A stretch of DNA of 38,382 nt from the IMG/VR virus record IMGVR_UViG_3300043331_000832, positions 1 through 38,382 of that record; one strand, 5' to 3'. Positions 1 through 38,382 of the stretch are shown in pieces. The position numbers and the translations under genes are program-made. Position 1 is the stretch's first letter, and each line of letters opens with the position of its first letter. Under the pieces are notes generated by a model. That model was not told the DNA's origin and searched no databases. It saw only the letters and a list, made by a program, of their open reading frames with translations. Source of the stretch: a virus.

Positions 1-2
1 AC

Positions 3-95
3 TCCAAGCGGGCACAGGTCATCGTGGCCGAGCGGGTCCGGACACAGAGCGGGCTTCACCACTGGCCGCACTGCGGCCCCCGGTGGTACGGTTAG
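3..95 (+). CDS. Possible C-terminal end of a plus-strand gene (partial)
   Basis: One plus-strand frame is open from the left edge to a TAG at 93-95 and would encode about 30 residues ending HCGPRWYG. Its codons favour G or C in the third position, and a strong hairpin follows 27 bases after the stop, which is what the end of a gene looks like. The other two plus frames are also open here, so the choice of frame rests only on codon use and the following hairpin. No family can be recognised from so short a piece. Confidence 0.25.
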   Translation, partial: SKRAQVIVAERVRTQSGLHHWPHCGPRWYG

Positions 96-122
96 ATCCG
101 AATTCCACTCTGCCTGGAATCC

Positions 123-159
123 CCACGAACCCCCCTTCGCAAGGAGGGGGGTTTCGTGG
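123..159 (+). terminator. Strong hairpin, likely terminator upstream of the small plus-strand gene
   Basis: CCACGAACCCCCC (123-135) pairs with GGGGGGTTTCGTGG (146-159), with one bulged T and a ten-base loop. The right arm supplies a short T run (152-154). It could end transcription from a plus-strand gene further left. The loop and right arm also hold an AAGGAGG sequence (141-147) just before the next gene's start codons, so it might instead control translation. Confidence 0.55.
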
Positions 160-172
160 TCCTATGGGCCTC

Positions 173-316
173 ATGCCTGTTCATCGAACCAAAGGCGGCG
201 GTTACCGCTGGGGTCGCACCGGCAAGATCTACCGCGGCAAGGGAGCAAAAGCCAGGGCGGCTCGTCAAGGTCGAGCGATCCGTGCCTCTCAGGCCAGAAG
301 GCGCAAGCGGAGCTAG
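173..316 (+). CDS. Small basic conserved phage protein (MPVHRTKGG... type)
   Basis: This 47-residue, strongly basic protein begins MPVHRTKGGGYRWGRTGK and continues with an Arg/Lys-rich KGAKARAARQGRAI segment. From memory this is a common small phage protein type (Lys-Gly-Gly-x-x-W-G, Ser/Thr-Gly-Lys, then A-x-R-Q-G-R-A-I). Its function is not established, although the charge suggests nucleic-acid binding. I chose the ATG at 173 because family members start at the MPxxxxKGG motif. An in-frame ATG at 164 and a GTG at 83 are alternatives. It is the only convincing plus-strand gene, and it converges on the minus-strand genes at a shared bidirectional terminator. Confidence 0.7.
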   Translation: MPVHRTKGGGYRWGRTGKIYRGKGAKARAARQGRAIRASQARRRKRS

Positions 317-335
317 CCAACCGACCTACAGAGTG

Positions 336-415
336 CTACGGTCCTGTTGCCCGTAGGAAAGCGGGCCTCACAACCACTACGGGGTTGGTCTTTGCCATAG
401 CGCCTAAACCCGTAG
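336..415. repeat. Four alternating CTACGG / CCGTAG elements
   Basis: CTACGG occurs at 336-341 and 377-382, and its reverse complement CCGTAG at 351-356 and 410-415. They form two inverted pairs with 9-base and 27-base spacers. They lie between the end of the small plus-strand gene and the bidirectional terminator. They could be protein-binding half sites or RNA stems, and the sequence does not say which. No gene is seen in 317-420. Confidence 0.5.
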
Positions 416-423
416 GACAAAGA

Positions 424-467
424 GAAACCCCCCTGCGCCTTTGACGAGACAGGCGCAGAGGGGTTTC
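424..467. terminator. Bidirectional intrinsic terminator
   Basis: A 17-base arm (424-440, GAAACCCCCCTGCGCCT) pairs with 451-467 (AGGCGCAGAGGGGTTTC) with one mismatch, around a ten-base loop. T-rich sequence follows on both strands. It sits between the convergent plus-strand gene (ending 316) and the minus-strand secreted protein (ending 483), so it can stop transcription from both sides. Confidence 0.85.
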
Positions 468-482
468 TTTGCTTTGGACTGA

Positions 483-1124
483 CTAGCCGGTCTGAGGCGG
501 AGTCGCCTGAATCGGCCCGCAGGGCATCGGCCCGCCGTCGAGGCAGATCACCCGCGGGGGGGCGGGAGGATCAACCGGCGGCGGCGGGGGAGGCGGCGGC
601 GGCGGGGGAGGCGGCTCGCAATCATCACCCTCGCACGGTGGCGGGGGAGGCTCCGTGGTCGTCGGCGGCTCCGTGGTCGGAGGCGGACAGTCCTGGCCAC
701 CCTCCGGGCAAGGGCACTCGTCGATACCTTCCTCACACGGGTCATCGGGAACCGTGGTCGGAACCGTCGTATCCGGCGGCTCGCATTCCTCATGGGACTC
801 TTCCGGCTGGAAGTAGAACCAATCAGCGAGGCCAGAGGACCCGTGGCTCGTGTAGTGAAGCCCGACGCCTTCCAGTCCGACCCAGGTGACGTTGGGGTTG
901 TTCAGGTGCGGCTCCTGGCTGGTGTTGGCCTGCCAGCTACCACCGGGGAACGCAGGCGGCGGGTCAACCGCGATCGGGCCACCGGTCCACGAGTAGTGCT
1001 GAGCGGGAACATCGACCACGACCACACAGTCATCTGGCGTGTCGGTGGCTGATGCGTTGCTCACCACCCCGACGATGGCCAGGGCCGCCAGGGCGGCCAG
1101 AATGGACAAGAACAGCTTCTTCAT
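483..1124 (-). CDS. Secreted proline- and cysteine-rich protein
   Basis: The protein has 213 residues. It begins MKKLFLSILAALAALAIVGV followed by SNASA, a textbook Sec signal peptide with likely cleavage near residue 26. The next roughly 90 residues form a Trp/Gly/Asn-containing region that may fold. The C-terminal half is low complexity: Thr/Pro linkers such as TTEPPTTTEPP, several Cys pairs and a run of 13 prolines. Longer upstream starts are in frame, but the ATG at 1124 has the sequence AGGAAGGAT six bases upstream and makes the signal peptide N-terminal. It has its own promoter and a terminator on each side of the logic: it is the last minus-strand gene before the 424-467 stem-loop. No family was recognised. 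Thr/Pro linkers are typical of actinobacterial exported proteins. It could be a cell-wall-spanning lysis helper, an exclusion factor or a host-modifying protein, and none of these is shown. Confidence 0.75.
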   Translation of the reverse strand: MKKLFLSILAALAALAIVGVVSNASATDTPDDCVVVVDVPAQHYSWTGGPIAVDPPPAFPGGSWQANTSQEPHLNNPNVTWVGLEGVGLHYTSHGSSGLADWFYFQPEESHEECEPPDTTVPTTVPDDPCEEGIDECPCPEGGQDCPPPTTEPPTTTEPPPPPCEGDDCEPPPPPPPPPPPPPVDPPAPPRVICLDGGPMPCGPIQATPPQTG

Positions 1125-1130
1125 TGGCAG

Positions 1131-1139
1131 ATCCTTCCT
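1131..1139 (-). promoter_or_regulatory. Ribosome binding site setting the start at 1124
   Basis: AGGAAGGAT on the minus strand lies six bases before the ATG at 1124. This is why the start that places the signal peptide at the N-terminus was chosen over in-frame upstream codons. Confidence 0.75.
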
Positions 1140-1152
1140 GTAGGGTGAGACC

Positions 1153-1182
1153 ACTATAGACGACCGTGCGTGGTGAGTCGAA
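1153..1182 (-). promoter_or_regulatory. Putative sigma70-type promoter for the secreted protein
   Basis: On the minus strand a -35-like TTCGAC (1177-1182) is followed after 18 bases by a -10-like TATAGT (1153-1158), which matches five of six consensus positions. Transcription would begin about 20 bases before the start codon at 1124, leaving room for the ribosome site. The 196-base gap after the big fibre gene is the largest in the minus-strand cluster, which fits a separate promoter. A 9-base direct repeat GTCTCCTGC (1239-1247, 1287-1295) also lies in this gap. Confidence 0.5.
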
Positions 1183-1319
1183 CGCTGAGTGCTACAACTT
1201 GGTAACACTTATGACAAAACCTTCACCGGCCCTGAGCGGTCTCCTGCTACATCGGCAACCCAGGACGGTTGTTGAGGGGTTTTCTCGTCTCCTGCGGCCA
1301 CACAGGCTGAATCGTGGGC

Positions 1320-4300
1320 CTAGAACGGCACCCCTGCGGTTTGAGAAATGCTGGTGACCGGCACGTTATTGATGTGGGTGATCGACGTTCTCGACACTCC
1401 GGCAACGTGACTGATCACGCCAGTGGTATCAGTGGGGGTGGGCAGTGGAAGTACAAAGACCAAATTCAGGGTTGCGGGAGTGATATTTGCACTTGCGGTG
1501 ATCGCGGGCGTCGAGACGTTCCAGTCCCGAGCAATGACCGCAGGTGTGACATTGGCCGAAGCGGTGACCGAAGGGGTCGGCAAAGCAAAGACCCTTGCGA
1601 CCGGTGACGGTGTGACCGTCGAGGTGGCAGTCGGTGCTGGGTTGTTGTGAGTGAAGATCCCAGCCACCGGGGCAGGGGTGCGGGTCCCGGTGGCAGTGAC
1701 CGTCGGCGTGTTGAGGGTGAAGGCCCGAGCAATCGTGGTCGGAGTAATCTGACTTCCTGCGGTGACCGGAGGCGTCGGAACCGTGAACGTCCGGGCGATG
1801 GCTGCGGGCAGCGCCACCTCTCCGGTGGTGACCGTCGGAGACTGAACGACGAAGACCCGAGCAATGGCGTCGGGGGTGATGTTGGCGGTGGCGGTGTGGC
1901 TGGGGGTGTTGAGCGCAAACGCTCGATTGACTGGGGCTGGTGTGATTTCTGCGGAAGCAGTGACACTTGGGGCATTCAGTGTGAAAGAACGAGCAACAGT
2001 CGCAGGCGTCATGCTGCTGGAAGCAGTGGCACTTGGCGTTTGAACGGTTACAGCAGCAGGCACTGGGGCCGGCACGACATCGGCCGATGCCGTGACCGTC
2101 GGAGCATTGACGGTGAACGATCGAGCAACTGTGGCGGGAGTGACGTTGGAAGTAGCGGTTGGGCTAGGCGTGTTGACGGTGAGGACCCGAGCAATAGTCG
2201 CCGGGGTGGCATCGGTCGAGGCGGTGACCGTTGGCGTGTTGACCGTAAAGACCCGAGCCACAGTGGTAGGGGTGACGTTGGCCGAAGCCGTGACCGTCGG
2301 CGTATTGAGGGCAAAAGCGCGGGCGACGGTGGCGGGGGTGATCTCTGCTCCCGCGGTGACCGTCGGCGTGTTGACGGTGAAGGCCCGAGCAACGGTGGCG
2401 GGGGTGACTTCGCTGCTTTCAACCACCGTCGGCGTGTTGACGGTGAAAGCCCTCGCCACCGTGGCCGGAGTGACCTCAGCCGAGGCGGTGACCGTCGGCG
2501 TGTTGATGGCGAAGGCCCGAGCAACGGTGGCGGGGGTGATCTCTGCTCCCGCGGTGACTGTCGGCGTGTTGACCGCAGAAGTGACAGCGACAGGATCAGG
2601 TTCAGTCTGGGCCGAGGATGCAGGAGCCACCGCCGGGTACAGCATGAGGACGCCGACCGCGGAGGTGGCCGACGAGCCGGTCCCAGACTGAGAGGCAAAG
2701 TTGCCGGAAGAGGTGTAGGCGTTGAACGGCGGGGCGGGACCGTCGGCGTGGGTGTCCACGTCGGCCCAGCCGAGGGCCAAGCGGATGGTCTGGCCACCGG
2801 AAACCCCGGTGGACATGGACGTGAAGCCGTCAGGGAGGGTGATAGCCCCGTCGGCGTTGCTGGCCCCGATCCACACCGCGGTCTGGCGCTGCCCGAAGAT
2901 CGTCTGCGCCGGAGCAGGCATATCGGTCGAAGCCGACGAGTTGCCCTGCCCAGACACAAAGCCGACCCACTGCTTGTCGACCCGGAACATGACTCCGGCC
3001 ATGATCCCCGCAGTGCTCTTAGTGACCGTCAGGTTCCCCGACTCGGAGCCAGTCGCCACTTTGTGAAGCACCCGCCCAGAGATGGAGGCCACCACCCCGA
3101 AGTTGGTCTGTGTGACATCCCAATCGGTGGCCGACACCGTGCCGCCGTTCTTTGGGGCAATCACACAGTACAGGTGCTCCCCCGCCTGGATGCCCGAGGG
3201 ATAGGGCACGTCGATGGTTGTTGAGGAAGCGGTCTCGACCGCGGTGCCGACACCCAGGATCGCGGGCGCTGCCCGTTCGGTGGTAAGCGGCGTCGAATCG
3301 GCTTCGATGATGACGCCATCCATGACGCCAAGACCCTCATCGGTGTCGGCGGCAACATCGATCTGGACGCCATGAACCGGTGAGCCGAGAAGCTCAGCCG
3401 GGATCTCACACGGACCAAGAATGGTTTCACCGTTGACTTCGACGGCCACAAAACCATCGACCGACCGGAGCAGGATCTCGTCGGTGGGTTCGGGGTACAC
3501 CGTGGCGAGTTGGATTTCCAAGTAGGAAAAGTCCTCTTGAGCCTTGCCGATCAGCCCAAGTTCAGCCCACTGGAAAGGTGGCGGCACGAACCACGCTGAA
3601 ATCCCAAGATAGGTACTTTCGGTGTCAATGTGGAGCGTGCCACCGAAGGCCGGAAGGTCCGGATCCGAACCGGTGTACATCGACCCGTCGTAGCGAGCAC
3701 GAACATCGTCAGTAAGAGTGCGGGTGTTGCGCCAAGCCAAGCCCCGCCGCCCGCCTCCGTCAACAAAGTCTTGATCCGGCCCCCGGAAATCGACTACCGC
3801 AAGCTTGCCGCTGACGATTCCCATCTCGTCCTGGCTGTCGGGATAGTCCAAGAACATATCCCGCAAGCCAGTAGCCGCCGGAATCGGGCCATCGGAGTAG
3901 ATCGAGAAGTCAATCGTGAACGGGCCATCGGCATGGCCGGTGACGTAGGGTTGTCGAACAATCGAAGTAACCGCGATAGGATCGGGGGTCGGGCTGGCGC
4001 TTTCGGTTGGTGTCGGTGTGTTGAGGGTGAAAGCGCAGGCGATGGTGGCGGGAGTGATATCGGCCGAAGCAGTGACGGTCGGCGTGTTTACTGTGAAACT
4101 TCGAGCAATGGTGTCAGGGGTCTCATTGACATCGCCCGCCGCCAGCCGCAGCCGGATGAAGGACATGACCCCGGCCCCGTTGGTGTCGCCGCCCGTGACC
4201 GGCAGCGCCCCGTCCGGCCCGGCCGAGGCGGTGCCCGACGAGTAGGCCATGTCGATGACGTGGCCCCGCAGGTCGGTACCGGAGGAGGTGGTGCCGTCGA

Positions 4301-4880
4301 GCCGGGTGTTGGACGACCCGAAGGTCACCCCGCTGACGGTGCAGGTGTGGGTCCCGAGGGTGCCGAGGTCGCCGTTGACGCTGCCGAACGAGATCAGCCA
4401 GTCGCCGGAGGCCAGGGCGATCGTGGTGCCCGACGCCGCGGGGTTGCAGCCGGTGTTGCTGACCGAGTTGTCCGCCGCGCTGGCCCCGGTCGGGGTGTCC
4501 CAGGACTCGCCGCCCCCCAGGCTGTAGGAGATGGCGCCCCGCATGGTGCAGTTCGGGGTGCCGGTCAGGTCGACGGCGGGCATGGTCGACCACCCGGCGT
4601 CCTTGATCCGGTAGTAGACCGCCATCCCGACGTTGCCCTCGTCGTTGGAGCCGTTGGTCAGCCCCGAGTTGGCGACCGACGTGTTGGCGACCAGTGTCCA
4701 GTCGGTGGGGGTGTTGGCCGACACGCTGCCCGTCCCCGACCCGTACTTCCAGATGACGAACAGCAGCACCATGTCGCCGTTCGTGGTCGTCCCCCCGGTG
4801 GCCGGGAGGGCGGGCGCCGACATCGGGTCGGTGGCGCCCCCAGAGGCGATCTGAGTGGTGGCGCGGAGAGCGATGGCCAT
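1320..4880 (-). CDS. Large repeat-containing tail fibre / adhesin
   Basis: This 1186-residue protein is the last of the tail genes and probably contacts the host surface. Residues 1 to about 250 look like a beta-sandwich domain. A short repeat block follows, then a LamG/concanavalin-like region (about 305-535, rich in Trp, Gly and Asp) and a second beta-sandwich domain (about 540-760) resembling the first in layout. Residues about 772-1145 are seventeen tandem 22-residue repeats of the form TPTVTASAxxTPATVARxFTVN. The end (about 1150-1186) is unique. It lies just after the small tail protein ending at 4893, with an ATG start at 4880 and a weak GGTGG upstream. The first 740 bases are clearly more GC-rich than the rest, which suggests module exchange. 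The fibre role follows from position, size and repeats, and no receptor is known. Confidence 0.75.
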   Translation of the reverse strand: MAIALRATTQIASGGATDPMSAPALPATGGTTTNGDMVLLFVIWKYGSGTGSVSANTPTDWTLVANTSVANSGLTNGSNDEGNVGMAVYYRIKDAGWSTMPAVDLTGTPNCTMRGAISYSLGGGESWDTPTGASAADNSVSNTGCNPAASGTTIALASGDWLISFGSVNGDLGTLGTHTCTVSGVTFGSSNTRLDGTTSSGTDLRGHVIDMAYSSGTASAGPDGALPVTGGDTNGAGVMSFIRLRLAAGDVNETPDTIARSFTVNTPTVTASADITPATIACAFTLNTPTPTESASPTPDPIAVTSIVRQPYVTGHADGPFTIDFSIYSDGPIPAATGLRDMFLDYPDSQDEMGIVSGKLAVVDFRGPDQDFVDGGGRRGLAWRNTRTLTDDVRARYDGSMYTGSDPDLPAFGGTLHIDTESTYLGISAWFVPPPFQWAELGLIGKAQEDFSYLEIQLATVYPEPTDEILLRSVDGFVAVEVNGETILGPCEIPAELLGSPVHGVQIDVAADTDEGLGVMDGVIIEADSTPLTTERAAPAILGVGTAVETASSTTIDVPYPSGIQAGEHLYCVIAPKNGGTVSATDWDVTQTNFGVVASISGRVLHKVATGSESGNLTVTKSTAGIMAGVMFRVDKQWVGFVSGQGNSSASTDMPAPAQTIFGQRQTAVWIGASNADGAITLPDGFTSMSTGVSGGQTIRLALGWADVDTHADGPAPPFNAYTSSGNFASQSGTGSSATSAVGVLMLYPAVAPASSAQTEPDPVAVTSAVNTPTVTAGAEITPATVARAFAINTPTVTASAEVTPATVARAFTVNTPTVVESSEVTPATVARAFTVNTPTVTAGAEITPATVARAFALNTPTVTASANVTPTTVARVFTVNTPTVTASTDATPATIARVLTVNTPSPTATSNVTPATVARSFTVNAPTVTASADVVPAPVPAAVTVQTPSATASSSMTPATVARSFTLNAPSVTASAEITPAPVNRAFALNTPSHTATANITPDAIARVFVVQSPTVTTGEVALPAAIARTFTVPTPPVTAGSQITPTTIARAFTLNTPTVTATGTRTPAPVAGIFTHNNPAPTATSTVTPSPVARVFALPTPSVTASANVTPAVIARDWNVSTPAITASANITPATLNLVFVLPLPTPTDTTGVISHVAGVSRTSITHINNVPVTSISQTAGVPF
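1446..2567 (-). repeat. Seventeen tandem 66-bp (22-residue) repeats in the fibre gene
   Basis: The register is exact: seventeen units of 66 bases fill 1446-2567 with no insertion or deletion. The consensus unit is TPTVTASAxxTPATVARAFTVN. Conserved positions are Thr-Pro at the start, T-x-T-A at 3-6, Thr-Pro at 11-12 and Val/Ile-Ala-Arg at 15-17. Units nearest the N-terminus are most alike. Later units diverge, as expected of an array that grows at one side. A decayed partial copy of the same repeat lies at about 3960-4130, after the first domain. Confidence 0.9.
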
Positions 4881-4892
4881 CAGGCCACCGGC

Positions 4893-5336
4893 CTAGTAGT
4901 AATCGAGGGTGAAGATGCCCGAGGCGTGCCAGACGATGGTCAAGGTCCCGCCCGTGGTGCTCACCGCAGTCACGAAGTCAGAAAGCCACACGAGTTGATC
5001 AGTGGCAGAAGATCCAACGTTGAAGTACCCAACCGCCCCCATGGCATTCGTGATGGTGCTGGAGGACCAGGCGACATCCGTCGCATCGAAAGTGAGAACA
5101 CTTGAGGTAAAGGTCACCTCGGTCCCAGTAATGGCATTGCCACCCGTCGTGTAGCCACCACCCGAGCCGATCTCGTTGGTGATGTCGTCTCGGAAATCAT
5201 GCGTGTCAAAGTTGGGGGTGTACGAGTCGGTGACCAGCAGAACCTTGTTGTCCTCGGCCTCCAGACTTTCACCCGCAGTATCAATGAAGATCTTCTCCAG
5301 CGTGGGGCCATAAAGACCCGGAACGGTAATCGCCAT
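4893..5336 (-). CDS. Small tail-associated structural protein
   Basis: The 147-residue protein begins MAITVPGLYGPTLEKIF and contains the sequences KVLLVTDSYTPNFDTHDF and TNEIGSGGGYTTGG, then beta-rich Ser/Thr segments ending in TLDYY. From memory this matches a small protein found beside fibre genes in many tailed phages ('virion structural protein', no defined activity). A GGAGG lies 11 bases before the ATG, and the previous gene's stop codon is only two bases upstream. The next gene is the large fibre, so a tail-tip or fibre-attachment role is likely but inferred. Confidence 0.7.
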   Translation of the reverse strand: MAITVPGLYGPTLEKIFIDTAGESLEAEDNKVLLVTDSYTPNFDTHDFRDDITNEIGSGGGYTTGGNAITGTEVTFTSSVLTFDATDVAWSSSTITNAMGAVGYFNVGSSATDQLVWLSDFVTAVSTTGGTLTIVWHASGIFTLDYY

Positions 5337-5338
5337 TA

Positions 5339-5569
5339 CTACTTGGCCTCCACGCTCGACGTAACGGGTTCAGGGGTGACCTCCCCTGCGGCGGCGGCAA
5401 ACGCTTGATGAACCTTTCGCCAGCCCTGCCGGAATTCCCGAAGTTCATTCTTGGCCTCTCGGGCAGCTTCGGGATCCTTGCCCTGCTTTGCCTTGACCAT
5501 TTCCTTGACAAGCTCAGCATTCCGGATCGTCAGATCCATGTCATCTTTGATGCCGGTGTCGAATGCCAT
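5339..5569 (-). CDS. Small helical protein of unknown function in the tail-fibre cluster
   Basis: The product has 76 residues, is mostly predicted helix, and is rich in Lys, Glu and Ala (for example AELVKEMVKAKQGKDPEAAR), with a Pro/Val tail. I chose the ATG at 5569, which shares one base with the previous stop (TGATG) and has GGGAGG five bases upstream. A TTG one codon earlier is possible. No family was recognised. Its place between two small tail-cluster genes suggests a minor virion component or chaperone. Confidence 0.65.
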   Translation of the reverse strand: MAFDTGIKDDMDLTIRNAELVKEMVKAKQGKDPEAAREAKNELREFRQGWRKVHQAFAAAAGEVTPEPVTSSVEAK

Positions 5570-5796
5570 CAATGCCTCCCAAGAGTCTTGCGGACGGGCT
5601 GAGGGTAAGCAACGGCATCCATCGCATCGTCGCTTTCAATGTGCTTCACGAAGCCATCGCCTTCCGTCCCCTCGATCACTACACGAACCTTCTTCCCATT
5701 GGGAAGCGTGACCATCTTCTCTTGACGAACTCCCCGCATGAAATGAAGCGAATCAGGAGGCGTCCAGAGCTTCTGGCCTTCCATCGGCTGGGACAT
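5569..5796 (-). CDS. Small protein of unknown function in the tail-fibre cluster
   Basis: The 75-residue protein begins MSQPMEGQKLWTPPDSLHF and has a central beta-like stretch with a GKKVRVVIEG core. The ATG at 5796 is preceded at seven bases by AAGGAG (5804-5809), so it is preferred over an earlier in-frame start at 5826. It ends in one-base overlap with the next gene, indicating coupled translation. No family was recognised. Confidence 0.65.
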   Translation of the reverse strand: MSQPMEGQKLWTPPDSLHFMRGVRQEKMVTLPNGKKVRVVIEGTEGDGFVKHIESDDAMDAVAYPQPVRKTLGRH

Positions 5797-5803
5797 TACA
5801 TGG

Positions 5804-5809
5804 CTCCTT
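5804..5809 (-). promoter_or_regulatory. Ribosome binding site setting the start at 5796
   Basis: AAGGAG on the minus strand lies seven bases before the ATG at 5796. The longer in-frame start at 5826 has no such site, so the shorter protein is preferred. Confidence 0.65.
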
Positions 5810-5841
5810 GCCGGTTGGTCCACCACTTGGGGTGGGTTTAT

Positions 5842-6444
5842 CTAGGCATGCGTGAGCAAGAACGGTGAAGGATAGAAGTAGATAATATTGGACTTGTAGA
5901 CGTGCCCCATCACCTGAATCTGATCCCCGGACCCGCTCGGCTGCGTCTCGGTCAACTCTCCTGGCGTAGTTGACAAGTAAAGCGTTGCTCCTGGCGTGTA
6001 AGTATCAGTGTCGTCACGCAAGAATCCCCCGGCCCCCCCGAACCAACCTGAAGCATCAGTGGCGATCGCTTCGATCGCAATGAACATCGCCCCAGCAGTC
6101 GAAGCGGCATCGGCGTCCGCTTTGACCATCTTGGAGGATGAGTTGATGTAGCACACATCCCCCAGTACGAGGTTCTCTCCTGCTTGCAGGTTGGCTCGGG
6201 GGCCATCCCAGGTGTCGTCGGCCAGGGATTGCGGCAGGACACTCACCGAACCCGGTGGTCCCTGCGGGCCAGGCTCCCCCTCTATGGTGACTTGCAACGA
6301 TTGATCAACGAGATCCAGTGTTAGTGGAATCTCATCGATCGTGATGTCGAAGTCTTGATCTGAGTTGATCGATGCATCGATAGCAGAGCCACCTTCCAGC
6401 GAAATCGCTGAAGGCAATGTCTCTGCTTCGATAGTGATGATCAC
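5842..6444 (-). CDS. Tail-tip protein with short collagen-like segment
   Basis: The protein has 200 residues. An acidic N-terminal beta region (1-55) is followed by a short Gly-x-Y collagen-like stretch, GEPGPQGPPGS, near residues 56-66. The C-terminal domain (about 75-200) contains DVCYIN, SGWFGGAGG and GDQIQVMGHVYKSN. This architecture (short collagen stem plus small beta head) is common in phage fibres, where the collagen segment drives trimerisation. The start is a GTG that overlaps the previous stop (GTGA). The preceding 114-residue gene is probably its partner. The exact function is inferred. Confidence 0.65.
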   Translation of the reverse strand: MIITIEAETLPSAISLEGGSAIDASINSDQDFDITIDEIPLTLDLVDQSLQVTIEGEPGPQGPPGSVSVLPQSLADDTWDGPRANLQAGENLVLGDVCYINSSSKMVKADADAASTAGAMFIAIEAIATDASGWFGGAGGFLRDDTDTYTPGATLYLSTTPGELTETQPSGSGDQIQVMGHVYKSNIIYFYPSPFLLTHA

Positions 6445-6785
6445 GTAGTGACCTCAGGAAGTGTTGAGATCGTTCCCTGCCACATCGTGCGAACGTTGCC
6501 CGAAGGATCGGTCCACTGGATGTCGTACTCATAGTCAGATCCAGGGGACAGTTCCGTCGTCACCGTCTTGTCGATCTTGAACACGAAGGTTGTATCCGGA
6601 GATGAGAAGGCGATGTTGGAGATGGTCACCGCCCGGATCGTTCCGTTGTCATCAATGTCCGAATCGAACGTGTAGCCCGAGAAATCCACATCGTGCAAAC
6701 GGATCGTTCTGATGAAATCGTCACCAACGACCACACCGACGATGTTGACAATGTGGGGAGAAGCGTCAAGTGTGATCGTCGGCAT
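6441..6785 (-). CDS. Ig-like tail/baseplate protein (BppU-like N-domain)
   Basis: The 114-residue, all-beta protein carries the sequences DDFIRTIRLHDVDFSGYTF and SPGSDYEYDIQWTDPSGNVR and ends with a strand leading to EVTT. This resembles the small Ig-like domains found at the N-terminus of lactococcal-type upper baseplate proteins and other fibre-anchoring proteins. The resemblance is by pattern, not by alignment. Its ATG shares one base with the endolysin stop (TGATG), and its own stop overlaps the next start. It likely attaches fibres to the tail tip. Confidence 0.6.
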   Translation of the reverse strand: MPTITLDASPHIVNIVGVVVGDDFIRTIRLHDVDFSGYTFDSDIDDNGTIRAVTISNIAFSSPDTTFVFKIDKTVTTELSPGSDYEYDIQWTDPSGNVRTMWQGTISTLPEVTT

Positions 6786-7477
6786 CAGTACCCCAGATAC
6801 TTAGCAGCAACAAGGAACAGGATCATCGTCCATGTCTTTTTGTTGACCTTGCCCGGATACTTCCCGTCCGGATCCTTGATCTTCCAGAACCGCCGGAAGT
6901 TGGAGACAGCCCGCTCGGTTCCCCGACCGTAAACCCCTGTCGCCGGATGCCCAATCGCACGTTGCACAATCAAGATGTCCCGACGAGCCATCCCCTTCTT
7001 CCCGTACCACAGTGGTTCCTTCTGTTCGGCTGCCTCACGAGCTTCATTCCAAAGCCGACGCTTCTGAGCCGCCGTCATGACCTTCTTCGTTCCGAAGAAC
7101 GGACGAGTGTCAAAAGTAGTCCCACAGCCGAAGCTCACATGGACATGACCCTCATGGTCAAAGCTGGAAAAGGTCCCCCCGCCACGATGATGGGGCCGAT
7201 AGCCCACCCCCCGGAACAGCACGTAGTAGACCCGTGAGTCACCCAGCAGGGCATTGACGATGCTGTAGCCCGTCGAGTTGTCAGACACCCCGATGTCCAC
7301 CGCATGGGCATAGCTCGGGTGCGTGCAATCAAGCTCGCGACCTGAACCACAGTTGTGACCGGACTGGCGAGTCTGATGTGACTGGTCTCCAATAATCCCC
7401 AAGAAGTGAACCTTGGATCCGTATCGAGATTTGGCATCAGAATAACACTTGCGAGCAACTGGAGCTTCGCTACACAT
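6785..7477 (-). CDS. Endolysin: M15-like peptidase plus peptidoglycan-binding domain
   Basis: This 230-residue protein should cut host peptidoglycan peptides at the end of infection. Residues about 25-120 form a LAS/M15-type zinc peptidase. The probable ligands are His41 (in RQSGHN), Asp61 (in AHAVDIG) and His111 or His113 (in DHEGHVHVS). Residues about 165-225 resemble a PG_binding_1 domain (ILIVQRAIG, VYGRGTERAVSNFRRFW, GKVNKKTW). The motif before Asp61 departs from the classical HxxGxAxD, but the SGH...AVD...HVH layout is familiar in actinophage endolysins. There is no signal peptide, so it would depend on a holin. The start overlaps the previous gene by eight bases and has GGAGGG upstream. 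Confidence 0.85.
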   Translation of the reverse strand: MCSEAPVARKCYSDAKSRYGSKVHFLGIIGDQSHQTRQSGHNCGSGRELDCTHPSYAHAVDIGVSDNSTGYSIVNALLGDSRVYYVLFRGVGYRPHHRGGGTFSSFDHEGHVHVSFGCGTTFDTRPFFGTKKVMTAAQKRRLWNEAREAAEQKEPLWYGKKGMARRDILIVQRAIGHPATGVYGRGTERAVSNFRRFWKIKDPDGKYPGKVNKKTWTMILFLVAAKYLGY

Positions 7478-7982
7478 CGTCGCCGCCCTCCTTCGGATCC
7501 ACGATCTCTACCTCTTCTTCTGCTTCGGCCCACGCCTGGGTGAGTTCTGCGTCCGTGAGGTCGTTTTCATCGTCCTCAGAATCCGGAAGTACGACAACAT
7601 TTCCCATGTATTCTTCGAGCCAAATCGGTTCGCCTTCGTCGTCCAGATCCGCCGGATCGACCTGCCCCGCCGGTCCCGCATCGGTTTCTGGGTCGAGTTC
7701 GATGTCTGGCTCACTACGAGAAACCACCCCCGTCAAGACTTCCTTCCACGACTTTGGCACCTCCGAGGGCGAAACCTTGTTCCTTGCAGTCGCCATCGTA
7801 GGGAAACTGACCCCCAAGTAAAGCCAAAGGGAATCAGCATCGATCCACTCGAACCCGAACTTAGCAGCAATGGCCGCCGCCATGGAAACAACCCAGAAGA
7901 CAAAGACAGGTTCGTCTCCGTTTCGAATTCGATGCCAGGCATATTCCAATCTGGCGGTGAAACGTTTCAGCAAGCCACTCAC
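7470..7982 (-). CDS. Membrane protein, holin candidate
   Basis: The product has about 170 residues. A basic N-terminus (LLKRFTARLEYAWHRIR) is followed by a hydrophobic segment VFVFWVVSMAAAIAAKFGF and a second, weaker one, SLWLYLGVSF. The remainder is long and acidic. Two membrane segments next to an endolysin gene fit a holin, although the acidic tail is longer than usual. I chose the GTG at 7982 because AAAGGAG (7990-7996) lies seven bases upstream. An ATG at 7988 sits too close to that site, and a GTG at 8012 has none. It overlaps the endolysin gene by eight bases. It might instead be a small tail-associated membrane protein. Confidence 0.55.
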   Translation of the reverse strand: MSGLLKRFTARLEYAWHRIRNGDEPVFVFWVVSMAAAIAAKFGFEWIDADSLWLYLGVSFPTMATARNKVSPSEVPKSWKEVLTGVVSRSEPDIELDPETDAGPAGQVDPADLDDEGEPIWLEEYMGNVVVLPDSEDDENDLTDAELTQAWAEAEEEVEIVDPKEGGDDV

Positions 7983-7989
7983 GCCCATG

Positions 7990-7996
7990 CTCCTTT
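7990..7996 (-). promoter_or_regulatory. Ribosome binding site setting the holin-candidate start
   Basis: AAAGGAG on the minus strand has ideal seven-base spacing to the GTG at 7982 but only one base to the ATG at 7988. This favours the GTG as the start. Confidence 0.55.
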
Positions 7997-8030
7997 TGTT
8001 GGCCAAGCGCACACTACGTGGTCACATTCA

Positions 8031-8534
8031 TCAGGCGGAAGCACCGTTCTGCAAGGCTTCTTGAATCTCTTCGGGGTCAACCTCATAGACACCTTGCCAA
8101 TGGATGTTGGCAATCCGGTGGTCCGGCCAGGGCCAATCATGTCCAGCCCACATGCCGCCCTGGCGGACAATCACCGCGCTGGTGCGCTCGGCGTAGCCGT
8201 TCGGAATCGCATGAGCATGCAAGCCAGTCTTCATCTCATGATCAGGAAACTCCTCACCGCCACCGATCGTCGCATCACCGATTCGAAGAGCATGGGATGA
8301 ATCAGCATCGTAGAAAGACTGAGCAATTGGGAACGGAAGCGTCAGCCGCCAAGCCCCAAGACCTCGACCCGGATCGGGAGCATTATCGTCTGCTCGCAGC
8401 ACAGCAACAAAAGTCACCGTATCGCACTCTTCGTTCAACTTGTAAAGACCGACTCGTTCTGGATTCGAACCCCAGTTGGGAGCGGATCCTGACCCCTTCA
8501 CATTCGGAGCCGTCGGCCATGTTTGCCAACTCAT
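8031..8534 (-). CDS. Unknown protein in the tail-lysis junction
   Basis: The 167-residue protein begins MSWQTWPTAPNVKGSGSAPNW. It is rich in Trp, Pro and Gly, with no membrane segment or clear repeat. A TAAGGAG site precedes the ATG at 8534. It lies between the decapeptide-repeat fibre and the holin candidate. A tail-tip component is the simplest reading of the position. I do not recognise the family. The pair GLHAHAIPN and AGHDWPWPDHR gives several His and Asp residues that could bind metal, but no known catalytic pattern was seen. Confidence 0.65.
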   Translation of the reverse strand: MSWQTWPTAPNVKGSGSAPNWGSNPERVGLYKLNEECDTVTFVAVLRADDNAPDPGRGLGAWRLTLPFPIAQSFYDADSSHALRIGDATIGGGEEFPDHEMKTGLHAHAIPNGYAERTSAVIVRQGGMWAGHDWPWPDHRIANIHWQGVYEVDPEEIQEALQNGASA

Positions 8535-8543
8535 GAATTCTCC

Positions 8544-10835
8544 TTAGACCGGTCCAATATCTTCAAGAAACAAAACAATCCTGCCCGCATCACCGCGCAG
8601 AATCTGTGCCCCACCAACGGACCCAGCCGAACGGTTCCCCGTAAGTGAAAACGTGCCGGTCACCGTAGATGGTGGTGAAAAGATCGCCCAGAAACTACAA
8701 GGCATCTGAGTGTTGTCATTGAAAGAGTCATGGGCCTGTGACCCATAAGTAGTGCCATCGAATCTCAGTCGCAAAGTCCATTGAGTGGTGTGACTGTCCA
8801 TGTTGATCGAATCGGCCTGAAGACTGGCTCGATACCACCGATCGGCAGAAAGGGTAACTTCTTTGGACAAGATGGTTGATCCGCCAGCAGTAACCGTCAA
8901 GTCACTACTAGTAACCACTCTTCTGTAAATCTTTCCCCTCGGCATCGAGGCCGATCGCCCGTCCGGCAACGGCGCGTGCCAGTCGCCAGTCAACTCTCCA
9001 ACCATGCGCCCCTTGGGCTGGATTGTCATCGAGTCGATCCACATATCGTCAGTGGACGCTTGGCCCTCGTACTCAAACGGGATGACGAGATCCTCGCCTT
9101 CCGGCACGTACATCTCGGTAGTCATCGTGTGCCAATTGGTGTCGATGGCCGACAACAATTCAGTTCCCCAAGTAAAGAAATATGCTCCAGCGGTCTCGAA
9201 CTTCACTCGAATAGTGCAGATATACGAGCCATCTTCGCCAGATTCATTCGGATCAGCTTCGGTGTACTCACCGATAGCAAAGAAATCAGTCCCATCGACT
9301 GTGAGCTTCCCCGAAGCCACTCCCGTGTCGAACGTGCCAGTGTCACGGGCAATGGTGCCTCCGTCCATCGCCCACCCGGCCGTGTTGGTTTCGAAGCCTC
9401 CGTTGGTGGCGATATTTACACCAAGAGTGGCTTCGATTCGAGAAACCTGAAGTTCTCCCCGTAGCCGAGCATCAAGAAACTCCGCTCCATCCTCATCGAC
9501 GTTCCATCCGGCAGTGGCATCATTAGTGGCGTAGTCCGTGCCGTTGTAACTGGTCGAACGGAGATACTTGCCGGTCTCCATGACAATTGCTGACAACTTG
9601 GCCGCAGTGATCGAATTGGCAGCCATCTCCGCAGCGGTGATCGTCCCCGCCGCAATCTTGGAGGCAGTGATGGTAAGAGCAGCAATCTCCGCACCCGTGA
9701 TAGTCAGAGCAGCAATCTCGTTCGCGGTGATCGTGTCGGTCTGAATGTTCGATGCCGTGATCGTGCCCGCAGCAATCTTGCCACCAGTGATGGTGCTGGC
9801 AGCGATCTGAGAAGCCGTAATCGTCAGCGCGGCGATCTCGTTCGCGGTGATCGTTCCCGAAGCGATCTTGGCGGCCGTGATCGCCCCAGCAAGAATCTTA
9901 TTGGTAGTAACCGCATCGGCCTGAATCTCGTTGGCCGAGATGGCATTAGCAGCGATCTTGCCAGCAATGATGGCATTGGCAGCAATCTTGACCGAAGTAA
10001 CTGCATCGGTTCCAATCTTGGTTTCGGTGATTGCTCCTGCACCAATTTGAGCCTCAACAAGGGCACCCGTGATGTCAACAGCCGGAACCTCAGCGGTCCA
10101 AGCAGAACCAGTCGACCGATACAACTTGTTATCAGTAGTGAGGAAAACGACTTTACTTTGAGGATAATCGGGATCAGGAAGTGTTGGAAGCGCCCCCACT
10201 GACTCGATCGACCCCTCAACCTCCACCGCGAAGGGGGTTGCCGAGTCGGTGAACGATGCCGTCGAAACCTCACCCCGAGCATCAATCGCAAAGACCCGAA
10301 CATAGATCGTTACGCCCGCAGTAAGAGCAACTTCAGTGTGAACCGTTGCCGACGTAGTGATCGACCGAGGACTAGAAAATCCAACATTGTCATCGATCTC
10401 GACTCGGTACTGACCCCAGCCGTTCGCCATGTCGGCTTCGGTGTTCGCATCCCAAGAAATGATTGCACTTTCAATTCCAGCAAGAACGTTCAATCCCGCT
10501 GGAGCATCCGGAGCCACACCATCATCTGGGGGGAGTACCTCGGAGATCGTCGGAATGTAAGGATTACCAAGTACATCAGCGATGTACTTGTTTCCTGGGG
10601 TCCCATTGATAAGAACGACTTCCCCCACACCAACCGGTTGAACTGAATGAAGATTAACGGTGGCTGGACTGGTCTCACCGTTGTACTCAACCGTGGCCGT
10701 GCCGTCATCACGATTGATGTGGGTAACCGTTGCCCTTCGATACCTCTTGCCAATGATCTCCTCGACGCGACGATCGACGATTTCGTTCACGATGTCCCGA
10801 AAATCGGCAGCGGTCGAAAGCTCAGTCCAAGTCAT
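8544..10835 (-). CDS. Multi-domain tail fibre / tip protein (OB-fold, FnIII, decapeptide repeats)
   Basis: This 763-residue protein is modular. Residues about 30-100 resemble an OB-fold (RRATVTHINRDDGTATVEYN, then VGEVVLINGTPGNKY), as in baseplate hub-associated proteins. Residues about 115-205 look like a fibronectin type III domain (PDAPAGLNVLAGIESAIISW). Residues about 266-415 are fifteen 10-residue repeats of the form AxTITAxxIA, probably a fibrous stem. Residues about 465-620 contain NGGFETNTAGWAMDGG and resemble a carbohydrate-binding module. The C-terminus (about 630-763) is a beta-rich head. The ATG overlaps the preceding stop by four bases. Sugar binding at the host surface is inferred from domain resemblance. 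Confidence 0.75.
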   Translation of the reverse strand: MTWTELSTAADFRDIVNEIVDRRVEEIIGKRYRRATVTHINRDDGTATVEYNGETSPATVNLHSVQPVGVGEVVLINGTPGNKYIADVLGNPYIPTISEVLPPDDGVAPDAPAGLNVLAGIESAIISWDANTEADMANGWGQYRVEIDDNVGFSSPRSITTSATVHTEVALTAGVTIYVRVFAIDARGEVSTASFTDSATPFAVEVEGSIESVGALPTLPDPDYPQSKVVFLTTDNKLYRSTGSAWTAEVPAVDITGALVEAQIGAGAITETKIGTDAVTSVKIAANAIIAGKIAANAISANEIQADAVTTNKILAGAITAAKIASGTITANEIAALTITASQIAASTITGGKIAAGTITASNIQTDTITANEIAALTITGAEIAALTITASKIAAGTITAAEMAANSITAAKLSAIVMETGKYLRSTSYNGTDYATNDATAGWNVDEDGAEFLDARLRGELQVSRIEATLGVNIATNGGFETNTAGWAMDGGTIARDTGTFDTGVASGKLTVDGTDFFAIGEYTEADPNESGEDGSYICTIRVKFETAGAYFFTWGTELLSAIDTNWHTMTTEMYVPEGEDLVIPFEYEGQASTDDMWIDSMTIQPKGRMVGELTGDWHAPLPDGRSASMPRGKIYRRVVTSSDLTVTAGGSTILSKEVTLSADRWYRASLQADSINMDSHTTQWTLRLRFDGTTYGSQAHDSFNDNTQMPCSFWAIFSPPSTVTGTFSLTGNRSAGSVGGAQILRGDAGRIVLFLEDIGPV
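9591..10040 (-). repeat. Fifteen tandem 30-bp (10-residue) repeats
   Basis: Fifteen in-register decapeptides fill 9591-10040, with consensus A-x-T-I-T-A-x-x-I-A. Ile or Val occupies positions 4 and 9, and Thr or Ser usually position 5. Repeats of this kind occur in fibre stems, where the regular Ile spacing can build a trimeric helix or coiled coil. The period is exact with no insertion. Confidence 0.9.
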
Positions 10836-12028
10836 GAAACAATTGCCACCCTCTTGCCATTCATCTGCATTGGACCCAGATTAAGTGGGATGGTGGCACT
10901 CGAAATCAAGAAGCGCTCCGGCTGGAGAATCGCCGGATCAGGATCCGTGAACTGAAGTACTTCCCCCACTTCCAGAGAAGGAATCACTCTTGAATCAAAG
11001 TTGATCTCATACTCCTCCAACGCGTGGATGGCGAGGAATCCTTGCGCTACCTCTAGAGCCTGTGAATCGGTTTCGATGAAAGGTGATGAGTAACGGAAAG
11101 TACGTTCACCGATTTCCTCAACCGAAGTGGGAGAATCAGAGTTCGTATTCCTAACTTCAGCAAAGGCCCCACTTCCATCTCCATAGACCGCAACGTGGTT
11201 GTAGAGCCGAGCATCGCTGTACGACTTCTGGTATCCCATGAGACCCGTACTACCAGAAGTGTCGAATCGATAGCTGGTAGGAGTAAGTACTGGATCATGA
11301 AAGTTTCGCATGACCAGCCAACCTTCTCGGTTCAAGAACAACTCGTAGTTGTAGGCCGTCGAGATGTCTCGAATCACTTGCCAGCGTGATGTGCCAGGAT
11401 CGAAGGTGAACTCTGCTCCAATTACCTTGCCGTCGTTAGGAAGAATATGATTCGTGATTCCCGCATTGGTGGCTACCGCCGACACAATATCTTCAACTGG
11501 CGTACCAGCTATGAAGGTCGTTGTCTCGGTGAACTGTGAATTGATCCCTCGCTTGGCAAAATCTCTACCCGTGACTTGAATTTGCTTAGTCGGAAAATGG
11601 TTCACCGCGATTCGATCTGGAGCAAAGCATCCTAGAAGCACTTCCCACACGTCATCATTCTCCAGATAGACCCCTCGGTAGGGCCTCAACACCTTGTCGT
11701 ACCACAGTCCATTGGGACCAACTTCGATTTCGTCATCTTCGTCCCAAATGGTCAAATCCAGCATTCGTCGCTCATCCCGCGAGATGTCAAGAGTGACCGA
11801 TCCACTCATCATTCCGACATCAAAAAGATATTCCGTTTCGTTGTCCTGTTCAAAGATATCCAACCGACGAAACACACGGGTGTAATCGGCGACCAGAAGG
11901 TCGGCCGCCGACGCTGCTGCGCCTGCAAGGAATTCAGCTTCAGACGGAGACGACGACTCAGTGAAGTCAGCCCAAGTAACTACCGGATCAGCCCAGGTCG
12001 CTACTGAGTCAGCCCAGGTGCCAGCCAT
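10832..12028 (-). CDS. Minor tail protein, probable tail-tip hub
   Basis: The protein has 398 residues. The N-terminus carries a threefold repeat around TWAD (GTWAD, ATWAD, VTWAD). The body contains a SVTLDISRDERRMLDLTIWDE region, a YDKVLRPYRGVY segment and a VTGRDFAKRG motif, followed by a long stretch with INFDSRVIPSLEVGEVLQF. This arrangement resembles siphophage hub proteins (gp27/gpD-like) that form a ring at the tail tip, judged from motif layout and gene position. It starts two bases after the glycine-rich gene's stop and overlaps the next gene by four bases. Confidence 0.7.
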   Translation of the reverse strand: MAGTWADSVATWADPVVTWADFTESSSPSEAEFLAGAAASAADLLVADYTRVFRRLDIFEQDNETEYLFDVGMMSGSVTLDISRDERRMLDLTIWDEDDEIEVGPNGLWYDKVLRPYRGVYLENDDVWEVLLGCFAPDRIAVNHFPTKQIQVTGRDFAKRGINSQFTETTTFIAGTPVEDIVSAVATNAGITNHILPNDGKVIGAEFTFDPGTSRWQVIRDISTAYNYELFLNREGWLVMRNFHDPVLTPTSYRFDTSGSTGLMGYQKSYSDARLYNHVAVYGDGSGAFAEVRNTNSDSPTSVEEIGERTFRYSSPFIETDSQALEVAQGFLAIHALEEYEINFDSRVIPSLEVGEVLQFTDPDPAILQPERFLISSATIPLNLGPMQMNGKRVAIVS

Positions 12029-12030
12029 GG

Positions 12031-12903
12031 TTACTGAACCGTGATCACAATGATGCCGTCAGCACCATCGCCCCCTCGACCACCAGCGCCGCCATTAGTG
12101 CCACCACCGCCCCCTCCACCGCCCGCGCCATAGAGACCACCATCGCCGCCACGGCCACCAGCACCAGCATTGTTGCCACCGCCACCCGCGCCCGAAGTCC
12201 CCCCAATCGGTACGCCAGCAGATGTGCTCACACCATGGCCACCAGCGCCGCCCCCAGCGGTGCCCGCAGTCGGAGCAGTAAGATTGCTAGCCAACTGCGT
12301 ACCGCCCGCGCCACCCGCGTTGTGGGTGCCGGGGTTGGCGTTGGTCACTCCACCACCTCCCGCGCCGCCAGGGGCGGCTCCTAATCGAACAGCGACTCCG
12401 GCGGTGCCCGCCCCACCCGTATTGGACGAAGCCTGACCCTCCGTTGGGGCCTCCATTGCCGCAAGACCAGAAAAGGTTGTAGCAGCGGCTCCATCGGTAT
12501 CACCCAAGTTTCCTCCGGTCCCCGGTCCTGCCGTAAGAGTTTTCCCCGAAGCCCAAGTAAAAGTTGAAGAAGTCCCAGTCGTTCCCACTGTTCCGTTAGT
12601 GTCGTTCGACGCGCCACCAGCGCCTCCGTCCCCCCCGACACCAACGACATAGGCACAAGAAGCATCAACGATCGAATACGGAAGATTCAGAATCGAACGA
12701 CCCCCTCCCCCTCCACCACCGCCACCGGAACGAATCGAAGAAACTGCTCCTTGGCGACCGCCCCCTCCACCGCCTCCGCCGCCAATCAACTCAATGGTGA
12801 CAGAAGTGTAATTTCCCGTTGGCTTTGTCCAGTTTCCGGATCCTGAAGTAAGTTCGTATCGTCTGCTGATTGGAGCACCAGTGACGTGAGTGACGGTGCT
12901 CAT
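12031..12903 (-). CDS. Glycine-rich tail adhesin-like protein
   Basis: The protein has 290 residues. Residues about 1-45 form a short beta segment (RYELTSGSGNWTKPTGN, then VTIELIGGGG). The rest is dominated by glycine tracts of up to nine residues, mixed with Ala, Thr and Asn, and it ends DGIIVITVQ. Glycine-rich domains with this opening and ending are found in phage adhesins, where the tracts pack as polyglycine-II helices. The ATG at 12903 overlaps the preceding stop (ATGA) and is preferred over an upstream in-frame ATG at 12915. It probably binds host receptors. Confidence 0.7.
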   Translation of the reverse strand: MSTVTHVTGAPISRRYELTSGSGNWTKPTGNYTSVTIELIGGGGGGGGGRQGAVSSIRSGGGGGGGGGRSILNLPYSIVDASCAYVVGVGGDGGAGGASNDTNGTVGTTGTSSTFTWASGKTLTAGPGTGGNLGDTDGAAATTFSGLAAMEAPTEGQASSNTGGAGTAGVAVRLGAAPGGAGGGGVTNANPGTHNAGGAGGTQLASNLTAPTAGTAGGGAGGHGVSTSAGVPIGGTSGAGGGGNNAGAGGRGGDGGLYGAGGGGGGGGTNGGAGGRGGDGADGIIVITVQ

Positions 12904-14867
12904 GTCGCAGCCCACCTCGGTCCAGGGATAACCCCTACCTCAAGAAAGAGTTCGCTGATCGTTCCAGTTGCCGAACCAGTAACCGCCGCAGCGCAAGCAA
13001 TGTGGTAAGGAAACAAAGTGCCCCCCCCAAAGGGGATCACGGGAACAGCATTCCATGATGAAGATGCATAATTTACTGCATTCGTGATGTTCACCGAAGC
13101 GATATGAACATCAATGGCCCCCCCATAGGCAGGGGAGTATCCCGACATGATCGCCACCCTCATGGTGTTGGAAGTGGCAATTGTTCCCCATGCATGAATA
13201 CGAGCAACAACCAAACCGTTCCTGAGGTCACCATCAGGGTAAAGAGACCAAGCGGGAGCCTGAGGAAGGAGTGTCAGCCCAGTCCCCGCTGCGGTCCAAT
13301 AGTCCCCCTGCTTGGACATCTCATTGTAGAGCGGCAAGATACCGACTGGCTGAAGGTTCCCAGTACGCAACATGGCCAATTGATTCAAGTCAATTGAAAG
13401 CATGACATACGGAACCTGAGTCGAAGAAAACTCTTGATCAGCGTCCCGAGAGGGGCCAATCATTCTTTCCCATACATTTCGACGACGAAAGGCTTCCCAA
13501 TCATGCTGCATCCCTGTACCCGGAGTCGCCAAACCCCTAGAAATCAAGATTTCAACCGGTGCTTCAGGATTGGTTACATCGAGAAAGATGAGATCCAGTT
13601 CTCGCCCGTTCTGACGGAATGAACAGGGGGCATACACTCTTCCACCATAAGAAAACATCCCAACACCTGTTGGGCCAAAGGCGTTGTTGTATTCAGTCGG
13701 AAGAAAGGTATTTACCCAAGCCGTTCCATTCCAGCGAATCACATATCGCTGTTGGGTGGGGCCAATCTGCATCGACCATGGGTACCCATCCGCATCGAAA
13801 CAAGCACTACCGCCGTGTACAAAGCTTGTTCCAGCGGCAATGGGATAGATGATCTCCGCTTCATGATTATCTCCGGTGTCGAAGCGGATGGGAAGATCGT
13901 AGTTGGAGCCGTCAATGCGCTCCCAAGTAATGCCCCCATCAGGTGATTGGGCATAGCACAAGTCGTGGTCAGTGTCAGCCGGATCTCCCCATTCATGCCA
14001 AGTAAAGAATATCCCGATCATCCCATCTTCACGAATAGCATAGTGAGGGTAAGCAGTCTGCGTTGGGCTTGTGCTCTCGCCATCGAACAGATGGCACACC
14101 CGAGTCCAAGTACCGTCACCGTCCCACAAGTTAAGATACCGGCTCGTGTTTCCTGCCCCTACGCCGTTGCTGTGGAACAGCAGCAGTCGATCCGAAACCG
14201 GCTCATAGATGAACGTGAAGTAGGTAACTTGGTCCTCGTCACCAGCGACCGCCATTGTCCCACCGACTTCCCACTGCGTGGGGTCGGTGAAATCCGCTCC
14301 AACCTGACTAGCATCCCACCAAACCCAATTCAGCGGGTCATTGTGATGATTGGCAAAGACAATCACGTTGTCGTTGGAATCCACCCCAACGATGATTTGA
14401 TTGTGTGAATCGTTTTCAAAGGTTCCGAATGGCTCCCCTGGGATGTCATGCAAAATGCAGAGTTCTCGATCCGCGTTGGAATACGAACCGACGGGTCGCC
14501 TCCATGCAGTGAGAACTGAGTTCGTCGCAAGAACACCGCCTACTTGCCAATCTGCATTAGAGAACAAAGAGTTACCGCTATTCCAGTTATATCTTCCATT
14601 AGCGGCAAACGGGAACGCCAGTCGAGCCGGAGCAACATCAGCGGAGAGTTCTCCACCCAGCGATCCCATAGAATCAAGACGAGATGAAACGTTGCTGAAT
14701 CCCGACGAAGGATTAACTCCAAGCTCAGTAGCGATAGCGATCAGTTCCTCTTCGAGTTCACGATGATGATCATCATGATCAGTGGCAAGAGGAGTCGAAG
14801 CCGCAGTGCCCGAACTCGGAACACTTGCCGCAAGGTCAGGAATCTGATCTGGATACTGGGCGGGCAT
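12900..14867 (-). CDS. Tail protein with BNR-type beta-propeller, possible glycan-degrading enzyme
   Basis: The protein has 655 residues. A short helical N-terminus (about 1-75, with DHDDHHRELEEELIAIATEL) probably anchors it to the tail. Residues about 85-520 carry repeated blade-like segments with Asp-box-like signatures such as SPDGGITWERI and several Trp-ending strands, including YPHYAIREDGMIGIFFTWHE. This is close to the BNR_4 family, whose members include sugar-degrading enzymes. Residues about 520-655 form a second beta domain. Catalytic residues could not be assigned, so it may be a depolymerase or only a lectin. The start shares one base with the previous stop (TAATG). Confidence 0.65.
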   Translation of the reverse strand: MPAQYPDQIPDLAASVPSSGTAASTPLATDHDDHHRELEEELIAIATELGVNPSSGFSNVSSRLDSMGSLGGELSADVAPARLAFPFAANGRYNWNSGNSLFSNADWQVGGVLATNSVLTAWRRPVGSYSNADRELCILHDIPGEPFGTFENDSHNQIIVGVDSNDNVIVFANHHNDPLNWVWWDASQVGADFTDPTQWEVGGTMAVAGDEDQVTYFTFIYEPVSDRLLLFHSNGVGAGNTSRYLNLWDGDGTWTRVCHLFDGESTSPTQTAYPHYAIREDGMIGIFFTWHEWGDPADTDHDLCYAQSPDGGITWERIDGSNYDLPIRFDTGDNHEAEIIYPIAAGTSFVHGGSACFDADGYPWSMQIGPTQQRYVIRWNGTAWVNTFLPTEYNNAFGPTGVGMFSYGGRVYAPCSFRQNGRELDLIFLDVTNPEAPVEILISRGLATPGTGMQHDWEAFRRRNVWERMIGPSRDADQEFSSTQVPYVMLSIDLNQLAMLRTGNLQPVGILPLYNEMSKQGDYWTAAGTGLTLLPQAPAWSLYPDGDLRNGLVVARIHAWGTIATSNTMRVAIMSGYSPAYGGAIDVHIASVNITNAVNYASSSWNAVPVIPFGGGTLFPYHIACAAAVTGSATGTISELFLEVGVIPGPRWAAT

Positions 14868-17704
14868 TACAAAGCTCCTGAAAGTTCAGAGTAGGGCAAA
14901 CTTACGTCAACATATTCGCTCAGTCCAACACCCGCGACCCGACTGACACCGACCTCTCCCATGTTGATTCGATAAAGATCTCCAAACGGAGAGCGCAAAT
15001 ACATTGCCCTTCCTTCTGCCTTGAGTTCCTTGATCTGAATGCGCTGAGTGCGAGCACTTACCCCAGTTGTGCCACGAAGTTGAACAGTGAGTGTTCCCTT
15101 GACACCAAGACGGTCACCTCGCTCAGTGGCCCGTCCCAACCCCAGGACGTGATATTCCTCTTCTTCGTATTCATCATCGACAAACTCGTCCGAAGTGACA
15201 ATCCGCAATGGGAAGCTGTTTGCTGAATCTTCGGGATCGATCAACCAGTAATGACTTCCAGAAGGAGTTACTGTTTGATCTTGATCGGTGTAGAGCGATT
15301 CCGCCCGAGCATCGAATCGAATGGCCACCTGAACCACGGCATAGGTGACCTGAATCCCCGAAGGCGCGAGATAGTCATCATATGTGTATGAAGTCTCATC
15401 ACTGAAAGTCTCAGCGAGCAACACCCAATCAGTTGATTCTTCATCCTTGCGATAAACACGGTAAGAATCAAATTCAGCATCCTCGGATGCATCGGTCCAA
15501 GTGATCCGAACGTATCCATCTTCTTCGAAGTTGGCAGTGTTGACCGTAATGGCAGGTTGATCAGGCGGGTCCCAACCAGAGGTCACGTTCGTCAATTCAT
15601 CAGTGGCAGCCATCCCCGACGAGTCATAAACCCGAACACCGAAGGTGTAATCATTGGAGTTTTGAAGAATGGAACCATTGTCCACTACATGGCTTGTTCC
15701 ATTTCCAGACCCAGCCCGTGCATACACCTCTTCATCAGTAGATTCGTCAATGATGTAAACTTGCCATTGCGTTTGGGGTCGCCCGTTCGATGGAGTGAAC
15801 GTCCACTGGATGGTCGGCTGAGGCGTCTCGAAAGGATCAGCGGGGCTAGTGAGCGCAACTGTCGGAGCAGTGCGAAGATAGAACAGGTGATAATCGCTCC
15901 ACGCCCCTTCGACATCATCGCTATCCCAAAGCTTCACCCGCCACTGAAGAAGAGTTTCGGTGTGGGATCCATCGACTGCAATGGCCACCGTCGTCTCATC
16001 ACCAAGAACCTTACCAGTGTCCTCAACGACAGAGAAATCTGAAACTTCAGTGATCTCAATTCGGTAAGCAGTTTGGAAGTCCAGTGGAGATGGATCACTA
16101 AATACCCAAGAGAAATCGTTAGTAGCAGAAAAGGCGTAACTAGCGGCACCGGTAGGAAGATGGCCAGTGCTGGACGGGGGATGAGTTACAACAAAGCTAA
16201 CCGTGGTAGCCCAGGGCGACACCTGGCCCCATTCATCGATGTCTCGCCCTCGCATGTACCAAGTATCTTGATCCAATTGGCTTGCGCTGGGAACAACCAA
16301 CTGCTTCGTTCCAACAAGAATCAAATCACTATCTTTATCACCAATCACGGTACGAGTATCAACAGTGAACCCTGAATCCCGAGCAAGAGTAAATTCTGGA
16401 TAGACCCGAGCGCCAGATTCATCTCCACCAAGGCCACTAGGATTGAAGGCAGAAGCTCGCATACTCAACGTCGGCGTATCAGTAGTCGTTGTCGAAGTGG
16501 GTGAAAGATTCGTTGGCGTCAACGGATCAGGGTTGAAGTAAGCAATGATGGGACCATCACGATCAGTCACTTGTGTCAGAACATCAGCAAACCCTTCGTC
16601 ATAATTCACCTTGCCGGTTCCCGACATTACCCCGAAGCAAGAGTTGTTGCGCTTCCAGACGAAGCGCTCTCCGATGGTGGTTGAACCTGAATCGAACCGA
16701 GCAATCTGCCCATAGATGAAGTCATGAGTGGTGTTGGCATTCTGGACTCGCCACGCAGTGAACCCATGACCTTGCGTGTATCCCACCGTGCGATCAAGAT
16801 ATGAAGTTTCTGGTCCATTGGATGAGTACACCGAGGAAGCTGAAACCGGGTTCACCACATAGGCGGACCCATTGAAGCGAGCCGCCCAAGTTGTTGTAGC
16901 TGACCCAGCACCGGTCTGGCCCACCATGGCCCAATCAGTGTTTCCGTAGGGGTACACACCCACTGTGCGGAACTTGGCAGTGTTCCCTCCCATGGCCGAC
17001 GAATCAACAACGGTCCAAGAATCCTGTACGCCGTTGGTGACGTTCACTCGGGCAACAGCCAGAAGAGTTGCCGCCCCATTGCTTGCCGCCGCAATGGCAA
17101 CCCGCTGAAGGTTCGATCCATCAGCCCCCGCGATGTCTCGACATACAGAAAGATACGTCAGTTCAGAGTTTCCGCCCGTGATCGTATGATCGGTCTGACC
17201 CGCCCAAGCTGCTCCTGAATGTCGAACCTTGTGACGAATTTTAATCTTGCTGCTGTCATCCAGATCTTTGAACAGGGCAGCAGCGAACAGCGTGTTAGTC
17301 CCTGTTAGAAAGTCAATAGCCAAGCAACCCGGATGCTTTGTGGCACTGAAATCAAAGACTTCCTCCTCACCGCTCTTCGTCCACGTCCCCGGAGTCGTAA
17401 GCCGAAAATGGTAAACATCCGTGTGGAAAGGCTGAGTGCGTTCGTAAATGACATGAATGCGATCTGATGCATCCACACAGAAGGCGTATCCATAAGGAGG
17501 ACTCAAGTCTCCCGCCAGCGGGACAGTTGCATCAAGTGACCAAGCCGTCCTGGCCAGGTTCGACCGATAAAGGTACAAGTTGCCAAGATTTCCTGAATCC
17601 TTAATCAAAGCCACGGCACGTCCATCGCTGAGCACCGCCACTGTCTGGTTTGCTGGCGGCGTATAGGCCGTGTTGCCGTTGAGATCGCGAAGTGTCGTAA
17701 CCAT
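14867..17704 (-). CDS. Large minor tail protein (propeller-like N-half, FnIII domains)
   Basis: This 945-residue protein is encoded directly after the tape measure, the usual place of the distal tail protein. Residues about 1-390 repeat short beta units (AVLSDGRAVALIKDSG, GYAFCVDASDRIHVIYER) like a beta-propeller. Residues about 400-800 contain Ig/FnIII-like stretches (ITWTDASEDAEFDSYRVYRK). The last roughly 130 residues (LTVQLRGTTG..., then YRINMGEVGVSRV) resemble the beta-sandwich end of distal tail proteins, although the order is unusual. The start overlaps the tape-measure stop by one base (TAATG), and the end overlaps the next start by one base. It may combine tail-tip assembly and surface binding. 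Confidence 0.7.
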   Translation of the reverse strand: MVTTLRDLNGNTAYTPPANQTVAVLSDGRAVALIKDSGNLGNLYLYRSNLARTAWSLDATVPLAGDLSPPYGYAFCVDASDRIHVIYERTQPFHTDVYHFRLTTPGTWTKSGEEEVFDFSATKHPGCLAIDFLTGTNTLFAAALFKDLDDSSKIKIRHKVRHSGAAWAGQTDHTITGGNSELTYLSVCRDIAGADGSNLQRVAIAAASNGAATLLAVARVNVTNGVQDSWTVVDSSAMGGNTAKFRTVGVYPYGNTDWAMVGQTGAGSATTTWAARFNGSAYVVNPVSASSVYSSNGPETSYLDRTVGYTQGHGFTAWRVQNANTTHDFIYGQIARFDSGSTTIGERFVWKRNNSCFGVMSGTGKVNYDEGFADVLTQVTDRDGPIIAYFNPDPLTPTNLSPTSTTTTDTPTLSMRASAFNPSGLGGDESGARVYPEFTLARDSGFTVDTRTVIGDKDSDLILVGTKQLVVPSASQLDQDTWYMRGRDIDEWGQVSPWATTVSFVVTHPPSSTGHLPTGAASYAFSATNDFSWVFSDPSPLDFQTAYRIEITEVSDFSVVEDTGKVLGDETTVAIAVDGSHTETLLQWRVKLWDSDDVEGAWSDYHLFYLRTAPTVALTSPADPFETPQPTIQWTFTPSNGRPQTQWQVYIIDESTDEEVYARAGSGNGTSHVVDNGSILQNSNDYTFGVRVYDSSGMAATDELTNVTSGWDPPDQPAITVNTANFEEDGYVRITWTDASEDAEFDSYRVYRKDEESTDWVLLAETFSDETSYTYDDYLAPSGIQVTYAVVQVAIRFDARAESLYTDQDQTVTPSGSHYWLIDPEDSANSFPLRIVTSDEFVDDEYEEEEYHVLGLGRATERGDRLGVKGTLTVQLRGTTGVSARTQRIQIKELKAEGRAMYLRSPFGDLYRINMGEVGVSRVAGVGLSEYVDVSLPYSELSGAL

Positions 17705-20700
17705 TAGTTTGTCAAAGCCTTCAGGTTCGAGATGAAGCCCTTGGCGTCATCACCGTTGGTCACATTCGGGAATTCGAGATCGCCGTAGAAGTTGTAAGTC
17801 GTTCCCAAGTCGTCATTCCAGCCCGACGGAAGCGGAGTCACCAACTCATCATGGCTCCCCTCTCCAATGCGTGCCAGCACCCCGCCTGAGCCGCCCTTGA
17901 CGATGCCCCCGTTGGCCAGCGACCAGTGAACATGGTCGTAGTGGTCACTAGCCGTCGGCTCGCCGTAGATGTGACGCTGGCCGCGATAGATCTGCTGATA
18001 GCCAGCCGGAGTGAAGATCAATTCGTGTGATTGCATCTGATTCTTCAGCAGGTTGAACACCGCCCACAAGCCACCAGCGCCAGGGTTCACAAGGTCAACT
18101 GCTCGGCCATAGCCGTGCATCGACCGATTGCCGGTCGCGGTCATCGTGGCCCGGAATGAAGACGACGAATAGGCACTAGGAATCTTGCTCTGGACGTAAT
18201 CCTCCATGACCCGCCAAAGACCCTGGTCTACGCCCCATTCCCCCCGAGGGGGAGGATTCTTGATTGACAGTGGGATGATCTGCTTGTTGTACTGATCATT
18301 CGCGCCAGTAACCCAATCTTCAATGTCCTCAAGGATACTGTTAGCAATATCCTTCATCCAGTTGATGGGGATTTGGTTGATCGCTGCCTTTGCGATTGCC
18401 TTGAATGGAGCAAAGGCAGCCCTAAGAACATTCTCTCGGACATACTCGATGCCATCACCAATGCCTCGAACGATGCCCCGTCCAATGTCCAGGGCGCTAT
18501 CGAAGAACCCACCTTCTCCGGCAGTGTGCTGATTCTCCATCTGGATTTTTCCAGTCAAGAGACCACGCTTCATGCCTGGATTAAGGCTCTGCCAGATGTC
18601 AGCCGGGATGACCCCCTCACCTTTTTGAAGAATGGCGATCTGCTCCTGGGATCGAGGCACGCCCTGACGGTCAGATCGGAGACCGTCCTGGCCCACAGTA
18701 CCGCCAGAGTGCAGTCGAGGAAGATTGATCCGATCGATGGTGTTCAGATCCACATCGATGCTCAGGAATCCAGCAACCGCCCTGACGCCACGAACCACAG
18801 CATTGAACGCCCGAATGAAGAAGTTAACCCCACCTTCAAGAACCCCAGCAATGTCGTTCCAGACGTTCCGAATGATGCGATAGATCCCATCCCAAACGTT
18901 CCCGATGACCTCCCGCAAGGTCCGAAAAGCCGGAATGATGATGTTGTTGATGGCCCATCGAATGCCTTCAAAGATCGGCCTAATGCTTCGATGCCACGCA
19001 TTGTGAATGCGATCCTGAATGAAGTTCCAGACCGGGCGGATCACGTTTTCCCACAGCCAACGCATGGCGGGAGCAATCACATTCTCGATAACCCACCGGA
19101 TTGCATTAAAGACTGGCCTAACTCGACTCTCCCAAATGCCTTCAATCCAATCACCGATGGCCCTAAAAACTCGTTGGACTACATTCTTCCAAAGCCAATT
19201 AAAGACATCACCAACATGGCCAACTGCCCACACAATGGCCCCAAAGACCGCCCGCAGAATGTTCCAACAGACCTCGACGTAACGAGCAATCATCACAAAG
19301 ACGATTTCCGCAACCGCCATCCAGGCTTGGAAGATTGGAACAATCCGAGAAACCACTTCTTCGACGATCCAATCAAAGGCCGGTCGAAGAATGGTATTCC
19401 AAAGCCAGGAAACCGCAGGCCCAATGATGGTTTGGAAGACCCAAATAGCCGCAGCAGCCAAGGCTCGCAACACGGGAACAATGTAAGTCTGAATCTGCGT
19501 GTAGAGCCACATGAGGGCTGGCCTCAGAATCGTGTTCCAAAGCCAGGAAACGATCGACCCAATGGCCCTGAACACCGGCATGATCAACCGACCAACCCAG
19601 GCCCCCAAGCGCCCGATCGCCTGAATGACAGGCCAGAGACCCTTATCCCAAATCCACTGTGCGGCAGAAACGATCCCGCCAAGAAGACCCTTCCAAAAGT
19701 CCCCGCTACCCAAGGCCCCAACTGCGTCCCCGAGCCATCCCACAAACGCGTTCCATGCCCTCTTGATCGGATCAAAGAGATCGAACTCTCCAAAGGTATC
19801 ACTGATGCCTTCAAGTTCCTTCTCAAGTTCCTCATTGAACTTCTCGATATCAATGAGGCCACCCTCTCGACCAAGACCGCCAGTTCCGCCGGGAAGGGCG
19901 AAGTCACCTCGACCGGCAGCAGCAATGTCCTCTTGGATATCCGACAGACCTGACGCCTCTGCCGCCCCGGCCCCGGCCCTGGCTGCTGATAGAGCCGCCT
20001 GTGATGCCGAAGCAAACTGACTGAGCGCCTGTTCCATCTCATTGATCTGATTGGTGATATCTGAGTAAAGCTGGTGAAGCTGATCAGCCTTCTGCTGCTC
20101 CCTGTCAAGATGAGCCGAAGCGGCATCAAACGCACGCTGGCGAGCCAACTGAATCTGGCCCTGCCGCATGATCTGCTGGAAGCTTCCCTCTTCAACTCGG
20201 TTGAACAACTGATCGAGTTGACGCATCTGCGGATCAAAGTTGATTGACCGCTCAAGATCGAGAATCTCTCCAGCACGCTGGAGATCAGCCAGCTTCTTTT
20301 CAAGTTCATCAAACTTGTCAACCTGATCATCAAGCGAGTCTTGTTGAGCTTCGAGAGCGGCAATCTGCTGATCATAGAATCCAAGAACGTCAGAGCCAGC
20401 CCCAGCGAGTCGAAGTTCCTCTCTCTGCCCCCGAAGAAGTTCAATCTGGCCCTGAAGTTGAGCCATGCGATTGCGAACATCTTCAGCAGTTTGGCCAGCC
20501 TGCTCCAACTTCAGCATTTCCAAACGAAGCCGCTTCTGTGCCATCTCATTTCGGAAGATCGCGTCGTCTGCCGCCCGCATTCCGGTGATCTGCATGCTCT
20601 GCAAGCGATTGAGCTTGTCCTGAGCATCAGCGAGAGAATCAACCCGACGCTGCCACTTGGCCACAACCTGATCCTGCTTGCTAATCAAAGCTTGAAGTGG

Positions 20701-23166
20701 CGGTAGCAAACCCTTCAGATCCATAATGCTGCGGATCAGGGCATCAGTGGCGGGACCCGCAGCAGGAGCAGCCTGAAGAACCTGCTTGCGCTGCTCAGCG
20801 TACTCCCGCATCTGCAACTGGTTGGCGGCAGGAGCCGTTGCCCCAAGAAATCGATTGTGGGCATTGATGGCCGTTTGAAGAATCGTCTGAATGCCAGTAA
20901 GTCGACCGTACTGTCGAAGAATCTCAGTGATGCCCGCAGTGACATTCTCAACCAAAGAAGGAGAATGGCGAGCAAAGGGATTCAGATAGCTAAGCCATTC
21001 AACAACCTGCTCCATCGCCGCCTGGACGACCCGTACCACCGCCATGAACACATCAGCAACAACGCCGGGAAGCTGCATAAGTCCCCGGATAACCCATTCG
21101 ATTGCATCAATGATTCCATTTCGAAAGTCATCATTGAAAAGAGCAATGATGGCAACGACAACAGCAGCGATGGCAGCCACGACCACAGCAACCGGAACTC
21201 CAAGAATCGAAGCAATCGCCACCACGACAGCACTAGCCGCCGTTAGAATTGGTGCGATCAAGCCCCTAAGAAAAGCAATGGCAGTGCTGTTCCCCGCAGC
21301 ATGCGCGATCGCCACCATGGCCGCGGCAACCTTGTCCCAACCGATGAGCATTGTGACCCACATGCGACTTAGGACCGGAAGCAGCGCATCCCATGCGAGA
21401 CCCATGGCAATCACGGCCGTGTTCCAAACCAGCACCATGGCCGCGGCAACTTTGTCCCAACCGATGAGAAGAGTCACCCACACCTTCTGAAGCATGGGGA
21501 GCAGCGGCGCAAATCCCCGAGCCAAGAGTCCCGTCAGATTAAAGATAGCAACGGCGACGACATCCAGAAGAGTCGCCGCAAACCACATTGCCCTCTTCCC
21601 GGCGTAGACGAACGCTCCACCGAGCAGATGGAGAACGCCCCCCTGGCGACCAGCAGCCACCGTTTCGACCTGTATGGCCCCTGTAGCGATCCCAGCGGCC
21701 CGAGCATGGTCACCAGCAGCCGCAGCCGCCATCCACTCAGACTGAGCCTTGAGGCCATTAGCAATGGCAGCATCCTTGGCGGTGAGGTTCTGGCCCAGCA
21801 TCATCAAAGTTAGGAACTTGATAACCTTGCCCAGAGAGCCAGCCACAAGGACGAACGCACCAAAGATCCTAATGATCGGTCCCATCACGGCAAGAAGAAC
21901 AAGGCTCAGAAGAATCAACTGCTGAACCTCAGGATTGAGATCAGTGAAGGCCCTAATTAGCTTCGTCAATCGACCGATAAGGGCCAGGATCGAAGGGAGG
22001 AGCGGAATGATCGCTTCCGCAAGTGCATTCTGAAGTTGGGTGGTCAGAATGGCGAAAGCCTGAGGCTGACTCGACAAGAACGTCGTCAACTCTTGCGAAT
22101 ACTGAACGAGTGCCCGCTGCTGATTAGACGTAGCTTCCAGGGCACGGGCATAGAACCCAGTGCTCGACGCCACATCACGGAAAAGGACATTCAGCCGGGA
22201 GACCTGACGACGACCAGCGAGGGCAGTTGCAACGAAGTTCTGAACCGGTCGAGTCAAGCCCTGGAAGCGATCGGCCAACTCCTCAATCCGTTCAGTAGCA
22301 GTCTTGCTTTGCCAACTGACCGAGTTCACTTCAATCCCGATGGCCTCCATAGCGTCCTTCGCCTGCTTTGTGGGAGCCATCAACTGAGAAATCATCGTCT
22401 TCAACGAGTTGCCAGCCTCGGAAGCGGTAGCAGCCGCAGGGACCAAGGCAGCCGCCATGGCGGCCAGTTCCTCGATGGTGACGCCAGCGGTTCGAGCAGT
22501 ACCGGAAGCCTTCTGGAACACAGTGATCAGACCGGAGAAGCTGATCGCCGTCTGGTTCTCGACGACGTTCAGATCCGCAAGTGTGTTTTTAAGCTCATCG
22601 GTGGACATCTGATAACCGGCCTGGACAGCAATCAAGCCCTCGACGGCCTTGGTCGCGTCAAGTTCACCGATGATCATGGCCTCAAGTGAGGCTCTTGTTT
22701 GTTTGGCTACAGCGACCCCAGAACTGCCGGCCTGTGCCCAGGCTGCACCGATGTCAATGACATCTTTCTGAAGCACGCCAAATCGATCTGACAGAAGCTT
22801 GAAACTAACCGCCAAGGCGTTGACCTCGGCGTTGACCTGCTTCTGGCTCATGTTCAGGTCGCCATAGACCTTGCGTACCTGAGTTACCGCCTTAGTGTTC
22901 TCGTTGGCCCATTTCGTCGCCGCTGCCCCCGCCAGCACAAGGGGCAAGGTAAACGAGAACTCCAATTGGCGACCGGTCCACTGTAGGTTCTTACCAAACT
23001 TGATGAGAGCATCAGCGTTAGCCAGCCTCTTCATCATGCCGCCGATGGCATTCCCGCCCATCATCCCGGCTCGTTCCAGACCAGCGATCTCTCGCTGGAT
23101 CGTCCGGATTGACGCCCCCGCCTGGCGCGCCGCCACGTTGACTTGGATATTCAACATGGCGTTCAT
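17704..23166 (-). CDS. Tape measure protein with C-terminal M15-type peptidase domain
   Basis: This 1820-residue protein sets tail length. The N-terminal third matches the TP901-type tape-measure core (for example KQTRASLEAMIIGELDATKA and TAGVTIEELAAMAAALVPAA). Hydrophobic segments occur around residues 395-450 and 520-740. Coiled-coil stretches run from about 820-1050. A Trp-rich repeat region lies at about 1180-1500, with repeats such as SWLWNTILRPA. Near residues 1660-1750 a peptidase motif appears: HGYGRAVD (about 1681-1689, matching HxxGxAxD) and DHVHW (about 1741-1745). It probably opens the cell wall during DNA entry. The ATG at 23166 has GGGAGGTG upstream and lies 22 bases after the frameshifted chaperone. 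Confidence 0.92.
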   Translation of the reverse strand: MNAMLNIQVNVAARQAGASIRTIQREIAGLERAGMMGGNAIGGMMKRLANADALIKFGKNLQWTGRQLEFSFTLPLVLAGAAATKWANENTKAVTQVRKVYGDLNMSQKQVNAEVNALAVSFKLLSDRFGVLQKDVIDIGAAWAQAGSSGVAVAKQTRASLEAMIIGELDATKAVEGLIAVQAGYQMSTDELKNTLADLNVVENQTAISFSGLITVFQKASGTARTAGVTIEELAAMAAALVPAAATASEAGNSLKTMISQLMAPTKQAKDAMEAIGIEVNSVSWQSKTATERIEELADRFQGLTRPVQNFVATALAGRRQVSRLNVLFRDVASSTGFYARALEATSNQQRALVQYSQELTTFLSSQPQAFAILTTQLQNALAEAIIPLLPSILALIGRLTKLIRAFTDLNPEVQQLILLSLVLLAVMGPIIRIFGAFVLVAGSLGKVIKFLTLMMLGQNLTAKDAAIANGLKAQSEWMAAAAAGDHARAAGIATGAIQVETVAAGRQGGVLHLLGGAFVYAGKRAMWFAATLLDVVAVAIFNLTGLLARGFAPLLPMLQKVWVTLLIGWDKVAAAMVLVWNTAVIAMGLAWDALLPVLSRMWVTMLIGWDKVAAAMVAIAHAAGNSTAIAFLRGLIAPILTAASAVVVAIASILGVPVAVVVAAIAAVVVAIIALFNDDFRNGIIDAIEWVIRGLMQLPGVVADVFMAVVRVVQAAMEQVVEWLSYLNPFARHSPSLVENVTAGITEILRQYGRLTGIQTILQTAINAHNRFLGATAPAANQLQMREYAEQRKQVLQAAPAAGPATDALIRSIMDLKGLLPPLQALISKQDQVVAKWQRRVDSLADAQDKLNRLQSMQITGMRAADDAIFRNEMAQKRLRLEMLKLEQAGQTAEDVRNRMAQLQGQIELLRGQREELRLAGAGSDVLGFYDQQIAALEAQQDSLDDQVDKFDELEKKLADLQRAGEILDLERSINFDPQMRQLDQLFNRVEEGSFQQIMRQGQIQLARQRAFDAASAHLDREQQKADQLHQLYSDITNQINEMEQALSQFASASQAALSAARAGAGAAEASGLSDIQEDIAAAGRGDFALPGGTGGLGREGGLIDIEKFNEELEKELEGISDTFGEFDLFDPIKRAWNAFVGWLGDAVGALGSGDFWKGLLGGIVSAAQWIWDKGLWPVIQAIGRLGAWVGRLIMPVFRAIGSIVSWLWNTILRPALMWLYTQIQTYIVPVLRALAAAAIWVFQTIIGPAVSWLWNTILRPAFDWIVEEVVSRIVPIFQAWMAVAEIVFVMIARYVEVCWNILRAVFGAIVWAVGHVGDVFNWLWKNVVQRVFRAIGDWIEGIWESRVRPVFNAIRWVIENVIAPAMRWLWENVIRPVWNFIQDRIHNAWHRSIRPIFEGIRWAINNIIIPAFRTLREVIGNVWDGIYRIIRNVWNDIAGVLEGGVNFFIRAFNAVVRGVRAVAGFLSIDVDLNTIDRINLPRLHSGGTVGQDGLRSDRQGVPRSQEQIAILQKGEGVIPADIWQSLNPGMKRGLLTGKIQMENQHTAGEGGFFDSALDIGRGIVRGIGDGIEYVRENVLRAAFAPFKAIAKAAINQIPINWMKDIANSILEDIEDWVTGANDQYNKQIIPLSIKNPPPRGEWGVDQGLWRVMEDYVQSKIPSAYSSSSFRATMTATGNRSMHGYGRAVDLVNPGAGGLWAVFNLLKNQMQSHELIFTPAGYQQIYRGQRHIYGEPTASDHYDHVHWSLANGGIVKGGSGGVLARIGEGSHDELVTPLPSGWNDDLGTTYNFYGDLEFPNVTNGDDAKGFISNLKALTN

Positions 23167-23188
23167 CCGGACCCCACCTCCCTCTCAG

Positions 23189-23937
23189 TCATCGCCCAGA
23201 CTTACGCACCCTTGATTGCCGCTCCTGCTGAGCCTGCTTCCGCTTCTGCTGCTTCGCATCCTCAGCCATGATGTACGTCCACTCATCAAGCAGCTTCGGA
23301 TCCTGGTCATACAGTCCACCAGCGACAGGAAGATGACTCCACTTCATCGCTTGGCAAATGGAGTAGAGCCGAATCGACTCCGGAGGGACCCCCTCAATCT
23401 CCTTGCCCCTGACGAACTGGTCTACACAGCGGAAGAAGTAACTTTTCCCTCGTCCTCCTTGATCTTGAGGTCCCGCATCTCGCGAAGTTCATCGATCTGC
23501 TTATCGATGTCTTCAACGGAAAGATCGGCCATGAGCCAAGAATTAGCCTTGCGGATGGCCTTTTCGATGAGATCGATGACGGACGGTGGGGCGCTGCTCA
23601 GAAACTCCCGCAACGTCCCCTCACCAAACTTGACCTGACGACCCTGCTTGAACAGATAGAAGTCAATAATTGCCGAAGTCAGAAGGGCGTGCTTCTCATC
23701 ACCAGCAGCCATGCGGAGCATGGCATCGCCCGTGCGGCGTTCCAGACGCACATCACGGTTCACTGCATTCTGATACTTGCGACGATCGCCTTCAGTGAGC
23801 TTCTTGATCTCAACCCACTGGACCCCATCGGGCAGCATAACCCGCTCGGTTTCATCAAAGGCGAAGTAGTCCACCGTTGCGGGGACTTCGGCCTCCGCGC
23901 TGTTGGTTTCGGGATCCTGAACTTCGATGTCTGACAT
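23189..23937 (-). CDS. Frameshifted tail assembly chaperone (gpGT-like fusion)
   Basis: Reading continues past the end of the 171-residue chaperone if ribosomes slip back one base at G GGA AAA (23443-23449). The first 165 codons are shared. The -1 frame then stays open for 84 codons, to TGA at 23189-23191, giving about 249 residues. The added part begins SYFFRCVDQFVRGKEIEG and contains GGLYDQDPKLLDEWTYI, followed by a basic, Gln-rich tail (KQQKRKQAQQERQ). This matches the known lambda gpG/gpGT logic, where a minor fused product guides tail tube assembly around the tape measure. I found the extension by translating the alternate frame by eye. No start codon serves that frame alone. Confidence 0.85.
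23422..23937 (-). CDS. Tail assembly chaperone, unshifted product (gpG-like)
   Basis: The product has 171 residues and begins MSDIEVQDPETNSAEAEVPA. It contains VMLPDGVQWVEIKKLTEGDRRKY and a central IIDFYLFKQGRQVKFGEG segment, then a helical C-terminus. This is the gpG-type chaperone that works with its frameshifted form to coat the tape measure before tube assembly. An upstream in-frame codon at 24009 extends the frame through the preceding hairpin. The ATG at 23937 is preferred because AGGAGG lies eight bases upstream. It is preceded by the major tail protein and followed by the tape measure, the standard siphophage order. Confidence 0.88.
   Translation of the reverse strand: MSDIEVQDPETNSAEAEVPATVDYFAFDETERVMLPDGVQWVEIKKLTEGDRRKYQNAVNRDVRLERRTGDAMLRMAAGDEKHALLTSAIIDFYLFKQGRQVKFGEGTLREFLSSAPPSVIDLIEKAIRKANSWLMADLSVEDIDKQIDELREMRDLKIKEDEGKVTSSAV
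23443..23449 (-). promoter_or_regulatory. -1 ribosomal frameshift slippery site GGGAAAA
   Basis: On the minus strand the heptamer is read G GGA AAA in the chaperone frame, exactly the X XXY YYZ form used in lambda-type G/T frameshifting. It lies seven codons before the zero-frame stop. The -1 frame downstream is open for 84 codons and ends just before the tape measure start. Confidence 0.85.
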
Positions 23938-23945
23938 TTCGTGAG

Positions 23946-23951
23946 CCTCCT
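23946..23951 (-). promoter_or_regulatory. Ribosome binding site setting the chaperone start
   Basis: AGGAGG on the minus strand lies eight bases before the ATG at 23937. An upstream in-frame start at 24009 would place the first 24 codons in a terminator-like hairpin and has no comparable site. Confidence 0.75.
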
Positions 23952-23970
23952 GACTCTTTATTTGTCTTGT

Positions 23971-24010
23971 TGTGGTGGAGGGTTCCCTGGGCGTAGAACC
24001 CCCCACCACA
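23971..24010 (-). terminator. Strong stem-loop after the major tail protein gene
   Basis: In minus-strand RNA, 15 bases (24010-23996) pair with 15 bases (23985-23971) with one G-U pair and a ten-base loop. It begins eight bases after the end of the major tail protein gene. An AT-rich stretch follows but no true U run. It is likely a partial terminator or an mRNA 3' end stabiliser. Confidence 0.6.
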
Positions 24011-24017
24011 CCCGGCC

Positions 24018-25040
24018 TTACGCCACAGTGGCGAAGGAGTTGAGAACCGTTGCCGTAACCAGCGGAGTGCCAGCATCCGGAGCAACTGCCCGGATTTCAA
24101 GATCATGCTCCATCACATCATCACCGGAAGGCTCCAGCGAGAAGGGGGCGATGATCGCGGAGGGAACCGTGAACACTGCTTCGTAGTTCACGCCAGGGTC
24201 AGCCCCAGCAACATCTTCGTAAGTGGTGATGGTGATCTCAACATCATCCTTGTAGGACAGACCCAGCGGAACCGTCGCCGCCGGATCACCCCACATGGCA
24301 GTCTTCCACAGCGTGGAATCCTCGGGGCGAATGGTCACGCCCATCGTCATCTCCCGCCGCTTCTCGGTGAGGGCACCCAGGAACAGCGACCCGAGACGGA
24401 AGTCATCATCTTCGAGGTTGTTGTTGATGTCGAGCGAGAAACTCTTAGCAGGAAGAGCGACTCCACCCCACGCCACTTCGATGTTCGTACCAACGATCAG
24501 AGGGCTTGTGTCCTGCCGCTGGCTCCCCACAGCAGTGGGGGTGGGATCCAGGGCTTGAGTCAGCCCGATCATCCCGGCCGTGCCCATGAGGTAGCCATCC
24601 GCATCCGCTTCAAGGTGGAAGGTGTTCACCTTGCAGTCGGTATACATGAACTCTTCGTAGCCGTTGCCAACCTTCTCCTCAACCGAAATCCACGGAAGGG
24701 TGTCGGCCGGAGTCACCGTATGCGTAAAGCCAGTGTTGGCAGCACCAGCGGAGCCAGCTTGTCCGAGAGCACCCTTGAGAAGAGTGGCAAGACTCTCCAT
24801 CCGGACGTACATCTCATACTCACCACTGAAACTGATGGGGCCAAGCTGAGCGTCAGGGATGTCTCGGTTGCCACCGATTTCGGGATCAGGAATCAGAAGA
24901 TCTCGATTGCCACCAAGTGCCCCGGATCGAATACGAATGAAGACACCCTGGTTGGGGGCCACAGCCCCAGGGTCGGCATAGACCCCCTTCGTGGCCTGAG
25001 TCCTCAGGCCAACATGGCCAGACTGAGAGAGAAATGCCAT
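24018..25040 (-). CDS. Major tail (tube) protein
   Basis: The 340-residue protein polymerises into the tail tube. It begins MAFLSQSGHVGLRTQATKGV and contains typical tube features: a beta-rich core with FSGEYEMYVRMESLATLLKG, TDCKVNTFHLEADADGYLMG and a SFSLDINNNLEDDDFRLGSL segment. Its position immediately before the frameshifted chaperone and tape measure gives the clearest support. AGGAGG lies ten bases before the ATG, inside the end of the preceding gene's coding sequence. A strong stem-loop follows the stop, consistent with high expression. Confidence 0.88.
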   Translation of the reverse strand: MAFLSQSGHVGLRTQATKGVYADPGAVAPNQGVFIRIRSGALGGNRDLLIPDPEIGGNRDIPDAQLGPISFSGEYEMYVRMESLATLLKGALGQAGSAGAANTGFTHTVTPADTLPWISVEEKVGNGYEEFMYTDCKVNTFHLEADADGYLMGTAGMIGLTQALDPTPTAVGSQRQDTSPLIVGTNIEVAWGGVALPAKSFSLDINNNLEDDDFRLGSLFLGALTEKRREMTMGVTIRPEDSTLWKTAMWGDPAATVPLGLSYKDDVEITITTYEDVAGADPGVNYEAVFTVPSAIIAPFSLEPSGDDVMEHDLEIRAVAPDAGTPLVTATVLNSFATVA

Positions 25041-25042
25041 GG

Positions 25043-25399
25043 CTAGTTATCCTCCTGAGCCTCTTCGACGGCTTCGATGAGTTCATCCTTGCTCATCGAA
25101 GAGCGACCCTCGATATCCAGTTCCTTGGCCGCCTCCAATGCTTCTTCCTTTGTTGCATCAGGAGGCAGAACAACTTCAGGCTCAGAGGGGCGAGCCTCAG
25201 TGCCCGGAGGAGCAGCTACGCCCCCTTCTCGAACAGCAGCGATCGCATTCCGAAGGCGCTCGGCCTCTGCATCCAGACGAGCAGCAACCACCTCGTCAGA
25301 ATTTGAGCGAGACTCCTTCCGCTGATCTGCGACGGCCTCGCGAAGCTCGGCCCGAAGCCGATCAACCTCTTCGCGCTTGGCCTCAACATCGTCAGCCAT
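25043..25399 (-). CDS. Small coiled-coil protein with a HeH/Rho-N-like C-terminus
   Basis: The protein has 118 residues. Residues 1-60 are highly charged coiled coil (EAKREEVDRLRAELREAVAD). A Pro/Gly-rich linker follows (about 60-80). The C-terminal roughly 35 residues (TKEEALEAAKELDIEGRSS, then SKDELIEAVEEA) have the helix-extended loop-helix pattern of SAP/HeH/Rho-N domains, which usually bind nucleic acid or other proteins. It lies between the tail terminator and the major tail protein. No function is established. A minor head-tail role is likely from position. Confidence 0.6.
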   Translation of the reverse strand: MADDVEAKREEVDRLRAELREAVADQRKESRSNSDEVVAARLDAEAERLRNAIAAVREGGVAAPPGTEARPSEPEVVLPPDATKEEALEAAKELDIEGRSSMSKDELIEAVEEAQEDN

Positions 25400-25411
25400 G
25401 GGGTTCCTCCA

Positions 25412-25894
25412 TCACAAGGGTGTCGATTCGGATTCGGCCCAGAAGTCGGTCTGGGTAAGAAAGATGAACTGCTGTTGACCCACTTGGTTGTTCATGAACC
25501 TTTGAGTTCGCACGCCCCATCGTTGGAGTCTTTCTCTTGTACCCAAGAGGTCTTCTGTCAGGTCGCCCAAACGTACCTGAAGGTCCGCGTCGCGGTACAG
25601 CACCGTTCGGAGAATCTTCGCATCAACGGTCGCCACTTCGCGCCCTTCCTCCTCAGTTGCATACTTGACAAGAGTCTGCATTCGAATGAGGTAACGCTGA
25701 AGAGTTGGTTCCTTGGACTGCCCAGAATTCATCTCGAAAGACTGCTCATCTGGGTTCCAATCCCAAGGCCAAATCCCATAAGTCTTATCAGGGTCTCCGT
25801 TGCGGACTGGGCGTCGAACCACGGTGTAGTCAGGAAATGCAAGTTGAACCGAAGTGACAATCTCATCAGCAATGTTTGTCGGAAAGACACTCAT
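25412..25894 (-). CDS. Tail terminator protein
   Basis: The 160-residue protein begins MSVFPTNIADEIVTSVQLAF and holds an alpha/beta pattern, including YLIRMQTLVKYATEEEGREV, and a strand-rich end (QQFIFLTQTDFWAES). In lambda-like phages the terminator (gpU) caps the finished tail tube and joins it to the head. The assignment comes from length, the N-terminal helix and the position between the gpG(Mu)-like protein and the tail tube gene. It overlaps the preceding gene by four bases (ATGA). Confidence 0.7.
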   Translation of the reverse strand: MSVFPTNIADEIVTSVQLAFPDYTVVRRPVRNGDPDKTYGIWPWDWNPDEQSFEMNSGQSKEPTLQRYLIRMQTLVKYATEEEGREVATVDAKILRTVLYRDADLQVRLGDLTEDLLGTRERLQRWGVRTQRFMNNQVGQQQFIFLTQTDFWAESESTPL

Positions 25895-26445
25895 ACTGTC
25901 ATTCCGATCACTTGCGTGACAATGTGCGCTTCCAATCGAGCCAAAAGCTCAACCATGTCGGTTTCATCAACAGCAAGAACCGGACGCGGGGGAGTGGGGC
26001 CAGTTCCAGGGAAAGGATTTTCTCCCGATGACGCTCCTTGCTGAGCCGTTCGCAACTTCTTGGCCAGAACTGGATCAGGCACATCACCAGGCAAATCCAT
26101 CGATGCCGACATTGGCCCTTGGGTCACATCATGGGCCGTGGTCACAAACTCTTCCAGGTCACCAGTTCGGATGTTGATTGGCGTGTCAGCAGGGAACCCA
26201 AGAGCTTCTCGAATCTGATTAGTTGATTCTTGAAGCCTTGGCCAATCGCCAGACTTTCTGTCACCTTCGTAGGCGAACCTCAAACCAATCTCTTCATGTA
26301 ACCAATTTGCCGCTTTGTCATCCAAGAACCCCGCCAAGCTAGGACCTGATACGGCAACCATGGCGAAGCTCAACATGGCTTGCGTTTCAAAAGAATCAAC
26401 GCGGACATTCCACGAAGTTCTAGGTTGAAGCCCAGGAACCGCCAT
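25891..26445 (-). CDS. Neck / virion morphogenesis protein (Mu gpG-like)
   Basis: The 184-residue protein has a helical N-terminus, then RFAYEGDRKSGDWPRLQEST (about 56-75), a REALGF segment and INIRTGDLEEFVT (about 90-102). This W-x-x-L-x-x-x-T ... R-x-G-x-L pattern is shared with phage virion morphogenesis proteins of the Mu gpG/P2 gpS type, which complete the tail or neck. The PRPVLAVDETD segment near 152-162 is another shared feature. It begins in a one-base overlap (TAATG) with the head-tail connector gene and ends in a four-base overlap with the tail terminator gene. Confidence 0.7.
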   Translation of the reverse strand: MAVPGLQPRTSWNVRVDSFETQAMLSFAMVAVSGPSLAGFLDDKAANWLHEEIGLRFAYEGDRKSGDWPRLQESTNQIREALGFPADTPINIRTGDLEEFVTTAHDVTQGPMSASMDLPGDVPDPVLAKKLRTAQQGASSGENPFPGTGPTPPRPVLAVDETDMVELLARLEAHIVTQVIGMTV

Positions 26446-26903
26446 TATGGAGCTTCGCCAGGCTGAGCGAAGGTCGGGACTCCTCTGTACACCGTCTCCT
26501 CGAAGGCGGTCACCATGGATTCTTCGTCGTAAACGACACCCAAAGGAGTCTTTGTTCCGGCCTCGGTTGTCGGGACAAGCCCTGATGACAGATCAATAAC
26601 ACCATTGGCAATGAGCATTAAAGACTCATGAGCTTCCTTTATCAGTGAAGCTCCATAAGCGTGAAGATTATTATCCTCTCCGCCCACATATTGGGCCAAG
26701 ATGATACGACCTGATGCCAGCTTGTTATTGATGTCTTTGAGCAACAAAGACTCAGTAGAAGTCAGAGGAGACAAAGGAAGGTCGTACACAAACCCTAGCT
26801 TGGAGTCCATTTCATCTTTGGCAGCATCGACGAACTTTTGAAGATCGATGGAGCCTGGATTCATGTCACCAAGGAGAAGGTCGGACACCTGTGAATAGGC
26901 CAT
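26445..26903 (-). CDS. Head-tail connector protein
   Basis: The 152-residue, mainly helical protein begins MAYSQVSDLLLGDMNPGSID and has the DAAKDEMDSKLGFVYDLPL segment typical of gp6/DUF1320-type connectors that sit under the portal. The position between the head genes and the Mu gpG-like gene agrees. The sequence support is by pattern and gene order only. It shares one base with the next gene (TAATG). Confidence 0.7.
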   Translation of the reverse strand: MAYSQVSDLLLGDMNPGSIDLQKFVDAAKDEMDSKLGFVYDLPLSPLTSTESLLLKDINNKLASGRIILAQYVGGEDNNLHAYGASLIKEAHESLMLIANGVIDLSSGLVPTTEAGTKTPLGVVYDEESMVTAFEETVYRGVPTFAQPGEAP

Positions 26904-26922
26904 CCTTTGTCTCCCCTACAGC

Positions 26923-27342
26923 TTACTCAGGCGGAACGACAGAAGCCTTGCTGGTCCCCCCACCGCTGCTCTTGGAACTTGACTTCGTAGCAGATTCCTC
27001 TTCTCCCTCCGGATCATCAAGCTGATCCGGTGCCAGAGGGGCACTGCCCTTCCGCATTTCAGGAGCATCAGGATCGAGAGCCACAAAAGCCCCAGCGCCC
27101 TCCTCTTCGGATCCAGGGACGGCTCCGACCTCCTTGGAATGGCGATAACCATGCACAGTGGTCGGAGCAGCCAGATCCTCAGCATGCTGAAGCGCATACT
27201 CAGCACGAGCCTTCTCCTCACCCTCCCCGAAGAGCGGGCGATTCTGCTCATAAGCAGCGTTGGCATACTCCGGGGCAACCCCGACGTATTCACCGTCGCC
27301 GGTCTCGAAGGGGGTTCCCTTCGTATCGTCCTTTTCAGCCAC
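26923..27342 (-). CDS. Acidic unknown protein between capsid and connector genes
   Basis: The 139-residue protein is strongly acidic. It has a central helical piece (AAYEQNRPLFGEGEEKARAE) and a low-complexity Ser/Gly/Lys tail (ESATKSSSKSSGGGTSKAS). The start is a GTG with AAGGAG seven bases upstream. It has no recognisable domain. Small proteins in this position can be head accessory proteins, but this one's role is unknown. The disordered tail resembles those of proteins that decorate capsids or bridge subunits. Confidence 0.65.
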   Translation of the reverse strand: MAEKDDTKGTPFETGDGEYVGVAPEYANAAYEQNRPLFGEGEEKARAEYALQHAEDLAAPTTVHGYRHSKEVGAVPGSEEEGAGAFVALDPDAPEMRKGSAPLAPDQLDDPEGEEESATKSSSKSSGGGTSKASVVPPE

Positions 27343-27363
27343 TTGGTTTCTCCTTGTGGTTCT

Positions 27364-27400
27364 GGGGGATGGCTCCCAGAGTATTCAGGAACCATCCCCC
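27364..27400 (-). terminator. Stem-loop directly after the major capsid gene
   Basis: In minus-strand RNA, GGGGGATGGUUCC (27400-27388) pairs with 27376-27364, 13 pairs including one G-U, around an 11-base loop. Only the minus-strand RNA pairs fully, because the plus-strand version has a C-A mismatch. There is no U run. It starts nine bases after the capsid stop codon and probably acts as a partial terminator or mRNA stabiliser. Confidence 0.6.
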
Positions 27401-27409
27401 CTAGCTCGA

Positions 27410-28555
27410 CTAGGCCAGCACCGTCATGGTGTAGGTCAGATCCATGTGGGGGAAGACCGGGAAAGCCTTGATCCCCGTACCGCGATCCTGACCCCACGGA
27501 TCCCGAGTTTCGGACTCCCACTCATAGAAGCCCGGCTGCCAATTCCCCTCGGGATGAGGCGAGGTCAGCGTGCGGCCAAACCCAATGGCGTCGTCAAGCT
27601 CGGCGACATCAGCGGGATCAGGCAGCAGGAAGACCTTGTTGTCCGAGAGGAAGCGGTTGTTGGTGATCGTGGTGGACCCCACCGGGCGAGTGCGATACAC
27701 AGCGTCGTACTCGATGAACTGCACACCCGTGGCCCGCTCGATGAGCACCTGAGCCGCCGAAGGACCCCACCCGTCGATCAGGTAGTACGGGTCGATGGGA
27801 GTGGTGGTGGCAGTGGCAGAGCCAGCGATGGCCAGACCCGAGCGAGCATTGAACTTGTCGCTGTTCAGCAGCGAATTCAGCACCCGACGAGAAGTGATCC
27901 CCCGATTCAGACGAACACCGTAGGTGTTGAACATCGTCTCCTGAACGGCCAGGAGATCGCGGATCGGATCAGAAGTCGAAAGTGACCAAAGGCCATTCGC
28001 CGGAGCCTCATCGGTCTGACCGGCAGGCCGATCAAAGGCAACGGTGAACTTGATCTGACCATCGTTGTAGACGATCTGATTCGTCTCAAGCGCCTGAGTG
28101 ATCATCCACTCGATCCGATTGTCCAGCTTCCGACGCCGAAGAGCATCGTCACGGGCAATCTTGGACCGGAAATCCTCAAGCTGAGAACCAACGGTGAGGG
28201 GCAGGTTGATGTCATTGACACCAAGACGACCCTGAATCAGAAGAGCCTCACGATAGCGGGACACGTCAGAGGCGGTGTAGTGATCCTTGAGCGACCAATC
28301 GATCACCGACGCACGCCCGACCCCACCATAGATCAGATCCTTCTGGGCAAGCTCGGACTCAGCGTCCTCGGCTCGCGCCGGGGCAAGACCATCAGTCAGC
28401 CCCGTCGCATAGTCGAAGATCACATCATCGCTGGGCACCTCAAGGAAGGGGGCCAGGGTACGGAGTCCGATATGGGTTGTAGGCGGCTCCATCTCGCGGA
28501 TGGTGCCGAGCGCCGTTTCCTTACGGATCAGGCGATCCTGTGGCGGAAAAGCCAT
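27410..28555 (-). CDS. Major capsid protein (lambda gpE-like)
   Basis: The 381-residue protein forms the capsid shell. It resembles the Phage_cap_E family: an N-terminal helix-rich arm, the DFRSKIARDDALRRRKLDNR helix (about 127-145), a central domain ending in EYDAVYRTRPVGS and a C-terminal strand region (FPVFPHMDLTYTMTVLA). Length and fold layout agree with gpE-type proteins. It is encoded directly after a gpD-like decoration protein, the classical lambda-type order, and it is followed by a strong stem-loop. Uncertainty concerns the exact subfamily, not the function. Confidence 0.87.
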   Translation of the reverse strand: MAFPPQDRLIRKETALGTIREMEPPTTHIGLRTLAPFLEVPSDDVIFDYATGLTDGLAPARAEDAESELAQKDLIYGGVGRASVIDWSLKDHYTASDVSRYREALLIQGRLGVNDINLPLTVGSQLEDFRSKIARDDALRRRKLDNRIEWMITQALETNQIVYNDGQIKFTVAFDRPAGQTDEAPANGLWSLSTSDPIRDLLAVQETMFNTYGVRLNRGITSRRVLNSLLNSDKFNARSGLAIAGSATATTTPIDPYYLIDGWGPSAAQVLIERATGVQFIEYDAVYRTRPVGSTTITNNRFLSDNKVFLLPDPADVAELDDAIGFGRTLTSPHPEGNWQPGFYEWESETRDPWGQDRGTGIKAFPVFPHMDLTYTMTVLA

Positions 28556-28566
28556 GTCTCAGACTC

Positions 28567-29013
28567 CTATCGGAAGTGGAGGTCGTTGGTCTCAAGAGCA
28601 ACGACCGCATCGCGGGTGGCATTGGTAAGGGCGGTGCGAACACCAGCGACGTACTCGAAGCACCAAGCCTGCACACAAGTCGCCTCATAGGTGACAGCGA
28701 TCTCCGCGTCACGCTCATTAAGCTCCCAGGGCAGGAAGGTGTCGGCCACGCCGACGATGTTGGCGGCGGTCTGGCGACCGTCAGAAGCTCCGCTATCGAA
28801 CACGCCGACCTTTCCGGAGTCGCCCCCGGACGTAATCGCCGCGATCAGAGTCCCCGGCTGAAGCACCTTCAGATCATCACCATCAATGTCTTCGGTTGGA
28901 ATCCCACCATCAGCCATGGTGTAGGAATCCGTCTTGACATCCTTGGTGGAACGAAGGTACTGATTCTTGCCGAACGGCTCACGGAGACCCGTGTTACCGC
29001 TGTAAGAAGGCAT
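28567..29013 (-). CDS. Head decoration protein (lambda gpD-like)
   Basis: The 148-residue protein contains VLQPGTLIAAITSGGDSGKV, then GASDGRQTAANIVGVADTF. This is the gpD/HDPD pattern of P-G-T-x-L-A-x-I-T followed by A-S-D-G-x-Q-T-A-x-x-I. In lambda, such proteins trimerise on the expanded capsid surface and stabilise it. The C-terminal portion (VTYEATCVQAWCFEYVAG) includes two cysteines. It lies between the maturation protease and the major capsid gene, the expected position. Confidence is good on motif plus context. Confidence 0.82.
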   Translation of the reverse strand: MPSYSGNTGLREPFGKNQYLRSTKDVKTDSYTMADGGIPTEDIDGDDLKVLQPGTLIAAITSGGDSGKVGVFDSGASDGRQTAANIVGVADTFLPWELNERDAEIAVTYEATCVQAWCFEYVAGVRTALTNATRDAVVALETNDLHFR

Positions 29014-29021
29014 TTCGTCTC

Positions 29022-30293
29022 CTACTGGTTAGAGGCCGGAGCCTCTTCGATTCCGTGCTTCACGAGCACCTTGAAACTGGGGGTCCGGAACAGCTTTTCA
29101 TCCGGCATCCCAGAGCGACGATGCTGAGCAACGATCTCCTTGGCCTGCTCAACCTCAGAAAGCGACTCTTCATCGCCAGTATCGCCAGCGGAAGGAGGCT
29201 CTCCGCCTTCCTGGCTCCCAAAGCCACCGAAGAGCGAGAGACTCGGCGCGTCCACATAGGAGGCCCGGAAGGCGTCAAACTGCTCAGTGGTCATGGTCTG
29301 AACGAGCGCCGTCATAGGTTCTCCCTGCGGCGCAGCGATCTTGTTGTCCTTGACAAGGCCGGACACAAACTCGGCCCGGTTCGTCAGAGTCGTCTCATCG
29401 CGGAATGCCTCAAGGGCATCGATGTGCGTTTGCACAGCCGCGAAGTCCGAAGTCATCTGACCGGAAATCCGGAACTGGGTAACGGGAGGCCGCTGGTGCT
29501 CAGATTCTGGGGTTGCCCCCACAAGCTGATCATCCAGGGCGGCGGCATACTCGACAGCCTTTGTCCAGTCGTCACACGCCTGTGCGTACTCCGCATCTTC
29601 GACCCACTTGGCGTAGGTCACAGCGGCCTCCCAGTCCTGAAGCGCCTTGGCGTACTCAGCCGCCCGCGCCCACTCTTCTGGGTTCACGTTGGTCTCCTTT
29701 GGATCGTCAACCACGGTCTGAGAGAACATCGCCTTGGCGGTCGCCTTGGCGTGCAGTCCCTCAACTGCACCGATGTCCACCCAGGCCAAACCAAACACCA
29801 CCGGCCAGAACAGAGCGGAATCGTTGGTCTCATACATTCCGACCTCAAGGCTCCGACTGCGCCAAGTGCCATTACGCCACTTCTCAAATCCAATGGGATC
29901 CGTGAATTCCAGATCGGCCATCAGGAAGTTGCTGTCGGTCGGATCCAGATACAGCGAGTGGATATAGCCCACCACGTCATGCACCGAATCCGAATGATCG
30001 GCCCGCATGGGCACGTTCTCGAACAATCCCGCATCCCGAAGGAGGCGGAAATGAAAGATCATTTGCTCCAGATGGCTTCGTTCCCAAGTGCGTTCAATGC
30101 CCTGAGAATCCTTGAAAGTCCCAGCCTTGAAGACCCGAGTACCTTCAACGATATAAGATCCAGATTCGGTTTGAGTAAAGCTCTGCAACGTCGCCGTCTG
30201 GTGCGTCGAAATGTTCACAAGATGACGCCCACCAGACTCAGGGGCGGCAACTGTCGCAACCCCCCCAAAGTTGTGGCGAAGCGACTTCTTCAT
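29022..30293 (-). CDS. Capsid maturation protease with scaffold region
   Basis: From the ATG at 30293 the protein has 423 residues. The protease part includes VPMRADHSDSVHDVVGYIHS (His about 100) and a conserved TWRSRSLEVGM segment (Ser about 146-148), the usual prohead serine protease pair. Residues about 190-270 are charged, Ala-rich helix containing imperfect EYA/W repeats, which resembles a scaffold. The C-terminal end is basic and may bind the capsid. The start is uncertain: a TTG at 30335 lies closer to the preceding gene but has only a weak upstream GGCGG, and neither codon has a clear ribosome site. Confidence 0.8.
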   Translation of the reverse strand: MKKSLRHNFGGVATVAAPESGGRHLVNISTHQTATLQSFTQTESGSYIVEGTRVFKAGTFKDSQGIERTWERSHLEQMIFHFRLLRDAGLFENVPMRADHSDSVHDVVGYIHSLYLDPTDSNFLMADLEFTDPIGFEKWRNGTWRSRSLEVGMYETNDSALFWPVVFGLAWVDIGAVEGLHAKATAKAMFSQTVVDDPKETNVNPEEWARAAEYAKALQDWEAAVTYAKWVEDAEYAQACDDWTKAVEYAAALDDQLVGATPESEHQRPPVTQFRISGQMTSDFAAVQTHIDALEAFRDETTLTNRAEFVSGLVKDNKIAAPQGEPMTALVQTMTTEQFDAFRASYVDAPSLSLFGGFGSQEGGEPPSAGDTGDEESLSEVEQAKEIVAQHRRSGMPDEKLFRTPSFKVLVKHGIEEAPASNQ

Positions 30294-30356
30294 GACAAGC
30301 GCAGAAGGTATCACTCCATGCGAATAGTCTCGCAAGCACCGCCAGGAAGTTCTTGG

Positions 30357-30614
30357 CTAGATAGCGATGGTTTCCGGCAACTCGTGCTGCTTGGTTTCTA
30401 CTTGCGAATGGACAATCCGAACTCGATGTCGCCGGAGGCACTCCCGACAAGTGATGTAAGCTTCCCCAGCAGTGATGACCACCTCGGCGTACAACCGACC
30501 GCCCTTCCACGTCTTAACGTGGACAAACCCATTCCCCTTAGCGTCCCTGCCCGCCATCGCCAAAAGCGGCTGGCGACTACAGAAGCATCGAATATGAAGA
30601 TCATCCATGGTCAC
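30357..30614 (-). CDS. Small zinc-knuckle protein (Com-like)
   Basis: The 85-residue protein has two cysteine pairs: a CFC motif near residues 10-12 and CREC near 56-59. Between them is a beta-rich region with NGFVHVKTWKGGRLYAEVV. The spacing (CxC...LLA...C-x2-C) recalls Mu Com, a zinc-binding translational activator, although this protein is longer. Its ATG overlaps the portal stop by four bases. A role in tuning expression of neighbouring head genes is possible, but it may be only a structural or DNA-binding protein. Confidence 0.65.
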   Translation of the reverse strand: MTMDDLHIRCFCSRQPLLAMAGRDAKGNGFVHVKTWKGGRLYAEVVITAGEAYITCRECLRRHRVRIVHSQVETKQHELPETIAI

Positions 30615-32275
30615 CCCCGAAGGGCGTCAATCTCCGCATCGATGAACCGACCAAACAAGGCCATGAAGTCCTGCGGCCCATCGAATTCATTGGGTCCAAT
30701 AGCCAACGCATCCGCCATCCAGGCTTCAGTTCTCTCATAGAACCGGTCGGCTGCCGATTCGGCCGCTTCGCGAGCCATACCTTCCGCGCAGAGTGATTCT
30801 ACGAAACGACGGTGATAACCCAACTTGGGAGTGAACGCATCGGTACCAAAGCGGTTCTCCCGCCACGCCTTCTCCACCTGGCCCTGAATCCGATTGCTGA
30901 TCTGGCGAGCAGTAGCTCTTGGCTCGCCTACGGTCGCTGGCCCATCCACCCCCGGCCTGTCCCGCTGACCCCGATCATCCTCAGGCGCAGAATCCTGCTG
31001 AACCTGACGAAGCTCCTTGACTGTCATGCCGAGAGCCAAACCAAGTTCATCAACATCAACCCCGACCCGCCCACCGCGAAGGAGTTCTTGAATGACCGCA
31101 CGAATGGTTTCCGTGTTTTGCTTGCCCTGACGACGGAACTGCCACTGACAAGTCGGGGCATTGGGCGTAAAGTTGAAACCCTTCAGGCGCTCACAGATGT
31201 AGCGATCGATGTACTCCTTCATATCGCCAGCTAGAGCGTTGAGAGTCCAAAGCCAGGTTTGCGTGTGCTGAACACCAAGGGCATTGGATCCAACATCACC
31301 CGTCCTGAACAGCAGAATGGGCGTGAACAGCGCCAGCGACATCTCCTCATCGAGACGAGACAAGTACCGCTCAAAATCAGCGCCCCGCATCTGTGATTCC
31401 AAGTATTCGATGTCGTAATCGTAAGCTGCGGTGTTGCCCACCTGCATCCGCGTAGAAGGCAAAGTCACCACACCACGAGAACGAAGGGTCCCGAGAATCG
31501 TCGCCATGGCATCCCGGCCAGAGACGAAAGTCCCATCCTCCTGCTCGATCATGTCCTCAAAAGGCGCACGACCAATGGGCGTCGGCTCACCGAATCGCTC
31601 GTAGTACCGATTGGCAAACAGATGCACAAGAGTTGAAAAGTACCAGGGAGCGAACGCCGACTTGAGAAGCTGGCGACCGTAGTAATCGCCGTTCTCCATC
31701 AAGATGGGATACCAGAGCGTGTTCTCAACAGGAATGTTGGGAACGCCATGCTGCCGAATCCCATCGTAGATCTTGAATTTGGGCGGAAGCGTGTTTGCTG
31801 GCGCCCAACCCTTCACTTCCTTCCACTTCACATTGCATTCTTCCGGAACGAGATCCTTGAACTTGCTGATCTCGACATACCCCGTGATGGCGTTGTTCTC
31901 GTATTCGATGGCGATCGGTGAATAGCCCGCCCACAACGATTGCGACATCGCCCTGATCAAGCGCGTCCACATCCGCCGAAGGTTGTCCTCCACCATGTTC
32001 TGGATCTTGGAGTCTTCACATTCGATCCACCAATCGATCTGGTGGAGCATGAACGTCAACAAGCTGAGCGAAGCATTGATCTGCGGGTGATACCGCATCG
32101 CCCGGTAGTCAGCCAGAGTTAGCGCATCCAAGTTGAACTGAAGGATCGCTCCACCAGGGAGTTGATTGAAGATAACGTCTCGCCCGGCCCAATCACCGAA
32201 AGCTGGACCCAGCTTGGGGGCCGGAGCCTTTTTGAAGGTGTCGAGTGGTTGACCATTGGGACCGAGCAAGGTCAT
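30611..32275 (-). CDS. Portal protein
   Basis: The 554-residue protein forms the dodecameric channel through which DNA is packaged. It contains NASLSLLTFMLHQIDWWIEC (about 67-86), MSQSLWAGYSPIAIEYENN near 110-128 and a YLSRLDEEMSLALFTPILL segment near 300, all typical of DUF935-type portals. After about 430 there is a charged linker, then a helical tail (TARQISNRIQGQVEKAWREN) extending the usual core. It overlaps the large terminase gene by four bases (ATGA). Confidence 0.88.
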   Translation of the reverse strand: MTLLGPNGQPLDTFKKAPAPKLGPAFGDWAGRDVIFNQLPGGAILQFNLDALTLADYRAMRYHPQINASLSLLTFMLHQIDWWIECEDSKIQNMVEDNLRRMWTRLIRAMSQSLWAGYSPIAIEYENNAITGYVEISKFKDLVPEECNVKWKEVKGWAPANTLPPKFKIYDGIRQHGVPNIPVENTLWYPILMENGDYYGRQLLKSAFAPWYFSTLVHLFANRYYERFGEPTPIGRAPFEDMIEQEDGTFVSGRDAMATILGTLRSRGVVTLPSTRMQVGNTAAYDYDIEYLESQMRGADFERYLSRLDEEMSLALFTPILLFRTGDVGSNALGVQHTQTWLWTLNALAGDMKEYIDRYICERLKGFNFTPNAPTCQWQFRRQGKQNTETIRAVIQELLRGGRVGVDVDELGLALGMTVKELRQVQQDSAPEDDRGQRDRPGVDGPATVGEPRATARQISNRIQGQVEKAWRENRFGTDAFTPKLGYHRRFVESLCAEGMAREAAESAADRFYERTEAWMADALAIGPNEFDGPQDFMALFGRFIDAEIDALRG

Positions 32276-34137
32276 CGGCTTCTCCCTCTGGAGGGCGGAT
32301 TCCAGCTTGTTGCACCCACGGGCGGGAGAGGTGCCCTCATGGCCCCAATGCCACCAACGAGTTCAGGTCGGAGCAGACCTTCGCCTGCAACTGCATCCCC
32401 ACTTCCCTTCAGGGCATCCAATCGAACAACCTTGCGACTGTAAGTTCGGTCACCCATCAAGGTGTAGGTAACACCCGCAACGGCGTCAGCTATATCTTTA
32501 CTTCCACCGTGAGGGTGATCAACTTTGGTGCCATTGTCTACCAGTTCTTCCAGTTCCTTAACCAGCACCTCGGTCAGTTCCATGGAGCTTTCGTTCAACT
32601 TGACCAAATACTGGGGAAATTCGATTCGGTCTTCATAGATAGCTTCCCGTAGGTCGTAGTACGGGAGCATCTGCTTGTCCACCGACACGAGTTCAGTCTG
32701 GATTCTCTTGCGTTCAAGTTGTTGCATGGTATCGGTGGACTGGAATCCGTCCATCGTGACCTTTGTGATGCGGAACTTTCGCTCGTCTCTCAGCCAGTAG
32801 ATGATCCGCCGCACATCCCCAAGAAAGATTTCACGCCCAGCGGGCGCGTGGATCCGCATGACCAGATCAATGACGATGTAAGGCTTGTGCTCACCGTCGA
32901 TCTCGACGGTTTCACGAACATGCCCCATGGCCAGACCAAGACCATCACCGTTGGCACTGTAGGCGAGGTCGATGTGCGCCACACGCTTGAGCGGATCCTG
33001 ACATCGGAACCAGTCGGCCATTCGGTTCTGGGCGTCGACCGGAGAGGTGATCACTGGAACAAGTTCATCACTTCCGGTCACGTACCCCGGATTCTGATGA
33101 GCCAGCCAACGCTCCCGAGCCTCAGTGATCTTGTAAGTCAAAGAGATGAACGGCGAACCGGTGAGGGGCGGGATCCCCGCCAGATCCCGAAGCGCCTTCT
33201 CTGGATTGTTTAGGAAGTCCTGCTTGTAGGTGTTGGGGATCTCGATGAGGTTGTCCGTCGATCCTTTGATCAACTTCGCCGCCCCACTCGGAATGATGTC
33301 GTGCCGCTTAGTGTCGTACCAGAAAGAATCTCTGGTCCCGTCTTCGTTCAAGTACCGATCCCAGCCAAAGGACTCCCAAATCGCCATCCGGACGGCGTAG
33401 GCCCCCGGATCATCAAGAAACTCCTTGTACTTCTTCGCAGCAAAGCCATTCCCCTTCTTCATTTGCCCAATGACGAGAATGAATCCACGCTCTTCGAATC
33501 GAGAAGTGATTCGAGAATAGATGGTTGTATAGCCTTGCTCGGCGTAATCCTTGGTGTCGGTTACCTGATGAGAATCGGCCTCATCCAAGATCCCGCCCAG
33601 GATGTTGTAGCCCTCAAAGGTAGTTTCGGCTGAGTCGCCAGGAAGGATCCAGACTTCTTTCTCGTTGAATCGAAGCTGAGTCTTGAAATTCTTGTCGTAG
33701 GGATACTTGGATTGGAACCAGGGGGAATGATCAATCCGAGCCTTGATGTCACCAAAGACCACCTGTTTGGCCTGCGGGCCAGAAGTAGACATCTGCATGA
33801 ACGCGATTCGGGATCCGGGCAGAAGCTCAAAAAACTCTTGGGGGTTCTGAAGGCACAACACCCAATGAGCGAGGTAAGGCAGGACAATGCTGGCAATGGT
33901 TGTCTTGCCAATTCCGATGCCACCCGTGATCATCGCCCGCTGGTAACGAGTCAGGTGATAACCGTCGCTCTCCTCCCCCATGATGGCGACAAGTTCCTTG
34001 AGGATGGACTTACGAACCCGCTTCTCGATGTTCAGGTAGTTCGGACCAACGAACTCTTTGATGGTCGCTGGCCGTTCCTCGAACTCGGGATGAGCCTGAA
34101 GCCACTTGAGTTCTGGCTCAAGGTCATCGAGGTTCAC
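32272..34137 (-). CDS. Terminase large subunit
   Basis: The 621-residue protein is the DNA-packaging motor and nuclease. The N-terminal ATPase has a Walker A GGIGIGKT at residues 72-79 and Walker B GGILDEAD near 180-187. The C-terminal RNase H-like nuclease shows HIDLAYSANGDG (Asp near 386), TMDGFQSTDT (near 463) and KDIADAVAG (near 550), giving the expected acidic triad. It begins two bases after the upstream gene's stop. The last 60 residues are a basic, Pro/Gly-rich tail. Confidence 0.92.
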   Translation of the reverse strand: MNLDDLEPELKWLQAHPEFEERPATIKEFVGPNYLNIEKRVRKSILKELVAIMGEESDGYHLTRYQRAMITGGIGIGKTTIASIVLPYLAHWVLCLQNPQEFFELLPGSRIAFMQMSTSGPQAKQVVFGDIKARIDHSPWFQSKYPYDKNFKTQLRFNEKEVWILPGDSAETTFEGYNILGGILDEADSHQVTDTKDYAEQGYTTIYSRITSRFEERGFILVIGQMKKGNGFAAKKYKEFLDDPGAYAVRMAIWESFGWDRYLNEDGTRDSFWYDTKRHDIIPSGAAKLIKGSTDNLIEIPNTYKQDFLNNPEKALRDLAGIPPLTGSPFISLTYKITEARERWLAHQNPGYVTGSDELVPVITSPVDAQNRMADWFRCQDPLKRVAHIDLAYSANGDGLGLAMGHVRETVEIDGEHKPYIVIDLVMRIHAPAGREIFLGDVRRIIYWLRDERKFRITKVTMDGFQSTDTMQQLERKRIQTELVSVDKQMLPYYDLREAIYEDRIEFPQYLVKLNESSMELTEVLVKELEELVDNGTKVDHPHGGSKDIADAVAGVTYTLMGDRTYSRKVVRLDALKGSGDAVAGEGLLRPELVGGIGAMRAPLPPVGATSWNPPSRGRSR

Positions 34138-34139
34138 GG

Positions 34140-35408
34140 CTAACCGCCAGCCGCAACCGCAGAAATGGCCTTGGCCTGATCCTTCGGCGGGAGTTCAAGA
34201 ATCTTCTTGATCATCTCGGGAGTGATATCGCCCCTGGCCACCCCTCGCTCCTCAAGCTCCTTGGCGATGTGGGCCATGAGTTCCCGTGCCGACTTCCCGC
34301 TGATAGAGCCATCAATGGCCAGGATGTTATTGGTCATCTTTCCATTGGCCGCCAACGTTGGATCGATCAACTTGGCAAGCTTGACGCCCTGATCGAACAG
34401 CGTCGTCCCAAGTTTTGTTACTTCAGGGTCGAGCATCGTGGCCTCGTCCTCAGAATCGATGCCCTTGGCAAACCTCCCAGACTGAATCTCCAGAAGCTTT
34501 CCTAGGGCATCGATGATCTGATCGGAGTCACGGGTACCGAACAGATTGGCAAGTTCTGCAACCTCTGCATCTGGCACGGAACACACACTCCCCACTCGAA
34601 AGTACCGACAGCCGCTCTTCAGCGAACAAGTGTCACACAGGAACCTATCACCCTCAACCGGCTTGATGTTCTTCAACATGATCCGAGTGGCCTGAGGCAC
34701 ATCGAATTCGGCTGCATCCGGGTTGATCGGATTATCCCGAACGAGAAACTTAACATTCTTGCGATAGTTCTCCGCTGCCCACCACGCTGACCGGATGTTG
34801 TACATGCACCGATTTCTGGGAACGGAAAGGTCACCGAGTCGCATACCGATCATTTCGATCCAACTGCGGTGCTTCTCGAAATCTTGTCGCTTGATGATCA
34901 ACCCCGAAGGCAGATCAATACGACCCTTGGACGCCGAGGCACGGAAATCGATGTCTGCGGACCCAAATCCAAAGCCAAAGCAAAGCCGGAACGAATACAA
35001 GCCATGAACATGGATGAAAGAATCAGGATACTCGTCCTGCATTCGGCCAAGTTCAGCAAGAAACTGCTTACCCACGGGAGATTTATCAGGAAGATCTATA
35101 ACAACCACGCCCCCCGAAGCGATCGCATTGACCAGTTCAGGCCAGGAGCCGCCGTAGGACCACACCGGATACTCGCGACATGGGTTCTTGGGAGTACAAG
35201 AACGACAAGTAATTGTGGCCCTGGCGTTGCCGGGATCCACCACCAACGACTGGTAGTTCCCCGCCGGAAGGTAAAGATTGATGAACTTATCAGGGTCAAC
35301 GCTGAGATTCTTGAGATACCCAATGTTCCACGAGAAGTTGGTCATCCCAACCTCTAGGCACTCTTTGATGTAGTACCTCGGATTACGTGCCCAGACTTGG
35401 ACCGCCAT
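34140..35408 (-). CDS. Cys-rich protein upstream of the large terminase; terminase-small-subunit candidate
   Basis: The product has 422 residues from the ATG at 35408 (a GTG at 35426 is also possible, and neither has a clear ribosome site). The N-terminal roughly 230 residues show an alternating alpha/beta pattern with FIHVHGLYSFRLCFGFGFG and PRNRCMYNIRSAWW. There is an early cysteine group C-x2-C-x5-C and a second CDTC...C...C cluster near residue 260, so it may bind zinc or an iron-sulfur cluster. The C-terminal 150 residues are helical, with GTRDSDQIIDALGKLLEI and a FDQGVKLAKLIDP motif. It lies immediately before the large terminase, the normal place of the small subunit, but it is much longer than usual. 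Confidence 0.6.
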   Translation of the reverse strand: MAVQVWARNPRYYIKECLEVGMTNFSWNIGYLKNLSVDPDKFINLYLPAGNYQSLVVDPGNARATITCRSCTPKNPCREYPVWSYGGSWPELVNAIASGGVVVIDLPDKSPVGKQFLAELGRMQDEYPDSFIHVHGLYSFRLCFGFGFGSADIDFRASASKGRIDLPSGLIIKRQDFEKHRSWIEMIGMRLGDLSVPRNRCMYNIRSAWWAAENYRKNVKFLVRDNPINPDAAEFDVPQATRIMLKNIKPVEGDRFLCDTCSLKSGCRYFRVGSVCSVPDAEVAELANLFGTRDSDQIIDALGKLLEIQSGRFAKGIDSEDEATMLDPEVTKLGTTLFDQGVKLAKLIDPTLAANGKMTNNILAIDGSISGKSARELMAHIAKELEERGVARGDITPEMIKKILELPPKDQAKAISAVAAGG

Positions 35409-35449
35409 GGGGCGGCACGGTAACACATGAAAGGTTCAATTGGGTAGAC

Positions 35450-37492
35450 CTACTTAACTTTTCCGGGGAGATCCAGCACCCTTTCGCTCTCTTCATCCAG
35501 ATAAATCTTTGTTGAAGGACCACCTTTGGCATTCTGATAGGCCCGTTCGGAGATTTGTCCGATGTTCACCATGTTGGTGATCGTCCGCTCGATGATCATG
35601 CGATCATGAGTCTTCAAAAGTGGGCCACGAATCTTGGCCATCGATGGAACCACCTTGAGATCAATCAAGCGATGAATCTGCTCAATAATATCTTCAGCGC
35701 ATTCATCGTAAGTTGTGTGAATAATGCTCTTGGTCACCTGCCCATAAACAGTGAGCAAGTAATCAAACAGCGAAACTGCCTTTTGAACATCTTCAACGGT
35801 GGGGTGTTCGTGCCGAACATTGATCGCAAATGCCAAGATGAGCTTTTTGAGCGTCAACTCAATACGACTTGTTATGGGATCAGGCTTTCCATCGAGGAGG
35901 GGAGTCAAATTGGTCCGACAGAAAGAAAGCCAAGCATCTAACGCAGAATCATGCAAACGCATCTTTCCATGATGACGATCAGCCCAGCGCTTAGTGGACT
36001 TGAGTGTTTCGATAGGCACGCCAATGTCCGCCGTACCCGGCATGTAGAACAACCGATCCATTCGACGTGGACCCGATACAAAGACCCAACGATTGAGGAA
36101 TCCACTCTTGGCATCCAGTCGGGTCAGAAAGTCACTAACGGCCCCTGGCTGAGTTGTCGTGATGAAAGAACAAAACGGATCTCTCGCCAACCGCTCCCCA
36201 GCCACGCGAGAAACCATGTGGATGTCTCGACCCCCGTCATACATATCGATAGCGGTCGATTTCAGCGTGTTTCCACCCCGCATTGACTTGGCAATAAATG
36301 AAGAAAACTCACTTACCCCGACCAGCCCCGCCACAGGCGCATAATCAGTGACCTTGTTGGTCGAGGGGTCATGGATCGGATGCGAAAAGGCATCCACCAA
36401 AGCCTCCCCCGATGCCGGTTCCGGCAAAAGCGATACTCCGCTGGGCGGCGTGTAGTCGTCGCCCGCATCATGAGGAAGTGCTTTTTGCAAGAGTGTTCGA
36501 TAAATGGCAATCGAACGAGACTTGTTGTAACCCGTGTCGCTAAACAAGCAAAGAAAGAAGTTTGCATGGACCGGAGGGTTGTCCAACAACACCAAGTGAT
36601 TTCCCGCAGCGAATCCAAGAGCCTGCAATCCCATCCAGAAGCGATACTCGTGCGGAAAGTCATCAATGGTGACCGCCTCCATCCACTGCCCCAGGAAATC
36701 ATCTTCAGTAGTGAGTGATTTCCAGTCGATTTCCGGCGTGAACGGCCCTTCCCTTGGAATCGGATCAACCGGCAGGGCGACCACCGGGGCCAAAGTGGCC
36801 TCACTTGCAGTTTCGGAAACTGTTTCGAGGTCTGCCGGCCGCGGAATCCCAGTTTCGTTTAAATCTCCAGCAAGATCTCCAGTGATTACGGGGGCTACAG
36901 CCGTATCGCCACCGGGGGTTTTGACCTCGGTAATCCCGAATTCCTCCGCGATTCGGCGTCTCAGCTTCGGGAATTCACCGTTGATCTTGTAACTTGGAAC
37001 CGAGAACCCGTAGTGATAGCCCGCCAGGTCGTAGAGATCGCCGCCCTGGAACCCACAACCCCCACAAACCCAAACATTCTTCTTCGTGTTGAGCCAAGCA
37101 GAGGGGTTGTTGTCCGGATGTTCGGGGTTGGGGCAGCGAACCATGATGGATTCGCTCTTGTTTCCAGGCTTTGGAGTGAAGCCCTTGACATTCCACCGAA
37201 CGTAGGCATCCACGATGGACATTCCGTCGAGATGCCGGTCCAGTTCGACATCGAATTCGGTCCTGGCCCGCTCGGTGGGGTCAACCTGAGGGATCAGATC
37301 CGGATCGAATTCCGGCTCTGGATTCTTGAGTGAGTCACGGTAGGCGAACATCCGATCCGCGGCTGAATCACTGAGATCCGCAATACCGAGTTCACCGGAT
37401 TCGACCCGTTCGTAGAGTTCCGCGTCGGTCAGTTCAGAATGATCCCCATCAACTTTTGGTTGTGGAGGAGCATCAGGTGGGGTAGGGTCCAT
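35450..37492 (-). CDS. Primase/helicase-like protein (zinc finger plus DUF3987-like domain)
   Basis: The 680-residue protein is probably part of phage DNA replication. After an acidic N-terminus there is a CHC2-type zinc-binding region (about 110-160), with RCPNPEHPDNNPSAW and WVCGGCGF, the kind of finger that primases use to read template. Residues about 275-560 resemble DUF3987, with a degenerate Walker A (DTGYNKSRS, near 320). The C-terminus is helical (DLKVVPSMAKIRG) and may be a winged helix. AAGGAAGG precedes the ATG at 37492. It likely works with the AEP primase encoded just upstream. Confidence 0.72.
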   Translation of the reverse strand: MDPTPPDAPPQPKVDGDHSELTDAELYERVESGELGIADLSDSAADRMFAYRDSLKNPEPEFDPDLIPQVDPTERARTEFDVELDRHLDGMSIVDAYVRWNVKGFTPKPGNKSESIMVRCPNPEHPDNNPSAWLNTKKNVWVCGGCGFQGGDLYDLAGYHYGFSVPSYKINGEFPKLRRRIAEEFGITEVKTPGGDTAVAPVITGDLAGDLNETGIPRPADLETVSETASEATLAPVVALPVDPIPREGPFTPEIDWKSLTTEDDFLGQWMEAVTIDDFPHEYRFWMGLQALGFAAGNHLVLLDNPPVHANFFLCLFSDTGYNKSRSIAIYRTLLQKALPHDAGDDYTPPSGVSLLPEPASGEALVDAFSHPIHDPSTNKVTDYAPVAGLVGVSEFSSFIAKSMRGGNTLKSTAIDMYDGGRDIHMVSRVAGERLARDPFCSFITTTQPGAVSDFLTRLDAKSGFLNRWVFVSGPRRMDRLFYMPGTADIGVPIETLKSTKRWADRHHGKMRLHDSALDAWLSFCRTNLTPLLDGKPDPITSRIELTLKKLILAFAINVRHEHPTVEDVQKAVSLFDYLLTVYGQVTKSIIHTTYDECAEDIIEQIHRLIDLKVVPSMAKIRGPLLKTHDRMIIERTITNMVNIGQISERAYQNAKGGPSTKIYLDEESERVLDLPGKVK

Positions 37493-37664
37493 CCACCTTC
37501 CTTCCGGACTGGCTGCCTGTAGGAAGTTTGGGGGAGCGATCCGGCATTTCGATGCCGGATCGCTCTACTTCCGGACGGCCCAGGAACAGGCGAACCGTAA
37601 GATGCATCAGATCTCGGATCTTTTCGGTCTTGAGAGCATGCATGAGGGCATGACCGATGTTCAC
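37473..37664 (-). CDS. Small ORF between the two replication genes (uncertain)
   Basis: This would encode 63 residues (MNIGHALMHALKTEKIRDLM...). The GTG overlaps the primase stop (GTGA), AGGAGAGG lies about seven bases upstream, and its end overlaps the next start, so its placement looks genuine. The first half is helical and plausible. The second half covers a perfect 14-base inverted repeat and is low in recognisable content. It may be real, or the hairpin may be the functional element and the frame a bystander. Confidence 0.45.
   Translation of the reverse strand: MNIGHALMHALKTEKIRDLMHLTVRLFLGRPEVERSGIEMPDRSPKLPTGSQSGRKVDGPYPT
37534..37565. repeat. Perfect 14-bp inverted repeat with TTCG loop
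   Basis: GAGCGATCCGGCAT (37534-37547) and its exact reverse complement (37552-37565) flank TTCG. The stem-loop lies inside the 63-residue ORF between the primase and the primase/helicase gene. On the minus strand the loop is CGAA. A run of C follows, not U, so it is an unusual terminator if it is one. Operator, attenuator or replication-linked roles are possible. Confidence 0.75.
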
Positions 37665-38382
37665 CTGATCGCCTCTCCTGCCATGGCGACCAACGGATCG
37701 ACTTCTCGAAGTTGGTCATACGGGCAGTCGTTTCTAACAAAGTAAGAACGATTTCCTGTCTTTCGATTGATGCCGAGTGGCAACTTCATCAAATTCCCCA
37801 AGTCTTTCCCGTTGAGGGAATCCTGCTTGGGAAACATTTCGACTTCAACGTTGCTCTCCCAATGCGCTGATCGGAAGAACACATCCCCTCGTGAGGGTTC
37901 CAACCCTAGTCGATCGAGCACCGTGCGACCGGCAGCACGGAGCGTGTGTGCCGACCGCTGACCGGTGAACACGTAGACATGAAGACCTTTGCCGCCAGAG
38001 TTGGCAATGGCCACCGGACAACGAAAATACCTTTGCGCCCCGAGAGCAATGCCTTCAGCCACGCAACGCAGGTTGATGCACAGATACCGCCACCGGGGGT
38101 CGTTCTCGTCCAGCCACACGTCCCGAGGGTTGCAGGGGGCGGGGTCGCCCTCATCGGTGCCGACCATCGGGACGAACGGCGGATCAGCCTTCGGGTCCGG
38201 TTTCCGCAAGTCGATATCGAAGGCCAACAGGCGAGTCTTGTCGTCTGAGTCGAGCAAGTAGTGCCCGTAAGTTCGCTTCCCGCCCAGATGATCAAGAAAG
38301 TCCTGCAACGTCCACGGATGGCGATCCGGTGCCCAGGAGCCGTCGTTGTGCTGGACAGCTTTCACGTCCCGCCGCTGGACAA
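37661..38382 (-). CDS. AEP-type DNA primase/polymerase (partial, N-terminus cut off)
   Basis: At least 234 residues of an archaeo-eukaryotic primase are present. Motif I is FDIDLRK (Asp-x-Asp) and motif II is NSGGKGLHVYVF (Gly...His). A NVEVEMFPKQD segment and the NLMKLPLGINRKTGNRSYF ending are also typical. The frame continues to the window edge without a stop, and the GTG at 38365 has no ribosome site, so the true start lies outside. It should make primers or short DNA chains at the phage fork. A CHC2/DUF3987-like partner follows, which suggests a split primase-helicase system. Confidence 0.82.
   Translation of the reverse strand, partial: VQRRDVKAVQHNDGSWAPDRHPWTLQDFLDHLGGKRTYGHYLLDSDDKTRLLAFDIDLRKPDPKADPPFVPMVGTDEGDPAPCNPRDVWLDENDPRWRYLCINLRCVAEGIALGAQRYFRCPVAIANSGGKGLHVYVFTGQRSAHTLRAAGRTVLDRLGLEPSRGDVFFRSAHWESNVEVEMFPKQDSLNGKDLGNLMKLPLGINRKTGNRSYFVRNDCPYDQLREVDPLVAMAGEAIR

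Follow-up and report, generated by a model that had tools for sequence, protein, structure and literature searches.

Phage small terminases of known structure use helix-turn-helix (HTH) domains for DNA recognition. A phage small terminase (TerS) normally combines an N-terminal HTH with a helical-hairpin core in a protein of 15–21 kDa (PMC9611059). There is precedent for an added DNA-recognition domain, as the TerS of Bacillus phages Sam46 and Sam112 carries an FtsK_gamma domain (PMC8190038). In tRNA-guanine transglycosylases (TGT), Asp280 is the nucleophile and Asp102 acts in the second step, and the eukaryotic TGT has a non-catalytic partner subunit, QTRT2 (PMC6165067).

Here, we analyse a protein of 422 residues encoded directly before the large terminase (TerL) in IMG/VR virus record IMGVR_UViG_3300043331_000832. 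The stretch analysed, termed the window, comprises 38,382 nucleotides and is a partial, 38-kb fragment; the contigs of relatives reach 71–84 kb. The evidence suggests that an enzyme fold has been recruited to choose DNA for packaging: that of the transglycosylases which exchange guanine in tRNA (TGT) and in phage DNA (DpdA, the DNA 7-deazaguanine transglycosylase).

The gene and its neighbourhood

34140..35408, minus strand: whole gene (422 aa) at the small-terminase position, encoding a predicted TGT/DpdA-like barrel and a Cys4-helical domain
32272..34137, minus strand: TerL large terminase (phrog_2, E 1.1e-19; GTG start)
30611..32275, minus strand: portal protein (phrog_113, E 2.5e-65)

The open reading frame (ORF) runs on the minus strand from an ATG at 35408 to a stop at 34140–34142. 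An alternative GTG start at 35426 would lengthen it; the ATG matches the N-terminus of the closest relatives ('MSTEVWFRNP'). Because full-length homologues at 22–42% identity occur in both isolates and IMG/VR contigs, the ORF is genuine and no chance reading frame. The initial annotation had singled out a long, Cys-rich gene before TerL, of a length unusual for the small-terminase position. That description was accurate: the protein has 422 residues, two Cys clusters and an HVHG motif at residues 133–136.

The GTG start of TerL lies 2 nt past the stop of the 422-aa gene. Downstream of TerL in the window are the portal and then a head protease (phrog_976); upstream, on the same strand, are a helicase/primase-like protein and an AEP-type primase. 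The latter (37661–38365, minus strand) is of the AEP-TOTE type (PF22548, E 9e-19). The primase and helicase genes point away from the terminase genes in most relatives and are co-directional in the window and in one related locus (L018). Elsewhere in the window (1320–4880, minus strand), a 1186-residue protein carries many degenerate 'TPATVARAFTVNTPTVTAS' repeat copies.

Profile scans of IMG/VR supplied 46 related loci; a single-protein scan of viral contigs and two genome-contig scans returned no relatives. A TerL homologue, 44–64% identical to that of the window, lies downstream of the family gene in 46/46 loci, with a portal next in every contig that extends far enough. In about half of these loci, the family gene abuts or overlaps TerL; in the others, 0.1–1.7 kb of varied genes separate the two. 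By eye, this gap hotspot holds papain-like proteases, nuclease-like and HNH-like proteins and small membrane proteins (L038, L045, L065, L016, L055, L069). The possibility that a true TerS hides in the gap was rejected, as the gap genes vary and none is conserved. Since TerL follows in every locus and the gap genes are unconserved, the family gene is the constant upstream partner of TerL.

Homologues and their annotation

Two PHROG profiles match the protein: phrog_6902, labelled 'terminase small subunit' (E 3.8e-43, in two stretches, the best spanning residues 119–410), and phrog_16015 (E 5e-20). In tblastn searches, Gordonia phages aligned at 99% coverage, with residues 5–422 aligned to phage Woes. 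Among Gordonia, Tsukamurella and Rhodococcus phages, the phage collection holds 116 records with a homologue; in 94, the match covers 80% of the length or more, at roughly 22–26% identity. RefSeq calls these homologues 'terminase small subunit', a label taken from gene position for which no supporting experiment was found. A whole-length match to a small-terminase family, the outcome that the initial annotation had set against its own proposal, therefore exists in phrog_6902 and the tblastn alignments; the family name hides an N-terminal barrel. No Pfam, PHROG or NCBIfam model that we used flags this barrel, and no paper in the literature searched describes a TGT domain as part of a small terminase.

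Pfam and NCBIfam returned no match above cut-off, and no HTH family was found in either. A Prim-Pol Pfam match (E 0.069, below cut-off) was dismissed as noise. The N-terminus of phrog_16015-type proteins (GordTnk2, Jumbo) is related to the window family at E 2.3e-7, versus only E 0.021 to DpdA. In Rhodococcus phage ReqiDocB7 (L007:152-1548), a frameshift splits one gene into what RefSeq lists as a pair of 'terminase small subunit' genes, and the absent Cys4 region is readable in a different frame. The pair was consequently rejected as proof of separable domains.

A predicted transglycosylase-like barrel

34764..35408, minus strand: predicted TGT/DpdA-like TIM barrel, residues 1–215 (AlphaFold2, VIA, hhalign to DpdA)

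An AlphaFold2 model built with 47 sequences gives residues 1–215 a pLDDT of about 95. In a VIA comparison of this model with the PDB, all of the best 50 entries listed are TGTs, with Z up to 13.2; other TIM barrels fall below the listed range. The best entry, 2z1x, aligned over 207 residues (Z 13.2, rmsd 3.5 Å, 11% identity), and the archaeal 1iq8 reached Z 13.0. A viral structure library returned phage queuine/queuosine tRNA-ribosyltransferases (E 2.7e-5 to 1e-3); with the window family set aside, these are the named matches up to E 0.001, alongside unnamed proteins.

Profile comparison points the same way. With hhalign, the N-terminal domain matched a profile of 24 phage DpdA sequences at E 9.2e-6 (probability 83), and the close clade alone did so at E 4e-6. 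The controls against DpdA were clean: 0.87 for the reversed profile, 0.07 for the best of 30 column shuffles, and 0.26 or worse for TerL, helicase, portal and primase profiles. In this alignment, which spans only the second half of the barrel, HVHG falls opposite the HGFG of DpdA, and Asp152 opposite the aspartate in its SVD(S/T) motif. The Gordonia-only N-terminus is undetectable against DpdA (E 0.16), so that branch is tied to DpdA via the close clade. PDB sequence searches with the family or its C-terminus gave weak, chance-like matches only. The same search with DpdA gave no TGT match, and thus the link to TGT is by fold only.

We therefore assign residues 1–215 to a TGT/DpdA-like TIM barrel by predicted fold and profile comparison, which bears out the hunch of the initial annotation that this region recalls TIM-barrel transferases. 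The likeness could instead be a generic TIM-barrel resemblance of a domain unrelated to TGT or DpdA. Foldseek alone found nothing in the PDB under E 0.001; TGT ranked third (E 0.009) amid other TIM barrels, several families of which had similar E-values. Pfam was also silent, and identity to TGT is 8–11%. However, a generic barrel would sit poorly with 50 listed VIA entries that are all TGTs, TGT-like matches in the viral library, a DpdA profile match with clean controls, and a second domain common to DpdA-like proteins. We consider it very unlikely.

The cysteine clusters and the helical C-terminus

35178..35207, minus strand: first Cys cluster, C-x2-C-x5-C, residues 68–77 (not conserved, column counts)
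34650..34763, minus strand: low-confidence linker, residues 216–253 (pLDDT under 50 across most of 219–260)
34581..34637, minus strand: Cys4 site, C-x2-C-x5-C-x8-C, residues 258–276 (column counts, hhalign)
34365..34526, minus strand: predicted helical hairpin, residues 295–348, possible oligomerisation core
34146..34289, minus strand: conserved, modelled C-terminal helices (ELEERGVARGDITPEM), residues 374–421, possible TerL contact

The two Cys clusters noted initially fared differently. The second is invariant, with C258, C261, C267 and C276 present in 47/47 aligned sequences. The first (C68, C71, C77) is not conserved: C68 and C77 are essentially confined to the window, and C71 recurs in Gordonia and Tsukamurella phages and one other sequence. 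Its spacing is that of the first three cysteines of the Cys4 site.

The Cys4-helical domain is shared with DpdA-type proteins. It matched phrog_887-type DpdA by hhalign at E 5.7e-8 (reversed, 0.41), and PHROG models of the window family and the DpdA type cross-match weakly in both directions. In Streptomyces phages GiJojo, Alone3 and BRock, this segment forms the C-terminus of a DpdA-like protein; in Bacteroides phage BS162P1, it is a separate gene directly after dpdA. The BS162P1 pair (L074:2665-4297, OP172706), in which the dpdA is unannotated, occurs in a genome that has QueD and FolE, and may form a two-gene DNA-modification unit with the Cys4 protein as a partner of DpdA. In the GiJojo (L015:5005-6510) and Alone3 (L076:1001-2497) proteins, whose annotations read dpdA-like or hypothetical, Ala replaces the nucleophilic Asp (SVAST). 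QueC, QueD and FolE are absent from GiJojo, and these proteins are possibly inactive DpdA relatives.

A model of the C-terminal part alone has long helices at 295–323 and 328–348, numbered as in the full-length protein, and three C-terminal helices. Foldseek and VIA gave no informative match to it; known TerS folds were absent from the results, which is uninformative. The helical, terminase-like C-terminus described initially is thus helical in the models, and its terminase-like character is unsupported. As the region lacks an informative fold match and is common to DpdA proteins, only the position of the gene and the labels of its family speak for the term 'terminase-like'.

Catalytic positions and enzyme activity

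35001..35012, minus strand: HVHG, residues 133–136 (aligned with HGFG of DpdA)
34953..34955, minus strand: Asp152, predicted equivalent of the DpdA/TGT nucleophile (hhalign, column counts)
35211..35252, minus strand: probable site of the TGT Asp102 motif, a strand and the next segment, residues 53–66 (DSSP of the model, column counts)

By column counts, Asp152 is present in 39/39 close relatives and in 0/8 Gordonia/Tsukamurella sequences, which have Cys or Ser there. H133, H135, G136, E/D154, R156 and G162 are also strongly conserved in the close clade. At the presumptive Asp102 place, the window has D58-P-G, and relatives mostly G-x-Q-G-T-A-E. D58-P-G may or may not be equivalent to the DSG motif of TGT. 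Relatives mostly lack an Asp at this presumptive position, and the second catalytic residue appears unconserved. The order of strands in the model suggests that the barrel is one strand short. Strand C-ends show no enrichment of conserved positions, the observed value being equalled or exceeded in 99 of 214 circular shifts; we therefore claim no preserved pocket from overall conservation.

As the window is only a 38-kb fragment, gene absence was judged in the relatives of 71–84 kb. QueC and QueD are absent from 8 such contigs and 10 isolates, and FolE from the same 8 contigs and 6 of the isolates. The searches recovered their positive controls: CAjan for all three genes, Sonali for QueC and QueD, and BS162P1 for QueD and FolE. 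No additional DpdA was found in these near-complete genomes. Host precursors might stand in for phage-encoded synthesis in some DpdA phages. Given the partial loss of Asp152, the apparently unconserved second Asp and the absence of 7-deazaguanine synthesis genes, ordinary TGT/DpdA chemistry appears unlikely for the window family. The invariance of Asp152 in the close clade and a D58-P-G near the DSG place leave room for catalysis in the window branch.

These results bear on the initial proposal that the protein links packaging to an enzymatic activity. A transferase-type fold is predicted, as that proposal implied; the activity is unproven. In its strongest form, an active barrel would attack guanine in phage DNA via Asp152 and so couple modification to packaging; it might act solely close to the packaging start, or depend on a base from the host. 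The conserved Asp152 and its neighbours, the D58-P-G of the window and a Cys4-helical domain common to DpdA-like proteins would fit such an enzyme. Against it stand the relatives' lack of synthesis genes or a further DpdA, the Gordonia/Tsukamurella branch without Asp152, the mostly non-Asp residue at the base/proton-transfer position, the seemingly missing strand and, in a simple test, the unenriched strand C-ends. On balance, an active enzyme is distinctly improbable. We give similarly little credence to a packaging subunit that uses the Asp152 site to flip out guanine where packaging begins, or to sense or exchange it there, such that the chemical state of the DNA licenses packaging.

Proposed role in packaging

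We lean towards the view that the 422-aa protein serves as a small-terminase-like subunit that recognises DNA through an exapted TGT/DpdA barrel, which is probably non-catalytic. TerL downstream in all 46 loci, the lack of a conserved alternative small subunit in between and the family label match argue for the small-terminase-like role. The loss of Asp152 in Gordonia and Tsukamurella phages, although the gene keeps its place, argues for the non-catalytic reading. Around the observed gene order, predicted fold, DpdA profile homology, shared Cys4-helical domain and catalytic-position loss, we infer DNA binding, oligomerisation, TerL contact and lack of catalysis. In this model, the barrel would bind phage DNA by the nucleic-acid face of the TGT fold, without normal base exchange. 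The Cys4 site (258–276), a putative metal site, would join the barrel to the helical part, the hairpin (295–348) may make oligomers, and the last helices (374–421) could pass DNA to TerL.

The lack of an HTH counts against a small-terminase role; the C-terminal fold matched no solved TerS, which is uninformative. The protein might instead be a DNA-binding or former modification protein travelling with the terminase operon, with TerL or another protein recognising the DNA. Its 422 residues (versus the usual 15–21 kDa; PMC9611059), a label that rests on position, the genes interposed before TerL in about half of the loci and the occurrence of the same C-terminal domain in DpdA-like genes away from terminase genes would all suit a passenger of this kind. 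A mere passenger is harder to reconcile with the constancy of the pairing: the gene accompanies TerL in isolates and in 46/46 loci, with every gap gene variable, and it persists in the branch that lacks the catalytic Asp. We consider it unlikely.

If a small-terminase-like subunit is the correct reading, the barrel would be a new DNA-recognition fold for viral packaging and a tRNA/DNA-modification enzyme family would have turned into a packaging part, and a modification–packaging link would be directly testable in laboratory Gordonia phages. In this widespread phage group, known from 116 phage-collection records and dozens of contigs from the environment, a transglycosylase-type barrel appears to take the place of the HTH. 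The annotation can also be corrected, as the 'terminase small subunit' label misses the N-terminal TGT/DpdA-like barrel.

Comparison with known systems

The closest described proteins are those of the phrog_6902 phages (Gordonia Woes, Monty and GTE7; Tsukamurella TIN2/TIN4; Rhodococcus ReqiDocB7). They belong to the same full-length family, with the same place before TerL and the same Cys4 site. They differ from the window protein in sequence (22–28% identity), their annotations are silent on the barrel, and the Gordonia and Tsukamurella members have lost both Asp152 and HVHG.

DpdA (CAjan, PaMx25, Sonali, BS162P1; phrog_887) shares a homologous barrel, an HG motif, an Asp at the nucleophile position and a Cys4-helical domain, either fused (GiJojo, Alone3, BRock) or adjacent (BS162P1). 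In contrast to DpdA, the window family has no conserved DSG motif, a shorter barrel, relatives without a 7-deazaguanine pathway and a fixed place before TerL. TGT (PDB 2z1x, 1iq8) resembles the window barrel in predicted fold, at Z about 13 over 207 residues, but identity is only 8–11% and the catalytic set is incomplete.

Classical TerS proteins (lambda gpNu1, P22, Sf6, PaP3) share the gene position and possibly a helical hairpin core. In the window protein, a predicted barrel replaces the HTH and the size is more than doubled. Lacking both the HTH and the 15–21 kDa size, it is not filed as a classical TerS, although a hairpin core is possible. Unlike the window barrel, the added domain of Sam46 and Sam112 is a winged helix on a recognised Terminase_2 domain. 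QTRT2 offers a parallel of a TGT barrel without catalysis, but one that works in tRNA modification rather than in DNA packaging.
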